Positions 1 through 64,000 of a stretch of DNA of 64,000 nucleotides are shown one piece after another. The notes beneath the pieces are model-generated. The model did not search any database, was not told the DNA's origin, and saw nothing but the letters and a program-made list of their open reading frames with translations. This DNA comes from Desulfarculaceae bacterium (GTDB lineage: Bacteria; Desulfobacterota; Desulfarculia; Desulfarculales; Desulfarculaceae), in assembly GCA_020444545.1 (NCBI GenBank), contig JAHLKT010000005.1, positions 124,001 through 188,000 on the forward strand, in the 5' to 3' direction. A program made the position numbers and the translations under genes. The first letter of the stretch is position 1. Every line of letters starts with the position of its first letter.

Positions 1-651
1 CGAAAATGGCGTATTGCGCCCCACGGGCATGTACTCGATGAAGCGCACCGCCAGGGGCATCTCGCGGGTCAGCCCCGCGAAGTCCTCGATCTCGTCCTGG
101 TTCACCCCGCCCAAGAGCACCACGTTGAGCTTGACCGCCATGCGGCCGCTGGCCAGGGCGGCCTCGATTCCCTGCCAAACCTTGGCCAGTTTGGCGGCCC
201 CGTGTTCTTCGCCCACGCCGGTCACCCGGCCGTAGACCTCGGGCTTCAGGCTGTCCAGGCTCACGTTAACCGTGGACACCCCGGCCTCAAGGAGCAGCGG
301 CAGGCGCTCGGTCAAAAGCAGGGCGTTGGTGGTCAGGCGAAGGTCCGGGCGGGGCTCTATGGCGGCCAGCTCGCGCAGCAGGCGGCCCAGGCCGCGCCGC
401 AAGAGCGGCTCGCCGCCGGTCAGGCGTATCTTGTCCACCCCCAGGCTCACGGCCACCCGGGCCACCCGGGCCATCTCCTCCAGGCTCAGCACCTGGTCGT
501 GGGGCAGCTTGGCGATGCCTTCGGGGGGCATGCAATAGGCGCAGCGCAGGTTGCACAGGTCGGTGATGGACAGGCGCAGGTAGTGCAGGCGGCGTCCGAA
601 GGGATCGACCAGCTTAGGCGCGGCGGGGATGTGGGGACCGGGGCTGCTCAT
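1..651 (-). CDS. moaA: GTP 3',8-cyclase MoaA (3' end beyond window)
   Basis: Radical-SAM enzyme that starts molybdenum cofactor synthesis by converting GTP to 3',8-cyclo-GTP. About 30 residues after the start is the CX3CX2C cluster motif (CNLRCAYC) in the setting LRLSITDLCNLRCAYCMP typical of MoaA, followed by the SAM-binding segment IRLTGGEPLLRRG and, further on, VSLDSL. The ATG at 649-651 gives the expected short N-terminal lead (MSSPGPHIP). The C-terminal part with the second FeS cluster lies beyond the left edge, so only about 217 codons are visible. The window encodes two molybdopterin (or tungstopterin) enzymes that would need this cofactor. Confidence 0.93.
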   Translation of the reverse strand, partial: MSSPGPHIPAAPKLVDPFGRRLHYLRLSITDLCNLRCAYCMPPEGIAKLPHDQVLSLEEMARVARVAVSLGVDKIRLTGGEPLLRRGLGRLLRELAAIEPRPDLRLTTNALLLTERLPLLLEAGVSTVNVSLDSLKPEVYGRVTGVGEEHGAAKLAKVWQGIEAALASGRMAVKLNVVLLGGVNQDEIEDFAGLTREMPLAVRFIEYMPVGRNTPFS

Positions 652-703
652 ATGTTTTTCCAAGCATGCGGCGACCCAAGTTTAGCCCCCAGTTCCCGGG
701 GCG

Positions 704-2365
704 TCAACGCGCCAGCATCCCCCGGTATCGCTCGATCATGTTGGTGAGCAGCTTGTAATGCCCCACCACCTCGCGCTCCACGGTGTTGGCCGGCTCGTTG
801 GAGAGGTAGCGGCGGCGCAGGTAGGGGTTTTTCAGGTACCCCTCGCAGATGGTGAGCAGCTTGTCCAGCTGCTGGGGGTGGCGGGCGGCCAGATCCTCGC
901 CCTCCTGGCCCAGGATGTGGGTGAGGATGATGAGTATCTGCACGTGCTTGAACTGGCGGCCAAAGGCGTCGGCCCGGTTCTTGACCAGCTTTTCGATCAG
1001 GCGCAGGCGGTGGGCCCACTTCACGTCCCGGATCGACTGGCGCGCCTCCTGGTGCAGATAGGGGTGGCGCTCCAGGTCGGTCCTTTGGGCCGGGTCCTCC
1101 AGATAAGAATAGACCACCTTGAGGCAGCGCTCGAACTGGTCCGAGCTGTAGTCGGCCAGGATGTTGCGGTGCTTGTGCAGCCAGGCGGTGAGAAACTTGA
1201 GCCGGGTGGAGGTGTCAACGGTGTTGCTCAGCCTCTCGCGGCCGGCGTAGATGATGCTGCCTTCGTACTCGCCGCGCACGATGTCCTGCAACACCAGCAC
1301 CCGGTCCTGGCTGAGCCCCAGCACGTCCAGCCCGCCCAGGGCCTCACCGCTCTGGGGGTGGATCACCTCCTGGCCGGCCACGCTCATGGCGCGGTCCTCC
1401 AGCACGTTGGCCGGATGGTAGGCGTGCTGGGTGTAGTGCACCCGCACCAGGACCACCCGGCGCTTGGGGTCCACGTAATAGCCGCCCTCGGCCAGTTGCT
1501 GGTGCCCGGCCTTGGTGCAGCCTCCGGCGCTGACCAGGGCGGTCTTTTCCACCCGGGGCAGCCCGCCCTTGGCCCCCAGGCTGGTCAGGGTGGTTATGGC
1601 CCGGTCCGAGTGGCCCAGCACCTTGACCACGTAGCGCTCCCTGCGGCGGGTGAGCCGCCGGGCGAACAGGGCGGCCGAGGTGTGGCGCTCCCCGCAGATG
1701 GGGAAGCCGGTCTGCTCCATGAGAAAGTTATAAACGAACTGGCGGTTGTCCGCGTAGGACTGGTTGTCCCCGGCGATGAACTTGCCCACCCTCCGGCCGA
1801 AGCGCTTTATTTCGCCGTCCAGGTCCGAGGGAAACGAGGCGAACACCCCGGCCAAATGAAACTGGCCCTCCTGGTCGCGGGCCAACACATGCCCCCGGTC
1901 CATGGCCATGAGCATGGGCAGCAGCTGCACGTAGCGCCGCACCGGGGTGGGGCCGCCCAGGCCCAGGGCTTTCTCCATCTCCGGGGCCAGGTTGCGCGGC
2001 ATGCGCCGCCGCAAGGTGGCCCGGTTGGCCGCGGCCAGGCTCCGGTCGGGCGGGTCGCCCTCGGCAAAAAACTGGTCGTACTGGAAGCCCTCGTCCTGAT
2101 AGCTCAGGGCCCGGTCCAGCACAATCATGGAAAAGGCGGGCAAATCGCGGTGTTCGATGAGCGGAGCATCAAAGGGCGGGGCCAGCTCGGCCGGTTCCAC
2201 CAGGGGATAATCCGGGGTGTAGGGTTCCAGAAGCCCTTGCTGCATATGGAGAAAATCGAGCACCTTGGACACCTGACCCAAGGTGCCGCCCGGTTTTTTT
2301 CGTTCCAAAAGCTCCCACAACCCCACATCGCCGACGCGGGCCCGAGAGAACCATTGGGGGGGCAT
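704..2365 (-). CDS. Conserved-looking protein of unknown function (553 aa)
   Basis: I do not recognise this family. The start is supported by a strong ribosome site (GGAGGAAAATCA before the ATG). The protein is soluble, with no signal peptide or membrane segment. The N-terminal third is rich in charged helix-forming sequence, the middle has a Cys/Gly segment (SAGGCTKAGHQQL) and beta-rich stretches, and the C-terminal third is helical, ending at RYRGMLAR. A second visible Cys lies in TGFPICGERHTS. It sits 52 bp upstream of moaA on the same strand, so the two may be cotranscribed, but nothing in it indicates a cofactor role. Codon use matches its neighbours, so it is probably a real lineage gene. 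Confidence 0.75.
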   Translation of the reverse strand: MPPQWFSRARVGDVGLWELLERKKPGGTLGQVSKVLDFLHMQQGLLEPYTPDYPLVEPAELAPPFDAPLIEHRDLPAFSMIVLDRALSYQDEGFQYDQFFAEGDPPDRSLAAANRATLRRRMPRNLAPEMEKALGLGGPTPVRRYVQLLPMLMAMDRGHVLARDQEGQFHLAGVFASFPSDLDGEIKRFGRRVGKFIAGDNQSYADNRQFVYNFLMEQTGFPICGERHTSAALFARRLTRRRERYVVKVLGHSDRAITTLTSLGAKGGLPRVEKTALVSAGGCTKAGHQQLAEGGYYVDPKRRVVLVRVHYTQHAYHPANVLEDRAMSVAGQEVIHPQSGEALGGLDVLGLSQDRVLVLQDIVRGEYEGSIIYAGRERLSNTVDTSTRLKFLTAWLHKHRNILADYSSDQFERCLKVVYSYLEDPAQRTDLERHPYLHQEARQSIRDVKWAHRLRLIEKLVKNRADAFGRQFKHVQILIILTHILGQEGEDLAARHPQQLDKLLTICEGYLKNPYLRRRYLSNEPANTVEREVVGHYKLLTNMIERYRGMLAR

Positions 2366-2468
2366 TGATTTTCCTCCGAAATCACAATACGTTGTCTATA
2401 GGTAACATTATGGGCGCTTTGGGGTCAACGAAATGCGGGCCAAATACGCACTCCGGCCCGGCCAGACG

Positions 2469-2497
2469 TTGACAACCCCCCGTGGTTCTGATAGATA
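2469..2497 (+). promoter_or_regulatory. Sigma-70-type promoter of tRNA-Ala
   Basis: A perfect -35 box TTGACA (2469-2474) is followed 17 bp later by TAGATA (2492-2497). Transcription would begin a few bases before the mature tRNA 5' end at 2509. Confidence 0.75.
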
Positions 2498-2508
2498 AAG
2501 AGCCCTCC

Positions 2509-2584
2509 GGGGCTGTAGCTCAGCTGGGAGAGCGCATGACTGGCAGTCATGAGGTCGTCGGTTCGATCCCGATCAGCTCCACCA
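2509..2584 (+). tRNA. tRNA-Ala (anticodon GGC)
   Basis: A 76-nt cloverleaf with the 3' CCA encoded. The acceptor stem pairs GGGGCTG with CAGCTCC and contains the G3-U70 wobble pair that is the alanine identity element. The anticodon arm CATGA-CTGGCAG-TCATG carries anticodon GGC. The T arm contains GTTCGATCC. It has its own promoter and terminator and is therefore a single-tRNA transcription unit lying opposite the end of the formate dehydrogenase operon. Confidence 0.97.
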
Positions 2585-2594
2585 CGGATACCCA

Positions 2595-2628
2595 GGGCTT
2601 AGGTGCTTGCACCTAAGCCCTTTTTCTT
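2595..2628 (+). terminator. Rho-independent terminator after tRNA-Ala
   Basis: Perfect 10-bp stem GGGCTTAGGT / ACCTAAGCCC with loop GCTTGC, followed by TTTTTCTT. Confidence 0.9.
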
Positions 2629-2663
2629 GGGCGGCTCCGCCCGTTCGCCCGGCCTGGCCCCCC

Positions 2664-2702
2664 AAAAAAAACGCCCCAGCGGGAGCGTTCCCGCCGGGGC
2701 GT
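2664..2702 (-). terminator. Rho-independent terminator after fdhA
   Basis: Read on the minus strand, ACGCCCC-GGCGGGA pairs with TCCCGCTGGGGCGT around a short loop and is followed by a run of eight T. It lies about 20 bp past the fdhA stop and marks the end of the Hdr/Met/Fdh operon. Confidence 0.85.
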
Positions 2703-2724
2703 TGTGTTGGGTTTCGGTTAGAGC

Positions 2725-5412
2725 CTAGAGCTTCTCCAGCTTGACGGCGCAGGCCTTGTACTCGGCGGTCTGGGAGACCGGGTCGTAGACCCCGTTGGTC
2801 AGCCAGTTGGCGCAGGCCTCGCGGAAGTGGAAGGCCATCCACACCATGCCTTCCTGCACCTCGGGGGTCACCTTGGCGGTGAGCTCGATGGAGCCGCGCC
2901 GCGAGGAGAGCCGCACCCGCTCGCCGTTGGCGATGCCCAGCTTTTTGGCGTCGGCCAGGGAGATGTCGGCCGTCTCCTCGCCCAAAAGCTCGTTGAGCCC
3001 GCCGCTGCGCCCGGTCTGGGTGCGGGTGTGATAGTGGTAGAGCCTACGCCCGGTGCTGAGCACCAGGGGGTACTCCTCGTCCGGCACCTCGGCCGGCGGG
3101 GTCCACTCGGCGGGCTTGAAGTTGCCCAGCCCGCAGGTGAAGCAGCCGTCCTTGTGCAGGAACGGGGTGCCCAGGTGATCCAGGTCGGGCACCGGCCACT
3201 GCAAGCCGTCTCCCTCGATGCGGCTGAACTTGATGCCGGTCATGGACGGGGCCAGCATGGATACCTCGTTGTCCCAGATCTCCTGGCCGCTGTTCGACTC
3301 CCACTCCTGGCCCATGCGCTTGGCGATCTCCTTGAAGATCCACCAGTTGGGCTTGGCATCCCCGGGAGCCTCCACCGCCTTGCGCACCCGGTTCACCCGG
3401 CGCTCGCTGTTGGTGAAGGTGCCGTCGTCCTCGCTCCAGGCCGTGGCCGGCAAGACCACGTCCGCGAAGCGGGTGGTTTCGGTATGGAAGATGTCGTTGC
3501 ACACGATGAACTCGGCGTGCTCCATGCAGTGCTCCACATGGGTGATGTCCGGTTCGGTGTTGGCCACGTTCTCGCCGAAGATGTACATGCCCTTGACCTT
3601 GCCGTCGCCCAGGCCGTCGAACATGGCCGGCATCATCATGCCCAGCTTGTCGTCCAATTCCACGCCCCAGGCCTTCTCGAACTTGGCCTTGGCGTCGGGG
3701 TCGGTGACCTTCTGGTAGCCGGGGTACACGTTGGGCAGCGCGCCCATGTCGCAGGCCCCCTGCACGTTGTTCTGGCCGCGCAGCGGGTTCACGCCGCCGC
3801 ACTCGAAGCCCACGTTGCCCAGAAGCATCTGGAAGTTGGCGCAGGACATCACGTTGTTCACGCCGCAGGTGTGCTCGGTGATGCCCAAGGTGTACATGAG
3901 CATGGCCGGCTTGTTGGCGGCCATCAGGCGGGCCACCTCCACGATGGTCTCCGCCGGGATGCCGCTGATCTCCTCCGCCCGCTCGGGCGGGTAGTTCTCC
4001 ACCGCGGCCTTGAGCTCCTCGAAGCCCACGGTGCAGCTCTTCACGTATTCCTTGTCGTAGAGGTCCTCTTTGATGAGCACGTGCATCAGCCCGTTCAACA
4101 GGGCGATGTCGCTGCCCACCTTGAGGGGCAGGTGCATGGTGGCAAACTCCGCCAGCGCGGTGCGCCGGGGGTCCACCAGGATCATCTTGGCCCCGTTGTT
4201 TACCGCGTTCTTCACGAACGTGGCCGCCACGGGGTGGGCCTCGGTCATGTTGGAGCCGATGATGAAGAACATCTTGGCCTTGTCAAAGTCGGCAAAGCTG
4301 TTGGTCATGGCCCCGGAGCCGAAAGAAGTCGCCAGACCGGCGACAGTGGGAGCGTGTCAGGTTCGTGCGCAGTGATCGATGTTGTTCGTACCGATCACCG
4401 CGCGGAAGAGTTTCTGCATGTTATAGGAGTCTTCGTTGGTGCTGCGCGCGCAGCTGACCCCGGCGATGGAGTCGGGACCGTGCTCCTTCTTTATCTCCAT
4501 GAAGCGCTCGGCCACCAGGTCCAGGGCCTCGTCCCAGCTCGCCTCGCGGAACTCGCCGTTCTCCTTGATCAGCGGCGTGGTCAGGCGCTCGGGGCTGTGG
4601 ATGAAGTCGTAGCCGAAGCGGCCCTTCACGCACAAACGGCCCCGGTTGGGCTGAGCGTCCTCCACGGCAGTGACCTTGATGATCTGGTTGTCCTTCACGT
4701 GCAGCCAGAGCTGGCAGCCCACCCCGCAGTAGGGGCAGGTGGTGCGCACCTTCTTGGTCTCCCAGGAGCGGCCCTTGCCCTTGGCCTTCTTCTCGGTGAG
4801 CGCCCCCACCGGACAGGCCTGCACGCACTGGCCGCAGTGGGTGCAGTTTTCGTAGTCCACCAGGGGGAACCAGCCCTTGTCCGGCTCCTGGTCCTGGCGC
4901 GGGCCCCAGGGGGCGGGGATGGCCAGGTTGACCTGCACCTCGTTGCAGGCCTGCACGCAGCGGCCACAGAGGATGCACTTGGAGAAGTCCCGGGTGATCA
5001 CCGGGTAGTCATCGTCCAGGGGGAACTCCGCCTTGGCGGGCAGGGTCGCCGGGGCCTCCAGGCCGTACTCATAGGCCAGGGCTTGCAGCTTGCACTCGCC
5101 GTTGGCCTCGCAGAGCAGGCAGTTGTGCTCGCCGCTGGCCAGGAGCATCTCCAGGATGGCCTTGCGCGCCTCGGTGACGCGGGGGCTGTCGGTGATCACC
5201 TCCATGCCCTCGCCGGCCGGGGTGTCGCAGGAGGGCAGCAGCCGGTCGGCCCCGACCACCTCCACCACGCACATGCGGCACACCCCCGTCGGGGTGGCCT
5301 CGGCCAGGTAGCACAGGGTGGGTATCTTGATGCCGTTGGCCTGGGCCGCTTGCAGGACGCTTTGGCCCGGCTCAAAGGCTACGCTTTGTCCGTTTATTTT
5401 CATCTGAGCCAT
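2725..5412 (-). CDS. fdhA: Selenocysteine-containing formate dehydrogenase alpha subunit
   Basis: Cytoplasmic molybdenum/tungsten bis-pterin enzyme interconverting formate and CO2. It is one reading frame of 895 residues interrupted by a single in-frame TGA at 4357-4359, read as Sec352 in the family motif CARTUHAPTVAGLATSFGSG, the position of the metal-binding Sec of formate dehydrogenases. A SECIS-like hairpin follows immediately. Domains in order: [2Fe-2S] ferredoxin domain (~1-80; CYLAEATPTGVCRMC), His/Cys [4Fe-4S] segment (~95-125), two ferredoxin clusters (CILCGRCVQAC, CTHCGQCVQACP), the CX2CX3C cluster domain (CPYCGVGC), then the pterin-binding body. The start at 5410-5412 has an AGGAG site and lies 4 bp after the preceding gene's stop. 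It has no Tat signal, so it should act in the cytoplasm with the Hdr proteins or the NuoF/GltD-like partner. Confidence 0.96.
4328..4359 (-). promoter_or_regulatory. Selenocysteine UGA and bacterial SECIS element of fdhA
   Basis: Sec codon UGA at 4357-4359 followed by C. Twelve bases further, on the minus strand, a 6-bp stem GUCGCC/GGCGAC (4328-4344) closes the loop GGUCU, starting about 18 nt after the UGA. The loop sequence and spacing closely resemble the SelB-binding hairpin of E. coli fdhF. Confidence 0.92.
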
Positions 5413-5416
5413 GATG

Positions 5417-7354
5417 CTAACTCCTCGTTGCGGCCGGGGCCACGGCGGCCACGGCCAGACGGTAGCAGCGCAGGCAGCGCTCGGCCTCCTTGCGGGCCTC
5501 GGCTTTGCTCGTGCCGCCCTCCACCTCGGCGAAGCTTTGCACGCGCTCACCGGGGTCCATGGTGGGGAGCTCCAGGCGCTCCCCTCGGCCGGGGAAGGCG
5601 AAGGTCTCGCTGGGGTCGTAGACTCCCAGGCCCTCCACCAACTTCTCCAAGAGGTGGCGCTCGCTCAGGGCGCAGGAGCCTGATTCCAGCTGCTGGGAGA
5701 TGAAGCGGGCGGCCTTCTTGCCCGCGGCCAGGGCCCCGATCAGGGTGCTGGGCCCGGTCACGCAGTCGCCGCCGCCGAACAGGCTCGCGTCCTTGCTCTG
5801 GAAGGTCGCCTCGTCCACCACCAGGGTCTTCCAGTCGGTGACGTGCCTGGCGTCGGGCAAGACACAATCCACCACGCAGATCTGGCCCACCGCCGGGATG
5901 ATGGCGTCGCACTCGATGACGAACTCCGAGCCCTTCACCGGCACGGGCCGCCGGCGTCCCGAGGCGTCGGGCTCGCCCAGTTCCATTTTCAGGCACTCCA
6001 GGCCGCTCACCTTGCCGTTCTCGGCCAAGACCTTGGTGGGCGCGATGAGGTAGTGGAACTCCACGCCCTCTTCCTTAGCCTCTTTGATCTCCACCGGATC
6101 GGCGGGCATCTCCGCCTCGGTGCGGCGGTAGAGCAGGTGCACCGTGTCGAAGCCCAGGCGGCGGCCGGTGCGCACGCAGTCCATGGCCACGTTGCCCCCG
6201 CCGATGACCAGCATCTTCTTGCCCTCCAGGGGTTTCTGGCCGCGCGAGGCCTTGGCCAAAAACTCCACGCCGGTCATGAAGCACTGGTGCCCGGCGTCCT
6301 CGCCCTCGCAGCGCATGGAGCCCGCCTCGGGCGCGCCCACGCCGATGAACACGGCCTGGTAGCCATCCTTGCCCAGCTCCTCCAGGGTGATGTCCTCGCC
6401 CACGCGCACCCCGTAGCGGATCTCCGAGCCCATGCGCTCCACCTGGGAGGCCTCGAAGCCGATCACCGAGCGGGGCAGGCGGTAGGTGGGAATGCCGAAA
6501 GCGGCCATGCCGCCCGGGGCTTCCTGGGCCTCGAAGATGGTGCTCTTGTAGCCCAGCTGGCCCAGGTAGTAGGCGCAGGAAAGGCCCGCCGGCCCGGCGC
6601 CCACCACCGCGATTTTGGCCTGTTTGTGCGCGGCCGGAGCCTCCGGCGGAGCGATGGCTCCGGCCATCTCCTCGTCGGCCAAGAAGCGCTTGAGCGAGCG
6701 AATGGCCAGAGGTTCGTCCAGGCGGGAGCGGCGGCAGTTGGCCTCGCAGGGGCGCACACACACCCGGCCGATGGTGCCGGGCATGGGGCAGTCGCGCCGC
6801 ACGGCGGCCATGGCCTTGTCCAGGTTGCCCAGGCGGATGCCCTCGATGTAGGCCGGCACGTCCACGTGGGAGGGGCAGGCGTTTATGCAGGGCGCGGTGA
6901 CCAGGGTCTCGTACTGGCCCCGCTCCACCGGCTCCCCGGCCGCGATGGCCGCCTCGAAGGCGTCGCGCCGGGCGGCCAGCAGGTCGGCCAGGGGCTTGGC
7001 CAGGGTGCGGCCGATGTCGCAGCGGGCGGTGTCGCTGATCTGGGCGGAGAGGGTCTCCAGGGTGGCTAGGTCGGTGGGCAGGCCCTGGCCGGCGCAGATG
7101 CGGCCCATGGCCTCGGCCAGGCGCTGGGTGCCCAGGCGGCAGGGGAAGCACTGGCCGCAGGACATGTCCCGGGCCAATTCAACATAGGCTCGCGCCAGAT
7201 CCACCGGGTTCACCGAGGGGTCTATCACCTCAACGCCCTCCGAGCCCATCACGGCCCGGATGGCGCCTTGGGCGGCCGCTTTTTCCAGCGCCGCCGCGGC
7301 CAGAGCCTCCCGGTGGGGAGGCCGCCGCCAAGTGTGTAATTCGGTATCAGACAT
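5417..7354 (-). CDS. NuoF-C-terminal/GltD-like NAD(P)H flavin oxidoreductase
   Basis: A 645-aa electron-transfer flavoprotein, probably passing electrons between NAD(P)H and the adjacent formate dehydrogenase. The N-terminal ~130 residues resemble the C-terminal FeS domain of NuoF (SCGQCFPCRLGT with a later Cys in DTARCDIG). Then comes the GltD-type FeS segment (CINACPSHVDVPAYI, CVRPCEANCRR) and the FAD/NAD module with two Rossmann motifs (VVGAGPAGLSCAYYL, VIGGGNVAMDCVRTG) and the closing GGGDCVTGPSTLIGALAAGK. The C-terminus carries a further Cys pair (RCLRCYR). It directly precedes fdhA with a 4-bp gap. The NuoF flavin and NADH-binding domain itself is missing, so the GltD part must handle the nucleotide. 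Confidence 0.88.
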   Translation of the reverse strand: MSDTELHTWRRPPHREALAAAALEKAAAQGAIRAVMGSEGVEVIDPSVNPVDLARAYVELARDMSCGQCFPCRLGTQRLAEAMGRICAGQGLPTDLATLETLSAQISDTARCDIGRTLAKPLADLLAARRDAFEAAIAAGEPVERGQYETLVTAPCINACPSHVDVPAYIEGIRLGNLDKAMAAVRRDCPMPGTIGRVCVRPCEANCRRSRLDEPLAIRSLKRFLADEEMAGAIAPPEAPAAHKQAKIAVVGAGPAGLSCAYYLGQLGYKSTIFEAQEAPGGMAAFGIPTYRLPRSVIGFEASQVERMGSEIRYGVRVGEDITLEELGKDGYQAVFIGVGAPEAGSMRCEGEDAGHQCFMTGVEFLAKASRGQKPLEGKKMLVIGGGNVAMDCVRTGRRLGFDTVHLLYRRTEAEMPADPVEIKEAKEEGVEFHYLIAPTKVLAENGKVSGLECLKMELGEPDASGRRRPVPVKGSEFVIECDAIIPAVGQICVVDCVLPDARHVTDWKTLVVDEATFQSKDASLFGGGDCVTGPSTLIGALAAGKKAARFISQQLESGSCALSERHLLEKLVEGLGVYDPSETFAFPGRGERLELPTMDPGERVQSFAEVEGGTSKAEARKEAERCLRCYRLAVAAVAPAATRS

Positions 7355-7615
7355 CAGATGGCTGACCTTTCCTTAGCTGTTGGTCACGTTGTTCACAAAG
7401 GCGGCCCCACCAGGGCGGACCCGGGGGCGCACTTGAATTTATTTCGCGCACTTAGGCGTTGAAGCCCAATAACCACGCCCTGGGGCGGCGGGGCGGGAAC
7501 CCAGCCCGGGGAGGGTAGGGCAGTCGCCTTAAGGCATACCATTTCCCACCCGTCATTGGGAAGAAGCAAAGGGCCATTTTGCGTATTTTTTCACAGGGCG
7601 TTGAGGGCGGCGGAA
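7355..7615. other. Intergenic gap inside the Hdr-Fdh gene run
   Basis: The only long gap (261 bp) in the run of minus-strand genes. On the minus strand there is a weak GCAAA/TTTGC hairpin just after the QmoB-like gene and a good ribosome site (AGGAAAGG) before the NuoF/GltD-like gene. I see no -24/-12 promoter and no convincing -35/-10 pair. An unrecognised promoter could let the fdh pair be expressed separately. Confidence 0.4.
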
Positions 7616-9748
7616 CTAGCTCACAATCGCGAAGGTGTCATCCATCTCCAGGGTGAAGCGGCCGAGCATCTCCCGCACCCGCGCGCTGGTCTTGAGCGGG
7701 CTGGGCCCCAGCTCGCCCAGGGCCTCGGCGGCCCGCTCCACCGCCCGCATGGCCTCCCGCGCCTGGCTGGGGGCCACCCCGGCCCGGAACAGGCGCTCCG
7801 CCCCCAGGCCGCTTTCGGCCAGCAGGTTGCCCAGGTGCTCCCAGCGCCGCGCGGCCCAGGTGTTGCCGCCCAGGGACTGGCAGGCGTCCGGGTGGCAGGC
7901 CAGCATGAGCACCCCGTCGAAGCCCCGCCGCAGGCCTTCCAATACCATGTCCAGGTCCACCTTGCCCGCGCAGGGCACCCTGACCACCCGCGCCCCGGAG
8001 GGCAGGGCCGCGCCGCTCAGGCGGGCGGCGTGCAGGGCCGGGGCCGCGCTGTTGGCGCAGGCCAAGACCAACAGGCCCCGTTCCGTGGCCGGGCCCAGGC
8101 CGCTACTCCGGCCCCCGGCCGCGCCTATCTCCCTTTCGTAGCGTTGGTCCTCCAGGCCGGCGATCTGGATCGCCTCCATGGGGCACTCCGCCGCGCAGGT
8201 GCCGCAGGCGGTGCACACCAGAGGGTTGCTCAGAGGCCTGCGGTGCAGGCGGTCCATGGCCCCCTGGGGGCATACCCGCACGCAGGTGAGGCAGATGGTG
8301 CAGCGCTTGCGGTCCACGCTCACCCGGCCGGTCTGGGCCAGGGGCTCGCCTTGGCCCAGCAGCTCCCGGGCCTGCCGCGCCGCCTCGGCCGCCTCGTCGG
8401 CCCAGCGGCCGGGCTCACCCTGGCCCCGGGCTGGGCCCACCAGCCACACCCCGCCCCGGCCGCTGGCCACGGGCAGGGCGCCCACCCCCTCGGGCTGCAA
8501 GGAGCCGTCGCGCCCCACGCCCAGGCCCAGGGTATGGGCCAGTGCGGCGTAGGCCGCGTCCGGCACGGACACCTGGTCCACGGCCAGCAGGTCGAACTCG
8601 TCGGCCATTACCCGGCCCAGGATTTCCTCGTCCCACTCCAGGGCCAGGCGCGCTCCGCCCTCAGCCGCCCGCAGGCCGCCCTGGGTGAACTTGACCATCA
8701 CCACGCTTTGGGCGCGGGCCTCCTGGGTCAGGGCCTCCAGCCCCGGCCCGGCCACCTTGGCGTTGCCCGTGAACAGCACCACCCGGTTGGCCGGGTTCCC
8801 GGCCAGCTCCATTGCCGCCTGCACCGCCGCGCGCAGGGTCAGGGGGTCGGATTGCTTAGCCAGCCCCACGGCCAGGGCCACCTTGAGCGGCCCCTCTCCC
8901 AGGCGCTTTTTCAGGTGCTCCGGCGCGGCGCTGAGGCCCACCAGCTCGCTGAGCGACACCACCCGCTCGCCGGGCGCGATGCCCGGGGGCAGGTTGAGGG
9001 CCTGGGGCGGCCCCTGGGCCACCACCACTCCGCCCAGCTCCACCTGGTGGCTCTCGCCGCCCCGATCCTGGATGCGGGCTCTGAACTGCCCCGCCGTGCC
9101 GCTCAGGGACAGCAAACGACCCTGGCGGAACAGGCTCAATCCCTCGGCCTCTTCCAGGCCATGGGCCAGCTCGGCGGCTCGGGCGGCCGCCTCGGGCCCC
9201 AGCAGGGGCTCGGGAGGGGCCAGGCGCTTGCCGGGGCTGAGCAGAGCCACCTGGTAGCCCGCGTTCAGCATCTCGCGCGCGGCCAGAAGCGCGGCCAGCC
9301 CCGCGCCCACCACCAGCACCCGGGTGCTCACCGGCATTTCTTCCAGAGCCAGGGCCGGGCTGAACTCCAGGCCGCACAGGGCCTGGTCCAAGGCGGCCGA
9401 CGCGCCCGGCGCCACCGCGCAGGCCCCGCTGGCCTGCCCCTCGGGTTTGGCGCAGAGGTCCAGCACCGTGGCCATCTCCGGGTCCAGGCCCTCGGCGGCC
9501 AAGGCCCGGCTCAGGCTGCCGGGATGGTGCAGCAGGGGGCAGGCTCCCACCAGCGCCGCGCTGAGCCCCAGCTCCTTGATGCGCCTGGCGATGGCCGCCG
9601 CGCCCTCGGCCTGGCAGCTCTGGGCCACGGTGAACACCGCGTCCGAGGTGGCCTCCGCCGCCCAGCGCAACTGCTTGAACTCCAGGGAATCGGCGGTTCC
9701 CCGCCCGCCCTGGCACAAGAAGACGCCCACCCGGCCCGCCGTGCTCAT
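7616..9748 (-). CDS. HdrA-MvhD fusion, QmoB-like
   Basis: A 710-aa cytoplasmic flavo-FeS protein with the architecture of QmoB of sulfate reducers. The N-terminal region (~1-130) begins VGVFLCQGG. It is followed by an FAD Rossmann motif (VLVVGAGLAALLAARE, ~140-156), two ferredoxin-type [4Fe-4S] clusters (CTICLTCVRVCP, CTACGTCAAECP) and a C-terminal MvhD-like domain whose Cys residues lie in VRVPCAGKVDLDM and LACHPDACQSLG. Its start ATG overlaps the preceding QmoA-like gene's stop (ATGA), so the two are translationally coupled and probably form one complex. With MetF just upstream, it probably connects a second HdrA unit to the methylene-THF reductase/HdrABC complex rather than to APS reductase; this is inference from context. 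Confidence 0.86.
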   Translation of the reverse strand: MSTAGRVGVFLCQGGRGTADSLEFKQLRWAAEATSDAVFTVAQSCQAEGAAAIARRIKELGLSAALVGACPLLHHPGSLSRALAAEGLDPEMATVLDLCAKPEGQASGACAVAPGASAALDQALCGLEFSPALALEEMPVSTRVLVVGAGLAALLAAREMLNAGYQVALLSPGKRLAPPEPLLGPEAAARAAELAHGLEEAEGLSLFRQGRLLSLSGTAGQFRARIQDRGGESHQVELGGVVVAQGPPQALNLPPGIAPGERVVSLSELVGLSAAPEHLKKRLGEGPLKVALAVGLAKQSDPLTLRAAVQAAMELAGNPANRVVLFTGNAKVAGPGLEALTQEARAQSVVMVKFTQGGLRAAEGGARLALEWDEEILGRVMADEFDLLAVDQVSVPDAAYAALAHTLGLGVGRDGSLQPEGVGALPVASGRGGVWLVGPARGQGEPGRWADEAAEAARQARELLGQGEPLAQTGRVSVDRKRCTICLTCVRVCPQGAMDRLHRRPLSNPLVCTACGTCAAECPMEAIQIAGLEDQRYEREIGAAGGRSSGLGPATERGLLVLACANSAAPALHAARLSGAALPSGARVVRVPCAGKVDLDMVLEGLRRGFDGVLMLACHPDACQSLGGNTWAARRWEHLGNLLAESGLGAERLFRAGVAPSQAREAMRAVERAAEALGELGPSPLKTSARVREMLGRFTLEMDDTFAIVS

Positions 9749-10974
9749 GGCCGCATCTCCTCCAGGTAGCCCAGGGTCTGCTCCACCGCCCGCCCGGCCG
9801 AGGCCACCGCCTCGGCCACGTCCATGGGCCCCAGGGCCGTGCCGGCCAGGAACACCCCCTCGCGTTCGCCCCCGGCCAAGAATCCCGCCCCGTCCAACTC
9901 CGCCCCGGTCAGCTCGGCCAGGGCCTGGTTGGCCGGGTTGGGGCTCAGCCCCACGCTGAGCACCACCAGGTCGAAGGGCTCGCTCACCGGCGGCTGCCCC
10001 TCGCCGGGCTGGTATTCCACCCGGAGGCCGCCGCCGGGATGGGCGTACACGTCATAGGGCATGGAGCGCACCAGGCGCAGTTCGCTGTGGGCCGCGTCCA
10101 AAAACTCATCCACCGCGTGGCCGAAGCTCTGCAGGTCCATGTAGAACATGGCCACCTCGCAGCCCTGGCGGCCGCTCAGGGCCCGGCCCAGGCGCAGGCC
10201 GTAGCCGCAGCACACCCGCGAGCAGTAGTTGTTGCCCGCCACCTCCCGCGAGCCCACGCACTGGATGAAGGCCACCTTGCGGGCCAGGCGGCCGTCGCTG
10301 GGCCGAAGGGCCAGGCCCTCGCGCCTGAGCATCTCTTCCAGCTCCAGGGCGGTGATCACCTCCGGGAAGCGGCCGTAGCCCAGGCGCTGGCGCGGGGTGG
10401 GGTCAAAGGGGGTGAACCCGGTGGCCAAGACCAGGGCCGACACCTCCAGCTCGCTCTCGCTCCCCTGGCGGCCGAAGTCGATGGCCTCCTCGGGGCAAAC
10501 ATCCCGGCACACCGTGGAGCGGCCGTCCTTGAAAAACAGGCACTGCTCCGGGTCGATGGCCAGGCGGGGGGCTTCGGCGGCCAGGCGGGGACGCCGTATG
10601 GCCCCGTCTTCCAGGGCGGGGCAGGCCTCCAGGCACAGGCCGCAGGCGGTGCAGCGCTCCTGGTCGATGTAAGCCGGGCGCTGGGCGATCAGGGCGCGAA
10701 AGCCCCCGCCCGACTCGCTGAGCCGTTTCACCTCGGCCCGGCGGTGCACGGTTATCAAGGGATGCCCGGGCAGGGCGGCCAGGCGGGGCTCGGAGACGCA
10801 GCCGTTGCACTTGAGGCACTGCTCGGCGGCCTTGCAGGCCAGCCAGGCGGCGTGGCCCCCCAGAAAGTCGTCGCGCTCCACCAGGTGCACCGGCACCCCT
10901 TGCCCGGCCAGCTCCAGGGCGGCGGTGGCCCCGGCCACCCCGCCTCCAATCACCAAGACCTGTTTCTCAGCCAT
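9745..10974 (-). CDS. HdrA-like flavoprotein, QmoA-like
   Basis: A 409-aa FAD protein related to HdrA and QmoA. It has an N-terminal Rossmann motif (VLVIGGGVAGATAALELA), Cys residues in CLKCNGC, a ferredoxin cluster (CTACGLCLEACP), further Cys in VCRDVCPEEAID, and the HdrA hallmark segments FIQCVGSRE and YCSRVCCGYGLRLG followed by VLSVGLSPN near the C-terminus. It lacks the long N-terminal and GltD regions of the large HdrA in the same operon. It follows metF by about 22 bp and is coupled by ATGA to the QmoB-like gene. The pair probably acts as an electron conduit, or a second bifurcating unit, with HdrABC-MvhD-MetFV. The true QmoA partner of APS reductase would normally sit beside aprAB, which is not seen here. 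Confidence 0.88.
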   Translation of the reverse strand: MAEKQVLVIGGGVAGATAALELAGQGVPVHLVERDDFLGGHAAWLACKAAEQCLKCNGCVSEPRLAALPGHPLITVHRRAEVKRLSESGGGFRALIAQRPAYIDQERCTACGLCLEACPALEDGAIRRPRLAAEAPRLAIDPEQCLFFKDGRSTVCRDVCPEEAIDFGRQGSESELEVSALVLATGFTPFDPTPRQRLGYGRFPEVITALELEEMLRREGLALRPSDGRLARKVAFIQCVGSREVAGNNYCSRVCCGYGLRLGRALSGRQGCEVAMFYMDLQSFGHAVDEFLDAAHSELRLVRSMPYDVYAHPGGGLRVEYQPGEGQPPVSEPFDLVVLSVGLSPNPANQALAELTGAELDGAGFLAGGEREGVFLAGTALGPMDVAEAVASAGRAVEQTLGYLEEMRP

Positions 10975-10996
10975 GCTCGCGGCGCTCCTTAACGGC

Positions 10997-11776
10997 TCAT
11001 AGCCCCAATTGGCCGGCCAGTTCGGGCAGGCGGCTCTGCTTCTCCGGGCAGGACAAATGCACCCCTGCGGCCAGACCCTGGCCCTTCATCTCCCCCACCA
11101 GCTCCCGGGCCCAGGCCGGGTCGTCCTCCGGCCCCAGCTCCACCCCGGCCAACACCCGCTCCCGCGCCACGTCCGCCTCGGCCAAAAGGGCCGCCAGGCC
11201 CTCGGCGCTTTTGATGGGCTTGGTGATGAAAAACTCCGCTCCGGCCCGGGACTTCTTGTTCAGCTTGATAGCCTGCATGGCCATCAAGGCGCTGTCCGGG
11301 GCCAAGACCGCTCCCAAATAAAACTCGGCCTTGCCTTCGATCTCCCCGGCCAGGTCGCGGCCTTGGGCCAGCTCCGAGGCCAGCATGAGCGCCTGTACCG
11401 AGTCCAGGTCGTACACCGGCTGGGAGCCTGGCTGGTCGCCCAGGGTGGTGAAGTCGCCGCTGACCAGGAGCAGGTTTCGCACCCCGCCCGCGGCCGCGGC
11501 CAGCATCTCGCTGGTCAGGGCCAGGCGGTTGCGGTCGCGGCAGGTGAGGGTCACCACCACCTCGGCGCCCGCGTGCCTTATGAGGTGATGCGCGGCCAAC
11601 ACCGGGCTCATGCGGGCCTTGGCGCCCCGGTTGTCGCCCAGCACCAAAGCGTCGGCCTTCTCGGCCAGAGCCCCGGCCAGCTCGGTGAGGGGCTTCAGGT
11701 CCGGGCCCCGGGGCGGGTCCAGCTCCACGGTCAGGACGAACTTGCCACCCTGCATGGCCTCGGCGAGCTTACTCAT
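10997..11776 (-). CDS. metF: Methylenetetrahydrofolate reductase MetF (short form)
   Basis: FAD-containing TIM-barrel enzyme that reduces 5,10-methylene-THF to methyl-THF, or the reverse, in the Wood-Ljungdahl methyl branch. The 259 residues contain family segments VLTVELDPPRGPDLKPL, LTCRDRNRLAL, LLLVSGD, FYLGAVLAP and GAEFFITKPI. The start at 11774-11776 was chosen because it begins at the conserved N-terminus and overlaps the metV stop by 8 bp. It is shorter than E. coli MetF, as in acetogens, where MetF pairs with the zinc-binding MetV and the complex is supplied with electrons by HdrABC-MvhD. The gene order mvhD-metV-metF here matches that arrangement. Confidence 0.93.
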   Translation of the reverse strand: MSKLAEAMQGGKFVLTVELDPPRGPDLKPLTELAGALAEKADALVLGDNRGAKARMSPVLAAHHLIRHAGAEVVVTLTCRDRNRLALTSEMLAAAAGGVRNLLLVSGDFTTLGDQPGSQPVYDLDSVQALMLASELAQGRDLAGEIEGKAEFYLGAVLAPDSALMAMQAIKLNKKSRAGAEFFITKPIKSAEGLAALLAEADVARERVLAGVELGPEDDPAWARELVGEMKGQGLAAGVHLSCPEKQSRLPELAGQLGL

Positions 11777-12446
11777 GGGCGCTGTACCTCCGTTCATAGG
11801 CGGGATGCACCTGTTTGCCGGGCAGGGCATTGCGGCGGTCGCGGGCGGGCACGATGTCCTCGAGGCCCCCAAGGCGGCCGGTGCGCTCCAGGCGCGCGGC
11901 GATCAGGGCCCAGGCGCAGTCGCGCTCCGGGTCGGTCTCGCACTTGCCGTCCTCGCCCCCGCCGCAGGGGCCGTTGAGCATGCCCTTGGGGCACAGCGTC
12001 ACCGGGCAGATGCCGCCGGTGAGGGTCAGCACGCAGTCGCGGCAGGAGCGGCACTTCTCCTGCCACACCCCCACGTCGTCGTTGATGCCGATGAAGGTGG
12101 TGTTCACCCCGGCCAGCACCGGCACCTCGGGGTACTGCTCGGCCAAAAACTGGATGCCCGCCCCGCAGGCCAGGGAGAGCACCGCGTCGGCCTGTTCCAC
12201 CTGGGGAGCCAGCTCCTCCAGGAACTCCCGGTCGCACTGGCGCTCCACGCAGCCCACGCTGAAGGCCTGCTCCCGCTCGCCCAACTGGGCGGCGATGTCC
12301 AGCTGGGCGGCCAGGATGCCCGCCTCTTTTTCGCCGCCGGTGAGGCAAACCGCCACGCAGGTGCCGCAGCCGGCCACCAGCACCCGGCGGAAGCCCGCCA
12401 CGGACTGGGCTATCTCCTCGAACGGCTTTCGCTCCGCTACGATCAT
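11769..12446 (-). CDS. metV: MetV, zinc/FeS partner of MetF
   Basis: A 225-aa protein of the methylene-tetrahydrofolate reductase C-terminal (MetV) family, which binds MetF and carries its electron-transfer cluster or zinc. The C-terminal half is Cys-rich: CRSCRDCVLTLTGGICPVTL, CPKGMLNGPCGG, and the final KCETDPERDCAW. The N-terminal half has AGCGTCVAVCLTGG. The start at 12444-12446 overlaps the mvhD stop (ATGA), so translation is coupled. An upstream in-frame extension exists but runs through mvhD in another frame and is not coding. Together with metF and hdrCBA-mvhD it forms the set known from acetogens as an electron-bifurcation-linked methylene-THF reductase. Confidence 0.92.
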   Translation of the reverse strand: MIVAERKPFEEIAQSVAGFRRVLVAGCGTCVAVCLTGGEKEAGILAAQLDIAAQLGEREQAFSVGCVERQCDREFLEELAPQVEQADAVLSLACGAGIQFLAEQYPEVPVLAGVNTTFIGINDDVGVWQEKCRSCRDCVLTLTGGICPVTLCPKGMLNGPCGGGEDGKCETDPERDCAWALIAARLERTGRLGGLEDIVPARDRRNALPGKQVHPAYERRYSAHE

Positions 12447-12901
12447 GCCGACAGCTCTCTTTCGCCTTGCGCCGCTGCCGCCGCCCGGCGGCCGCGCAAG
12501 GGGTTGGGTCCAAGTTCCAAGGCGCGGCGGGTCATCATGGAGACCGCCTCGGCCCACTTGGGCGCGTCCGAGGCCCCGATGTGGAACATCTCCAGCCGGT
12601 CCCCGCCCAGGCCCAGCTCGTCCAAGAGCGCCTTGGCGTGGGCCACCCGTTCCTTGGCCCTGAGGTTGCCCTCCAGAAAATGGCAGTCCCCGATCTCGCA
12701 GCCCGAGACCATCACCGCGTCCGCGCCGGCCCGAAAGGCGGCCAGCAGATACATCACGTCCACCTTGCCGGTGCACAGAAGCTTGATCACGCGGACGTTG
12801 GGGGGGTATTGCAGGCGCATGGAGCCTGCCATGTCGGCGGCGGTGTAGGTGCAGTAGGTGCAGATCAGGGCCAGTATCTTGGGCTCGTATTTTTCACCCA
12901 C
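12443..12901 (-). CDS. mvhD: MvhD-like [2Fe-2S] electron adaptor
   Basis: Small (152-aa) FeS protein that in methanogens passes electrons to HdrA from hydrogenase, and in acetogenic Hdr complexes bridges HdrA and MetFV. Conserved Cys residues lie in LICTYCTYTAAD, KLLCTGKVDVMYL and VSGCEIGDCHFLEGN, the standard MvhD pattern. The start is a GTG at 12899-12901 preceded by GAGG. It lies 15 bp after the hdrA stop and overlaps metV by 4 bp. No hydrogenase genes lie in the window, so the partner enzyme is probably MetFV or FdhA. Confidence 0.93.
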   Translation of the reverse strand: MGEKYEPKILALICTYCTYTAADMAGSMRLQYPPNVRVIKLLCTGKVDVMYLLAAFRAGADAVMVSGCEIGDCHFLEGNLRAKERVAHAKALLDELGLGGDRLEMFHIGASDAPKWAEAVSMMTRRALELGPNPLRGRRAAAAAQGERELSA

Positions 12902-12916
12902 TTGGTTTCCTCGCCT

Positions 12917-15900
12917 TTACAAGGCCATCTCCTTGGCCAGGATTTGATCGTCCGTGTGGTGCTGCACCTGGATCAGCTTGCGGGGGCAGGCGCTGGCGCA
13001 GTTGCCGCAGCCCTGGCAGGCGGCGGGGTCGATGTAGGCCACGCCCTCGTCGTTGATCCGGGGCACTCCGTAGGGGCAGGTTCGCACGCAGGTGAGGCAG
13101 GCCACGCAGCGCTCGGCGTCCACCACCGCCACCTCGCCGCCCACCATCATCTCCGCTTGGCTGAGGATCACCGCCGCGCGGGCGGCGGCCGCCTTGGCCT
13201 GGCTGATCACCTCCTCCAGGAACTTGGGGCCGTGGGCCGCGCCGGCCATGAAGAATCCCGCGCCGGTGAAGTCCACGGGCCGCAGCTTGAGGTGCGCCTC
13301 CATGAAGAAGCCGTCCGCGTCCAGGGGCAGCTTGAGGCGGCTGGCGAAGGCATGGGCGTCCTCGTTGGGCCGCACCGCCGCGCTCAGCACCAGGCGGTCG
13401 GCCTTGAGCACGATCCACTCGTGCAGGATCTGGTCGTAGACCATCACCTCCAGGGCCTCTTCGCCGGGGCTCACCTGGGGCGGGGCCTCGGGGTCGAAGC
13501 GGATGAAGTTCACCCCCAGATCGCGGGCCTTCTGGTAGTAGAGCTCCTTGAGGCTGAAGGTGCGGATGTCGCGGAAGAGGATGCTCACCGAGGCCTCGGG
13601 CTTGGCCTCCTTTATGGCGATGGCGTTGGCCACCGCCGAGGTGCAGCAGATGCGCGAGCAGTAGGAGTGCTCCGGCTCGCGGGAGCCCACGCACTGGATC
13701 ATAACCACCCGCTCCACCCCCTCCAGCACGGCGGGGTCGTGGTGCAGCTCCTCGTGCAGGCTTAGCTGGGTGGTAACCCGCGGGTCCTGGCCGCCCAGGT
13801 ACTCGCTGGGTTCGTACTCCGCCGCGCCGGTGGCCACCACCGTGGCCCCGTGGCGTATCTCCCGGCTCTTGCCCGCGCCCTGTAGCTGGCTCACGAAGTT
13901 GCCCACCAGGCCCCGGGTCTCCTTGACCTCGCTCTCCAGGTGCACCCGGATCAGGCCGTGGTGGGTCACCCGGTCCACGAGATCATCCAGCCAGGGCCGC
14001 ACCTCGAAGCCCTCCACCGTGGCGTGCAGCCGCCGGGCCAGGCCGCCCAGCCGGTCGCTTCGCTCCACCAGGTGGGTCTCGAAGCCCTGCTCGGCCAGGC
14101 TCAGCGCGGCGGTGAGCCCCGCCGGACCCCCGCCGATGACCAAGGCGCTCTGCTCCACCCGCATGGGCAGCTGGTGCAGGGGCGTTAGCACCCCGGCCCG
14201 GGCCACGGACATGCGGATCAGGTCCTCGGCCTTGACCGTGGCCGCGCCGTGGTCGCCTTGGTGCACCCAGGAACACTGGTCGCGGATGTTGGCCATCTCG
14301 AAGAGGTAGGGGTTCAGGCCGGCGCGCTTCAGGGTGTCCTGGAACAGCTTCTCGTGGGTGCGCGGGCTACACGAGGCCACCACCACCCGGTTGAGCCCTT
14401 CCTCCTCGATGACCTTGGCCATTTTCTCCTGGCTGTCGGTGGAGCAGGTGAAGAGGAACTCCTCGGCGTGCACCACCCCGGGCAGCTGGTTGGCGTACTC
14501 CACCGCGCCGGGCACGTCCACCACCCCGCCGATGTTGATGCCGCAGTGGCACACGAACACGCCCACCCGCGCCTCCTGGCCGCTCTTTTCGCGTTCGGGC
14601 GGGAACTCCAGGGCGCTCACCTCGCTGCCCCGCGCCGGGGCCAAGAGCTCCCCGGCCTGGGCCGCCGCGCCGGAGGCCTGCATCACCGTGTCCGGGATGT
14701 CGCGCGGCGCCTGGAACACGCCGCACACGTAGACCCCTTTCCGGCTGGTCTCCAGGGGGTTCAGCCCCGCGCGGGCCGCGAAGCCGAAGCGGTCGGTCTC
14801 CACTCCGGCGGCCGTGGCCAGGGCCTTGGCGTCGGGGTGGGGGCTCAGGCCCACCGAGAGGATCACCATGTCGAAGCTCTCGGTGATCAGCTGGTCCTGG
14901 GCGTCGAAGTAGCTGATCTCCAGGTCGCCGGTGAGCGGGTCTTCGATGATGCGGCTGGGCAGGGAGCGCAGATAGCGCACCCCGTGCTCGTCGCGGGCCC
15001 GCTCGTAGTAGCGGTCGAAGCCCTTGCCCTGGGCCCGGATGTCCATGTAGAAAACCGTGCTCTTGAGGCCGGGCAAATGTTCGGCCGCGATGATGGCCTG
15101 CTTGGTGGCGTACATACAGCACACGTAGGAGCAGTAATCGCGGCCCAGGGAGGCGTCGCGGGAGCCCACGCACTGGATCCAGGCCACCCGCTTGGGCTCG
15201 GCCCCGTCGCCGGGGCGCTTCACGTGCCCACCAAAGGGGCCGCTGGCGCTGAGCACCCGCTCGAACTCCAGGGCGGTGAGCACGTTGGGGTAGCGGCCAT
15301 AGCCGTACTCGGCCCGGAGGCGCGCGTCGAATGGCTTGAAGCCCGGGGCTAACAACAGCGCCCCCACCTTGAGCTCCAGCTCGCTGGGCTCCATTTCGTG
15401 GTGAATGGCCTGAGCCTGGCACACCTCCAGGCACTGGTAGCACTCCGAGCAGATGCCGCAGGAAAGGCAGCGCGCCGCCTCGGCCTTGGCGTCGGCCTCG
15501 CTGTAGGGCCCCACCACCTCGGCGAAGTCGCCACGGCGGTCATTGGGGGCGCGGTGGGGCGGCTTGAGCCGGGGCGAGGGCTTGATGCCCTCAATGCCGG
15601 CCTTGGCCTGGGGGCGGCTCTCCTGGCGGCCGACGCTCAAGTCCTCGCCATCCAAGAAGCGCCGGATACTCTCCGCCGCCTCTTTGCCATGGGCAATGGC
15701 CTCCACCGCCGTGGCCGGGCCGGTCACCGCGTCGCCGCCCGCGTAGACCCAGGGCAGGGAGCATTGCAGGCTCACCGGGTCCGCCTCCAGGCGGGCCCAG
15801 CGGCTGGCCGCGATCTGGTCCGCGGGGTCCAGGAACCCCAGGTCAGGCTGCTGGCCAATGGCGCTGATGGCCCCGTCCGCCTCGATGACGTGGTTGGAGC

Positions 15901-17347
15901 CCTCCATTGGCATTGGCCTGCGGCGGCCCGAGGCGTCGGCCTCACCCAGCTCCATGGCGATGACCTCCACCCCGGCCAGGCGGCCGCGCTTCTCGGTGAA
16001 ACGCACCGGCGCGGCCAGATAGACGATCTCCACCCCCTCGGCCAGGGCGTCCTCGATTTCCTCGGCATAGGCGGGCATCTGCTCGCGGGTGCGGCGGTAG
16101 AGGATGGTCACTTCCTGGCTGCCCAGGCGGAGCGCGGTGCGGGCTGCGTCGATGGCCACGTTGCCCCCGCCGATCACCACCACCTTGTCGCCGGGCTTCT
16201 CGGCCCGGCCCAGGGCAGCCTCGCGCAGGAAATCCACCCCGCTTTGCACCCCGGCCAGATCCTCGCCCTCCACCCCCAGGCGCAGGCCTTTGTGCGCGCC
16301 CACGCCCATGAACAGAGCGGCATAGCCCTGCTCCTTGAGCTGGGCCAGGGTCACCTCGCGCCCCAGGGCGGTGTTCAGGCGAATTTCCACGCCCAGCTTT
16401 TGGATGTAGGCGATCTCGTAGTCCAGCACCTCGGGGGGCAGGCGGTAGTCCGGGATGCCCACCCGGAGCATGCCTCCGGCCACGGGCAGGGCCTCGAAGA
16501 TGGTGACTCCGAAGCCGTTGAGGGCCAGGTAGTAGGCCGCGCTGAGCCCGGCCGGGCCCGCGCCCACGATGGCGATCTTCTCCCCGCGCGGCTCTTTGCA
16601 CTGGGGCAGGTCCATCTCGCCCTGGGCCACCTCCCAGTCGGTGACAAAGCGCTTCAGGTCGCGGATGGCGATGGCCTCGTCCACCTCGGCCCGGGCGCAG
16701 GCCAGGGCGCAGGGCTGGGGGCACACCCGGCCGCAGACCGCGGGCAGGGGGTTGTCCTTGCGGATCAGGGCCAGGGCCTCGCGATAGCGCCCCTGGGCGA
16801 TGAGGGCCACGTAGCCCTGCACGCTGATGCGGGCCGGGCAGGCGTTCTTGCAGGGGCTCGCCCCCAGCTTGTCCACCGCGAAGGCGCTGGGTATGGCCTG
16901 GGGGAAGTGGCGGTAGATGGCCTTGCGCGGGTTGAGGCCCTGGTTGAAGTCGGCCGGGGTCTCCACCGGGCAGACCTTGATGCACTCCCCGCAGCCGGTG
17001 CAGGCGTCCTCATCGATGAAGCGGGGCTCTTTCCTTACGCGCACCGTGAAGTCGCCGGCCTGGCCGGAGACCTCCTCCACCGTGGCTCGGCTGATGATCT
17101 TGATGTTGGGGTTGGCCGCCACCTCGATGAGCTTGGGCGAGATCATGCAGGTGGAGCAGTCGTTGGTGGGGAAGGTCTTGTCCAGGCGGGCCATGATGCC
17201 GCCGATGCTGATGTCCTTTTCCACCAGATAGACCAAATAGCCCGCGTCGGCCAAGTCCAGGGCCGACTGCATGCCCGCGATCCCCGCCCCGGCCACCAGC
17301 ACCGCGCCCGAAGGCTTGCCTTGCAGAGGGATGACTTCAGCGCTCAT
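12917..17347 (-). CDS. hdrA: Large HdrA with inserted GltD-like NAD(P)H module (HdrL-type)
   Basis: A 1476-aa flavin-bifurcating core. Modules in order: HdrA FAD domain (VLVAGAGIAGMQSALDLA, ~17-35, with FPTNDCSTCMISPK), a ferredoxin cluster (CTGCGECIKVCP), an inserted GltD-like unit (CKNACPARISVQGYV, CGRVCPQPCALAC, Rossmann motifs IVGAGPAGLSAAYYL and VIGGGNVAIDAARTA, GGDAVTGPATAVEAI), a Cys cluster (CLSCGICSECYQCLEVC), the HdrA Cys region (YCSYVCCMYATK), then a second HdrA half with its own Rossmann motif (VIGGGPAGLTAALSLA) and YCSRICCTSAVAN, and two C-terminal ferredoxin clusters (CVACLTCVRTCP, CQGCGNCASACP). The ATG at 17345-17347 overlaps the hdrB stop. The GltD unit suggests direct NAD(P)H use. 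HdrA proteins with NADH-binding insertions are known in sulfate reducers as HdrL. Confidence 0.92.
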   Translation of the reverse strand: MSAEVIPLQGKPSGAVLVAGAGIAGMQSALDLADAGYLVYLVEKDISIGGIMARLDKTFPTNDCSTCMISPKLIEVAANPNIKIISRATVEEVSGQAGDFTVRVRKEPRFIDEDACTGCGECIKVCPVETPADFNQGLNPRKAIYRHFPQAIPSAFAVDKLGASPCKNACPARISVQGYVALIAQGRYREALALIRKDNPLPAVCGRVCPQPCALACARAEVDEAIAIRDLKRFVTDWEVAQGEMDLPQCKEPRGEKIAIVGAGPAGLSAAYYLALNGFGVTIFEALPVAGGMLRVGIPDYRLPPEVLDYEIAYIQKLGVEIRLNTALGREVTLAQLKEQGYAALFMGVGAHKGLRLGVEGEDLAGVQSGVDFLREAALGRAEKPGDKVVVIGGGNVAIDAARTALRLGSQEVTILYRRTREQMPAYAEEIEDALAEGVEIVYLAAPVRFTEKRGRLAGVEVIAMELGEADASGRRRPMPMEGSNHVIEADGAISAIGQQPDLGFLDPADQIAASRWARLEADPVSLQCSLPWVYAGGDAVTGPATAVEAIAHGKEAAESIRRFLDGEDLSVGRQESRPQAKAGIEGIKPSPRLKPPHRAPNDRRGDFAEVVGPYSEADAKAEAARCLSCGICSECYQCLEVCQAQAIHHEMEPSELELKVGALLLAPGFKPFDARLRAEYGYGRYPNVLTALEFERVLSASGPFGGHVKRPGDGAEPKRVAWIQCVGSRDASLGRDYCSYVCCMYATKQAIIAAEHLPGLKSTVFYMDIRAQGKGFDRYYERARDEHGVRYLRSLPSRIIEDPLTGDLEISYFDAQDQLITESFDMVILSVGLSPHPDAKALATAAGVETDRFGFAARAGLNPLETSRKGVYVCGVFQAPRDIPDTVMQASGAAAQAGELLAPARGSEVSALEFPPEREKSGQEARVGVFVCHCGINIGGVVDVPGAVEYANQLPGVVHAEEFLFTCSTDSQEKMAKVIEEEGLNRVVVASCSPRTHEKLFQDTLKRAGLNPYLFEMANIRDQCSWVHQGDHGAATVKAEDLIRMSVARAGVLTPLHQLPMRVEQSALVIGGGPAGLTAALSLAEQGFETHLVERSDRLGGLARRLHATVEGFEVRPWLDDLVDRVTHHGLIRVHLESEVKETRGLVGNFVSQLQGAGKSREIRHGATVVATGAAEYEPSEYLGGQDPRVTTQLSLHEELHHDPAVLEGVERVVMIQCVGSREPEHSYCSRICCTSAVANAIAIKEAKPEASVSILFRDIRTFSLKELYYQKARDLGVNFIRFDPEAPPQVSPGEEALEVMVYDQILHEWIVLKADRLVLSAAVRPNEDAHAFASRLKLPLDADGFFMEAHLKLRPVDFTGAGFFMAGAAHGPKFLEEVISQAKAAAARAAVILSQAEMMVGGEVAVVDAERCVACLTCVRTCPYGVPRINDEGVAYIDPAACQGCGNCASACPRKLIQVQHHTDDQILAKEMAL

Positions 17348-18234
17348 AGCCGCTCCCATACCTGGCGGGGAAGCCCGGCCCGCTCCAGCAGGCCCTTGGG
17401 GCTCACCAGGTGCCGCCCCAGCCAGCGGGGCGCTTGCCCTAGGCCCAGGGCCAGGCCCATGACTTCGGTGAAGTAGAGGACGGGCAGGTAAACCGGACGC
17501 CCCATCTCTTGGGCGATCTCCTCTTGATACATGTCCAGGTTGGCCTGGCACATCTGGCAGCCGGTGACGATGCAGTTGGCCCCTTGCTCCAGGGCCCGCC
17601 CGTAGAGCTTGGCCACTAGGGTGTGCACCAGGTCCGGCCGGGCGATGGAGTGGGAGGCCCCGCAGCAGTCGGTCTTGAAGGGCCAGTCCAGGACCTGAAC
17701 GCCCAAAGCCTCCAGCATGTTGTCCAGGCCCATGGGGTTCTCGTAGTCCACCTGGCCGGTAACCCGGGGCGGGCGCTGACCCTGGCAGCCGTAGTAGCAC
17801 ACCGCCTTTAGCCCGCTCAGGTCCTCGCGGGCGGCCTCTTGGGCGCGGGCGATCATCTCCGGCTTGGTGAGGTACTCGTTGAGCTCCAACACCTGAACCA
17901 GGCCGTAGTCGTCGCCCAGGGCGCGTATCTCGTCGATTATCAGGGTGTCGTCTTCGATCAGTTCGCAGCGGGCGCTGGCCAAGCGGTTGTAGCAGAGGGC
18001 GCAGGGGACAACCAGGGGGGAGGGTGCGTCGATGGCTTGGGCCAGGTTGCGCGCCGCCAGGTTCAGGGCCGCCCGGTGGTCCAGGCTGTGGGCCGCGCTG
18101 GCCCCGCAGCAGTTCCAGTCGGGCAGCTCCTTCAGCTCGATGCCCAGGGCCTGGGTCACGCCTTCGATGCTCTCGGCGTAGTCCCGGGCCGTGGCTTCCA
18201 GCGAGCAGCCGGGATAGTAGCTAACCTGAGTCAT
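17344..18234 (-). CDS. hdrB: Heterodisulfide reductase subunit B
   Basis: A 296-aa CCG-domain protein. HdrB carries two noncubane [4Fe-4S] clusters and is the disulfide-reducing subunit in methanogens. Both CCG motifs are visible: WNCCGASAAHSLDH with CALC downstream, and TDCCGASHSIARPD with CQMC downstream, plus the N-terminal YYPGCS. The start at 18232-18234 has a very strong ribosome site (GGAGGAGG) inside the end of hdrC, with a 14-bp overlap; the stop overlaps the hdrA start. In bacteria without coenzyme M its physiological substrate is unknown. Here it is probably an electron acceptor or donor site within the MetFV-linked complex. Confidence 0.94.
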   Translation of the reverse strand: MTQVSYYPGCSLEATARDYAESIEGVTQALGIELKELPDWNCCGASAAHSLDHRAALNLAARNLAQAIDAPSPLVVPCALCYNRLASARCELIEDDTLIIDEIRALGDDYGLVQVLELNEYLTKPEMIARAQEAAREDLSGLKAVCYYGCQGQRPPRVTGQVDYENPMGLDNMLEALGVQVLDWPFKTDCCGASHSIARPDLVHTLVAKLYGRALEQGANCIVTGCQMCQANLDMYQEEIAQEMGRPVYLPVLYFTEVMGLALGLGQAPRWLGRHLVSPKGLLERAGLPRQVWERL

Positions 18235-18847
18235 GACCTCCTCCTCCCCGGGGCGGGGCAAACAACGCCTTCAGCCAGCGGCGCTCCTTGGTGCGCGCGG
18301 GCAAAAGCTTCATGCGGCCTTTTTTGAGCATGGTCAGGCCCAGGCGGGCGCTCTTGACGGCCTCGGGGCCAAAGGCCCCGCCGGTTCTCAGCATGTAGCC
18401 GGCCATGAGCTCGCCTTCGAAGACCCGGCCCCGCTTGGCCACGCCCTTGAGGAACAGCTCGTGGAAAAGGCGGGTGTTCTTTTCGCCCACCTCGGCCCCG
18501 CGCCCGTGCAGGCGCTCCTTGAGCCAGTCCATGAGCCGGGGCAGGTCAACCTGGTTGGGGCAGCGGGTGAGGCAGGTCTGGCAGGAGGCGCATACCCACA
18601 CCGTGGCCGAGGACTCCAGGCGCTCCATCTGGCCGAACTGGAGCAGGCGCACCACCTGATAGGGGTGCAGGTCCATGGCAAAAGTGAGCGGGCAGCCGTT
18701 GGAGCACTTCTTACAGCCGTAGCAGGCCCCGGCCTTCACCCCGCTGGCGGTCTCGACTTCGGCCAGCCAGCGGCCGTCGGGCGATATGGCCTCGCCGGGC
18801 GAGGGGGGGGCGGGGGCGGCTTGAGTAATTGGCTGGGTCTGGGACAT
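18221..18847 (-). CDS. hdrC: Heterodisulfide reductase subunit C
   Basis: A 208-aa ferredoxin-type protein that carries electrons from HdrA to HdrB. Two [4Fe-4S] motifs are visible: CYGCKKCSNGCP (~42-53) and CASCQTCLTRCP (~86-97). The C-terminal half is helical and basic without membrane segments, so this is the soluble form. It opens the catalytic part of the operon, about 20 bp after the receiver protein gene, and overlaps hdrB. Confidence 0.94.
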   Translation of the reverse strand: MSQTQPITQAAPAPPSPGEAISPDGRWLAEVETASGVKAGACYGCKKCSNGCPLTFAMDLHPYQVVRLLQFGQMERLESSATVWVCASCQTCLTRCPNQVDLPRLMDWLKERLHGRGAEVGEKNTRLFHELFLKGVAKRGRVFEGELMAGYMLRTGGAFGPEAVKSARLGLTMLKKGRMKLLPARTKERRWLKALFAPPRGGGGHDSG

Positions 18848-18865
18848 GGCCTCCTCCCCTCGCGT

Positions 18866-19258
18866 CTATCCGACGATGCGCTTGACCTCGCCCAGAAGCT
18901 CCTCGGGCTCGGGGGGCTTTTCTATGTAGCCGTCGGGCTCGGGCACGCTCTGGTTCTTGAACTGGTCCAAGACCTTCTGCGAGTGCAGGAAGGTCTTTCT
19001 GGCCAGGCCGCTGATAATCAGCACCGGAGTGGCGGCGAAAGCCGGGTCGGTCTTGATGTCCCTATACATCTTGATGCCGCTCTCCTTGGGCATCATCACG
19101 TCCAGGGTCACCAGATCGGGCTTGATCTCGTTGAACTTGGCCCAGCCCTGCTCGCCGTTTTCGGCCACCACCACCTTGTAGCCGTTGCTGTCCAGCAGGG
19201 TGGAAATGAAGGTGCGAACGTCCATCTCGTCGTCCACCACCAAAACTCGCTTAGCCAT
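18866..19258 (-). CDS. Single-domain response regulator
   Basis: A 130-aa CheY-type receiver without an output domain. It shows the acidic pair VVDDE at the N-terminus, the phosphoacceptor Asp53 in LVTLDVMMP, and the conserved Lys in YIEKPPEP. An inserted stretch (RKTFLHSQKVLDQFKNQ) precedes the Lys. The start at 19256-19258 has a GGGGAG site. It lies between the usp gene and hdrC in the same run, so it may pass a phosphorelay signal from the upstream kinases to a protein target rather than to DNA. Confidence 0.92.
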   Translation of the reverse strand: MAKRVLVVDDEMDVRTFISTLLDSNGYKVVVAENGEQGWAKFNEIKPDLVTLDVMMPKESGIKMYRDIKTDPAFAATPVLIISGLARKTFLHSQKVLDQFKNQSVPEPDGYIEKPPEPEELLGEVKRIVG

Positions 19259-19272
19259 GATCCGTCTCCCCT

Positions 19273-19749
19273 TTAAGACTGGAGGGTGTACAGGCGCTCG
19301 GGATTGCGTATGGCCATCACGTGGCAGGGGCAGCGCTTGGCCACCTGTTCCACCGTGCTGCCGTAGTGGGTGTCCTCCTCGGCCGAGGCGCCCACCGTGC
19401 CCATCACCACCAGGTCGATGTCCTTGTCGCGCACATAGCGCAGGATCTCCACGAACGGCGTGCCCGCCCGGACCACCCAATCCACGTCCAGGCCCTCCAG
19501 GCGCTTGCCGTAGCGCTCCTTGAGCTTCTCGGTCAGCTCGGCCAGCAGCTCCGGCGAGGCGTAGGTCACGTCGCCGGGTTCGGCCCCCTCGCTGGTCTCG
19601 GTGGGCATGTAGCGCAGGGTGGAGTGGGGGCAGTGCAGCACGTGCAGCTTGGCCCCGTGGCGCTTGGCCAGGTCCACCGCGTGGTGCAGGGCTATCTCCG
19701 CGTCCTCGGAGAAATCCGTGCAATAGAGGATGTTCTTGTAAGTAATCAT
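19273..19749 (-). CDS. Universal stress protein (UspA family)
   Basis: A 158-aa UspA-fold protein. It begins YKNILYCTDFSEDAEIALHHAVDLA, typical of the family, and has the ATP-binding-type signature VMGTVGASAEEDTHYGSTVEQVAKRCPCHV, close to GX2GX9GS. A GGGAGG site supports the start at 19747-19749. A start five codons upstream is possible. Cotranscription with sensor kinases and the Hdr operon suggests a role in signalling energy or redox state; the specific function is not determinable. Confidence 0.9.
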   Translation of the reverse strand: MITYKNILYCTDFSEDAEIALHHAVDLAKRHGAKLHVLHCPHSTLRYMPTETSEGAEPGDVTYASPELLAELTEKLKERYGKRLEGLDVDWVVRAGTPFVEILRYVRDKDIDLVVMGTVGASAEEDTHYGSTVEQVAKRCPCHVMAIRNPERLYTLQS

Positions 19750-19801
19750 CGGCTCGCCTCCCATTTGTGCCGGCCGGCCGCTCGCGGCCGCCGGTTTGGC
19801 A

Positions 19802-20962
19802 TCAGTGTTCGTCCTCGGGCTTGGGAACCGGGGGCAGGATCAGCTTGAACACCGCCCCCTCGCCGGGTTGGCTGGAAAACTCCACCCGCCCGCCGTGCTC
19901 CTCGGCGGTCTTTTTGGCCACCATCAGGCCCAGGCCGGTGCCCGCCGCGCCCTTGGTGCTATAGAAGCCCTGAAATATGCGCTCGGCCGCCTCGGGGTCC
20001 AGGCCCGGCCCGTTGTCCTGCACTTGCAGGCAAGTGCCGTCCACGCCCTCGCGGCAGCTCAGGGTCACCCGTCCCCGGGTCACGGTGGCCGCCGCGTCGA
20101 TGGCGTTGGAGAGTAGGTTCAGGTAGGCGTCCAGGAGCATCTCGCCGTCAGCCATGGTTTGGGGCCCGCCGTGCTCGGGGGTCACCAGCACCAGCTCCAC
20201 CCCGCGCTTGTCGGCTTCGGACTTCAGACAGGCGGCGGCCTCGGCCACCAGGGCCCCCAGGTCCACCGGCTCCGCCTCCGGGCTGCGCGGCTTGGCGATG
20301 TTGAGCAGGTCCTTTACCAAATCCTGCACCCGGCCGATGTTGCGGTTCAGCATCTCCAGGCCCTCGTCGCACAGGTTGCGCCGCTGTTGCCCCAGGCCCT
20401 GGGAGACCAGATAGGCCCCGCCCTTGAGCCCGGCCAGCATGTTCTTGATGGAGTGCACCAGGGCGCTCACCGTCTGGCCCACCGCGGCCAGGCGCTCGTT
20501 GGCCACCACCTGGGCCGTGGCCTCGGCCACCCGGCGCTCCAGCTCCTGGGTGTGGGAGCGTAGCTCGGCCTTGAGGGCCAGGCGCTGGCTGGCCCGCTCC
20601 AGGGCCACCTCCAGGGCCTGGTCGTTGATGGGCTTGGTGATGAAGTCGCTGGCCTGGAGGCGCAGGGACTTTATGGCCAGGTCCAGGTCGCCGTGCCCGG
20701 TGATCACGATCACCTCGGCCTCGGGGCTCATGGCCTTGATGCGCTCCAGCACCTCGATGCCGTCCATGCCCGGCATCTTCAGGTCGGTGAGCACCAGGTC
20801 GGGCTTCTCCTGCTCAAAGATGGCCAGGCCCTCGGCCCCGCCGCCCGCGGTGGAGACCTCGTAGCCGTCTGCCTCCAGGGACAGCGACAGCATGCGCCTA
20901 ATGCCCGGCTCGTCGTCTATGAGCAGCAGGCGGCGGTAGGGGAGGGGAGCGCAACGGTTCAT
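19802..20962 (-). CDS. Receiver-histidine kinase hybrid
   Basis: A 386-aa cytoplasmic protein with an N-terminal receiver (Asp60 in LVLTDLKMP; Lys in DFITKPIND), a coiled-coil linker (~120-160), a HisKA-like phosphoacceptor box around His170 (LVHSIKNML), and an HATPase domain with N box (LNLLSNAIDAA), G1 (DNGPGLD) and G2 (GTGLGLMVAKK). The start overlaps the stop of the upstream kinase gene (ATGA). The order receiver-then-kinase suggests that it takes phosphate from the membrane kinase and relays it, perhaps to the lone receiver or to the nearby sigma-54 activator, although that activator has no receiver domain. Confidence 0.92.
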   Translation of the reverse strand: MNRCAPLPYRRLLLIDDEPGIRRMLSLSLEADGYEVSTAGGGAEGLAIFEQEKPDLVLTDLKMPGMDGIEVLERIKAMSPEAEVIVITGHGDLDLAIKSLRLQASDFITKPINDQALEVALERASQRLALKAELRSHTQELERRVAEATAQVVANERLAAVGQTVSALVHSIKNMLAGLKGGAYLVSQGLGQQRRNLCDEGLEMLNRNIGRVQDLVKDLLNIAKPRSPEAEPVDLGALVAEAAACLKSEADKRGVELVLVTPEHGGPQTMADGEMLLDAYLNLLSNAIDAAATVTRGRVTLSCREGVDGTCLQVQDNGPGLDPEAAERIFQGFYSTKGAAGTGLGLMVAKKTAEEHGGRVEFSSQPGEGAVFKLILPPVPKPEDEH

Positions 20963-23247
20963 GCCGCTTCCCCCTTCATGGCCGGGAAGCTCAGGCGGAA
21001 GGTGGCTCCCACCCCGGCCTCGCTCTTGAGGGTTATGCTGCCCCCGAAGTCGCGTACGATGCCGTAGGAGATGGACAGGCCCAGGCCGGTGCCCTTGCCC
21101 ACCTCCTTGGTGGTGAAGAAGGGCTGGAAGATGCGGTCCTGGTCGGCCGAGGCGATGCCCGTGCCGTTGTCGCTGACGGTGACCACCGCCTTGCCGTCCT
21201 CCACGAAGCTCTTGATCTCGATGAGCCCGCCCGGCCCGCCCTTTTGCTCCCGGCGCTCCTGGATGGCGTCGCGGGCGTTCATCACCAGGTTGATGAACAC
21301 CTGCTCCATGCGGTTCACGTCGCCCAGCACCAGGGGCAGCTCCGGGTCCAGCTCGGTGCGCACCTTGATGTCGTGCACCGCCAGCTGCTGGCCCAATAGG
21401 CCCAAGACGCCCCGGATGGGCTCGTTGAGGCTTATGCCCTCGGCGCTCACCTCGTGCTTGCGGCCGAACTCCCTCAGGTGGGTGATGATGCGCCGGGCCC
21501 GCTCCACCTGCTCGCTAAGCTCCTTGGCCACGCTGAACAGGGTCTTGGGGTCCACCTGGCGGCCGCGCTGCACGCTCTTGAGCAGATAGCTGCTGCCCGT
21601 GCCGATCACGGTCAGCGGCTGGTTGAGCTCGTGGGCCACCCCGGCGCTCATCTCGCCCAGGGTGGCCATCTTGGCCGCCTGGATAAGCTGCTGCTCGGTT
21701 TGCAGGCGCTCGGTTATGTCGCTGGTGGTGGCGATCACCGCCGAGCGTCCCAGGTGTTCGCCGTAGGAGGCCCTGAGGTTCACGTAGAAGTTTTCGCCGT
21801 CGCCGCGCTGCTGGCGCACGTTGGGCAAGAAGGCCTCGCGCCCGGCGATGAACTCCACCACCCGCTGCCGGTCGCCCTGGTGGGTCAGGCAGAGGAAGGT
21901 GGTGCTCAGCAGCTCTTCCAGGGCCATGCGGTAATCGGCCACGGCCCGGTCGTTGGCGTCCATGATCTCCAGGGTGTCGGCGTCGAAGACGAAGATGGGG
22001 TTGGGGTCGTTGTTGAAGAACAGGCGGTACTTTTCTTCCGAGCGCTTGAGCTCCTCTTCCAGGCGCAATACATCGGTGATGTCGGTGGCCATCTCCATCA
22101 CCGCCACCATATCGCCCTTCTTGTCGGTGATGGGGCTGGTGAGGTTCAGGAAGTAGCGCGTCTTGCCGTCCGCGCCCACCACCCGCTCCTGGGCGCTATG
22201 CACCTGGCCGTCGCCAAAGGTCTTGGCCACCGCGCAGTTGGGGCAGCGGTCGTCCCGGTTCTTGTAGGCGCGGTAGCAATAGCGCCCCAGGCTGGGGCCG
22301 AAGTCGTCGGCAAAGCGCTTGTTGTGGGCCAACAGCTTGAAATCCGCGTCCTGCACCGTGATGTAGCAGGGCACCTCTTCGAACAGCTGCTGATACTCGC
22401 GGCGGCCATGCTCCAGGTCCTCGGTCTTTTCCTTGATGCCCCGGCGCATGAGGTCGAAGGCCGTGGCCAGCTCGCCGATCTCGTCGTCGGTCTGGGGCTT
22501 GATCTTCTGTTCGTAGTCCCCGGCGGTGATGCGCCGGGTGGCTCCCAGCAGGGCCGAGAGCGGGCGGTTGACGAAGTAGTAGGTGAACAGGGCCACCACC
22601 GCGCAGATGGCCACGCACATGATGGCCGCGTAAATCGCCACACGACGGGCGCTCTGGCCCACCTGGGCGTCCACCGCGCCCAGGGACAGGGCCACGTCCA
22701 AGACCCCCAGCACCTTCTGTCCCTTGGGGTGTACGTGGCAGGGGTCGGTGTAGCAGGCCGGGCTGGTGTAGATGGGGTTGATCACCCCCAGCACCCGGTG
22801 GCCCCCGTTCTTGGCGCTGGCCTTGAAGATGCGGCTGCGCTCGTCGATGGCCAGGCGCTCCAGGGGCCGGTCCTTGAAGTGGCAGGCGTAGCAGGCCTCG
22901 GAGTCCAGGTCCACCAGGCGGCCTATCTCCGAGGCGCGGCTGGAGAACATGATGCGGCCCTTCTTGTTGAACACCCGGATCACCTCGACGCCCTTTTGGC
23001 GGCCCATGGCCTCGATGATGTGGTGCAGGCTCTCCCGCTGGTCCTTGAGCATCCCGTAGCTGGTGGCCCGCTTCACCGTGTCGCTGAACCAGTGGCCGGT
23101 CTGGCGCATCTTGTCCACCGAGCGCTTCTCTTGCAAATGCACCGCCCAATAAGCCGAGGCCGTGGTAAGGGCCATGAGGCACAGGCCCACCCACAGGGTC
23201 AGCTTGAAGACCAGCCGGTTGGTCAGCTTTAGGGGCTTTGGTTGCAT
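20959..23247 (-). CDS. Membrane sensor histidine kinase with possible haem-c motifs
   Basis: A 762-aa sensor kinase. Order: TM1 (~12-34); periplasmic region (~35-200) holding CYACH (C119-H123) and CYTDPCH (C165-H171), a CX2CH and a CX4CH haem-attachment pattern; TM2 (~203-226); HAMP; a PAS domain with Cys324, Cys335 and Cys338 (CX10CX2C); a second PAS; HisKA with H in GVAHELNQPL; HATPase (NLVMNARDAI, DNGTGIA, GTGLGLSISYGI). The start at 23245-23247 is preferred over an in-frame ATG 23 codons upstream because the -24/-12 promoter lies at 23293-23307, inside that extension. It is the first gene of the Hdr/Met/Fdh operon and probably senses periplasmic redox state or a small ligand. Confidence 0.88.
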   Translation of the reverse strand: MQPKPLKLTNRLVFKLTLWVGLCLMALTTASAYWAVHLQEKRSVDKMRQTGHWFSDTVKRATSYGMLKDQRESLHHIIEAMGRQKGVEVIRVFNKKGRIMFSSRASEIGRLVDLDSEACYACHFKDRPLERLAIDERSRIFKASAKNGGHRVLGVINPIYTSPACYTDPCHVHPKGQKVLGVLDVALSLGAVDAQVGQSARRVAIYAAIMCVAICAVVALFTYYFVNRPLSALLGATRRITAGDYEQKIKPQTDDEIGELATAFDLMRRGIKEKTEDLEHGRREYQQLFEEVPCYITVQDADFKLLAHNKRFADDFGPSLGRYCYRAYKNRDDRCPNCAVAKTFGDGQVHSAQERVVGADGKTRYFLNLTSPITDKKGDMVAVMEMATDITDVLRLEEELKRSEEKYRLFFNNDPNPIFVFDADTLEIMDANDRAVADYRMALEELLSTTFLCLTHQGDRQRVVEFIAGREAFLPNVRQQRGDGENFYVNLRASYGEHLGRSAVIATTSDITERLQTEQQLIQAAKMATLGEMSAGVAHELNQPLTVIGTGSSYLLKSVQRGRQVDPKTLFSVAKELSEQVERARRIITHLREFGRKHEVSAEGISLNEPIRGVLGLLGQQLAVHDIKVRTELDPELPLVLGDVNRMEQVFINLVMNARDAIQERREQKGGPGGLIEIKSFVEDGKAVVTVSDNGTGIASADQDRIFQPFFTTKEVGKGTGLGLSISYGIVRDFGGSITLKSEAGVGATFRLSFPAMKGEAA

Positions 23248-23292
23248 GGGCCGTTTCACCTGTTTCAGCGCGCCATTCGATATCCCTAATAG

Positions 23293-23307
23293 GCACGTTG
23301 CGTGCCA
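23293..23307 (-). promoter_or_regulatory. Sigma-54 (-24/-12) promoter of the kinase-Hdr-Met-Fdh operon
   Basis: On the minus strand TGGCACGCAACGTGC matches TGGCAC-N5-TTGC with the invariant GG and GC separated by exactly 10 bp. It lies about 45 bp upstream of the chosen start codon and 70-170 bp downstream of paired inverted repeats suited to an enhancer-binding protein. No stronger promoter is seen in the gap. Confidence 0.85.
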
Positions 23308-23378
23308 AAAAGGCAATTCGAAAAATACTCAATGATTTAATGGTAATAGGCCATTGGGCCTTTATGGGTCAAGTCAAT

Positions 23379-23478
23379 TGTTGCGCCTGAACGCAACACC
23401 CGGCGGGGCGCATCACAATGCAACAGCGCCTAACAAACCGATTTTACGAATGGGTTTGCTGTTGCATCGGATGCAACA
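23379..23478. promoter_or_regulatory. Upstream activator sites (TGTTGC...GCAACA repeats)
   Basis: Two inverted repeats and one half-site: TGTTGCG-N6-CGCAACA (23379-23398), a TGCAACA half-site (23419-23425) and the near-perfect palindrome TGTTGCATC-G-GATGCAACA (23460-23478). They lie about 70-170 bp upstream of the -24/-12 promoter, normal enhancer distance, and immediately beside the Fis-type sigma-54 activator gene. They are its likely binding sites. Confidence 0.7.
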
Positions 23479-23504
23479 CCAGGGATGCAGGAAAAGCGGC
23501 GGGG

Positions 23505-24845
23505 CTATTGCGGCCGGGTGAGGCCCAGGCGTTTCATGCGCCGCCACAGGGTGGTGCGGTTGATGCCCAGCTCCTCGGCGGCCTTGGTCTGGTTCCATGC
23601 GTGGCGGTCCAAGACCCGCACCAGCTCGTCCTTGGCCCGGCGCTGGCCGGTGGGCGGCAGCTGGCTGTCGCATATGGCTTGGAGGTTGGCCGGCAAATGG
23701 TTGAGCTTGATGATGTCGCCCCGGCACAACAGGCAGGCGTGTTCCAGGATGTTCTCCATCTCGCGCACGTTGCCCGGGTAGTCGTAGTTGAGCAGGAGGT
23801 TCAGGGTCTCGGGCGAGAAGCGGCAGATGTAGGTGCCGTTGGCTATGTTTTTCTTCTGGATGAAGCGGCGGATCAACAGCGGGATGTCTTCGGTGCGTTC
23901 CTTGAGGGCGGGCACGCTGATCTTGATCACGTTGAGGCGGTAGTAGAGGTCCTCGCGGAACAGGCCCAGGGCCACCTGGCGCTCCAGGGGCTTGTTGCTG
24001 GCCGCCAGGATGCGCACGTCCACCTTGGTGGTGGCGTGGGCCCCCAGGGGAAAGAACTCCTGCTCCTCCAAGACCCTGAGGAGCTTGGCCTGCAAGGACA
24101 GGGGCAGCTCGCTGATCTCGTCCAGCAGGATGGTGCCTCCGTCGGCCAGGTCGAAACGCCCCGGCTTGTCGCGCTCGGCCCCGGTGAAGGCTCCCTTGCT
24201 GTAGCCGAACATCTCCGACTCCAGCAGGTTCTCGGGCAGGGCGGCGCAGTTCACCTTGATGAAGGGCCGGCCCGCCCGAGTGCTGTTGTGGTGGATGATC
24301 TGGGCCAGCAGATCCTTGCCCGTGCCGGTGGGGCCCTCGATGAGCACCGTGATCTTGCTGGGCGCGGCCACTTGCAGGGTGTCGAAGATGCGCCCCACCT
24401 CGGGGCTGGCCCCGATGAAGTCCTCCCACTTGCGGTGGCCGTTGACCCGCTTATCGGCCAGGCTGCCCAGGGGCAGGCTCTGGAAGGTCTCCACCGCGCC
24501 GATGAGGCGGCCTTCCTCGTCCATCAGCGGCGAGGCGCAGATCTTCACCGGCACCACCGAGCGCCCGCCCTGGCGGATGAACACCGCCTCGGTGCTGGGC
24601 TGCTCCTCGCCGGTCTCCATGGCCCGGCGCACCGGGCAGTACTCCTCGCACAGGGTGGACTTGAGCACCTCGGAGCAGGGCGCGCCCAAAACCTTGTCGC
24701 GCTCCACCCCGCAGATTCGCTCGGCCGCGTGGTTGAAATAGGTGATGCGCCCCTGCAGGTCCACGGCCAACACGCCCAGGGTCATGGCCTCCAAAACCCG
24801 GCGGGGTTCCTGGAGGCTGGCTTTGGGCTGGTCCGGCGGTTTCAT
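23505..24845 (-). CDS. Sigma-54-dependent activator with Cys-bearing PAS domain
   Basis: A 446-aa enhancer-binding protein. A PAS domain (~12-120) contains Cys57, Cys66 and Cys70 (CX8CX3CP). The AAA+ domain (~142-375) has Walker A GPTGTGKD (171-178), the sigma-54-contacting GAFTGA loop (218-223) and Walker B TILLDEI. The C-terminal Fis-type helix-turn-helix ends in NQTKAAEELGINRTTLWRRM. It has no receiver domain, so activity should depend on ligand or redox sensing by the PAS. It is the gene just upstream of the sigma-54 promoter of the Hdr operon, and the GTTGC/GCAAC repeats lie between them. Confidence 0.94.
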   Translation of the reverse strand: MKPPDQPKASLQEPRRVLEAMTLGVLAVDLQGRITYFNHAAERICGVERDKVLGAPCSEVLKSTLCEEYCPVRRAMETGEEQPSTEAVFIRQGGRSVVPVKICASPLMDEEGRLIGAVETFQSLPLGSLADKRVNGHRKWEDFIGASPEVGRIFDTLQVAAPSKITVLIEGPTGTGKDLLAQIIHHNSTRAGRPFIKVNCAALPENLLESEMFGYSKGAFTGAERDKPGRFDLADGGTILLDEISELPLSLQAKLLRVLEEQEFFPLGAHATTKVDVRILAASNKPLERQVALGLFREDLYYRLNVIKISVPALKERTEDIPLLIRRFIQKKNIANGTYICRFSPETLNLLLNYDYPGNVREMENILEHACLLCRGDIIKLNHLPANLQAICDSQLPPTGQRRAKDELVRVLDRHAWNQTKAAEELGINRTTLWRRMKRLGLTRPQ

Positions 24846-24968
24846 GGGATGGAGCCACCTTCAAATGATCGGCCAAGGAAAAGCCGGTAAATCTCTGTGA
24901 TAACTAGAGCTTAAAATAGATGGCTCCGCGACGGGTGTCAAGAGAATTAAGTTTGCGCAATCAAAGGC

Positions 24969-24997
24969 TTGCCATGCCTAGTTAAAAAATATATTTT
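24969..24997 (+). promoter_or_regulatory. Possible sigma-70 promoter in AT-rich gap
   Basis: The 24846-25020 gap between divergent genes is AT-rich. TTGCCA (24969-24974) and TATTTT (24992-24997) are 17 bp apart on the plus strand. This could serve the small ORF and the second activator; the match is modest. Confidence 0.35.
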
Positions 24998-25020
24998 AAT
25001 CATCGTCCCTTTGGCCGTTG

Positions 25021-25314
25021 GTGCAACTCGCAACCCCGTGGAGGCCCGTGAGTTCAGATCGCACCTGCAAACGATGTTCCGTGGCCAGAGTGAATGCCCT
25101 GGTCAAAGCATATGCCCTAGCCCACCAAGATCCTTCATCCAGTAAGGGCCCGCTGCAACAAATCGTCCAGTTGGCGCGCCGCGAAGGTTATCGCGACGCC
25201 CGGGGACTCTTGTACCCCGGGCTCGCGGACAAGGAGCTGAGAGCCATATGCTGGAACGTGTCGTCCTTTTTAAAGGACGAAGAAGTTGAGCAGGCCCTGG
25301 GCATCAAACTTTAA
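25021..25314 (+). CDS. Small hypothetical protein
   Basis: An uncertain 97-aa ORF with no recognised domain. It has a Cys pair near the N-terminus (CKRCSVARVNALV) and a helical middle and end (LQQIVQLARREGY, VSSFLKDEEVEQALG). The start is unclear: GTG at 25021 is in frame, while a later GTG has a GGAGG only 3 bp before it. It lies between two divergent sigma-54 activator genes and 76 bp before the second. The composition looks protein-like, but coding status rests on the reading frame alone. Confidence 0.4.
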   Translation: MQLATPWRPVSSDRTCKRCSVARVNALVKAYALAHQDPSSSKGPLQQIVQLARREGYRDARGLLYPGLADKELRAICWNVSSFLKDEEVEQALGIKL

Positions 25315-25390
25315 CTCCGCGCCCCGCGTGGTCCGGCTTGCATCTTGGCCTTGATAATGTAGGCTGACGGGAGACATGCGGGGAGACGGC

Positions 25391-27121
25391 ATGAGTTCGG
25401 CGGATAGCAACCTGGCCCTGGCCGCCGGGGAGGCGGTGGTGGCCCTGGACGGCGCCCAGCGCATCATGGGCGGCAACCAGGCCGCCCGCCAGCTGTTGGG
25501 CGACGACCTGGAGGCCGGGGCGGTGTTCAGCCTGGCCGGCCTTTTGGAAGGCCCGGACTTGTCCCAGGCCCAGAGCGCCCTGGAGGCGGCCCTGGCCAAG
25601 GGGCGCTCCGCCCAGAACCTGCGTGCCTCGGCCCGCGACTCCTCGGGCCAGGAATTCTCCTGCGAATACTCCATCAACCCCTTGTTCGGACCGGGCCGCC
25701 AGGTCATTGGCGCGGTGATCAACCTGCGCGACCTGGACTTCGCCCCGCTCAGCGGCGGCCACCTGGACCCGGGCGACAGCCTGCCCAACATGCCCCGCCT
25801 GGGCTACCAGTCCCTTTTCGAGAACCTGGCCGAGGGCATCTTCACCATCAACACCCGCTGGCGCATCACCAGCTTCAACCAGCGGGCCGAGGAACTCACC
25901 GGCTACCGCCGCGAGGAGGTGCTGGGCCGCCACTGCTGGGACATCTTCCGCTCCGACCTCTGCGGCTCGGGCTGCCCCCTGCGCACCACCCTGGAGACCG
26001 GGGTGACCCGCATGGACCAGGACGTGCGCATGTTGGACAAGCGGGGCGGCCGCCTGGGGGTGCTGGTCAACACCAGCGTGGTGCGCGACCGCACCGGCAG
26101 CGTGGTGGGCGCGGTGGAGAGCTTTCGGCCTCTGGACGGCCTGGAGCAGCCCGCCGACCAGGAGAGCCATAGCTTCGAGGAGATCGTGGGGTCCAGCGAA
26201 CCCATGCGGCGGCTCTTCGACATGCTGCCCGACGTGGCCGCCAGCGAGGCCAGCGTGCTCATCAGCGGCGAGAGCGGCACGGGCAAGGAGCTCTTCGCCC
26301 GGGCCATCCACGCCCAGTCGCCCCGCAGCAAGGGACCCTTCGTGGCCGTGAACTGCTCGGCCCTGGCCGAGACCCTCCTGGAGAGCGAGCTGTTCGGCCA
26401 CGAGAAGGCGGCCTTCACCGGCGCGGTGCGCTCCAAGGTGGGGCGCTTCGAGCTGGCCAAGGGCGGCACCCTGTTCTTGGACGAGATCGGTGAGCTCAAG
26501 CCCGAGCTCCAGGTCAAGCTGCTGCGCGTGTTGGAGCAGCGGGTCTTCGAGCGGGTGGGGGGCACCCGGCTCATCCCCATGGACGCGCGCATCATCGCGG
26601 CCACCAACCGCGACCTGCCCCGGGCCATGGCCGAGGGTGCTTTCCGCGAGGACCTCTTCTACCGCCTGCGCACCGTGCCCCTGACCATTCCCCCCCTGCG
26701 CAAGCGGCCCGAGGACATCCCCCTGCTGGTGAGCCACTTCATCAAGGTGATGAACCAGCGTTACAAGAAGCAGGTGCGCTCGGTGGACCCCAAGGTGATG
26801 CGCCTGTTCACCAACTACCCCTGGCCGGGCAACGTGCGCGAGCTGGAGCGGGTCATGGAGCACGCCTATGTGTTCGTCAAGGGCCCGGCCATCCTGCCCG
26901 CCTATCTGCCCTCCCTGGGCGAGTTCTGGCGCGAGCGCAACGGCGGCCCGGCCGAGGACGAGGCCGTCGAGTCCGGCCCCGAAGGCGCGGAGGACTCCGA
27001 GCGCCGGGCCATCCTGGATGCGCTGGCCCAGGCCGGGGGCCGCCGCCAGGCCGCGGCCGATCTGTTGGGCATCAGCCGCACCTCCCTGTGGCGCCGCATG
27101 AAGGCCCTGGGCCTGGCCTAG
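25391..27121 (+). CDS. Sigma-54-dependent activator with variant AAFTGA loop
   Basis: A 576-aa enhancer-binding protein with two N-terminal sensor segments: a PAS-like region (~8-115) and a PAS domain (~137-245) with Cys182, Cys191 and Cys195 (CX8CX3CP), the same spacing as in the neighbouring activator. The AAA+ domain has Walker A GESGTGKE (293-300), Walker [10 protein letters not shown], and AAFTGA (340-345) in place of canonical GAFTGA. A Fis-type HTH closes the protein ([15 protein letters not shown]). The ATG at 25391 is preferred to one five codons earlier because GGGGAG is well spaced from it. It probably activates the sigma-54 promoter at 27357, just downstream. Confidence 0.93.
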
Positions 27122-27160
27122 GCAAGCGCCGCCCTTCCTCCAACCCGCCCTTTCCATCGT

Positions 27161-27293
27161 TGTTTCAAAATGTTTCAAATGTTGCGGCTTGATGTTTCAG
27201 CTTGCCTAAGACCCACTGTTTAATGTAAAAATTAGCCTGATTCCCTTCCTGGACATGCCTGGACGGCGTCTTTTGAAACGTGATTCTGTTTCA
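27161..27293. promoter_or_regulatory. Upstream activator sites (TGTTTCA/TGAAAC repeats)
   Basis: The 309-bp gap after the activator gene holds TGTTTCA at 27161, 27171, 27193 and 27287. The last forms an inverted repeat TGAAAC-N8-GTTTCA (27274-27293). They lie 60-200 bp upstream of the -24/-12 promoter and differ from the GTTGC/GCAAC family that serves the other operon, which fits one activator per operon. Confidence 0.65.
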
Positions 27294-27356
27294 GGCGGCG
27301 TCTCCTCGCCAGGGGGGTGTGGAGTTTCGTCTGTCAATATAGGTGCTTAAGACATC

Positions 27357-27372
27357 TGGCCCCATAATTGCT
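27357..27372 (+). promoter_or_regulatory. Sigma-54 (-24/-12) promoter of the NuoEFG/HdrA operon
   Basis: TGGCCCCATAATTGCT: GG (27358-27359) and GC (27370-27371) are 10 bp apart and the -12 element TTGCT is consensus. It lies 58 bp before the first start codon. Confidence 0.85.
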
Positions 27373-27430
27373 CTATAAGGGGCAAATTCTGCCGCGTGAA
27401 GTTTATGCGGAATAGCCAAGGAGGAGGAAC

Positions 27431-27901
27431 GTGGCCCAGACAGCCATTGACATCGACATTGATGAAATCATAGAGCGCTATCCCGGCAAACCGGAATACC
27501 TCATCTTCCTGATGCAGGACATTCAGGCCGCCTTCAACTATATCTCGCCCGAGGCCCTCACCCTGGTCTGCGACCACACCGGAGTGCCCGAGAGCCAGGC
27601 CTATGCCGTGGCCACCTTCTACGGCTCCTTCAGCCTGGAGCCCAAGGGCGAAAACATGGTCCAGGTCTGCCTGGGCACCGCCTGCCACCTCAAGGGCAGC
27701 GGGCTCATCGCCGAGAACCTGATGCGCAGCATCGGCCTGGAGGAGCCCGGCACCACCGAGGACCTCAAGTTCACGGTGGAGACGGTCAACTGCCTGGGCG
27801 CCTGCGCCCTGGCCCCGGTGGCGGTGGTCAACGGCGACTACCAACCCAAGGTGACCTCGCCCAAGCTGATGAAGAAGGTCAGCAAGCTTGGGTCTGAATA
27901 A
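27431..27901 (+). CDS. NuoE-like [2Fe-2S] NADH-oxidoreductase subunit
   Basis: A 156-aa thioredoxin-fold ferredoxin like NuoE/HndA/HydC. The N-terminal helical part includes YLIFLMQDIQAAFNYIS and VATFYGSFSLEPKG. The [2Fe-2S] ligands are in VCLGTACHLKG and, about 40 residues on, NCLGACALAP. The start is GTG at 27431 with an excellent site (AAGGAGGAGG). First gene of the second sigma-54 operon. It passes electrons to or from the flavin subunit encoded next. Confidence 0.94.
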   Translation: MAQTAIDIDIDEIIERYPGKPEYLIFLMQDIQAAFNYISPEALTLVCDHTGVPESQAYAVATFYGSFSLEPKGENMVQVCLGTACHLKGSGLIAENLMRSIGLEEPGTTEDLKFTVETVNCLGACALAPVAVVNGDYQPKVTSPKLMKKVSKLGSE

Positions 27902-27918
27902 GTTGGGAGTGTAAGGCA

Positions 27919-29805
27919 ATGCAAGCTACGGCAAAAAAGACGGGGCAGGCTAAGCTGGGCTCCCTGGAAGAATTGGAGCAACTGCGCGGCGAGCTTACCG
28001 CGGCGGTGGACCCGGACCAGACCCTGATCGTGGTCTGTCACGGCACCGGCTGCGTGGCCAACGGAAGCCCGGGCGTCACCGAGGCCCTCAAGAAGGCCCT
28101 GGCCGACGCGGGCGAGGACATAAAGGTGGTGCCCGGCATCAAGACCACCGGCTGCCACGGTTTCTGTTCGCGCGGCCCCCTGGTGATCATCAAGCCGGCG
28201 GGCATCTTCTATCAGCAGGTCAAGCCGGCCGACGCCGAGGATATCGTCGCCCAGACCATCCAAAAGGGCGAGACCGTGGAGCGGCTGCTCTACAAGCATC
28301 CCCAGACCGGCGACACCCTCAGCACCACCGAGGAGATCCCCTTCTACGCTGGCCAACAGCGGGTGGTCCTGCAGAACATCGGCCAGATCGACCCCACCGA
28401 CATCGAGGACGCCCTCCGGGCCGGGGCCTATGCCGGCGCGGCCAAGGCGCTCACCGCCATGCAGCCCAGTGAGGTGGTGGAGGCGGTCACCAAGTCCGGC
28501 CTCAGGGGCCGGGGCGGGGCGGGCTTCCCCACCGGCGTGAAGTGGGGCCTGGCCGCCAAGCACGGCGACGTCGAAAAGTACGTGCTGTGCAACGCGGACG
28601 AGGGCGACCCCGGAGCCTTCATGGACCGCTCGGTGATGGAGGGCGACCCCCACGCCGTGGTGGAGGGCATGATCATCGGCGGCTACGCCATCGGGGCCAA
28701 CGAGGGCTACGTGTACGTGCGCGCCGAGTATCCCCTGGCCATCAAGCACCTGGAAATGGCCTTGGCCGACGCCCGGGCCCTGGGCCTGTTGGGCGAGAAC
28801 ATCCTGGGCAGCGGCTTCAACTTCGACATCCGCATCAACCGCGGCGCGGGCGCCTTTGTCTGCGGCGAGGAAACCGCCCTCATGCGCTCGGTGGAGGGCA
28901 AGGTGGGCGAGCCGGTTCCCCGGCCGCCGTACCCCTCGGACAAGGGCCTGTTCGGCAAGCCCTCGGTTCTCAACAACGTGGAGACCTGGGCCAACGTCAG
29001 CCGCATTCTCGAGCGCGGCTGGGAGTGGTTCGCCGGGCTGGGCACCGAGAAGTCCAAGGGCACCAAGGTATTCGCCCTGGTGGGCAAGGTGAACAACGTG
29101 GGTTTGGTCGAGGTGCCCATGGGCATCAAGCTCCGGAACATCGTCATGGACATCGGCGGCGGGGTCCCCGGCTCGGACCACTTCAAGGCGGTGCAGACCG
29201 GCGGGCCTTCCGGCGGCTGCCTGCCCTGGGAAGACGCCGACCTGCCGGTGGACTTCGACTCGCTCATCGCGGCCGGGTCCATGATGGGCTCGGGCGGCAT
29301 GATCGTCATGGACGACCGCGACTGCATGGTGGACGTGGCCAAGTACTTCCTGGGCTTCCTGGAAGAGGAATCCTGCGGCAAGTGCTTCCCCTGCCGCCTG
29401 GGGGTGCCCCGCTTGCGCGAGACCCTGGTGCGCTTCTCCAAGGGCGAAGGCACCGCCGAGGACATCGACGACCTCTACAGCCTGGCCGAGGCCATCAAGA
29501 TGGGCTCCCTGTGCGCCCTGGGCGGCACCGCCCCCAACGCGGTGCTCTCGACCCTTCGCTACTTCCGCGACGAGTACGAAGCCCACATCCTGGAGCACCG
29601 CTGCCCGGCCGGGGTCTGCAAGGACCTCATCACCTACAGCATCGATCCGGAGGCCTGCACCGGCTGCCACGCCTGCTTCCGGGCCTGCCCCCAGAATGCG
29701 GTCAGCGGCGAGAAGAAGAAGCCGCACACCATTGATGAGAGCCTGTGCATCCGTTGCGGCATGTGCATGGAATCGTGCAAGTTCGGGGCGATCCAGGTCG
29801 TTTAG
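27919..29805 (+). CDS. NuoF-like NADH-binding flavoprotein subunit
   Basis: A 628-aa protein of the HndC/HydB type. An N-terminal [2Fe-2S] thioredoxin-like domain (VVCHGTGCVANGS, TTGCHGFCSRGP, ~38-90) precedes the NuoF body with the NADH/FMN motifs GLRGRGGAGFPTGVKWG and VLCNADEGDPGAFMDR, the SLBB region, and the N3 cluster ESCGKCFPCRLG with Cys in GSLCALG. A C-terminal two-cluster ferredoxin domain follows (CTGCHACFRACP, CIRCGMCMESC). This is the NAD(H) site of a soluble complex. With the NuoE-, NuoG- and HdrA-like products, it would exchange electrons between NADH and ferredoxin or Hdr-type acceptors. No hydrogenase catalytic subunit is present. Confidence 0.95.
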   Translation: MQATAKKTGQAKLGSLEELEQLRGELTAAVDPDQTLIVVCHGTGCVANGSPGVTEALKKALADAGEDIKVVPGIKTTGCHGFCSRGPLVIIKPAGIFYQQVKPADAEDIVAQTIQKGETVERLLYKHPQTGDTLSTTEEIPFYAGQQRVVLQNIGQIDPTDIEDALRAGAYAGAAKALTAMQPSEVVEAVTKSGLRGRGGAGFPTGVKWGLAAKHGDVEKYVLCNADEGDPGAFMDRSVMEGDPHAVVEGMIIGGYAIGANEGYVYVRAEYPLAIKHLEMALADARALGLLGENILGSGFNFDIRINRGAGAFVCGEETALMRSVEGKVGEPVPRPPYPSDKGLFGKPSVLNNVETWANVSRILERGWEWFAGLGTEKSKGTKVFALVGKVNNVGLVEVPMGIKLRNIVMDIGGGVPGSDHFKAVQTGGPSGGCLPWEDADLPVDFDSLIAAGSMMGSGGMIVMDDRDCMVDVAKYFLGFLEEESCGKCFPCRLGVPRLRETLVRFSKGEGTAEDIDDLYSLAEAIKMGSLCALGGTAPNAVLSTLRYFRDEYEAHILEHRCPAGVCKDLITYSIDPEACTGCHACFRACPQNAVSGEKKKPHTIDESLCIRCGMCMESCKFGAIQVV

Positions 29806-29836
29806 GCGTTTGGCCCCTTTCTCGGGAGACAGCAAA

Positions 29837-30442
29837 ATGTTGAATCTGACCATAGACGGCAAACAAGTCCAGGCCGAACCGGGCTGGACCCTGTTGGACA
29901 CGGCCCGCCAGAACCATATAGACATACCCACCCTGTGCTACCACGAGGCGGTGGAGCCCTTCGGGGCCTGCCGGCTGTGCGTGGTGGAGCTCAAGGTGGG
30001 CGACAACTCACGCCTGGTGGCCTCCTGCGTGTACCCGGCCGAAGAGGGCCTGGAGGTGCACACCATGAGCGAGAAGGTGAAGAACGTGCGCCGCTGGATT
30101 TTGGAGATGCTCCTGTCCGAGTGTCCGGCCAGCGAGGCGGTGCGCGAAATGGCGGCGGAATACGGCGTGGAGAGCACCCGCTTCGAGGTGAAGAACCCGG
30201 AGGAAGAGTGCATCCTCTGCGGGCTGTGCGCCCGCACCTGCTCCCAGGTGGTGGGAGCCAACGCCATCAGCACGGTGGGCCGGGGCCCGAGCAAGAAAAT
30301 CGGCGCCCCCTACATGATTCCCGGCGATGACTGCATTGCCTGCGGCACCTGCCTGACCGTATGCCCCACCGGGGCCATGCGGGCCCGTTTCGATCAGGTG
30401 CGCGGGGTTCCCGCCGTGGTCATGGCCCGGTCCGGCAAGTAA
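29837..30442 (+). CDS. NuoG-N-terminal-like FeS protein (no catalytic domain)
   Basis: A 201-aa protein corresponding to the FeS half of NuoG or of [FeFe]-hydrogenase. It contains a [2Fe-2S] domain (LCYHEAVEPFGACRLCVVE and a later Cys in SCVYPAEEG), then two [4Fe-4S] clusters (CILCGLCARTC, CIACGTCLTVCP). It ends shortly after the second cluster, so there is no pterin or H-cluster domain. It would act as a wire between the NuoF-like subunit and a partner such as the HdrA-like protein or formate dehydrogenase. The start at 29837 follows a GGGAG site. Confidence 0.92.
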   Translation: MLNLTIDGKQVQAEPGWTLLDTARQNHIDIPTLCYHEAVEPFGACRLCVVELKVGDNSRLVASCVYPAEEGLEVHTMSEKVKNVRRWILEMLLSECPASEAVREMAAEYGVESTRFEVKNPEEECILCGLCARTCSQVVGANAISTVGRGPSKKIGAPYMIPGDDCIACGTCLTVCPTGAMRARFDQVRGVPAVVMARSGK

Positions 30443-30460
30443 GAGCAAAGGAGACGAACC

Positions 30461-32890
30461 ATGGCTGAAAATTCCAAGATAGGCGTCTTCCTCTGCGAGT
30501 GCGGCCGCCGCATCGCTCCCTTGGTGGACTTAAAGGACCTCTCCGCCAAGCTGACGGCCGATCCCCTGGTGGACTACGTGGCCATCGAGCCCTTCACCTG
30601 CATGGCCCCCGGCATCGAGCAGGTGACCAAGGCGGTGGAGGAGCAGGGCCTGAGCCGGGTGGTCATCGCCGGCTGCGAGGCCCGGGTGCTGCTCAAGAAG
30701 TTCCAGGAAGAGCTGGCCGCCACCGGCCTGGAGGAGGGCCAGATCGACATGGTCAACCTCCGGGGCCACGTGGCCCAGGTTTCGGATCTGAGCCCCGAGG
30801 ACAAGGCGGCCAAGGGCTTCAAGCTCATCAAGGCCGCGGCCGCGGGCCTGGACGCCCTGACTCCCAGCGAGAAGGAAGCGGTGGACTTCAAGGGCCCGGT
30901 GATGATTCTGGGCGGAGGCATCGCCACCTACAGCGCGGCCCAGGAGCTGAGCCGCCGGCAGATAGATTGCATCATCGCGGTGAGCACCGACGAGTGGGAA
31001 GACGAGATCCGCATGCTGCACGAGCACTATCCCGGCGAGCGCCACTACTACGACCGCATGGAAAACATCATGCGCGAAGTGGACGAGAGCGAGCATGTGC
31101 GGCGCATCACCGTGGGCGAACTGACCTCGGTCAGCGGGCGCACCGGCGAGTATTTGGTCACCTTCAGCGACCCCATGGGCGGCCCGCCCCGGGTCTATGA
31201 AGCCGGGGCCATCATCGCCGCGCTGGACGGACAGATGCTCAACCAGGGCACCAACTTCGGCCACGACGGCCGCAACGTGATCTGCCACACCGAGGCCGAG
31301 GAGATGCTCTGGACCACCGGCGTGCCCGAGGGCAGGGTGCTCTTCTGGATCAACGACTACGAGGCCGGACATCCCGAGTATGCCTACCTGGCCTCCCGCG
31401 CGGCCTGGTCCATGGCCCGCTACATGCGCGAGCGCTCCCCGCTCACCACGGTGACGGTGCTCTACAACCACCAGATGCCGGTGCCCCTGTCGGCCGGCGA
31501 GAGGGTGGCCAGCCGCAACCTGGGCATCTCCTGGGTGCCCTACGACGGCGCGCTCAGGCCCACGGTGCAGGCGGGCTACGTCACCTACTGCGACCCCGAG
31601 GACCACACCGAGCAGGAGATGCCCTGGGACCGCCTGATCCTCAGCCCCCGCCGCTCGGTGGGCCACGAGGCCACCAAGGTGGCCCACGTGTTGGGTCTGG
31701 AGCACGTGGAGGGTCACTTCCTGGAGCCCCACAAGCAGCGGGTGCGTCCGGAGATGGTGGGCCGGGCCGAAGCCTTCTTGGCCGGCAGCGCCCGCTACCC
31801 CTGCGACCTGCACGAGGCCCTGCGCCAAGGCCGCCGGGCGGCCAGCAAGACCGCCGAGATGGTGGAAAAGGCCGCCCAGGGCGACCTGTACGCCCCGCGC
31901 ATGGTCTGCACCGTGGACCAATCCAAGTGCATCGGCTGCGGCCTGTGCAAGGAGATCTGCGACTGCGGCGGCATCGAGCCGGTGGAAGGTCATGGCGGCA
32001 ACATCCCCCGTCACGTGGACCCCATGGTCTGCACCGGCGGCGGCACCTGCGCGGCGGCCTGCCCTTATCACGCCCTGACCCTGCAGAACAACACCACCAA
32101 CCAGCGCGAGGCCCGGGTGTCCACCCTGGCCGCCTCGCTGGCCCCGGAAGAGGTGTTGGCATTTGGCTGCGCCTGGGGCGGCCTGGCCGCGGCGGACAAC
32201 GCCGGGGTCAAGGGCCTCAAGTACGACCCGCGCATGTACATGCTGCGGGTGGGCTGCATCGGCCAGCTCGACCCCTCGGTGATGGCCCGCGCCTTCCTGG
32301 AGGGGGCTAACAGCCTCCTGCTGATCGGCTGCCCGCCCGAGGAGTGTCACCACTCCTACGGCCTGGACCACACCTGGAGCCGGGTGAACCTGATCAAGAA
32401 GCTGTTGCACCTGTGCGGCTTCGACCGGCGGCGCATCGCCTTGGCCCACGCGGACCTCAACAGCCCCGAGGAGTACATCCACACCGTGGAGAGCTTCGTG
32501 GCCCAGATGGCCGAGCTGGGGCCCATCGAGCGCACCCCCGAGAACCTGGAGAAGCTGGCCGGGCTCTACGCCACGGTCAACAACGCCCGGGTGCGTTGGG
32601 TCCTGGGCGCCACCCTGCGGCGTCCCTGGGAGGAGGTCTACCCCGGCAACCAGCGCAACGCCCTGGCCTTTGACCGCGACATGATGGGCGTGGTCAGCGA
32701 GGAGTTCATCAAGAGCCGGGTGGCCAACCTGCTGCGCGACACCCAGAAGCCCTACCAGCTGCACGAGCTGGCCTCCGCCCTCAAGGCGGAGGAGAAGCCG
32801 CTCATGGAGAGCATCCGCGAGATGGTGGGCGAAGGCGTCATCGGCCGCACCCACAAGGACGGCAAGGCCCACTACATGCTGCGCGCCTGA
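30461..32890 (+). CDS. HdrA-MvhD-like protein with altered flavin motif
   Basis: An 809-aa protein with HdrA layout: N-terminal region beginning IGVFLCECGRRI and containing VVIAGCEARV, a Rossmann-like motif reading MILGGGIATYSAAQEL, two ferredoxin clusters (CIGCGLCKEICDCGG; VCTGGGTCAAACP, which lacks one Cys of the usual CX2CX2C), an MvhD-like part (AFGCAWGGL, RVGCIGQLDPS, GCPPEECHH), and a C-terminal ~75-residue segment resembling a winged helix. The FAD dinucleotide motif and the Cys-rich HdrA centre are altered, so flavin binding is uncertain. It closes the operon with NuoEFG-like genes, suggesting an NADH-linked electron relay. Confidence 0.85.
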   Translation: MAENSKIGVFLCECGRRIAPLVDLKDLSAKLTADPLVDYVAIEPFTCMAPGIEQVTKAVEEQGLSRVVIAGCEARVLLKKFQEELAATGLEEGQIDMVNLRGHVAQVSDLSPEDKAAKGFKLIKAAAAGLDALTPSEKEAVDFKGPVMILGGGIATYSAAQELSRRQIDCIIAVSTDEWEDEIRMLHEHYPGERHYYDRMENIMREVDESEHVRRITVGELTSVSGRTGEYLVTFSDPMGGPPRVYEAGAIIAALDGQMLNQGTNFGHDGRNVICHTEAEEMLWTTGVPEGRVLFWINDYEAGHPEYAYLASRAAWSMARYMRERSPLTTVTVLYNHQMPVPLSAGERVASRNLGISWVPYDGALRPTVQAGYVTYCDPEDHTEQEMPWDRLILSPRRSVGHEATKVAHVLGLEHVEGHFLEPHKQRVRPEMVGRAEAFLAGSARYPCDLHEALRQGRRAASKTAEMVEKAAQGDLYAPRMVCTVDQSKCIGCGLCKEICDCGGIEPVEGHGGNIPRHVDPMVCTGGGTCAAACPYHALTLQNNTTNQREARVSTLAASLAPEEVLAFGCAWGGLAAADNAGVKGLKYDPRMYMLRVGCIGQLDPSVMARAFLEGANSLLLIGCPPEECHHSYGLDHTWSRVNLIKKLLHLCGFDRRRIALAHADLNSPEEYIHTVESFVAQMAELGPIERTPENLEKLAGLYATVNNARVRWVLGATLRRPWEEVYPGNQRNALAFDRDMMGVVSEEFIKSRVANLLRDTQKPYQLHELASALKAEEKPLMESIREMVGEGVIGRTHKDGKAHYMLRA

Positions 32891-32911
32891 TAAACCAACC
32901 CCGAACCAACG

Positions 32912-32941
32912 CCGGGGCCGGAGCATGTTCTCCGGCCCCGG
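32912..32941 (+). repeat. 12-bp perfect hairpin between HdrA-like and NifU-like genes
   Basis: CCGGGGCCGGAG pairs with CTCCGGCCCCGG around loop CATGTT. There is no T run, so it is more likely an mRNA-stabilising or weak terminating structure than a full intrinsic terminator. Confidence 0.6.
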
Positions 32942-32955
32942 TTCAGTGAAGCGCC

Positions 32956-33387
32956 ATGTCAGACAATGAACACAACGAGCCCGCTCCGGGCCAATTTTCC
33001 GAGGCCTTCCTGGCCCACGCCCTCACTCCGGCCAACGTGGGCATGTTGCCCAACCCCGACGGCTACGCCCGCCCCAAGGGAAGCTGCGGCGACTTCTTGG
33101 AGCTGTACCTGAAGGTGGTGGACGGCAAGGTGGCCGACGCCCGTTTCATGACCGAGGGCTGTTTGCACACCGTGGCCTGCGGCAGCGCCATGACCAGCAT
33201 GATCAAGGGCCGCGAACTGGGCGATGCGGCCCAGCTCAGCGCGGCGGAGATCGAGAACGAGCTGGGCGGCCTGGAAAAAGAGCATCGCCACTGCGCCGCC
33301 CTGGCCGCGGCCACCCTCAAGGCGGCGGTGCGCGACCACCTCAAGCGCAAGCAGGCTCCCTGGAAGAACCTCTACGGTCGCCGCTAG
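32956..33387 (+). CDS. NifU/IscU-like iron-sulfur cluster scaffold protein
   Basis: A 143-aa protein of the NifU N-terminal/IscU family, on which FeS clusters are assembled. Three ligand Cys regions are visible: PKGSCGDFLELYLKV, GCLHTVACGSAMTSMIKG, and HRHCAALAAATLKAAV. The N-terminal line FLAHALTPANVGMLPNPDGYA also fits the family. No cysteine desulfurase is adjacent. Its position after an FeS-rich operon, beyond a hairpin, suggests cluster supply for that complex. Confidence 0.88.
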   Translation: MSDNEHNEPAPGQFSEAFLAHALTPANVGMLPNPDGYARPKGSCGDFLELYLKVVDGKVADARFMTEGCLHTVACGSAMTSMIKGRELGDAAQLSAAEIENELGGLEKEHRHCAALAAATLKAAVRDHLKRKQAPWKNLYGRR

Positions 33388-33468
33388 CCTCCAGCTTGCC
33401 TCGGCCGCGCTCCGGGCCTATATAATTAGGGACGCCCCGTCAACCCGGCGGGGCGGAGGAGCGCCGTA

Positions 33469-35283
33469 TTGCGTCCACGCCTGACCAGCCTGCGTCAGCG
33501 CCTGCTGATTTTCCTGCTCCTGCCCGTGGCCCTGCTCTTGGTGGGCCTGGGCGGGTTCGGCTTTTACTATGCCCGCCAAAGCCTTTTGGACTCCTGGCGT
33601 GAGTCGGCCATGCTCAGCCTGGAGCGGGCGGCCCACGCCATCGACATGCGCCTGGCCCAGCCCGAGGACGCGGTGGAGCTGATCAACAGCCTTTCCAGCC
33701 AGGCCCCCACCAACCCCCAGGAATGGGAAACCCAGCTGGCCAAGCTGCCCGGAGTGGACCGGGTACGCATGGAGCTGACCGGCCTGGAGCCTCCCGCCGC
33801 CCTGGGCCCGGAGGGCTCGCCCTTGCCCCGGCGGGGCAGGGGCCAGGCCATGGGCCAAGGCATGGACGGGGCTGGCCAGGGCATGGGCTATGGCATGGGC
33901 CCCATGCGCTTCCACCGGGTGGAGGTGGCCAAGGTGACCAGCCCCCGCCTGGACACCACCTCGGGCCGCGAGACGGTGACCATGGTCTTCGACCTGGTGA
34001 GCGAGGACAAGAAGCCCATGGCCCGCCTGGAGATCGTGGTGCGCTTCGCCCACCTGCTGGAGGACCTCAATGCCCTCAACTGGTGGCGGAGCGACAACGT
34101 GTATCTGGTGGACCGCACCGGACGGGTGCTGGCCCGGGGAGCCGAGGCGGTGCCCCTGGGGGGCAGCCTGGGTAGCGGGGGCGATGCCTTCCGCCTGGAT
34201 GTGCTGTCAGCCCTGCTGACCCACAACAAGGGCACGGTGATGAGCGGGGGCCACCCGGCCAAGGAAGTGGCCGGTTTTTACCGCCTGAGCCGGGCGCCAT
34301 GGACCCTGGTGCTCATCGCGCGGGGCGAGGCGGTGCTGGGGCCGGTCACCGACTTTCTCAGGGCCTTTGCCCTGGCCTCCCTGGTGTGCATCGGCCTGGT
34401 GCTTCTCATCATCTTCACGGTCACCGGCCGGGTGGCCGGTTCGGTGCGCCAGGTGTGCCAGGCCGCGGTGCAGGTGGCCCAGGGCAACTACCAGCGGGTG
34501 CCCACCCCCCACAGCCGCGACGAGTTCTTCCGCCTGGCCCGCCACTTCAACACCATGGTGGCCGGGCTCAAGGAAAAGGACCACATCCGAGACACCTTTG
34601 GCCGCTACGTGGACCCCGGGGTGGCCCGCAGGCTCATGAGCCGGCCCGAGGCAACCAACCTGGGCGGCGAGAAGCGCCAGGTGGCCATCATGATGACCGA
34701 CGTGCGCGGCTACACCGCCCTGTGCGAAACGCTCAGCCCGGAAGAGACCATCGCGGTGATCAACCGCTACCTCTCGCGCATCATCGAGGTGATCCAGCGC
34801 CACGAGGGCATCATCGTGGACTTTTTGGGCGATGCGGTGCTGGCCTTTTTCGACAGCCTGGAGGACGGCATCGAAGTGGCGGTGCAGCGCGCGGTGTGCT
34901 GCGCCCTGGAGCTGCAAGAGGCCACGGCCGAGTTCAACCGCGAGGCGGCTGAGCAGGGCCGCACCCAGCTGGAGACCGGCATCGGGCTCAACGCCGGCGA
35001 GGTGGTGGTGGGCAACATAGGCTCGGCCAAGCGCACCAAGTACGGCATCGTGGGCGGGCCGGTCAACCTGACCCAGCGCATCCAGTCCACGGCCGAGGGC
35101 GGCGAGATCGTCATCTCACAGGAGGTGTGCGACCGGCTGCCTTCCGAGGTCCAGGTGGGGCGCAGCTTCAAGGTGAAGCCCAAAGGCCTGGAGCGCGAGA
35201 TCGCACTTTTCGTGCTCACCGGCTCCGCCTCCTGCGGGGTGCTCCAGCCCGAGCCCCTGGCCTCGCCCCCTGTTAACAATTAA
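33469..35283 (+). CDS. Membrane class III nucleotide cyclase with periplasmic sensor
   Basis: A 604-aa protein: TM1 (~11-31), periplasmic sensor region (~32-295), TM2 (~300-325), HAMP, and a class III cyclase domain (~385-580). Metal-binding Asp residues are in MMTDVRGYTAL and FLGDAVLAFF; the Asn/Arg pair is in VNLTQRI. The usual adenine-selecting Lys before GD appears to be Asp (VDFLGD), so cAMP specificity is not certain. The periplasmic part contains a Met/Gly-rich stretch (GQGMDGAGQGMGYGMGPM, ~128-145). The start is TTG at 33469 with GGAGGAG upstream. The signal made may be read by the cNMP-binding protein at 52388. Confidence 0.88.
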   Translation: MRPRLTSLRQRLLIFLLLPVALLLVGLGGFGFYYARQSLLDSWRESAMLSLERAAHAIDMRLAQPEDAVELINSLSSQAPTNPQEWETQLAKLPGVDRVRMELTGLEPPAALGPEGSPLPRRGRGQAMGQGMDGAGQGMGYGMGPMRFHRVEVAKVTSPRLDTTSGRETVTMVFDLVSEDKKPMARLEIVVRFAHLLEDLNALNWWRSDNVYLVDRTGRVLARGAEAVPLGGSLGSGGDAFRLDVLSALLTHNKGTVMSGGHPAKEVAGFYRLSRAPWTLVLIARGEAVLGPVTDFLRAFALASLVCIGLVLLIIFTVTGRVAGSVRQVCQAAVQVAQGNYQRVPTPHSRDEFFRLARHFNTMVAGLKEKDHIRDTFGRYVDPGVARRLMSRPEATNLGGEKRQVAIMMTDVRGYTALCETLSPEETIAVINRYLSRIIEVIQRHEGIIVDFLGDAVLAFFDSLEDGIEVAVQRAVCCALELQEATAEFNREAAEQGRTQLETGIGLNAGEVVVGNIGSAKRTKYGIVGGPVNLTQRIQSTAEGGEIVISQEVCDRLPSEVQVGRSFKVKPKGLEREIALFVLTGSASCGVLQPEPLASPPVNN

Positions 35284-35370
35284 TCGCTCCTTAACACCAC
35301 CGCCTTTGGGCCCCGCCGGAGCCGTTTGTGATAAATGGCTCAATTTGCGATAAATAATACGAAAAATAGT

Positions 35371-35410
35371 CTTTACACCCCAAATGCATAGCAGTTTACT
35401 TGGTGTAAAG
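35371..35410. promoter_or_regulatory. Inverted repeat CTTTACACC-N22-GGTGTAAAG
   Basis: Perfect 9-bp arms (35371-35379 and 35402-35410), about 290-325 bp upstream of the sigma-54 promoter at 35697. Likely a distal activator site. Confidence 0.55.
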
Positions 35411-35576
35411 TTCCGCGGCCGGGCCAGCGCCGTCCCGGGCCGCGAAGCGAATCATATTTTGACGCCTTCCCGTTGATGCCTTTGGGCATAACATACCGAT
35501 AATCAATCAGGAAAATAGAGTATCCCTTCCAAGAGGCCGGAGGGGCCCGCCCACCCGCTTTGCGGTGTCGAGTGTT

Positions 35577-35610
35577 AGGTGTTTAGCAACTGTTCACTTA
35601 ATTAACACCT
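35577..35610. promoter_or_regulatory. Second inverted repeat AGGTGTT...AACACCT
   Basis: 7-bp arms 20 bp apart (35577-35583, 35604-35610), about 90 bp upstream of the -24 element. The half-sites resemble the first repeat (GGTGTWWAG and its complement), which suggests the same binding protein. Confidence 0.5.
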
Positions 35611-35696
35611 TGCGCCCTTGCGACCTGGGGTATGTGTAACGCTTATGCAACATAACATTCTGTATTAATGCGACAAATCATTTTTGTCCCCCAGGG

Positions 35697-35714
35697 TGGC
35701 ATGCCTGTTGCTTT
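35697..35714 (+). promoter_or_regulatory. Sigma-54 (-24/-12) promoter of cytochrome c/Phs-like operon
   Basis: TGGCATGCCTGTTGCTTT is an almost exact match to TGGCAYG-N4-TTGCTTT, with GG and GC 10 bp apart. It lies about 104 bp before the cytochrome c start. Confidence 0.9.
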
Positions 35715-35817
35715 GGTTGGAGCCCCGATCCGAAAACGCACCCAAGGGTGAGCAATCTTGGAAAACATATGTAAAACGGCCGGACGCCAGGCTGGCCACC
35801 CGCAAGGAGAGTCTCTG

Positions 35818-36150
35818 ATGTTGAAACGAATTTTGGTGATGCTGTTGGTCCTGAGCTTCCTCGGCGCCGGCCTGGGCGTGGCCCTGGCCTCCGGTGGCAA
35901 GGGCAACTCCCGCAAGGGCAAGTACCTCTACCGCAAAAACTGCCGCGTCTGTCACGTGGAAAACGGCAAGGCCAAGGAGCTGAGCCCCATCAGCAAGACC
36001 CAGGCCCAGTGGAAGACCACCTTTGCCGACGCCAAAAAGCTGCCCTGCGCGGCCGAATGGGCCAAGCTATCGGACAAGGACATCACCGACATCTACGCCT
36101 ACCTCTGGGGTCACGCCAAGGATTCGCCTTCCCCGGCCAAATGCAAGTAG
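35818..36150 (+). CDS. Small periplasmic monohaem cytochrome c
   Basis: A 110-aa exported protein: signal peptide ~1-24 (MLKRILVMLLVLSFLGAGLG then VALASGG) and a single haem site CRVCH (C42-H46). Met candidates for the sixth ligand are not obvious in the short mature chain; the C-terminal helix DITDIYAYLWGHAKD is typical of class I cytochromes. A GGAGAG site supports the ATG at 35818. It is the first gene after the sigma-54 promoter and probably exchanges electrons with the molybdoenzyme complex encoded downstream, from which it is separated by a strong hairpin. Confidence 0.9.
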   Translation: MLKRILVMLLVLSFLGAGLGVALASGGKGNSRKGKYLYRKNCRVCHVENGKAKELSPISKTQAQWKTTFADAKKLPCAAEWAKLSDKDITDIYAYLWGHAKDSPSPAKCK

Positions 36151-36158
36151 ACCTCCGT

Positions 36159-36193
36159 GGTGCGGCGGGCCCTCGCCGCCGCGCCTTTTTTCC
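36159..36193 (+). terminator. Terminator/attenuator between cytochrome c and molybdoenzyme genes
   Basis: GGTGCGGCG pairs with CGCCGCGCC over 9 bp (one G-U) and is followed by TTTTTT. It would end most transcripts after the cytochrome and let some read through to the reductase genes, which have no other evident promoter. Confidence 0.75.
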
Positions 36194-36225
36194 CAGTTTC
36201 GCTTCTGTAGCGGAGTAAGCAGACC

Positions 36226-38424
36226 ATGGCTAAATCCTCTCGCCCCGCCCTGTCCCGGCGCGGCTTCCTAAAGCTGGCCGGCGCGGCCGGCGCGGCCGCC
36301 GCCCTGGGCGGCACGGCGCTGCCGGCGGCCAAGCCTGCCCAGGCCGCCGGCGGCATCCGCCCCGGCTTCGAGAGCAAGTTCACCGTGTGCGACATGTGCT
36401 TCAACAAGTGCAGCGCCATCGCGCGGGTGCAGGATGGGGTGGTCCACAAGTTGGACCCCAATCCCAAATTCCTGAAGTCGCGCGGCATGCTCTGCGCCCG
36501 GGGCAACGCCGGGGTGGAGCAGGTCTACGGCCGCGACCGCCTCAAGTACCCCCTGCTCAGGGTGGGCGAGCGCGGCGAAGGCAAGTTCAAGCGCATCTCC
36601 TGGGACGAGGCCCTGGACATCGCGGCCGAGAAGATGAAGGCCATCGGCGACCGCTACACCCGCTGCGGCTTCATGTTCATGGCCGGCAGCGACATGCAGT
36701 CCACCTTCGTGCACCGCTTCGCCGAGGCCTACGGCTCCTACAACATGCTCAGCCACGAGTCCATGTGCCTCATCGCGGGCACCCGGGCCTTTTTGGACAC
36801 CTTCGGCGAGGTGCCCATCCCGGACATGCTCTACGCCAAGTACGTGGTCATGGTGGGGGCCAACCGTTTCGAGTCCCTGGTCACCCCGGACAGCATCGAC
36901 CTGATGAGCGCCATGAAAAACGGGGCCAAGCTGGTGGTGCTGGACCCGCGCTACACCAAGAGCGCGGCCAAGGCCGACGAGTGGTTCCCCATCAAGCCCC
37001 GCACGGACATGGCCTTCATGCTGGCCCTGGCCCACGTGCTCATCAAAGAGAAGCTCTACGATAAGAAGTTCGTGGCCGAAAAGACCTACGGCATCGAGCA
37101 GCTGAGCAAGCACGTGGAGCCCTACACCCCGGAGTGGGCCGCGGCCCAGTGCGACATCCCGGCCAAGGACATCGCCCGCATCGCCCGCGAGCTGGCCAAG
37201 GCGGCCCCGGCGGCCATGGTCTATCCCGGCCGCCGCTCCTCCAACTACACCGACTCCACCCAGATCCGGCGCTCCTACGCCATCGTCAACGCCCTGCTGG
37301 GCAACTGGGACCGCCCCGGCGGCCTCACCGCCGCCCGCAAGGTGGGCCTGGCCGGGGGCGTGCCCTTTGAGGCGCCCTTCTACGAGAACAACCCCGAGGA
37401 CCGCATCGACGCGGGCAAGGCCACGCTGATGTTCCCCGAGGAGGGCTCCTTCAAGCTGGCCCGCGACGCGGTGATCGCCGGCAAGCCCTACCCGGTCAAG
37501 GGTTGGTTCACTTATCACACCAATCCCATGCAGACCGCGGCCAACCGGCAAAAGACCGTGGAGATGATCAACCAGTTGGATTTCATGATCTCCATGGACA
37601 TCCATATGAGCGACACCGCCTGGATGGCCGATTTGGTGCTGCCTTCCCAGACCTATCTGGAGCGCCAAGACCCCTGCTCGGCCCAGCAGGGCTCCAGCGC
37701 CTGCGCCTGCGTGGTCATGCGCGATCCGGTGGTGGCCCCGCTCTACGAGTCCAAGCCGGTGTTCTGGGTCATGCAGCAGATCGCCAAGCGAATCGGCCTG
37801 GGCGAGCACTTTGATTTCACCATCGAGCAGTTCCGCGACAAGCAGCTGGCCGAGCTGCCCGGGGCCATGGACGCCCTCAAGCGCGACGGGGTCTACTACA
37901 ACCCCTCCAAGCTCTACGGGGTCTACGAGGGCAAGATCTACAAGACCAAGTCGCACAAGATCGAGCTGTACAACAGCCGCTACGCCGAGATGGGCCTGGA
38001 CCCCATGCCGGTCTACACCCCGCCCAAGCCGGGAGGCCACGACCGCTTCCGCATGGTGGTGGGGCGCAACGCGGTGATCACCCAGTCCTCCAGCCAGAAC
38101 AACTCCCTGCTGGTCAAGTTCCAGCCCACCAACCACCTGTGGATTCACCCGGACCCGGCCAAGGAGATGGGCATCACCAACGGCGAGTGGGTGTGGGTAA
38201 AGGGACCCCACGGCAAGCAGCGGATTCAGGCCAAGGTGACCCACCAGACCCGGCCGGACACGGTGTACATGGCCACCGGCTTCGGGGTGCTGAGCAAGGA
38301 CCTGCAAAATATTTACGGCGAAGGGGCCTGCATCGCCGAGGTGTTGAACGACGACTTCGACACGATCAGCGGGAACATGGCCATGCATGAGACCTGGGTC
38401 CGCGTGGGCCGGGAGGCGGCATGA
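36226..38424 (+). CDS. Phs/Psr-type molybdopterin oxidoreductase, catalytic subunit
   Basis: A 732-aa Tat-exported bis-pterin enzyme. Tat signal SRRGFLKLAG at residues 10-19, mature start near residue 41. The N-terminal [4Fe-4S] site is CDMCFNKC (55-62) plus Cys90 in GMLCARG. Cys181 in LSHESMCLIAG is the likely Mo/W ligand. The body shows the pterin-domain segments typical of thiosulfate and polysulfide reductases. The next two genes encode the FeS and cytochrome b subunits, completing a PhsABC/PsrABC-like complex, and rhodanese genes follow. The substrate is therefore probably thiosulfate, polysulfide or sulfur, though other oxyanions or formate cannot be excluded. Confidence 0.9.
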   Translation: MAKSSRPALSRRGFLKLAGAAGAAAALGGTALPAAKPAQAAGGIRPGFESKFTVCDMCFNKCSAIARVQDGVVHKLDPNPKFLKSRGMLCARGNAGVEQVYGRDRLKYPLLRVGERGEGKFKRISWDEALDIAAEKMKAIGDRYTRCGFMFMAGSDMQSTFVHRFAEAYGSYNMLSHESMCLIAGTRAFLDTFGEVPIPDMLYAKYVVMVGANRFESLVTPDSIDLMSAMKNGAKLVVLDPRYTKSAAKADEWFPIKPRTDMAFMLALAHVLIKEKLYDKKFVAEKTYGIEQLSKHVEPYTPEWAAAQCDIPAKDIARIARELAKAAPAAMVYPGRRSSNYTDSTQIRRSYAIVNALLGNWDRPGGLTAARKVGLAGGVPFEAPFYENNPEDRIDAGKATLMFPEEGSFKLARDAVIAGKPYPVKGWFTYHTNPMQTAANRQKTVEMINQLDFMISMDIHMSDTAWMADLVLPSQTYLERQDPCSAQQGSSACACVVMRDPVVAPLYESKPVFWVMQQIAKRIGLGEHFDFTIEQFRDKQLAELPGAMDALKRDGVYYNPSKLYGVYEGKIYKTKSHKIELYNSRYAEMGLDPMPVYTPPKPGGHDRFRMVVGRNAVITQSSSQNNSLLVKFQPTNHLWIHPDPAKEMGITNGEWVWVKGPHGKQRIQAKVTHQTRPDTVYMATGFGVLSKDLQNIYGEGACIAEVLNDDFDTISGNMAMHETWVRVGREAA

Positions 38425-39176
38425 TGGCAAAGCAACTGGGCATGGTGATCGACGCCGACTCCTGCATCGACTGCAAGGGCTGCATGGCCGCCTGCAAGGT
38501 GGCCAACGAGGTGCCGGGAGACAACTGGCGCAACTGGATCAAGGACGGCGAGATGGACTGGAACGCCAAGGGCAAGAGGCGCATGGTGTTCCAGCCGGGC
38601 AACTGCATGCAGTGCGACAAACCCACCTGCGTAACCGCCTGTCCCACCGGGGCCACCTACAAGAGCAAGGCGGACGGGGTGGTGTTGATCGACCGCGGCC
38701 TGTGCATCGGCTGCGGCCAGTGCATCAAGGCCTGCCCCTACGGGGCCCGCTACCGCAACGACAAGCTCAAGGTGGCCGACAAGTGCGACTTCTGCCGCAG
38801 CCGCCGCGAGGTGGGCCTGGAGCCGGCCTGCGTTAGCACCTGTCCCACCAAGGCGCGGGCCTTCGGCGACCTCAACGATCCCGCCTCGCCGGCGGGCAAG
38901 CTCTACGCCGCCCAGAAGGACAAGGCGGTGCAGGTGGTCAACGCCGAGAGCAACACCGATCCCAACATCTACTACCTGGGCGCGCCGGGCAACAAGCACT
39001 GGCCGGTCAAGGCCCAGATGCCCTCGGCTTTCACCTTCTGGAAAAACGTGGCCGATCCCGGGGTCAAGGTGCTCATGGGCCTGATGGGCGTGGGCGTGCT
39101 GGCCATGCTAGGCAAGCAACTGGTCATGAAAAACGACGCTCCCGAGGAGCATCACGGGGAGGACGGCCATGAGTAG
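38421..39176 (+). CDS. Four-cluster FeS subunit with C-terminal membrane anchor
   Basis: A 251-aa electron-transfer subunit of the DmsB/PhsB/FdnH type. Four ferredoxin-like clusters: CIDCKGCMAAC, CMQCDKPTCVTACP, CIGCGQCIKACP and CDFCRSRREVGLEPACVSTCP. A hydrophobic helix near the C-terminus (~219-235) would anchor it, as in FdnH. The start overlaps the molybdoenzyme stop (ATGA); a second ATG directly follows. It has no signal sequence and probably rides out with the Tat-exported catalytic subunit. Confidence 0.93.
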   Translation: MMAKQLGMVIDADSCIDCKGCMAACKVANEVPGDNWRNWIKDGEMDWNAKGKRRMVFQPGNCMQCDKPTCVTACPTGATYKSKADGVVLIDRGLCIGCGQCIKACPYGARYRNDKLKVADKCDFCRSRREVGLEPACVSTCPTKARAFGDLNDPASPAGKLYAAQKDKAVQVVNAESNTDPNIYYLGAPGNKHWPVKAQMPSAFTFWKNVADPGVKVLMGLMGVGVLAMLGKQLVMKNDAPEEHHGEDGHE

Positions 39177-39915
39177 CCGCCAGATCCCCCGCCACACCCG
39201 GGCGGGCATCTTCATTCATTGGTTCAACGCGGCCTGTTGGTTCTTCCTGCTGGCCACCGGCGTGGCCCTCATCTCCAACCCGGAGCTCAACCCCCTGGGC
39301 GCCTGGTATCCCAAGGCGGTGCGCGCGGTGTTCATGGGCGGCGGCAACCTGCTGGTGGCCCACTGGCTGGTGGCCTTCATCTGGCTGGCGGTGTGGGTGG
39401 TCTATCTTTTCTGGGGAATGAACCGCTTCGTGGCCCCGTTCCTCAACTCGGCGTTCACCATCGAGCCCAACCGCGACATCCAGTGGATGATCAAGAAGAA
39501 CCTGCAAATGATGGTGGGCTACAAGATGATGGCCAAGTTGGTCAAGCCCCTGGGCTACGACGGAACCATGCCCGACCAGGGCTACTACAACGTTGGCCAG
39601 AAGCTGGCCGCCCAGGGTCTCATCTTCGGCGCCCTGGCCCTGGTGGGCACCGGCTTCATCATGTTCGCCAGCAAGTACTTCCTCACCGCGGCCGACTCCT
39701 GGCTGGTGCAGTGGTCCATCACCGTGCACTTCATCGCCGCCGGGGTTACCACCGCCCTGTTGATCCTGCACATCTACATGGCCGCCATCAGCAAGGATGA
39801 GCGCCCGGCCTTTATTTCCATGTTCACCGGAACCGTGCCGGCCGAGTATGCCAAGCATCACCACCGGCTCTGGTACGACGAGCTAGAGGATTCCAAACCA
39901 TCGGAGGTAGGATAA
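39169..39915 (+). CDS. Cytochrome b membrane subunit (FdnI/PhsC-like)
   Basis: A 248-aa integral membrane protein with four predicted helices (~14-38, ~62-84, ~145-170, ~185-205), of the di-haem cytochrome b561/formate dehydrogenase gamma family. Candidate haem ligands are His in IFIHWFNA, VAHWLVAF, TVHFIAAG and LILHIYMA. It overlaps the FeS subunit gene by 8 bp. It would link the quinone pool to the periplasmic catalytic subunit. Confidence 0.9.
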   Translation: MSSRQIPRHTRAGIFIHWFNAACWFFLLATGVALISNPELNPLGAWYPKAVRAVFMGGGNLLVAHWLVAFIWLAVWVVYLFWGMNRFVAPFLNSAFTIEPNRDIQWMIKKNLQMMVGYKMMAKLVKPLGYDGTMPDQGYYNVGQKLAAQGLIFGALALVGTGFIMFASKYFLTAADSWLVQWSITVHFIAAGVTTALLILHIYMAAISKDERPAFISMFTGTVPAEYAKHHHRLWYDELEDSKPSEVG

Positions 39916-39917
39916 AC

Positions 39918-41114
39918 ATGAAACGCTTCAGCAAGAGCCTGGCCGTGGCCCTGGTGGCCGTCTTGGCCTTGGCCCTGGCCGCCCCCGCCCTGGCCGCGGA
40001 AAAACCGGCCTTCAAGACTTACCCCAACATCGTCGACGGCGCGTTCGTCAAGGACGTGGCCGACGGCAAGGTCAAGGGCTACATCTTCGACGCCCGCCCC
40101 TTCAAGAAGAAGTACGTCAAGGGGCACATCCCCGGTGCGGTGAACCTGCCCACCACCTACTTCGACCAGAAGAAGAACCTCTTGCCCGCCGACAAGGCGG
40201 CCCTGATCGTGTTCTACTGCGGCGGCCTCAAGTGCGCCCTGAGCCACAAGAACGCCTTCAAGGCCCAGGCCCTGGGCTACAGCAACATCGTGGTCTTCGC
40301 CAAGGGCTACCCCGATTGGAAGAAGGCCTACGGCCCCGGCGTGGTGGGCCCCGATCCCGTGGCCAAGCCCGCCAAGGCCGAGCCCGCCTTCAAGACCTTC
40401 CCGGTCATCGTGGAGGCGGCCTTTGTTAAGGACGTGGTGGACGGCAAGAAGGTGGGCCTGGTCATCGACGCCCGCCCCAAGAAGAAGAAGTATGACAAGG
40501 GCCACATCCCCGGCTCCCTGAGCCTGCCCACCAGCCAGTTCGGCAAGCTCAAGGGCCTGCTGCCCGCCGACAAGAATGCCCTGATCGTGTTCTATTGCGG
40601 CGGCCTCAAGTGCGCCCTGAGCCACAAGGCCGCGTTCAAGGCCCAGGCCATGGGCTACAAGAACATCAAGGTCTACGCCAAGGGCTACCCCGACTGGAAG
40701 AAGGCCTACGGCGCCGGCGCCATGGGCGCGGCCCAGGCCCCGGCCGCCAAGAAGGCGTCCAAGGGCAGCCTGAAGCCGGGCAAGGAAGAGGGCAGCGTGG
40801 ACCTGGCCTTTTTCCAGGAGACCTACCAGAAGAATCCCCAGAGCATCTATCTGGTGGACGTGCGCGACCCCGGCGAGTACAAGGCCGGAGCCATCAAGGG
40901 CTCGGTGAACATCCCGGTGGACAAGCTGGCCAAGAGCATCGACAAGCTGCCCAAGAACAAGCCCGTGGTGTTCGTGTGCGGCACCGGCGCCCGCTCCGGC
41001 GAGGCCTTCTACATGATCAAGGACCTGGCCCCCCAGATGACCGACGTGTACTACATCGACGGCGAGGTCACCTTCAACCCCGACGGCACCTACAAGGCCG
41101 CCCCTCCCAAGTAG
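39918..41114 (+). CDS. Secreted triple-domain rhodanese
   Basis: A 398-aa exported sulfurtransferase-like protein. Signal peptide ~1-26, then three rhodanese domains. Domains 1 and 2 (~28-140 and ~155-265) are close internal duplicates, each with the loop FYCGGLKCALSHK carrying two Cys five residues apart (C101/C106 and C227/C232). Domain 3 (~285-395) has the conventional loop FVCGTGARSGEA with one Cys (C354). A GGAGG site precedes the ATG, 2 bp after the cytochrome b gene. It probably carries sulfane sulfur for the adjacent reductase in the periplasm. The double-Cys loop is directly comparable to the Cys-Sec loop of the next gene. Confidence 0.93.
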   Translation: MKRFSKSLAVALVAVLALALAAPALAAEKPAFKTYPNIVDGAFVKDVADGKVKGYIFDARPFKKKYVKGHIPGAVNLPTTYFDQKKNLLPADKAALIVFYCGGLKCALSHKNAFKAQALGYSNIVVFAKGYPDWKKAYGPGVVGPDPVAKPAKAEPAFKTFPVIVEAAFVKDVVDGKKVGLVIDARPKKKKYDKGHIPGSLSLPTSQFGKLKGLLPADKNALIVFYCGGLKCALSHKAAFKAQAMGYKNIKVYAKGYPDWKKAYGAGAMGAAQAPAAKKASKGSLKPGKEEGSVDLAFFQETYQKNPQSIYLVDVRDPGEYKAGAIKGSVNIPVDKLAKSIDKLPKNKPVVFVCGTGARSGEAFYMIKDLAPQMTDVYYIDGEVTFNPDGTYKAAPPK

Positions 41115-41121
41115 GGACAGC

Positions 41122-42159
41122 GTGCGCCATCGGCTTATATGCTTGAGTAAAGGCCCGGTCCCCCCCGCCGGGGGGCCGGGCTTTGTCTTGGCCGTGGTCC
41201 TGGCGGCGCTGCTGCTGGCGGCTCTGCCCGCTTTGGCGGCCGCGCCCGCCTGGTGGGCCCAGGCCAAGGCCCAGGCCGACCAGTACGGCTACGGCCTGAT
41301 CGACGACGCGGGCCTGGACAAGCTCTTGGCCTCGGACAAGGACTTTTTGCTCCTGGACGTGCGGCCGGACTACGAGTACGCCCAGGGCCACATCAAGGGA
41401 GCCAAGAACCTGGAGTTCCACCTGGGCGACCGCCTAACGCTGGACCCAGCCAAAGCCAAGCGCTTCGAGGCGCTGGCCGGGCCGGACCGTGGCCGCCTGC
41501 TGGTGATCTACTGCCGCTCCTTCCGCTGACTGCGCGGCGGTATCGCCGCCCGCTGGGCCGTGAGCCTGGGCTACAAGAACGTACTGCGCTACGCCGGGGG
41601 ATGGCACGGCTGGCTGGCCCACCAGGGCAAGGCCGCCCAGGAGCTGCCTCCGGCCGGGCTAAAGAAAGGGGACTACTTCCCCTCCTGCCGCCTGGTGCTC
41701 TTGGACAAGGCTTCCGACCGCGCCTACCTGGGCATCAAGCACCAGGAGCCGGCCTTCTCCCTGGAGGACGTGGACGCGGACTATCTTTTCGTGGAGCTCT
41801 ACGACGAGCTATGTTTCGGTTGCCTCAAGGAGGTGGCCTCCTACAACCACCTGTTCATCGAGTTCAACCAGGACCCCCTGCTCAGCAAGCGCATGAAGAT
41901 GCTGGGCCTGGGCGTGGGCAGCCTCAACCGCGAGGTGATGCGCTTTCGCCGCCAGAAGAAGGTGCTCTTCCCCCTGTTCGCCGACCGCCGCCGCGAGGTT
42001 TTCAACTGCCTGGGCAAGCCCGGGCTGCCGGTGGCCTACCTGATCAAGCACACCGGCCCCGGCCGCTGGAAGATACTGGCCATCATGTCCGGGCACATCG
42101 GGGACACCCACGCTTTATTGAAGCGGATCAAGGCGGCCATGGCCACCGGGGCGCCCTAG
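41122..42159 (+). CDS. Predicted selenoprotein: secreted rhodanese-thioredoxin fusion with Sec136
   Basis: One reading frame of 345 residues containing a single in-frame TGA at 41527-41529. The N-terminus has a signal peptide (LAVVLAALLLAALPALAAA). Residues ~40-165 form a rhodanese domain (LLLDVRPDYEYAQGHIKGAKN). Its active loop reads YCRSFRULRGGIAARWAVSL, and aligning it with the neighbouring rhodanese loop FYCGGLKCALSHK places the TGA exactly on the second Cys; the sequence after the TGA continues the alignment (LGYKNVLRYAGGWHGWL against MGYKNIKVYAKGYPDWK). The C-terminal ~170 residues resemble a TlpA-like thioredoxin fold with CFGC (C231, C234). The GTG start 7 bp after the upstream stop is the best option. 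Probable role: periplasmic sulfur/selenenyl-sulfide redox chemistry with the Phs-like complex. Confidence 0.82.
41149..41190 (+). terminator. Strong GC hairpin at the start of the selenoprotein gene
   Basis: AAAGGCCCGG pairs with CCGGGCTTT, with an inner C-run/G-run stem, then TTTGTCTT. It resembles an intrinsic terminator for the triple-rhodanese gene but lies inside the coding start of the next gene, so it may be an attenuator. Confidence 0.55.
41527..41569 (+). promoter_or_regulatory. Sec codon and candidate SECIS hairpins
   Basis: UGA at 41527-41529 is followed by C, as in the fdhA Sec site. Two downstream hairpins could act as SECIS: GCGGCG-type 6-bp stem with loop GUAU (41534-41549, loop 11 nt after UGA, rather close) and a weaker stem with loop CGUGA (41553-41569, loop about 30 nt after UGA). 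Neither is as clear as the fdhA element. Confidence 0.6.
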
Positions 42160-42800
42160 GCGATCCCGCCGGCCTCGGCCTCCACCAGCTCCAGCAAGGC
42201 GATCAAGAGCTTGGCCACCAGGGAATAGACCGCACCGGGGTCGGCCTCTTCCTGCCGCGCGGCGAATTCGCGCACCCAAGGCAGCATGAAACGCCCCGCC
42301 AGCTCGGCCGCCTCGGCCTCGCCGCCCGGGCGCTCGCCGTCCCAGGACTCTTCCAAGAGATAAATGAGGTACTCGAGCTCCACGGCCAGGTGGTCCGGCG
42401 GCTCGCCGGGCTTCTCTTCCAAGGCCAGGCCCTCGGCCTCCAGACGCTGGGCCATGGCCTCGGCGGGCGGGCCCATCACCCGTCCCTCGCCCACGTAGCA
42501 GGAGTGATACAGGGGGGCGGGCACTCCGCCGGGTTTGGACACGAACATGCTAACGTAGCCGGGCTCCAGCTCGGCGCAGAGCTCTTTGGCTTCGGCCCCG
42601 GCCAGGCGGGCGCTCAGCGAGCGCAGGGCAGGGGAGGCGGCGGGAAGCATGGCGGCCAGCTCGCTGATCAACTCGCCTCCTTCGGGCCCGGCCAGGTCTG
42701 CGCAGAGCTCGGCGTCCGGCCCCCAGTAGAGCCGGGCCAGCATCGCCAACCCGTCCAGCACCGCTTCCTGCGCGGGGGTGTAGTCTTCCTGCTCGCTCAT
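42156..42800 (-). CDS. TorD/DmsD-family molybdoenzyme chaperone
   Basis: A 214-aa all-helical cytoplasmic protein resembling the TorD family, which guards cofactor insertion and Tat export of molybdoenzymes. Family-like segments are LARLYWGPD near the N-terminus, the central ELEPGYVSMFVSKPGGVPAPLYHSCYVGEGR and the following DHLAVELEYLIYLLEE. It is convergent with the selenoprotein gene: the two stop codons share the sequence CTAG (4-bp overlap). The likely client is the Tat-exported molybdoenzyme at 36226. Confidence 0.85.
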   Translation of the reverse strand: MSEQEDYTPAQEAVLDGLAMLARLYWGPDAELCADLAGPEGGELISELAAMLPAASPALRSLSARLAGAEAKELCAELEPGYVSMFVSKPGGVPAPLYHSCYVGEGRVMGPPAEAMAQRLEAEGLALEEKPGEPPDHLAVELEYLIYLLEESWDGERPGGEAEAAELAGRFMLPWVREFAARQEEADPGAVYSLVAKLLIALLELVEAEAGGIA

Positions 42801-42821
42801 GCGTCTGCTCCTCGCTCGTGG

Positions 42822-42856
42822 CCTAAAGATAAGGGCCGCCCCTCGGGGCGGCCCGT
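42822..42856 (-). terminator. Terminator after cytidylate-kinase-like gene
   Basis: GGGCCGCC/GGCGGCCC stem (42833-42854) with loop CCGAGG, followed on the minus strand by TTATCTTT. Confidence 0.75.
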
Positions 42857-42874
42857 GGTTTGTTTGCTCCCGGC

Positions 42875-43519
42875 TCAGTCCCAGATGGGCTCCGCCGTGG
42901 CGTCCACCGCCCCCAGCACCAGCTCGGTTATCTGCTCCTCGGCCGCCTCCAGCGGCACCAGGCTGGTGTTGAGCACCATATGATACAGGCTGGGGTCGTT
43001 GGGGTCGCCCTTGTAGAAGTTGGACAGGAAACGCTCGCGCTTGCGGGCCTCGCGGGTGACCATGGCCTCGGCCTTGTCCGGGGTCATGTTGTACATGTCC
43101 TCCATGAACTTGATGCGGTCGGCCCGCTCGGCCACCAGCAAAATGCGCAGGGCGTCGGGGTTGTGGCGCAGGATGAACTGGCTGCCCCGGCCCAGGATGA
43201 TCACGTTGTCCTCCGCGGCCAGGTCCAGGATGATGCGGGTGAGGAACTCCACGTAGCGCTTCTCGTCGAAGTCCGAGCCGCTTTCGCCCAAATGGCGGTC
43301 GATGAAGCTGGAGGGCACCAGGCTGCTCAGGATGCGCATCAGGCGGCCGCCGGCCTCGCGTTGCACGCCCTCCACCCACTTGAGCGAAACGTTGGCCTGC
43401 TCGGCCACCTTTTGCAAAAGCCCCTCGTCCACGAACTCGTAGCCCAAGCGCCTGGCCACCCGCTCTCCCAGGGTCTTGCCGCCGGCACCGAACTGCCGCG
43501 AAATGCTAAGTATCGCCAT
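42875..43519 (-). CDS. Cytidylate-kinase-like family protein (copy 1)
   Basis: A 214-aa P-loop NTPase-fold protein of the cytidylate-kinase-like family. It opens AILSISRQFGAGGKTLGERVA, where GAGGKT replaces the classical Walker A, and has IILGRGSQFILRHNP, a typical middle motif. The C-terminal part contains NFYKGDPNDPSLYHMVLNTSLV. The biological substrate of this family is not established. It is paralogous to the next gene upstream (43578-44210) and about 60 bp away, so the two are likely cotranscribed. Confidence 0.88.
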   Translation of the reverse strand: MAILSISRQFGAGGKTLGERVARRLGYEFVDEGLLQKVAEQANVSLKWVEGVQREAGGRLMRILSSLVPSSFIDRHLGESGSDFDEKRYVEFLTRIILDLAAEDNVIILGRGSQFILRHNPDALRILLVAERADRIKFMEDMYNMTPDKAEAMVTREARKRERFLSNFYKGDPNDPSLYHMVLNTSLVPLEAAEEQITELVLGAVDATAEPIWD

Positions 43520-43577
43520 AACCGCCCTCCACCGTATCTATAGCCGCGCCGCTTCGCAAAAGGTCGACTCTCCCGCC

Positions 43578-44210
43578 TCAGGCATAGGCCCTTTGTTTGA
43601 GCTTGTCCTCGATGCGGCGCACCAGGCGGGTCACCAGATTGGTGGCGCTCTCCAGGCTGATCAGGCTGGTGTTGAGCACCAGATGGTACAGGCTGGATTC
43701 GTCCGGCTCGCCGGGATAGAAGTTGTTCAGGAATCGGGTCCGCTTATTGTCGGCCTCGGCGATGAGACGCTTGGCCGTGACCTCGTCCATCTGGTAGTGC
43801 ATGGCCATGAAGGCCACCCGGTGGGACAGCTCGGAGACCAGGAGCACCCGCACCGTGTCCGGCCTATAGCGCAAGATGAACTGGGCCCCCCGGCCCAGGA
43901 GCACCACCTTGCCGGTCTCGGCCAGCTCCTGGATCACCTTGCTCAGGCGCTCGATGTGGGCCTTGTCCTCTCCCTCGGCCACGGTCCAGCGCTCCATGAA
44001 ATTGCTGGGGGCCAGGGAGGTGAGTAGCTCCACCACCTGGGCGTGGTACTGGCTCTGGGTGGCGCTGCCGCCGCTGGCTTTTTCGGCCTTGGCCGCCATC
44101 TGGTCGAGCTGGGATTCATGCAAAAAATGGTAGCCCAGCTCGCTGGCCACCATTTCCCCCAAGGTCCTGCCCCCGGCTCCGAACTGACGCGAGATGCTCA
44201 GCACGGCCAT
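43578..44210 (-). CDS. Cytidylate-kinase-like family protein (copy 2)
   Basis: A 210-aa paralogue of the neighbouring protein, sharing AVLSISRQFGAGGRTLGEMVA, VVLLGRGAQFILRYRPD and NFYPGEPDESSLYHLVLNTSLI. The phosphate loop reads GAGGRT, with Arg where copy 1 has Lys. The start at 44208-44210 begins at the conserved MAVLSISRQ. The middle helical insert (ASGGSATQSQYHAQ) differs from copy 1, suggesting divergence in substrate or partner. Confidence 0.88.
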   Translation of the reverse strand: MAVLSISRQFGAGGRTLGEMVASELGYHFLHESQLDQMAAKAEKASGGSATQSQYHAQVVELLTSLAPSNFMERWTVAEGEDKAHIERLSKVIQELAETGKVVLLGRGAQFILRYRPDTVRVLLVSELSHRVAFMAMHYQMDEVTAKRLIAEADNKRTRFLNNFYPGEPDESSLYHLVLNTSLISLESATNLVTRLVRRIEDKLKQRAYA

Positions 44211-44352
44211 GCCCGGCCTCCCTTCCGCCCCGCCGGGGTGGACGCATCGCTGAGCCTCGGTCCCGGCTGGGGCCACTTTTAGTATTTAACATCATAAACC
44301 ATGGCCGGGCCGCCTGGCAATCGCTCCTAGGGCACTGGTCGGCATTACCCGG

Positions 44353-44382
44353 TTGAAACCCTCCGGGCGGCTCCTCTATACT
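44353..44382 (+). promoter_or_regulatory. Sigma-70-type promoter of the Mrp-like operon
   Basis: In the 359-bp gap 44211-44569, TTGAAA (44353-44358) and TATACT (44377-44382) are 18 bp apart. This predicts a leader of about 180 nt before mnhE. The rest of the gap shows only GC-rich sequence with short ccgaaacc-type repeats near 44415-44450. Confidence 0.65.
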
Positions 44383-44569
44383 GGCTGGGAACGGCGGTGC
44401 TCCGGCCAGGGCGGCCGGAGCCGAACCGGACGCGAAACCGAAACCAACTCCGACGGCGACTACCACGAGGACGCGAACACTCAAGCGACGCTAGCTCACG
44501 CTCCACCGGAACCTGGCGCGAAGTCATGAAGGCTGTTGCCACGCTCTTGCCCCAAGAGGTGAACCGCCC

Positions 44570-45139
44570 ATGCCGCAGACGCAGCCACCCGAGGATCGCT
44601 ACAAAGCCGAAGCCGACCTGGTCTCGGGCCGGGTCCGCCCCGTCAAACGCGTCTACTCCTTCCTCTTCGTTTTCCCCACCATGATGGCCTTTTGGGTGGT
44701 GTTCTCCGGGCGTTTCGACGCCTTCCACCTGAGCCTGGGCGTCATCTCCTGCGCCCTGGTGGCCTGGTTCTCGGGCGACCTTTTCTTCCCCCGCCCGCCC
44801 CATCCCCGCCAGACAGTTATCTTATGGCTGCGCTTCCCCCGCTATGTGCCCTGGCTCATGTACCAGATCGTACTGGCCAACCTGCACCTGTTGCGCCTCA
44901 CCTTCCATCCCCGCCTGTATGACCTCATCGACCCCCACATCATCCGTTTCCGATCCACCATGACCAGCGAGCTGGCCCTGTTGTCCCTGGCCAACTCCAT
45001 CACCCTGACCCCCGGCACCATAACCGTGCGCTGCTCGCCGGACGGCGATTTCGCTGTGCACGCCATCGACCGGGCCTCGGCCGAGGCCCTCCCCGGCGAA
45101 ATGGAACGCCGGGTGGCCCACACCTTTGGGGAGGATTGA
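44570..45139 (+). CDS. mnhE: Mrp antiporter subunit E
   Basis: A 189-aa MnhE/MrpE-family subunit of a cation/proton antiporter. After a 25-residue polar N-terminus come two to three membrane helices (SFLFVFPTMMAFWVVFSG, LGVISCALVAWFSG, then VPWLMYQIVLANLHLLRL). The conserved C-terminal domain contains ALLSLANSITLTPGTITV, a family hallmark. GAGGTG precedes the ATG. First gene of an eleven-gene, mostly overlapping operon. Confidence 0.92.
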   Translation: MPQTQPPEDRYKAEADLVSGRVRPVKRVYSFLFVFPTMMAFWVVFSGRFDAFHLSLGVISCALVAWFSGDLFFPRPPHPRQTVILWLRFPRYVPWLMYQIVLANLHLLRLTFHPRLYDLIDPHIIRFRSTMTSELALLSLANSITLTPGTITVRCSPDGDFAVHAIDRASAEALPGEMERRVAHTFGED

Positions 45140-45408
45140 TGGATAAAGTTTTTCTCTACGCCGGCCTCATCCTCTGCGCCCTGATGCTCATCTCCCTGTA
45201 TCGGGGGGTGTTCGGGCCCACGGTGCTGGACCGCCTGATCGGGGTGAACGCCATCGGCTCCAAGACCACGGTGCTGCTGGTGCTGGTGGGCTTTTTGTTC
45301 CACCGGGTGGACATGTTCGTGGACATCGCCCTGGCCTACGCCCTGCTCAACTTCGTGGCGGTGCTGGCCGCCTCGCGCTACTTCCAGAAGCGGGGAGGCC
45401 TGGGATGA
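45139..45408 (+). CDS. mnhF: Mrp antiporter subunit F
   Basis: An 89-aa three-helix membrane protein of the MnhF/MrpF family. The conserved RGVFGPTVLDRLIGVNAIGSK loop follows the first helix and DIALAYALLNFVAVLAASRY the last. The ATG overlaps the mnhE stop by one base; GGGGAGG precedes it. A structural subunit of the antiporter membrane arm. Confidence 0.92.
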   Translation: MDKVFLYAGLILCALMLISLYRGVFGPTVLDRLIGVNAIGSKTTVLLVLVGFLFHRVDMFVDIALAYALLNFVAVLAASRYFQKRGGLG

Positions 45409-45731
45409 GCATCCTGGTGACGGTCATGTTGGCCCTGGGGCTGGTGTTCTTCGCCGGGGCGGCGGTGGGCATCCTGCGCTTCCCGGATTTTTATTCCCGC
45501 CTGCACCCGGCCGGCAAGATGGACACCTTGGGCAGCTTCCTCATGCTGGCCGCCCTGGCGGTGCAGGAGCTGAGGCACTTTGACCTGGACCACGTGCTGG
45601 TGGCCGTAAAAATCATGCTCATCGTGCTGTTCTATTTCATCGCCAGCCCCACGGCCACCCACGCCATCGTGGACGCGGGGCTGCGGGCCGGGCAGAGCGC
45701 CTGGACCAAGCCTCGGGGGGGGCGCTCATGA
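45405..45731 (+). CDS. mnhG: Mrp antiporter subunit G
   Basis: A 108-aa three-helix protein of the MnhG/MrpG family. Family motif GILRFPDFYSRLHPAGKMDTLG after the first helix, then KIMLIVLFYFIASPTATHAIVDA. The start overlaps mnhF (ATGA). Confidence 0.93.
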   Translation: MSILVTVMLALGLVFFAGAAVGILRFPDFYSRLHPAGKMDTLGSFLMLAALAVQELRHFDLDHVLVAVKIMLIVLFYFIASPTATHAIVDAGLRAGQSAWTKPRGGRS

Positions 45732-45973
45732 TCTGGCAGATCGACCTGGCCGTCTTGATCCTGGTGGTGATCTGCGCCATCGGGGCCCTGGCGGTCAAGG
45801 ACCTGGTGGGCGCGTCGATACTCTTCGGGGCCTACAGCTTTCTCATGTGCATTCTCTGGGCGGTGATGGGCGCGGTGGACGTGGCCTTTACCGAGGCCTC
45901 GGTGGGGGCGGGGGTGAGCACCGTTTTCTTCCTGGCCGCCGTGTTCCGCACCAGCCGAAGGAGCAAGGATTGA
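45728..45973 (+). CDS. MbhD-like subunit (DUF4040)
   Basis: An 81-aa membrane protein corresponding to the MbhD domain that in MrpA forms part of the C-terminal extension. It has DLVGASILFGAYSFLMCILW and FTEASVGAGVSTVFFLAAVF, the family pattern with conserved TEA. Here it is a separate gene, as in Mbh/Mbx and split Mrp operons. Overlaps mnhG by 4 bp and the next gene by 4 bp. Confidence 0.88.
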   Translation: MIWQIDLAVLILVVICAIGALAVKDLVGASILFGAYSFLMCILWAVMGAVDVAFTEASVGAGVSTVFFLAAVFRTSRRSKD

Positions 45974-46800
45974 AGCTGATCTCCCTGGCGCTGGTGGTCC
46001 TGTTGGGCGGGCTGTTCATGGCGGCCACGGCCGACTTCCCGGATTGGGGCGATCCCGCCTCGCCGGCCAGCCTGCACGTCTCGCCGCGCTACATCGAGAA
46101 AAGCATGGAAGAGACCTCGGTGCCCAACATCGTCACCTCGGTGCTGGCCGACTACCGCGGCTACGACACCATGTTCGAGACCGCGGTGGTGTTCACCGCC
46201 GGGGTGGCCTGCTTCCTGCTGCTCCGGCGGCGCGATCCCCGGCCCGGGCCCAAGCGCATCTACCGCCACCAGGCCACCGGGGTCATCGTGGAGATGCGCG
46301 AAGAGCCGGCCAAGGAGCCCTCCGGCGGGGTGTTCGTGCGCATAGACGACGACTGGGTGCCCCACGATTTGATCATCATGAACGTGTGCCGTCTGCTCAT
46401 CCCCTTTATCCAGCTATTCGGGCTCTACGTCATCGCCCACGGTCACCACAGCCCGGGCGGCGGCTTCCAGGGCGGGGTGATCCTGGGGGCCAGCATCATC
46501 CTGCTGGCCCTGTCCTGGGATCTGCGCACGGCCATGGCCCGTTTGGGCGAGACCGCCACCGGCCTGATGAGCGCGGTGGGGGTGTTCATCTACGCCGGGG
46601 TGGGCGCGCTGTGCCTGGCCCTGGGCTCCAACTTCCTGGACTACAGGGCCCTGGGGCCGCTGATGTTCGTGGACCCGGTGCACGCCCGCAGCCTGGGCAT
46701 CTTCTTCGTGGAGCTGGGGGTGGGCCTGGCGGTGATGGCCACCATGGTCTTGATCTACAAGAACCTGGCCTCCGAGGGCCTCATGGATCAGGGGTTGTAG
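45970..46800 (+). CDS. MbhE-MnhB fusion subunit
   Basis: A 276-aa membrane protein. The N-terminal ~100 residues resemble MbhE (MAATADFPDWGDPASPA, VPNIVTSVLADYRGYDTMFE, the conserved loop), and the C-terminal ~150 resemble MnhB (LLIPFIQLFGLYVIAHGHHSPGGGFQGGVI). Start is TTG at 45970, overlapping the previous stop, with AAGGAGC upstream. Fusion of these two parts occurs in other Mrp-type operons. Contributes to the ion pathway between the D-type subunits. Confidence 0.88.
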   Translation: MKLISLALVVLLGGLFMAATADFPDWGDPASPASLHVSPRYIEKSMEETSVPNIVTSVLADYRGYDTMFETAVVFTAGVACFLLLRRRDPRPGPKRIYRHQATGVIVEMREEPAKEPSGGVFVRIDDDWVPHDLIIMNVCRLLIPFIQLFGLYVIAHGHHSPGGGFQGGVILGASIILLALSWDLRTAMARLGETATGLMSAVGVFIYAGVGALCLALGSNFLDYRALGPLMFVDPVHARSLGIFFVELGVGLAVMATMVLIYKNLASEGLMDQGL

Positions 46801-46803
46801 CCC

Positions 46804-47202
46804 GTGGATATGGCGCAATACATTCCGCTCCTGCTGACCAAGTACAACTACTGGGTCTACATAACTCTGATGATGATCGGCCTGTGGGCCATGATCGCCA
46901 AGAACAACCTGGTCAAGAAGATCATCGGCATGAGCATCTTCCAGACCGCCATCATCCTGTTCTACGTGTCCATGGGGGCCAAGTACGGGGCCACCATTCC
47001 CATCATCGAGCACGGCCACGGGGCCGAGGCGGCGGTCCAGGCGGCGGACTACATCAACCCGCTGCCCCATGTGCTCATGCTGACCGCCATTGTGGTTTCG
47101 GTGGCCACCCTGGGGGTGGCCCTGGCCTTGTCCATCCGCATTCATCGCAGACATCGCACCCTGGAGGAGGACGGCATACTCGACCAGCTTAGGGAGCCAT
47201 GA
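46804..47202 (+). CDS. mnhC: Mrp antiporter subunit C (NuoK-like)
   Basis: A 132-aa three-helix protein of the MnhC/NuoK family, with LVKKIIGMSIFQTAIILFYVS in the second helix and PLPHVLMLTAIVVSVATLGVALAL in the third. Start is GTG at 46804 or an ATG two codons later. Overlaps the next gene by 4 bp. Confidence 0.92.
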   Translation: MDMAQYIPLLLTKYNYWVYITLMMIGLWAMIAKNNLVKKIIGMSIFQTAIILFYVSMGAKYGATIPIIEHGHGAEAAVQAADYINPLPHVLMLTAIVVSVATLGVALALSIRIHRRHRTLEEDGILDQLREP

Positions 47203-48704
47203 GCGAGCATTTCCCAGCCCTGTTGGTGACCGCGCCCCTGCTGTCCGCCCTGTTGGTCAGCATCGCGAGCTGGCTGCGGCCCAAGCTGTGTTTGCCCCTC
47301 GCGCTCCTGGGCCTGGGCGTGGCCACCCTGGCCGCCACCGGCCTCTTGGCGCGGGTGCTCCTGGAAGGCCCCATCGGCTACCGCCTGGGCGGCTGGGACC
47401 CGCCCTGGGGCATCTACTATTACCTGGACACCCTCAACGCGGTGGTGGCCGCGGCGGTGGCCTGGGTGGCCCTGGTGAACCTGGCGGCCGCCCACCGGGC
47501 CATCCAGGCCGACTACGCCGACAAGCAGGGGCCTTTTTACACCCTGTACGTGCTGGCGGTCACCGGCCTGCTGGGCATGGTGGCCACGGGCGACGCCTTC
47601 AACCTCTACGTGCTCTTGGAGATCAGCTCGCTCACCGGCTACGCCCTCATCGGCCTGGGGCCGGGGCGCGCGCCGCTGTCCAGCCTGAACTACCTCTTCC
47701 TGGGCACCATCGGGGCCAGCTTCTATCTGCTGGGCGTGGGCTACCTCTACATCGTCACCGGCAGCCTGAACATGGGCGACCTGGCCCACCTGCTCAAGCC
47801 GCTCTACGGCTCCCTGGCGGTTACCACCGCCTTTTCCCTGATCGTGGTGGGGCTGTGGGTGAAGATGGCCTTTTTCCCGGTGCACGCCTGGCTGCCCAAC
47901 GCCTACTCTCAGGCGCCGGGCCCCGCGGCCAGTCTCCTGGCCCCGCTGATGACCAAGGTCATGGTCTACGTGATGATCCGCATGATGCTCAGCGTGTTCA
48001 CCGTGGATTTCGTGGGCACCCAGCTTCTTTTGCAGCACGCCGTGGTCTGGCTGGCGGTGATCGCCATCGTGGCGGGCGCCCTGTTCGCCCTGGCCCAACG
48101 AGACCTCAAGCGCATGCTGGCCTACATCGTGGTCTCCGAGGTGGGCTACATGGTGGGCGGGGCCTGGCTGGGCAACCGCATCGGCATGACCGGCGCAGTG
48201 CTGCACCTGATCAACGACGTGGTGATGACCTTCTGCGTGTTCCTGGCCGCGGGCTGCATCTTCCACAAAATCAGGGGCACCGCCTTCGAGGATTTGCAAG
48301 GCCTGTTCAAGAAGATGCCCTGGACCATGGCCGCCCTGGCCGCCGGGGCCCTGGCCATCATCGGGGTGCCGCCCACCTGCGGCTTTTTCAGCAAGTGGTA
48401 CCTGATCCGGGGGGCCCTGGAGGCCGGGCACTGGGGATTCGTCTGCGCCCTGTTGTTCAGCAGCCTGGTGGCGGTGGTGCTCTTCTTCCGGCTGTTCGAG
48501 ATCGCCCTGTTCGAGCCCCTGGCCGAGGGGCACGGCCACGGCGAGCACGGCAGCCACGCCCCGGCGGTGGCCGTCGCCGAGGCGCCCCTGTCCATGCTGC
48601 TGCCGCTCATGGCCGCCGCCTTGGGGCTGGTAGCCCTGGGCCTGGCCACCGGCCCGGTGGTCAAGTACATCATCGCTCCGGTGATGCCCACGGGGCTGTG
48701 GTAG
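47199..48704 (+). CDS. mnhD: Mrp antiporter D-type subunit 1
   Basis: A 501-aa polytopic protein of the NuoL/M/N-MrpD family. Key ion-translocation residues are present: Glu in LYVLLEISSLTGY (TM5), Lys in LWVKMAFFPVHAWLP (TM7) and Lys in LMTKVMVYVMI (TM8), plus a C-terminal His-rich loop (GHGHGEHGSHAPA). Overlaps mnhC by 4 bp. First of three such subunits in the operon. Confidence 0.92.
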   Translation: MSEHFPALLVTAPLLSALLVSIASWLRPKLCLPLALLGLGVATLAATGLLARVLLEGPIGYRLGGWDPPWGIYYYLDTLNAVVAAAVAWVALVNLAAAHRAIQADYADKQGPFYTLYVLAVTGLLGMVATGDAFNLYVLLEISSLTGYALIGLGPGRAPLSSLNYLFLGTIGASFYLLGVGYLYIVTGSLNMGDLAHLLKPLYGSLAVTTAFSLIVVGLWVKMAFFPVHAWLPNAYSQAPGPAASLLAPLMTKVMVYVMIRMMLSVFTVDFVGTQLLLQHAVVWLAVIAIVAGALFALAQRDLKRMLAYIVVSEVGYMVGGAWLGNRIGMTGAVLHLINDVVMTFCVFLAAGCIFHKIRGTAFEDLQGLFKKMPWTMAALAAGALAIIGVPPTCGFFSKWYLIRGALEAGHWGFVCALLFSSLVAVVLFFRLFEIALFEPLAEGHGHGEHGSHAPAVAVAEAPLSMLLPLMAAALGLVALGLATGPVVKYIIAPVMPTGLW

Positions 48705-48708
48705 AGCC

Positions 48709-50193
48709 ATGCCCACGGTGCACTCCATAGTCCCCCTCCTGGCGGTGCTGGTCTCCCTGGCCGCGCTGCCGGGCATCATCCTGGCCCGCCGCCGCCCCAA
48801 CCTGCGCGAGACGGTCACCTTCGCGGCCGCCGGGCTCAAGCTGATCCTGGTGGCCTCGCTGCTGCCCACCCTGCTGGCGGGCCGCGAGGTGGTGCTGGAT
48901 TTGGTGCAGGTGTTGCCCGGCGCGCCCCTGGCCCTGCGGGTGGACGCCTTCGGCCTGCTGTTTGCCCTGGTCTCCTCCAGCCTGTGGATCGTGACCAGCG
49001 CCTATTCCATAGGCTATATGCGCGGCCTGGACGAGCACTCCCAGACCCGCTACTACTGCTTCTTCGCGGTGGCCCTTTCGGCCACCATCGGGGTGGCCTT
49101 CAGCGCCAACCTGTTCACCCTGTACCTCTTCTACGAAATGCTCTCCCTGGCCACCTATCCCCTGGTCACCCATCACCAGGACGCCGAGGCCCGCACCTCG
49201 GGGCGCAAGTACCTCTTCTACATCATGGGGGCCAGCATCGCCCTGGCCCTGCCGGCCATGATCATCGCCTATCAGCAGGCCGGCACCCTGGCCTTCGGCC
49301 CGGCCGGTTTCCTGGCGGGCAAGGTGAGCCCGCTCATGGCCGGGGTGCTCTTGTTCATGTTCGTCTTCGGATTCGCCAAGGCGGGCATCATGCCCCTGCA
49401 CTCCTGGCTGCCCGCGGCCATGGTGGCCCCCACCCCGGTCAGCGCCCTGCTGCACGCGGTGGCCGTGGTCAAGGTAGGCGTGTTCTGCATCCTCAGGGTG
49501 ATCACCGGCGTCTTCGGGGTGGGCTTGCTCAAAAGCCTGGACCTGGGCATGGCCGTGGCCTGGGTGGCCGCCTTCACCATCATCACCGCCTCGCTCATCG
49601 CGCTGAGCCAGGACGGGCTCAAGCGGCGGCTGGCCTTTTCCACCATCGGCCAGCTCTCCTACATCGTGCTGGGCCTGGCCCTGCTTTCGCCCAAGGGCAT
49701 GATCGGCGGCAGCCTGCACATCGCCATGCACGCCTTTGGCAAGATCACCCTGTTCATGTGCGCCGGGGCCATCTTCGTGGCCACGGGCAAGAAGAACGTC
49801 AGTCAGATGAGCGGCCTGGGCAAGCGCATGCCCTGGACCATGGCCGCCTTCCTGGTGGGCAGCCTCAGCGTGATCGGCCTGCCCCCGGCGGGCGGCTTCA
49901 TCAGCAAGTGGTACCTGGTGCTGGGCTGCTTGCAGGCCGGCTCCATCGGCCTGCTGGTGGTGCTCTTGGTCAGCTCGCTTTTAAACGCGGCCTACTTTTT
50001 GCCCATTGTTTATCGGGCCTATTTCAAGCCACCGGCCGAGGAGGCCTGGCTGGAGGGCCGCGACGAGGGCCCGGCCGCGGCCTGGGTGCCGCCGCTGATC
50101 ACCGCGGCCTGCTGTTTGATCCTGTTCTTTTATCCCCAGCCCTTCCTGCGCCTGGCCTCGATGGCCGTGGCCGGGCTGGTGGGAGGCTCGTGA
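48709..50193 (+). CDS. Mrp antiporter D-type subunit 2
   Basis: A 494-aa NuoL/M/N-family membrane protein with Glu in LYLFYEMLSLATYPL, Lys in FGFAKAGIMPLHSWLPAAM and Lys in AVAVVKVGVFCILR. Starts 5 bp after the first D-type gene and ends overlapping a small membrane-protein gene. The two adjacent D-type subunits are similar in length but clearly diverged. Confidence 0.92.
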   Translation: MPTVHSIVPLLAVLVSLAALPGIILARRRPNLRETVTFAAAGLKLILVASLLPTLLAGREVVLDLVQVLPGAPLALRVDAFGLLFALVSSSLWIVTSAYSIGYMRGLDEHSQTRYYCFFAVALSATIGVAFSANLFTLYLFYEMLSLATYPLVTHHQDAEARTSGRKYLFYIMGASIALALPAMIIAYQQAGTLAFGPAGFLAGKVSPLMAGVLLFMFVFGFAKAGIMPLHSWLPAAMVAPTPVSALLHAVAVVKVGVFCILRVITGVFGVGLLKSLDLGMAVAWVAAFTIITASLIALSQDGLKRRLAFSTIGQLSYIVLGLALLSPKGMIGGSLHIAMHAFGKITLFMCAGAIFVATGKKNVSQMSGLGKRMPWTMAAFLVGSLSVIGLPPAGGFISKWYLVLGCLQAGSIGLLVVLLVSSLLNAAYFLPIVYRAYFKPPAEEAWLEGRDEGPAAAWVPPLITAACCLILFFYPQPFLRLASMAVAGLVGGS

Positions 50194-50330
50194 TGGACAA
50201 GGGCGAGCTGCAAGAGCTCAAGCACGAGGCCAAGCCGGGGTACCGGCCGGTGCTGTGGGCCCTGGTGGGCGTGGCCGTGGCCTGGCTGGTGGTGGTGTTC
50301 AGCGGGGTCCTCGCTTCGGGAGGGGCGTGA
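50193..50330 (+). CDS. Small single-helix membrane protein in Mrp operon
   Basis: A 45-aa protein with one membrane helix (PVLWALVGVAVAWLVVVFSGVL) after a charged N-terminus. The ATG shares a base with the preceding stop and its own stop shares a base with the next start, so it is tightly coupled within the operon. Family unknown; probably an accessory subunit of the antiporter. Confidence 0.75.
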   Translation: MDKGELQELKHEAKPGYRPVLWALVGVAVAWLVVVFSGVLASGGA

Positions 50331-50572
50331 TGCGCGAGCTCAAGATCTTCGACAACCCGGCCAACATCAAGCGGCTGCTTATCGTTCTGTTTGTCTTTTT
50401 GGCGGGGCTGCTGGGGGCCGACTTCCTGATCCATAAGCACGCCCATTTCCCCTGGGAGGCCGCGCCAGAGTTCTACGCGGCCTACGGCTTCCTGTGCTAT
50501 CTGCTGCTCATCGTGCTGGCCAAGACCCTGCGCATCTTCATCAAGCGGCCCGAGGACTACTATGATAAGTAG
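50330..50572 (+). CDS. Small two-helix membrane protein in Mrp operon
   Basis: An 80-aa protein with two helices (RLLIVLFVFLAGLLGADFLI; YGFLCYLLLIVLAKTLRIFI) separated by a His-containing loop (HKHAHFPWE). It overlaps the next antiporter subunit gene by 11 bp. I do not recognise a named family; the context makes it an accessory antiporter subunit. Confidence 0.8.
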   Translation: MRELKIFDNPANIKRLLIVLFVFLAGLLGADFLIHKHAHFPWEAAPEFYAAYGFLCYLLLIVLAKTLRIFIKRPEDYYDK

Positions 50573-52334
50573 CCTGCCGCCATCTCTGCTCTTCCTGGGG
50601 GGCGCGGCCCTGGTGCCGCTCATGCCCCGTGGCATCAAGCAGGCCTTCATGCTGGCCCTGCCTTTGGCGGCGCTCTACATCATCTGGCAGACGCCCTTGG
50701 GCGCGTCCTGGTCCTTCAGCTTTTTGGACATGCAGATCGTCTTGCTGAAGCTGGACCGCCTGAGCCGGGTGTTCGCCTACATCTTCCTGATCATCTCGGT
50801 GATCGGCTTCCTGTTCGCGCTCAAGGTCGAGGACGACCTGCAACACAGCGCGGCCCTGTGCTACGCCGGCGGCGCGCTGGGGGTCACCCTGGCGGGCGAC
50901 TGGTTCAGCCTCTACGTGTTCTGGGAGGTGATGGCCGTGGCCTCCACCTTCCTCATCCTGGCCACCCGCACCAAGTCCGCCCGGGCGGCGGCCTTCCGCT
51001 ACATCCTGGTGCATCTCTTCGGCGGGCTGCTGCTCTTGGCGGGCATCGTGCTGGCCCTGGGCCAAGGCCAGAGCATCGCCATCGGCGCGCTACGCCTGGA
51101 GGGCGCGGCCGCCTGGCTCATCTTCCTGGGCATCGCCCTGAACGCGGCCATCCCGCCCCTGCACCCCTGGCTGAAGGACGCCTACCCCGAGGCCACCCCC
51201 ACGGGCGCGGTGTTCCTGAGCGCCTTTACCACCAAGAGCGCGGTGTACATCATGTGCCGCGTCTTTGCCGGGGCCGAGGTCCTGATCTGGGTGGGGGCGA
51301 TCATGACCATCTTCCCCATCTTCTACGCGGTGCTGGAGAACGACATCCGCCGGGTGCTCTCCTACAGCCTGATGAACCAGGTGGGCTACATGATGTGCGG
51401 CATCGGCATCGGCACCACCCTGGCCATCAACGGCACGGTGAGCCACGCCTTCTGCCACATCCTCTACAAGGCCCTGCTGTTCATGGCCGCGGGCAGCGTG
51501 CTCACCATGACCGGGCGCATCCGCTGCACCGACCTGGGCGGGCTCTACAAGACCATGCCGCTGACCGCCATTTTTTGCATGGTCGGCTCGGCCTCCATCT
51601 CCGCCTTCCCGCTGTTCAGCGGCTTTGTCTCCAAGTCCATGATCGTCAGCGCAGCCGGGCTGCAACACCTCACCGTGGTCTGGTTCATGCTCCAGTTCGC
51701 CTCGGTGGGGGTTATCGACCACGCGGGCATCAAGGTGCCCTACTTCACCTTCTTCGGCCACGACTCCGGGGTGCGCGCCTCCGACCCGCCCTGGAACATG
51801 ACCTGGGCCATGGGCATCGCCGCCTTCTTCTGCCTGGCCATCGGCATATTCCCCCAGCCGCTCTACAGCATCCTGCCCTTCCCGGTGGACTACGCCCCCT
51901 ACACCGGGGCCCACGTGGTGGGTCAGCTCCAGCTGCTCCTGTTTGGCGCCCTGGCCTTCGTGCTGCTCATCTACTCCGGCTACTACCCGGCCGAGATCCG
52001 GGCCATCAACCTGGACTTCGACTGGTTCTACCGCAAGGGCGGCCGCGCCTTCGCGCGGCTCATGGATTGGGGGCTAAACGGCATCAACGCGGCCAGCGAC
52101 CGCTGGCTGGTGACCGACTTCACCGGCGCGGTCAACCGGGTGGCCCGGCGGGCCCCAACCCTGGTGGCCAAGGGGGTGATGATCCCCCTGTGGCGTCTGG
52201 TGGGGGTGCGGGGCTGGCCCCTGGAGCAGAAGAAGCGCGCCCTGGAGCGGGGCATGGCCATCGGCGCCCTGCCCGTGGGGGTGGGGGCGGCGGCCGCCGC
52301 GCTGATGACCCTGATCGTGTTCGTCCTGTCCTAG
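50562..52334 (+). CDS. Mrp antiporter D-type subunit 3, long form
   Basis: A 590-aa NuoL/M/N-family protein. Glu in LYVFWEVMAVASTFL and Lys in FTTKSAVYIMCR are kept, but the TM7 position usually held by Lys reads IALNAAIPPLHPWL, with Asn. The C-terminus continues beyond the antiporter core with a long amphipathic stretch and a final helix (~490-590), reminiscent of the NuoL lateral helix but shorter. The gene closes the operon. No hydrogenase or NADH-oxidising module is encoded, so this is likely a secondary antiporter, or a membrane arm whose partner is encoded elsewhere. Confidence 0.88.
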   Translation: MISSLPPSLLFLGGAALVPLMPRGIKQAFMLALPLAALYIIWQTPLGASWSFSFLDMQIVLLKLDRLSRVFAYIFLIISVIGFLFALKVEDDLQHSAALCYAGGALGVTLAGDWFSLYVFWEVMAVASTFLILATRTKSARAAAFRYILVHLFGGLLLLAGIVLALGQGQSIAIGALRLEGAAAWLIFLGIALNAAIPPLHPWLKDAYPEATPTGAVFLSAFTTKSAVYIMCRVFAGAEVLIWVGAIMTIFPIFYAVLENDIRRVLSYSLMNQVGYMMCGIGIGTTLAINGTVSHAFCHILYKALLFMAAGSVLTMTGRIRCTDLGGLYKTMPLTAIFCMVGSASISAFPLFSGFVSKSMIVSAAGLQHLTVVWFMLQFASVGVIDHAGIKVPYFTFFGHDSGVRASDPPWNMTWAMGIAAFFCLAIGIFPQPLYSILPFPVDYAPYTGAHVVGQLQLLLFGALAFVLLIYSGYYPAEIRAINLDFDWFYRKGGRAFARLMDWGLNGINAASDRWLVTDFTGAVNRVARRAPTLVAKGVMIPLWRLVGVRGWPLEQKKRALERGMAIGALPVGVGAAAAALMTLIVFVLS

Positions 52335-52387
52335 GCCGCGCGGCCGAAGGCAACGGGCCTCATATAAGGTAAGGGGAGGGAAAAGCC

Positions 52388-52864
52388 ATGGCTTCGCTGA
52401 GTGAACTGAAACAAATCTATCTGGTGCAAAACCTGGACGAGAAGATGCTCTCGGCCTTGGCCCCCCTGGCCGAGAAAAAGCAGTTCGAGGAAAAGGACGT
52501 GATCTTCGAGGAGGGCGTGGAGGCCGAGTGGTTCTACATGCTCCTGAGCGGCAAGGTGCTATTGAAAGTCGATGTGAATCCGGCGGTGACCATCTCCCTG
52601 GGAGCCATCAAGCCGGGCTACTCCTTTGGCTGGTCCTCGCTGATGCAGAACATGCAATACACCTCCCAGGCCGCCTGCGCCGAGCCTTGCGAGATGCTGG
52701 TGATCAACGGGAGCAAGTTCCGGGAGGTCCTGGACCAGGACCACACCATGGGCTACCAGGTCATGGACGGCATCGTGCGCATCATGGAGAACCGGCTCAA
52801 GCGGCGCACCGAGCAGTTCATCAAGACCCTGCGCAAGCAGATGGAGATCTGGGACCTGTTCTAG
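52388..52864 (+). CDS. Cyclic-nucleotide-binding-domain protein
   Basis: A 158-aa protein made of a cNMP-binding beta-roll (~15-125; IFEEGVEAEWFYMLLSGKVLL, then GYSFGWSSLM) and a C-terminal helix, with no DNA-binding domain. The phosphate-binding cassette is not canonical (no clear RxxxA after the glycine), so ligand binding is uncertain. It starts 54 bp after the antiporter operon. It could sense the product of one of the two cyclases in this window or regulate a membrane protein by contact. Confidence 0.82.
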   Translation: MASLSELKQIYLVQNLDEKMLSALAPLAEKKQFEEKDVIFEEGVEAEWFYMLLSGKVLLKVDVNPAVTISLGAIKPGYSFGWSSLMQNMQYTSQAACAEPCEMLVINGSKFREVLDQDHTMGYQVMDGIVRIMENRLKRRTEQFIKTLRKQMEIWDLF

Positions 52865-52954
52865 CCCGAGGACCATTCCCAGGGTTGGCGCCCGGCGGTG
52901 GTGCCGCGCAGGAGTACGCGGTGTCGCCGCCTTTGCTTTGGGGGAGCGCTTGCC

Positions 52955-53092
52955 CTAGAAGTAGGCCACCAGGCCGGTCACGCCGATGATGATCAGATAG
53001 ATGGCCACGATGAAGTTCAAGAGCTTGGGAAAGATGAGGATGAGGATGCCCGCGGCCAGGGAAACGATGGGCGCCAGGGGTACGGTGGTCAT
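52955..53092 (-). CDS. Small DUF3096-like membrane protein
   Basis: A 45-aa peptide of two short helices (PLAPIVSLAAGILILIFPKL, LNFIVAIYLIIIGVTGLV) matching the pattern of DUF3096 family proteins. The ATG is preceded by GGAGC. Function unknown. Confidence 0.75.
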   Translation of the reverse strand: MTTVPLAPIVSLAAGILILIFPKLLNFIVAIYLIIIGVTGLVAYF

Positions 53093-53245
53093 GAGCCTTG
53101 CTCCGTTGCATGATTGAGGGAAAAACGATTCTTTGTTGATTATTGTGCGCGAGTGTTCAGCGCGAAACAACGCAACCCGCTTGACGCGCGGGCCCCGGGG
53201 CAGTAAGCCTGAACCAGTGACGCCAACCAAGCGAGGGCAGGGATC

Positions 53246-53770
53246 ATGGATGAACGCAAGGGCCTGGTGATGGTCAACACCGGCCGGGGCAAGGGCAAGA
53301 GCACCGCCGCCTTCGGCCTGGCGGTGCGCGCGGCGGGCCACGGCTGGCGCACTCTGATCATCCAGTTCATCAAAAGCGGCGAGGGCTACGGCGAGGTCAA
53401 GGGCCTGGGCTATCTGCCCGGAGTGGAGCTTCGGGCCACCGGCCTGGGGCTCATCGGCGACGACGACGACCTGACCCCCCACCGCGAGGCCGCCCGCCGG
53501 GGCTGGGACATGGCCGTGGCCGAGGTGACCGGCGGCGCCTGGGACCTGGTGATCCTGGACGAGATCAACGTGGCCATGAAGCGCGGCTTTGTTTCGCCCC
53601 AGGAAGTCATCGAGCTGATCAAGGCCAAGCCGCCCCGCTTGCATCTGTTGCTCACCGGCCGCTCCTGCCCGCCCGAGGTGCAGGAGATGGTCGACATGGT
53701 CACGGTGATGGAGCCCAAACGCCACCACGCCAAAGCGGGGGTGGAGGCCCAGGAAGGCGTCGAGTTTTAG
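53246..53770 (+). CDS. cobO: Cob(I)yrinic acid a,c-diamide adenosyltransferase
   Basis: A 174-aa CobO/BtuR-type enzyme that attaches the adenosyl group of ATP to the cobalt of corrinoids. It has the P-loop VNTGRGKGKSTAAFG near the N-terminus, IIQFIKSG, LVILDEINVA and LLLTGRSCPPE, all family hallmarks. The corrinoid would serve the methyl branch of the Wood-Ljungdahl pathway. No cobalamin riboswitch is evident in the short upstream gap. Confidence 0.95.
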   Translation: MDERKGLVMVNTGRGKGKSTAAFGLAVRAAGHGWRTLIIQFIKSGEGYGEVKGLGYLPGVELRATGLGLIGDDDDLTPHREAARRGWDMAVAEVTGGAWDLVILDEINVAMKRGFVSPQEVIELIKAKPPRLHLLLTGRSCPPEVQEMVDMVTVMEPKRHHAKAGVEAQEGVEF

Positions 53771-53944
53771 ATGCCGGTGCAATCCGCCGTGGGCTACTGC
53801 GCCTGCGGGGCCGAGATATGGATCGAATACCTGCACGGCGCTGACGGCTGGTTCTGCCGCTTCAGCGATCCCGAGGGCCGCGAGCTGAGCGCCTGCCCCG
53901 CCTGCGGGCGCCCCTTGGACGAGGACGAGCTCTCTTCCCGCTAG
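53771..53944 (+). CDS. Small zinc-ribbon-like protein
   Basis: A 57-aa ORF starting directly after the cobO stop. It has Cys pairs YCACG and CPACGRPL about 30 residues apart, as in a zinc ribbon, and a stretch WFCRFSDPEGRE between. It is cotranscribed with cobO. Function unknown. Confidence 0.65.
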   Translation: MPVQSAVGYCACGAEIWIEYLHGADGWFCRFSDPEGRELSACPACGRPLDEDELSSR

Positions 53945-54007
53945 CCCATCTCGCTTTAGTGCTTACCTTATAATTTAGGAATGAACCCCAAGCCGGAGGC
54001 ACGGCCC

Positions 54008-54628
54008 ATGCGCCTGAGTCGTTTGGTCCTGTTGGCGGCGGCCGTGGTGCTCTTGGCCGTCCCCTTAGCGGAAGGAAAAGAGATGAGCCCCAGTAGCGAC
54101 AAGACCGCCGTGGCCACCTTTGCGGGGGGCTGCTTCTGGTGCATGGAGCCGCCTTACGACAAGCTGGACGGGGTGATCTCCACCACCTCGGGCTACACCG
54201 GCGGGAGCCTGGACGACCCTACCTACGAGGAGGTCTCGGCCGGGGGCACGGGCCACGCCGAGGCGATCCAGATCGTCTACGACCCGGCCAAGATCAGCTA
54301 CGCCAAGCTGCTGGAGGTGTTCTGGCACAACATCGACCCCACGGTGAAGGACCGCCAGTTCTGCGACGTGGGCAACCAGTACCGCACCGCGATCTTCTAT
54401 CACGACCAGGAGCAGAAGCGCCTGGCCGAGGAGTCCAAGGCCAAGCTGGAGGCCGAAGGCAAGCTGGGCAAGATATACACCGAGATCGTGCCGGCCGGGC
54501 CCTTCTACCCGGCCGAGGACTACCACCAGGACTACTACCAGAAGAATCCCATTCGCTATAAATACTATCGCTGGAGTTGCGGCCGCGATCAGCGGCTGGA
54601 AGAGCTCTGGGGGCCCAAGGCCAAGTAG
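54008..54628 (+). CDS. msrA: Exported peptide-methionine (S)-S-oxide reductase
   Basis: A 206-aa MsrA with a signal peptide (LVLLAAAVVLLAVPLAEG). Active-site motif GGCFWCMEPPYDKLDG, followed by SGYTGG and GTGHAEAIQIVYDP, and the C-terminal HQDYYQKNPIRYKYY. It would repair oxidised Met residues of periplasmic proteins. Start at 54008 is chosen because GGAGG is properly spaced; an upstream ATG at 53981 is too close to its ribosome site. It is a standard Cys enzyme, not a selenoprotein. Confidence 0.94.
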   Translation: MRLSRLVLLAAAVVLLAVPLAEGKEMSPSSDKTAVATFAGGCFWCMEPPYDKLDGVISTTSGYTGGSLDDPTYEEVSAGGTGHAEAIQIVYDPAKISYAKLLEVFWHNIDPTVKDRQFCDVGNQYRTAIFYHDQEQKRLAEESKAKLEAEGKLGKIYTEIVPAGPFYPAEDYHQDYYQKNPIRYKYYRWSCGRDQRLEELWGPKAK

Positions 54629-54631
54629 GGC

Positions 54632-56515
54632 CTAGGCCTGCTTGGGCCCCAGCACCTCGAAGACCTCCACCGGCTGGGCCACGTTCTTAAGGGTCTGCGG
54701 CCCGATGCTCTTGAGCTCGAAGCGTCCCTTGACCCGCTTGGCGGTTTCGGGGCCCAGGTAGATGTCGCCCTGGGTGGCCAGGGAGCCTATGCGCGCGGCA
54801 GTGTTGGTCACCGGTCCGGAGGCGGTGAAGGTCCAGCGGGTGCCGGCGATCCCCTCGAAGCGCGAGGAGCCCACCTGGGCGGTGCCCGAGTTCACCCCGA
54901 TGTTGATGGTCACCGGCTGGAAGCGGCCTTCCAGCTCCCGGTTTACGGCGGCAACCTTCTGGCGCACCGCCAGGGCGCAGGTCACCGCGTTGGCCGCGTG
55001 GGCCATGGGGTCGTCTTCCTGGAAGATGATCATCAGGCCGTCGCCGGCGGTCTCGTTGATGTCGCCGTGGTTTTGGTAGATGTCGTCCAGGAAGCTGGAG
55101 AAGTAGCGCTCGATGAGGAAGTTCATGTCCTCGCCGTTCACCTGCTCGCTCATCTTGGTGTAGCCGGCCACGTCCAGGAACAAGACCGACACGTCCTGCT
55201 CGCGCTTTTCCAGGTCCGGGGCCTCGGGGGCCTCCTCGATGCGCGCCTTGACCGAGGCGGGCACGAACTTGCCTAGGGTCTGCTCGATGTTCTCCAACAG
55301 CTCGATGCGGTGCAGGCTGTCTTCCAGCTCCTCTTTCTTGCGCTTTAGCTCCTCCACGTGAGCGTAGAGGTCGCTGGCCATGGTGTTGAAGGTGTTGGCC
55401 AGATCGCCCACCTCGTCGCCCGGGCGGATGCCCTCCACCCGGCATTGCAAATCGCCCCCGGCCAGACGCTTGGCCCCGTGGGTCAATAGCTTCACCGGCT
55501 TGGTGAGCCCCACCACCATCAACAGGATCACCAGGCCCAGGATGATCAGGCCCACCACCGCGAAGTAGGCCTGATGGGTGGTCAGGTCGGTTACCGGGGC
55601 CAGCACCGCCTCCGAGGGCGCCACCACCCCGAAGCTCCAGCCCACGCCCTTGACCGGGGCGTAGGCCAGCCAGGCCTTCTGGCCGTTGAGTGGGTCGATG
55701 ATCTCCTGCAGGCCCGCCCCGCCGCGCACCATGTGGCGGCCCAGCTTGCGCAGCTCAGGCCGCCCCAGCTCCTCGGCCACCGAGAAGATGCTGGCCCGCA
55801 TGACCAGCTCCGGGTCGGGCGCGGCCAGGAAAGTGCCCTGCCGGGTGAGCAAAAAGCCGTAGCCCCCCTCGTGCAGGCTCAGGGAGCGCACCAGCTTGCC
55901 CAAGTCGCCCAGGTTCACGTCCGAGGTGACCACCCCCAGCACCTTGCCCTTGTAGACCATGGGGGCGGAGTAGGTGGTCATGAGCACGTTGCCCGCGCCC
56001 TCGTCGAAGTAGGGCTCGCTCCACACCGGGCGGCCCAGCTGGGCGGGGATCAGGTACCAGTTCTGGCTCAAATAGTCGTAGCGCGGGTTGTTCAGGTCCA
56101 TGACCTTGAGCCCCTGGGGGGAGCGGAAGGCGTAGACCGCGGCGTAGCGCTGGGTGGGCGACAGGGTGTAGGGGGCCAGGGCCAGGGCCATGCCGTAGAT
56201 GGTGGGGTTGGCGATCAGGTTTTGCTTGAGCAGGGAGGTGGCAAAGGCCTCGTCCTTTACCCCCACCAGCTCCAACGATGTGGCCAGGTCGCGGGCCGGC
56301 CCGGCCACCGCGTCCAGGCGGCGAGCCAGCTGGTTGGCCTGGGCTTCGGCCAAGGAGACCAGATAGGACTGGCTGGCGTCCAAGAGGGCCTTGGAGGCCT
56401 CCATATGGCTGACCACGGCCATGGCCGCTGAAACCAGGGCCACCCCGCTGAGCACGAAGATGACAAAGCGGGCCCGGAGGCGCAGCCAACGCGGTTTGAG
56501 GTCTTCGCGGTTCAT
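54632..56515 (-). CDS. Membrane class III nucleotide cyclase with Cache sensor
   Basis: A 627-aa protein: TM1 (~14-38), a double-Cache-type periplasmic sensor (~50-300; LNNPRYDYLSQNWY, VWSEPYFDEGAGN, GYGFLLTRQGTFLAAPD), TM2 (~312-335), HAMP, a coiled coil, and a cyclase domain (~415-600). Metal Asp residues are in FLDVAGYTKMSE and AGDGLMIIF. The residue usually Lys before AGD is Glu (NETAGDG), and the second purine-selecting site reads TRWTFTASG, so the product could be cAMP or cGMP. The start overlaps the stop of the solute-binding protein gene (ATGA), which suggests the two work together. Confidence 0.9.
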   Translation of the reverse strand: MNREDLKPRWLRLRARFVIFVLSGVALVSAAMAVVSHMEASKALLDASQSYLVSLAEAQANQLARRLDAVAGPARDLATSLELVGVKDEAFATSLLKQNLIANPTIYGMALALAPYTLSPTQRYAAVYAFRSPQGLKVMDLNNPRYDYLSQNWYLIPAQLGRPVWSEPYFDEGAGNVLMTTYSAPMVYKGKVLGVVTSDVNLGDLGKLVRSLSLHEGGYGFLLTRQGTFLAAPDPELVMRASIFSVAEELGRPELRKLGRHMVRGGAGLQEIIDPLNGQKAWLAYAPVKGVGWSFGVVAPSEAVLAPVTDLTTHQAYFAVVGLIILGLVILLMVVGLTKPVKLLTHGAKRLAGGDLQCRVEGIRPGDEVGDLANTFNTMASDLYAHVEELKRKKEELEDSLHRIELLENIEQTLGKFVPASVKARIEEAPEAPDLEKREQDVSVLFLDVAGYTKMSEQVNGEDMNFLIERYFSSFLDDIYQNHGDINETAGDGLMIIFQEDDPMAHAANAVTCALAVRQKVAAVNRELEGRFQPVTINIGVNSGTAQVGSSRFEGIAGTRWTFTASGPVTNTAARIGSLATQGDIYLGPETAKRVKGRFELKSIGPQTLKNVAQPVEVFEVLGPKQA

Positions 56516-57504
56516 TTCTTTTGCCATGCCCGCACCACGAAGCCCTCGGCCTCCACCGGGCTGGGGATGAAGCCCTGCTCCAGGAGCACCAGGTTGACCT
56601 GCTTCAAACCCTCCGGGGAGAGCTCGCCCAGCTTGTCCAGGCCCACCCGGTGGGTGTAAAGCTTTTTCATGACCGCCAGCATCCAGCGCTGGTGAGGCCG
56701 GTTGCTGGCCAAATTGGCCTCGTTCACCCGCTTCATAACCGAGTTCAGGGCCGCGTCCTCCTGGGCAAAGGCCCGCCGCCAACCCTCCAGGCTGGCGGCC
56801 ACGAAGCGCCGGCACACTTCGCGGCGCTCCTCCCAAGTTTCTTCCAAGGTGTAGAGTCCGTCTTCCGGGAAGTTGAGCCCCAGGTCGTCAAAAGCGAAGT
56901 ATTTTAGCTGGTCCAGGTCCACCCCGGCCTGATACAGGGCGTGGTACTCGTTGTAGAGCATGGCCATGGCCGCATCCACCGCGCGCGAGAGGAAAGGCGC
57001 CACGGAGGTGCGCTGGGCTATTTCCCTGACGATGATCTTGTTGCGCTTGAACAGGGCCCGGGTGGGCACGCTGAACTGGTTGCGCCACAGGCCTACCCGG
57101 CGGTTGTTCAGGTCCTTGATGCTGTCGATGCCGCTGTCGCGGAAGGTGACCAACAACAGAGCCGAGCGCTGGATGAGCTGAGCCAGGTTGACCAGGGGCA
57201 CTTCCTTGGAGCGCAACACCACCGCCTCGGAGAGCCAGCCGGTGGCGAAGTCGCAGCCTAGGGAGGCCAGGTTGTGCAGGGGGTTTACGTCCGGTCCGCC
57301 GGGGCGGATATCCACCTCCAGGCCGGCCTGGCGGTAGAGCCCCGTGTCCTGGGCCACGTAGAAGCCGGCGAACTGGGCCTGGTGCACCCACTGGAGCTGG
57401 AGCGATACCTTGTCCAGGGCACGGGCGGGCCAGGAGGCGCACAAAACCAGCGCCAGCGCCAGGCAAGCGGCCAGATATCCCCTAGTGATATGAGCAATCT
57501 TCAC
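56512..57504 (-). CDS. Exported NMT1/THI5-like solute-binding protein
   Basis: A 330-aa periplasmic binding protein. Signal peptide ends near ASWPARA. It begins VSLQLQWVHQAQFAGFYVAQDTGLYRQAGL, the hallmark of the NMT1/THI5 family (pyrimidine, sulfonate or related ligands). The GTG start at 57502-57504 has a strong GAGGAGG and gives a compact signal peptide. No ABC permease or ATPase is adjacent. Translational coupling to the membrane cyclase suggests it delivers a ligand to that receptor rather than to a transporter. Confidence 0.88.
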   Translation of the reverse strand: MKIAHITRGYLAACLALALVLCASWPARALDKVSLQLQWVHQAQFAGFYVAQDTGLYRQAGLEVDIRPGGPDVNPLHNLASLGCDFATGWLSEAVVLRSKEVPLVNLAQLIQRSALLLVTFRDSGIDSIKDLNNRRVGLWRNQFSVPTRALFKRNKIIVREIAQRTSVAPFLSRAVDAAMAMLYNEYHALYQAGVDLDQLKYFAFDDLGLNFPEDGLYTLEETWEERREVCRRFVAASLEGWRRAFAQEDAALNSVMKRVNEANLASNRPHQRWMLAVMKKLYTHRVGLDKLGELSPEGLKQVNLVLLEQGFIPSPVEAEGFVVRAWQKK

Positions 57505-57590
57505 CGGCTCGCGCCTCCTCGTGAGCACCATCCTAATCCCGCGCGGCCATATGGGCAAGGGCAGGGAGCGGCCAAGGGCGGCATAAAATA

Positions 57591-57644
57591 TAAAGTGAAA
57601 GGTGCCACTTTACACTTGACAGTATGTCGGGGCACGGTTAGCCT
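57591..57644 (+). promoter_or_regulatory. Operator and promoter of the MerR-family gene
   Basis: Inverted repeat TAAAGTG-N8-CACTTTA (57591-57612) directly precedes TTGACA (57616-57621) and a 17-bp-spaced TAGCCT (57639-57644). The predicted start is very close to the ATG at 57651. The repeat is a good candidate for autoregulation and could also affect the divergent binding-protein gene. Confidence 0.55.
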
Positions 57645-57650
57645 GGGAGC

Positions 57651-58406
57651 ATGAGCAAGCAAAGCCAACCCAAAAAAGCCGCTCCCCGGGCCAAGAAGAA
57701 ATCGCCGGGCCTGCGCATGAATCAGCTGGTGGCCGCCACCGGCCTGCCCAAATCGACCCTGCTCTACTACGTGGAGCAGGGCTTGTTACCCAAGCCGGTT
57801 AAGACCAGCCCCAACATGGCCTACTACGATCCGTCCTGCGTGGAGCGGGCCGGGATGATCAAAAGCCTGCAAAGCCGGCACCGCCTGCCTTTGGGCAAGA
57901 TCAAGGTTCTGCTGGAAATGGCCGAGCAGGGGCAGGATCTGACCCCCATGCTGACCCTGACCCAGGAGATCTTCGGGCCCGCCCAGGAGGAGACCATGGA
58001 CACCGAGCAGTTTTTGGCCGCCGCGGGCATGGAGCCCGAACACCTAAAGCAGCTCCTGGCCTCGGAGCTCCTGCTGCCCCTGGAGCCGGGGCGCTACGAC
58101 CAGCAAGACCTGGCCATGGCCAAGGTGTTCGTGCGCGGCCGGAGCATGGGCATGCAGCCCGGGGACGCGGAGTATTACGTGCGCTTGGGCAAGCAGATCG
58201 TGGAGCACGAAATGCGCCTGCGCAACCGCCTGACCAACGGCCTGCCCCCGGCCCAGGATGCCCAGGCCACCCTGGGCATGGTGCAGTCGGCCCGGGCCAC
58301 CCGCGCCTATGTCATCGACCGCCTGTTCCAGCACCGCATCGCCTCCTTCGGCGGCCTAAAGGACCACCTAGAACCGGACGAGGGTGGAAATGGTGAAGCT
58401 ACTTAG
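57651..58406 (+). CDS. MerR-family transcriptional regulator
   Basis: A 251-aa regulator. After a basic N-terminal tail, the MerR HTH reads MNQLVAATGLPKSTLLYYVEQGLLPKP, and continues with RHRLPLGKIKVLL. The C-terminal effector region is long and helical, with no Cys or other obvious metal ligand, so it is unlikely to be a metal sensor. Its 3' end overlaps the next gene by 17 bp, implying control of the flavoprotein fusion. Confidence 0.9.
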   Translation: MSKQSQPKKAAPRAKKKSPGLRMNQLVAATGLPKSTLLYYVEQGLLPKPVKTSPNMAYYDPSCVERAGMIKSLQSRHRLPLGKIKVLLEMAEQGQDLTPMLTLTQEIFGPAQEETMDTEQFLAAAGMEPEHLKQLLASELLLPLEPGRYDQQDLAMAKVFVRGRSMGMQPGDAEYYVRLGKQIVEHEMRLRNRLTNGLPPAQDAQATLGMVQSARATRAYVIDRLFQHRIASFGGLKDHLEPDEGGNGEAT

Positions 58407-60258
58407 GATACTGCCCATCCTCTGCTCCACGGCCTTCATCGCCGTGGGCGAGGTGGCGGCCTTCCCGCCGGGGCTCATGGCGGCGCTCGGCCTGGGGTTG
58501 GCCGCTTGCTTGCTGCCCCTGCTACTTTTCATGGCCCGGCGCGGCAAGGCATCCATGATCGAGTGGGGCATGACCGGCTTCCTAACCCTGGGGGGGCTGT
58601 GCTTCTTGCTCTGGCCGGGCGGGGCGGGACGTGCGGTGGCCGCCGCGCCGGTGGCGGTGCTCTACGCGGTGCTGTTCCTGGCGGTGGTGCTGCCGCCGCT
58701 GTTGGGCGGGCCGCTTTTTACCGAGTTCTTCGCCAAGAAGAGCACCCCCGAGGCGGTGTGGGCCACCGACATCTTCCAGCGCATCAATCGCGACATGAGC
58801 CTGGTGTGGGCGGCGCTCTTCGCGGCCTGCTCCCTCTCGGCCCTCATGCCCCTGGCCTTTTCGCCGCCCCGGGGGCCGGTGCCCCCTATCGTGTTCTTCG
58901 CCTTCATCCCCCTGGCCCTGCTTCTGGGGGTGGGCCTGCCTTTCACCAAAAAATACCCCGGCCATTACCAGCGCAAGCTGGGCCTGGAGCCCGTGAGCGC
59001 GAGCGCGCCCGACGCGCCCCCCATGGCCGAACCCCCATCGCCGGCCCTTATGGCGGCAAGCCCCAAGGAGGCAAGCATGTCCCAAAACGGCAAGATCGTG
59101 GCCATAAACGGGTCGCCGCACGGCGGCATCGGCAATACCAGCCTGATGATCGAGATGTTCCGGCCCCACCTGCAAAAGGAGGGCTTCGAGCTGGAGGTCA
59201 TCACCCTGCACGACAAGAACATCGAATACTGCACCGGCTGCGCGGTGTGCATCGAAAAGGGCAAGTGCTGGATACCCGACGACCACCGAGGCATCGTCAA
59301 GAAGCTTCTGGAGGCAGACGGCATCATCCTGGGCTGCCCGGTGTACTTCTTCCAGGTCACCGGTCAGATGAAGACCTTTTTAGACCGCAGCCTGGCCTGG
59401 GGGCACAAGCCCCGGGACACCTACAAGCCGGGCATAGGCTTAAGCGTGGCCGCCGCCTTCGGCGAGGTGGAGGTGGGCAACTACCTCTCGCGCCTGCTGC
59501 ACGTGTACGGAGCCTATCCGGTGGGCACCTTCACGGCCATGGCCACCGGCCCGGGCGGCTTTCTTGGCCGGGAGGCGGTGGAGGACCGCGCGGCCGATTT
59601 GGCCCGCGATCTGGTCACGGCCGTCCGCGACAAGAAGCGCTATCCAGTCACCTCGGACGACCTGTTCTTCTATCTGCACATCGGGTGGCTGATCCAGCGC
59701 AACAAGGACACCATGATGAAGGACGACTACAAACACTGGGAGGATAAGGGCTTCTACCAGGGCTTCGAGCAATACGCGGGGCAGGAGTTCGCCGAGTCCC
59801 GCTTCCAGCCTGACACCCGCGACGCCTGGATCAAGCAGATGATCGCCCAGTACAAGCAAACCCGCAAGACCGCCGCGCCCCCTTCCCGCGAGGCCAGGCA
59901 GGCCACCCCGGCCAGCCCGCCTCCCGAGGCCATGCCCCAGAGCTGCCATGAGCTGATCCAGGGTATGCCCACCGCCTTCCACCCGGAAAAGGCCGAGGGG
60001 GTGGATGCGGTGATCCAGTTCAAGGTGAGCGGCGGCGAGAACTTCGACGCCTACCTGAGCATCGCGGACGGCAAGTGCGCCTATCATGAGGGCAAGGCCG
60101 ATGACCCGGCCCTGATCATCGAGACCCCGGCCGAGGTGTGGTTGGACATCGCCTTCGGCCGCCAGGACGGCCAGGCCGCCTTCATGCAGGGGCTCTACAA
60201 GGTGCAAGGCGACATCGGCCTGCTCATGCGCCTGGGCGGCATGTTCGCCACCGTGTGA
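58390..60258 (+). CDS. Membrane-anchored iron-sulfur flavoprotein fused to SCP2 domain
   Basis: A 622-aa three-part fusion. Residues ~1-195 contain about six hydrophobic helices. Residues ~230-480 form an NADPH-dependent FMN reductase/iron-sulfur flavoprotein: IVAINGSPHGGIGNTSLMIE for FMN binding and YCTGCAVCIEKGKCW, a CX2CX2CX5C [4Fe-4S] motif, then LGCPVYFFQVTGQMKTFLDR. Residues ~530-622 resemble an SCP2 sterol-carrier domain (IQFKVSGGENFDAYLSIADG and WLDIAFGRQDGQAAFMQGLYKVQGD). It overlaps the MerR gene. An ATG-led flavoprotein-only product could also start at MSQNGK near 59077. It may couple lipid-like ligand binding to electron transfer at the membrane. Confidence 0.85.
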   Translation: MVKLLRILPILCSTAFIAVGEVAAFPPGLMAALGLGLAACLLPLLLFMARRGKASMIEWGMTGFLTLGGLCFLLWPGGAGRAVAAAPVAVLYAVLFLAVVLPPLLGGPLFTEFFAKKSTPEAVWATDIFQRINRDMSLVWAALFAACSLSALMPLAFSPPRGPVPPIVFFAFIPLALLLGVGLPFTKKYPGHYQRKLGLEPVSASAPDAPPMAEPPSPALMAASPKEASMSQNGKIVAINGSPHGGIGNTSLMIEMFRPHLQKEGFELEVITLHDKNIEYCTGCAVCIEKGKCWIPDDHRGIVKKLLEADGIILGCPVYFFQVTGQMKTFLDRSLAWGHKPRDTYKPGIGLSVAAAFGEVEVGNYLSRLLHVYGAYPVGTFTAMATGPGGFLGREAVEDRAADLARDLVTAVRDKKRYPVTSDDLFFYLHIGWLIQRNKDTMMKDDYKHWEDKGFYQGFEQYAGQEFAESRFQPDTRDAWIKQMIAQYKQTRKTAAPPSREARQATPASPPPEAMPQSCHELIQGMPTAFHPEKAEGVDAVIQFKVSGGENFDAYLSIADGKCAYHEGKADDPALIIETPAEVWLDIAFGRQDGQAAFMQGLYKVQGDIGLLMRLGGMFATV

Positions 60259-60274
60259 CGCAAGGAGAGGGTGG

Positions 60275-60820
60275 ATGAAAACCTTAGCGAGTATATGCCT
60301 GGTCGCCCTGTGCCTGCTCTGGGCACTGCCCGGAGCGGCCCTGGAGGTGGGCCAGAACGCCCCGGCCTTCAGCGTGCAGTCCGGCGAGGAAAAGACCCTG
60401 GACTCGGCCTCGCTCCAGGGCAAGGCGGTGGTGCTCTTCTATGAGGCCCGCGACGCGGTGGAAAAGAGCCGCGAGCTCAAGGACGCGCTCAATGTTTTCT
60501 ACAAGGCCCAGCCGCCGGAGTTGCAGGGCAGGGTGGTGCGCCTGGCGGTGGTGGACTGCTCCGGGGCTTCCTGGCCTTTCAAGGGCCTGTGGCGCGACGG
60601 ACTGATTGACGCCAGTAAAAAGGAAGGCATCACCGTGTACGGCGACTGGGACGGCAAGATGCGCGCGGCCTACGGCCTGCCCGAGGACGGTTCCAGCTTC
60701 CTGGTCATCGGCCCCAACGGCGAGGTGCTCTACCTGGCGCGGGACGCCACCAAGCTGGAGGGCAAGGACTTTCTAAAGATTCAGGACGTGATCAGCCAGG
60801 CCACCATGGCGGCCCGCTGA
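60275..60820 (+). CDS. Exported redoxin-fold protein without active-site cysteines
   Basis: A 181-aa protein with a signal peptide (ICLVALCLLWALPGAALE) and a thioredoxin-like fold (NAPAFSVQSGEEKTLDSASLQGKAVVLFYEA). Where peroxiredoxins and TlpA have CX2C or a peroxidatic Cys, the sequence is FYEARDAVEKSRE, so it is not an ordinary disulfide oxidoreductase. A single Cys occurs in VVDCSGASWPFKG. Related to YtfJ-type redoxin-like proteins. Sixteen bp after the flavoprotein fusion and probably cotranscribed. Confidence 0.82.
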   Translation: MKTLASICLVALCLLWALPGAALEVGQNAPAFSVQSGEEKTLDSASLQGKAVVLFYEARDAVEKSRELKDALNVFYKAQPPELQGRVVRLAVVDCSGASWPFKGLWRDGLIDASKKEGITVYGDWDGKMRAAYGLPEDGSSFLVIGPNGEVLYLARDATKLEGKDFLKIQDVISQATMAAR

Positions 60821-60835
60821 GCGCCCACATCCGCC

Positions 60836-60897
60836 GAGCCCCCATGGCCACGTTTTATCCGGGCGGGACTCTCCGTGGATAGCGTGGCCATGGGCTC
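60836..60897. repeat. Long imperfect inverted repeat
   Basis: GAGCC-CC-CATGGCCACG (60836-60852) pairs with CGTGGCCATGGGCTC (60883-60897) around a 30-nt loop that itself has ATCC/GGAT ends. It has no T run. It lies just after the redoxin-like gene and may end or stabilise that transcript. Confidence 0.6.
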
Positions 60898-60907
60898 CTA
60901 ATGCCTA

Positions 60908-60936
60908 TTGTCAGGCCAAGCGCTTTGGCTTAATCT
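60908..60936 (+). promoter_or_regulatory. Probable promoter of the transketolase gene
   Basis: TTGTCA (60908-60913) and TAATCT (60931-60936) are 17 bp apart. The spacer contains GCCAA-GCGCT-TTGGC, an inverted repeat that could be an operator. It would give a leader of about 155 nt. Confidence 0.5.
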
Positions 60937-61099
60937 TGGGGGGCTGGGCCGGAGCCCGGCGTCCGGATGGTGCGTAGGGTAGTATGGCGCGCTTCCGGGC
61001 GGAAACCACGCGAGACACAATTTATTTAAAAGCGCCGGCGGCTCCCGGGCGGGGGCCCGCTGCGGTGTTTTTTATCCCAATGAGCCCGGGAGAGGCCCC

Positions 61100-63100
61100 A
61101 TGAACGACAAGGACCTGGAGCGAGAGTCCATCAACACCATCCGCCTGCTGGCCGCCGACATGGTGGAGGGGGCCAACAGCGGCCACCCCGGCATGCCTCT
61201 GGGCGCCGCTCCCATGGCCTACGTGCTGTGGGCGCGCTTCATGCACTTCAACCCCTCTGACCCCCAGTGGTCCAACCGCGACCGCTTTGTGCTCAGCGCG
61301 GGCCACGGCTCGGCCTTGCTCTACGCCATGCTGCACCTCACGGGCTACGACCTGTCCATGCACGACCTGAAGCAGTTCCGCCAGTGGGGTTCCAAGACGC
61401 CGGGGCACCCGGAGCACGGCGTGGCCCCGGGCGTGGAGGCCACCACCGGCCCCCTGGGCCAGGGTTTCGCCATGGGCGTGGGCATGGCCCTGGCCGAGCG
61501 CTTTTTGGCCCAGGAGTTCAATCGCGACGGCTTCCCGGTGGTGGATCATTACACCTACGCCATCGTGAGCGACGGCGACCTCATGGAAGGCGTGGCCAGC
61601 GAGGCCGCCTCCCTGGCCGCCACCTTGGGCCTAGGCAAGATCATCTACCTCTACGACGACAACCACATCTCCATCGAGGGCGGCACCGAGCTGGCCTTCA
61701 CCGAGGACGCCATGGCCCGCTTCGAGGCCTATGGCTGGCACACCCAAAAGGTGGCCGACGGCAACGACGTGGAGGCCATGGCCGCGGCGGTGGAAGCGGC
61801 CAAGGCCGAGACGGCTCGCCCCTCGATCATCGCGGTGCGCACCGAGATCGGCTACGGCAGCCCCAAGGTGAACACCTCGGGGGTGCACGGCGAGCCCCTG
61901 GGCCTGGAGGCCTTGGAGGCCACCCGCAAGAACCTGAATTGCTCCCTGGACGCCTTCTGCCTGCCCGACGATGCGGTGAAGCACCTGCGCTCCTGCCAGC
62001 AGCGCGGGGTGAAGGCCCAGAGCGCCTGGCAGGATATGTTCTCCCGCTACTCCGACCAGCACCCCGAGCTGGCCCGCCGCTTCCAGGACCAGCTGGCCGG
62101 CCGCCTGCCCAAGGGCTGGGACAGCGAAGTGCCGGTGTTCGAGGCGGGCGAGAAGATCGCCACCCGCGCGGCCAGCGGCAAGGTGCTCAACGCCCTGGCC
62201 GCCAAGGTGCCTAATCTGGTGGGCGGCTCGGCCGACCTGGCCCCCTCCAACAAGACCTTCATCAACGGCAGCCCGGACATGCGCCCCAACCAGGAGCCCG
62301 GCGGCCGCAACATCCACTTCGGGGTGCGCGAGCTGGGCATGGGCGCCATCGTCAACGGCATGGCCCTGCACGGCGGGGTGATCCCCTACGGCGGCACCTT
62401 CTTCGTATTCAGCGACTACATGCGCCCGGCTCTGCGCCTGTCGGCCATCATGGGCTGCCACAGCATCTGGATCTTCACCCACGACAGCATCGGGGTGGGC
62501 GAGGACGGCCCCACCCACCAGCCGGTGGAGCACCTGATGTCCCTGCGCACCATGCCCGGCTTCACCCTGCTGCGCCCGGCCGAGGGCAACGAGACCGCCG
62601 CGGCCTGGAAGGTGGCCATGGAGCACAAGAACGGCCCGGTGGCCCTGGTGCTCACCCGCCAGAAGCTGCCCTGCCTGGACGCAGACAGGCACGCCATCGC
62701 CAAGGGCGTGGCCAAGGGAGCCTATGTGCTCTCCGACTGCGAGGGCACCCCGGACCTGCTGATGATGGCCACCGGCTCGGAGGTGACTCTGGCCCTGGCC
62801 GCCCAGGAGGAGCTGGCCAAGAAGAAGGTGGCGGCCCGGGTGGTGTCCATGCCTTCCTGGGAGCTTTTCGCGGCCCAGGATCAGGACTACCGCGACAAGG
62901 TGCTGCCGCCCAAGATTAGGGCCCGCCTGGCCATCGAGGCCGGCGCGGTGCTGGGCTGGGAGCGCTACGTGGGCCTGGACGGCGCGGTGGTGGGCCTGGA
63001 GCGCTTCGGCGAGAGCGCCCCCGGCCCGGTGGTCATGGACAAACTGGGCTTCAACGTTGAGCACGTGGTCAAGACCGCCCTCAAGCTGGTCAAGGACTAG
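61100..63100 (+). CDS. tkt: Transketolase
   Basis: A 666-aa thiamine-diphosphate enzyme moving two-carbon units between sugar phosphates. Conserved segments include [60 protein letters not shown], the ThDP motif [18 protein letters not shown] with [10 protein letters not shown], and later DLAPSNKT and [17 protein letters not shown]. The full length is present. It lies 150 bp before the glucose-6-phosphate dehydrogenase gene, forming a pentose phosphate locus separated by a terminator. Confidence 0.97.
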
Positions 63101-63120
63101 CCCCTCCCCCAAGCACAAGC

Positions 63121-63156
63121 AAGGCCCGGACGGAGAGCAACCGTCCGGGCCTTTTT
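63121..63156 (+). terminator. Rho-independent terminator after transketolase
   Basis: AAGGCCCGGACGG pairs perfectly over 13 bp with CCGTCCGGGCCTT around loop AGAGCAA, followed by TTT. Confidence 0.9.
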
Positions 63157-63251
63157 GCCTCCGCCCGACCCAAGGCCCGCCTAATCCTTTACAATGAGAG
63201 GGGACCATCACTCGGCGCGGCACGCTCAGGCAAGCCGCGAGGGGAGGCGAC

Positions 63252-64000
63252 ATGGCCGAGGAAAAAGCGCGACGCGAGACCAGGCCCCCGGTCCCCCGGC
63301 GGCCCGAGGATTGCGCCATCATCATCTTCGGGGCCTCGGGCGACCTTACCGGCCGCAAGCTGGTGCCCGCCTTGTACCATCTGTTCGCAAACGGCGCGGT
63401 GCCCGAGCATTTCTACATCTGCGGGGCGGCGCGCAGCGAGCTGAGCGACGAGGACTTCCGCAAGAAGATGCACGCCGCCGTGGCCGAGGCGGGGGGCGAC
63501 GCCGGGGCCTGGGACGAGTTCGCGGCGCGCCTGCACTACCAGGCCGTGGATTACGACGACGAGGCCTCCTACCAGGCCCTGGCCAAGCGTCTGGATGAGC
63601 TGGACGCGGCGCACGGGGTGCCGGGCAACCGCATCTTCGAGTGCGCCATCCCGCCCACCCTCTACATGACCGTGGCCGGCATGCTGGCCTCGGCCGGGCT
63701 ATCGCGCGAGGGGGGCGGCTGCTGGCGGCGGCTGGTGGTGGAGAAGCCTTTTGGCAGCGACCTGGCCACCAGCCGGGAGCTGAACCGGGCCATCGGCCGG
63801 GGTTTCAAGGAGCATCAGGTATTCCGCATCGACCACTACCTGGCCAAGGAGACGGTGCAGAACATCATGATGTTCCGCTTCGCCAACGCCATCTTCGAGC
63901 CGCTGTGGAACCGTAACTACATCGAGCAGGTGTCGATCCTTTCGGCCGAGACCCTGGGGGTGGAGCACCGGGCGGGATACTACGAAAAGGCCGGGGTCCT
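63252..64000 (+). CDS. zwf: Glucose-6-phosphate 1-dehydrogenase (3' end beyond window)
   Basis: NADP-dependent entry enzyme of the oxidative pentose phosphate pathway. The visible 249 codons include the nucleotide motif IIIFGASGDLTGRKLVPAL, FECAIPPTLY, VVEKPFGSDLATSRELN and the active-site RIDHYLAKETVQN. The start at 63252 has GGGGAGG upstream and gives a short polar N-terminus. The right window edge truncates the gene shortly after the substrate-binding region. Confidence 0.95.
   Translation, partial: MAEEKARRETRPPVPRRPEDCAIIIFGASGDLTGRKLVPALYHLFANGAVPEHFYICGAARSELSDEDFRKKMHAAVAEAGGDAGAWDEFAARLHYQAVDYDDEASYQALAKRLDELDAAHGVPGNRIFECAIPPTLYMTVAGMLASAGLSREGGGCWRRLVVEKPFGSDLATSRELNRAIGRGFKEHQVFRIDHYLAKETVQNIMMFRFANAIFEPLWNRNYIEQVSILSAETLGVEHRAGYYEKAGV

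Follow-up and report, generated by a model that had tools for sequence, protein, structure and literature searches.

The polysulfide-sulfur transferase Sud of Wolinella succinogenes, which we take to be an exported rhodanese and the partner of a Psr-type molybdoenzyme, is a sulfur carrier with one domain and one Cys. Rhodaneses that contain selenocysteine (Sec) also have precedent, as the initial annotation of the DNA discussed here had noted: A 2026 review describes five rhodanese selenoprotein forms (PMC13188914). Forms 1-4 have the motifs UxxS, UxxG, CxU and UxxG, and TsoB, with UxxxxU at homologous positions, is included among the five. TsoB, a selenoprotein encoded in the Tso operon in which a rhodanese is fused to DsbD, has two Sec residues spaced as UX4U, a DsbD membrane domain and a thioredoxin.

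The window, which is the whole 64,000-nucleotide stretch of Desulfarculaceae DNA that we analysed, carries an operon that encodes, in this order, a cytochrome c, a PsrA/PhsA-like molybdoenzyme, an Fe-S subunit, a cytochrome b, a triple rhodanese and, last, a predicted selenoprotein in which a rhodanese domain is fused to a redoxin. The genes of the window referred to below are:

2725-5664, - strand: FdhA-type formate dehydrogenase (in-frame TGA at 4357, SECIS loop GGUCU)
35818-36150, + strand: small c-type cytochrome (start set at an internal ATG by inspection)
36226-38424, + strand: PsrA/PhsA-like molybdopterin oxidoreductase with a TAT signal (best PDB match 2vpw, E 6.5e-121)
38421-39176, + strand: 4Fe-4S electron-transfer subunit, PsrB/PhsB/TtrB-like
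39169-39915, + strand: cytochrome b561 / FdhI-type membrane subunit
39918-41114, + strand: exported triple-rhodanese protein with two CGGLKC (CX4C) loops
41122-42159, + strand: selenoprotein of 345 residues (signal peptide, CX4U rhodanese domain, redoxin domain)
42156-42800, - strand: convergent TorD-like chaperone gene, named from position and context and found beside the operon in most relatives

The structure best matched by the molybdoenzyme, 2vpw, was deposited as a thiosulfate reductase and is of the Psr/Phs type. The operon resembles PhsABC, PsrABC and the MOLY cluster (PMC12998232) in its Psr/Phs catalytic subunit, its Fe-S and membrane subunits and its TorD-like chaperone, and differs from them in the cytochrome b561-type anchor, the added cytochrome c and the rhodaneses. 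A gene for a HAMP-adenylate/guanylate cyclase lies just 5' of it (33469-35283, + strand) and occupies the same place in several relatives of the same genus.

The operon is present in two classes of Desulfobacterota, and the initial assignment to a Phs-like operon extends across these lineages: A PsrA/PhsA-like gene adjoins the selenoprotein gene or its Cys form in the orthologue loci read, save where contig ends truncate the locus. In the host's family, the layout is retained as far as contigs extend, except in G011, where no triple-rhodanese gene stands between the genes for cytochrome b and the Sec rhodanese-redoxin protein (L064, 8417-8568); the two rhodanese genes are thus separable. The layout is likewise retained in almost every one of the 20 other-class loci examined, including those where the rhodanese stands without a redoxin. 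The exceptions are G714 and G473, which are truncated by contig ends, and G473 and G478, which have a multi-rhodanese gene elsewhere in the locus. Four of these 20 loci (G464, G470, G504 and G443) showed no TorD-like gene.

The reading frame of the selenoprotein gene begins with a GTG at 41122, 8 bases past the stop codon of the triple-rhodanese gene, and continues through 135 codons, the TGA at 41527-41529 and 209 further codons to a TAG at 42157-42159. The frame and the position of the TGA are those originally reported. The stretch after the TGA is open, as was also reported; its length was given as 210 codons and is 209 residues plus the stop. The parts of the gene, all on the + strand, are:

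41122-41247: predicted N-terminal export signal, with the hydrophobic core FVLAVVLAALLLAAL and the end ALAAAP
41320-41619: rhodanese domain, Pfam PF00581 (residues 67-166, E 9e-18)
41512-41514: Cys131, the standard rhodanese catalytic Cys
41527-41529: TGA, read as Sec136
41543-41563: candidate SECIS hairpin, TCGC C GCCC-GCT-GGGC C GTGA
41661-42156: redoxin domain, AhpC-TSA/ResA-like (residues 180-345, start approximate)
41686-41688: Cys189, in 44 of 54 fused homologues
41812-41823: CX2C motif, Cys231/Cys234, in 49 of 54 fused homologues
42007-42009: Cys296, in 37 of 54 fused homologues

The signal peptide had been proposed before, and hydropathy agrees with it, so the product is presumably exported to the periplasm.

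A first search seemed to confine the family to Desulfarculaceae-type genomes, a view that was overturned by searching the class of the outlier G268. In that class, 57 of 348 genomes gave a match, and reading of the loci brought the total to 67 homologues, those of the host's family included. Fifty-four of them are rhodanese-redoxin fusions (43 with Sec, 11 with Cys) and 13 consist of the rhodanese without a redoxin (11 with Sec, two with Cys).

These homologues bear directly on how the TGA is read. Across all 67, column 136 holds Sec (TGA) in 54, Cys in 13 and nothing else. Ten of the orthologues come from the host's family, and the same codon is TGA in four and TGC in six of them; the Sec-form proteins other than that of the window are 84, 64 and 51% identical to it. 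The other class adds 39 fused homologues with TGA and five with Cys at this column. A tree of the homologue rows needs seven changes between Sec and Cys, five of them forced by well-supported branches, and Sec and Cys forms are likewise interleaved in the operon tree of the host's family. The initial annotation had placed the TGA on a conserved Cys column and had named Cys-containing homologues, conservation on both sides and the presence of sel genes as checks; the counts above bear out the first of these.

The coding potential on either side is also preserved. In the orthologues of the host's family, conservation runs unbroken through the TGA up to the last residues. At the local base composition, 209 codons would stay open by chance in only about 1% of cases, and the comparison of homologues carries much more weight than this figure. 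Compared with the nearest relative, G001, Ka/Ks before the TGA is 0.18 for the mature part and 0.24 with the signal peptide included, and it is 0.26 after the TGA. Judged by these ratios, purifying selection is acting on either side of the TGA, and both halves are protein-like, as had been claimed.

The host genome has the machinery for Sec: Searches returned selA (610 bits), selB (398 bits), selD (379 bits) and tRNA-Sec (73 bits). A SelB match turned up in every one of 11 genomes, namely the host's and those of ten relatives, carriers of the Cys form among them; one match, a fragment at a contig end, fell below the cutoff. The host selD (G000:C1:335187-336113, + strand) has one in-frame TGA of its own, and SelD itself is probably Sec-containing. 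Within the window, the FdhA gene, which had been called a Sec gene from the start, combines its TGA with a textbook SECIS loop and serves as a positive control for Sec decoding.

The TGA could alternatively be a true stop, or an artefact of sequencing or decay, in which case the gene would be two pieces or a pseudogene. The lack of statistical support for a SECIS element fits such a reading. However, the identical codon is TGA in 54 genomes and Cys in the remaining 13, the sequence 3' of the TGA is under purifying selection and the Sec machinery is complete, and we consider a stop or artefact extremely improbable; the two-gene and pseudogene versions were discarded on the Sec/Cys column of the 67 homologues. 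Because this column holds only Sec or Cys, exchanges between them are forced on the tree, selection acts on both sides, and selA, selB, selD and tRNA-Sec are present, the TGA at 41527-41529 is almost certainly decoded as Sec.

A SECIS hairpin in the rhodanese-redoxin gene is plausible, without statistical support. Each of the four Sec copies in the host's family has a candidate hairpin whose loop, 23-25 nt past the TGA, contains G. A single-sequence fold of the candidate gives z = -0.05, and it is no stronger than synonymous-codon shuffles. The hairpin is found in the Cys copies too, with no Sec-specific constraint at synonymous sites. Consensus folding of the homologues gives no clear support. 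The stem register varies between lineages, and the other class has a different one, with only some of the pairing preserved. A dip in Ks just 3' of the TGA (0.13 vs 0.49 before it) was considered as a sign of a SECIS and set aside, being non-significant and also seen in Cys pairs. In contrast, a second Sec rhodanese of the host genome has a strictly preserved GCCGCC-AGGUU-GGCGG hairpin in 10 of 11 genomes, with one variant in L095.

The TGA falls within the rhodanese domain, in the loop Y-C131-RSFR-U136-LRS. The window protein, a predicted sulfurtransferase, scores 65 bits with the PF00581 profile against a gathering score of 22.2. When it is aligned by profile with rhodaneses of solved structure, Cys131 coincides with their catalytic Cys, and the loop that holds Sec136 exceeds theirs by two residues. 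Cys131, which the initial annotation had identified as the standard rhodanese Cys five residues before the Sec, is invariant in all 67 homologues. The rhodanese-like selenoproteins of forms 1-4 (PMC13188914) likewise have a PF00581 domain, and their Sec lies within the active loop or close to it.

The best NCBIfam match of the window protein is TsoB (NF045694), to the rhodanese domain only and with 90.5 bits against a cutoff of 805. The rhodanese domains of the two are homologous over residues 25-167 (E 6.6e-26). Both proteins have a redox pair spaced by four residues in the loop, Sec at the same second position of that pair and a fused thiol-reducing module. Membership in TsoB was nonetheless rejected: The score is below the cutoff, DsbD is missing and the motif is CX4U instead of UxxxxU. 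Unlike TsoB, the window protein has a soluble redoxin and belongs to a Psr/Phs operon. The rhodanese_LYCAU family (NF041203, CxU) was rejected as well, with 24.6 bits against a cutoff of 115 and the motif CX4U. In NCBIfam 20.0, neither the window protein nor an other-class homologue reaches the cutoff of any family, and the rhodanese forms of PMC13188914 include neither the CX4U motif nor the rhodanese-redoxin fusion, in line with the earlier impression that the fusion is undescribed. What is new is the CX4U motif, the redoxin fusion and the operon; seleno-rhodaneses as such were already known. Five related genomes (G002, G013, G015, G016 and G021) encode TsoB proteins that have UX4U, DsbD and thioredoxin, and in the set of 22 genomes none of the ten carrying the rhodanese-redoxin gene has TsoB above cutoff. 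Ten and five of 22 without overlap have a chance of about 3% assuming independent genomes, which they are not, so that replacement of one selenoprotein by the other is no more than hinted at.

The C-terminal domain of the window protein matches PF00578 with 23.3 bits, slightly below the cutoff of 26, and ResA structures in the PDB with E of about 1e-6. It resembles the thiol-disulfide oxidoreductases ResA and TlpA in its CX2C motif and a residue matching the cis-Pro; in contrast to them, it is fused to a Sec rhodanese and has two extra conserved Cys (Cys189 and Cys296), which are absent from the stand-alone redoxins of the same genomes. No link of the redoxin to cytochrome c maturation was seen. 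An AlphaFold2 model built from the sequences of the window protein and one relative reached pLDDT 45 and pTM 0.35, and no claim about the fold rests on it.

The thioredoxin-like fusion with CX2C had been recognized initially, and from it a self-contained sulfur-transfer and reduction enzyme had been proposed. The proposal fails as a general rule. Besides the 13 homologues without a redoxin, five fused homologues of one genus (G683, G686, G689, G690 and G691) have lost CX2C and kept Sec; the family as a whole can therefore not depend on internal reduction. Sec is retained in 16 of these 18. From this comparison, the constant element of the family is the C131/Sec136 pair in the rhodanese loop, and the redoxin is accessory, common but not universal. 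In the CX2C-less loci (L134, L136, L153, L155 and L156, genus g304), R..S or H..N replaces CX2C and CX4U is intact. In the rhodanese-only homologues L157 (G457) and L140 (G443), two in-frame TGA codons were counted, one of them in the CX4U loop.

These variants weigh on whether the protein might instead do thiol/disulfide or peroxide housekeeping, maintaining the Cys-rich periplasmic rhodaneses and the reductase from outside the sulfur flow. Such a role would suit a redoxin of the AhpC/TSA-ResA superfamily, and the two additional Cys, found mainly in fused members, would suit it too. Yet it is the rhodanese loop, not the redoxin, that forms the conserved core, and members without CX2C or without the redoxin remain in the same operon; we therefore regard housekeeping as quite improbable.

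We put at an even chance the proposal that the protein is an exported selenoprotein that resolves and reduces a cysteine persulfide, activating and channelling sulfane sulfur for the adjacent molybdoenzyme. Cys131 would accept sulfane sulfur as a persulfide, from polysulfide, thiosulfate or a persulfide of the neighbouring triple rhodanese. Sec136 would then attack the Cys131 persulfide, with sulfide being released or the sulfur handed on, and leave a Cys131-Sec136 selenenyl-sulfide, which the CX2C of the fused redoxin could reduce. Where a working redoxin is absent, another thiol reductase of the periplasm might take over this step; the host genome has a gene for a DsbD-like protein at another locus (C1:573681). 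The net effect would be that sulfane sulfur is activated and channelled to the adjacent molybdoenzyme.

The protein could also be a carrier in the manner of Sud, delivering persulfide-bound sulfane sulfur unreduced to the PsrA/PhsA-like enzyme. Sec136 would then tune the transfer or protect the loop from over-oxidation, and the redoxin would merely reset the loop. The Psr/Phs layout of the operon, the profile match to Wolinella Sud (PDB 1qxn, E 2e-5) and the relatives that dispense with the redoxin all accord with this role. However, a single Cys would presumably suffice for a carrier, as in Sud, and a redox step is suggested by the second, strictly redox-active loop residue together with the thiol reductase that most members, and TsoB, carry as a fusion. 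The window protein differs from Sud in its CX4U pair, its redoxin and its place in the same transcription unit as the molybdoenzyme. The four-residue spacing recurs in the triple rhodanese (CX4C), in stand-alone rhodaneses, in the second Sec family of the genome (CX4U) and in TsoB (UX4U). This recurrence leads us to favour a redox step over plain sulfur carriage, as does the fact that the rhodanese-redoxin family and TsoB have distinct thiol-reducing modules fused to them, and a Sud-like carrier appears somewhat unlikely.

It is possible, and we suggest it tentatively, that CX4U and UX4U rhodaneses with a fused thiol reductant (here the redoxin and, for TsoB, DsbD) make up a separate class of Sec-dependent periplasmic persulfide reductases. 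If so, Sec would resolve the persulfide of the loop cysteine and thereby couple thiol reducing power to sulfur respiration of the Psr/Phs type.

That the gene and its sulfur-respiration operon recur in dozens of related bacteria suggests an undescribed family of selenium enzymes beside a polysulfide/thiosulfate reductase. Gene callers will split this selenoprotein in two in dozens of genomes. The family would tie selenium to dissimilatory sulfur metabolism beyond the classical Sec enzymes. Bacterial changes from Sec to Cys are described as rare, with FdhA and SelD as the main documented cases (PMC13188914). Here, near relatives, all of them Sec-decoding where checked, hold the Sec or the Cys form in the same operon, which makes a clean natural experiment on the advantage of Sec over Cys. 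The rhodanese-only, CX2C-less and fused versions similarly offer natural material for dissecting the role of each part.

The second CX4U selenoprotein of the host (G000:C7:231471-232838, - strand; L084:9472-10839, - strand) has a CxxCH heme-type motif and three rhodanese domains, and NCBIfam gives no family above cutoff for it. Its loop is YCQGFRU, and its TGA is present in all 11 genomes with a match, which span the order and the class.
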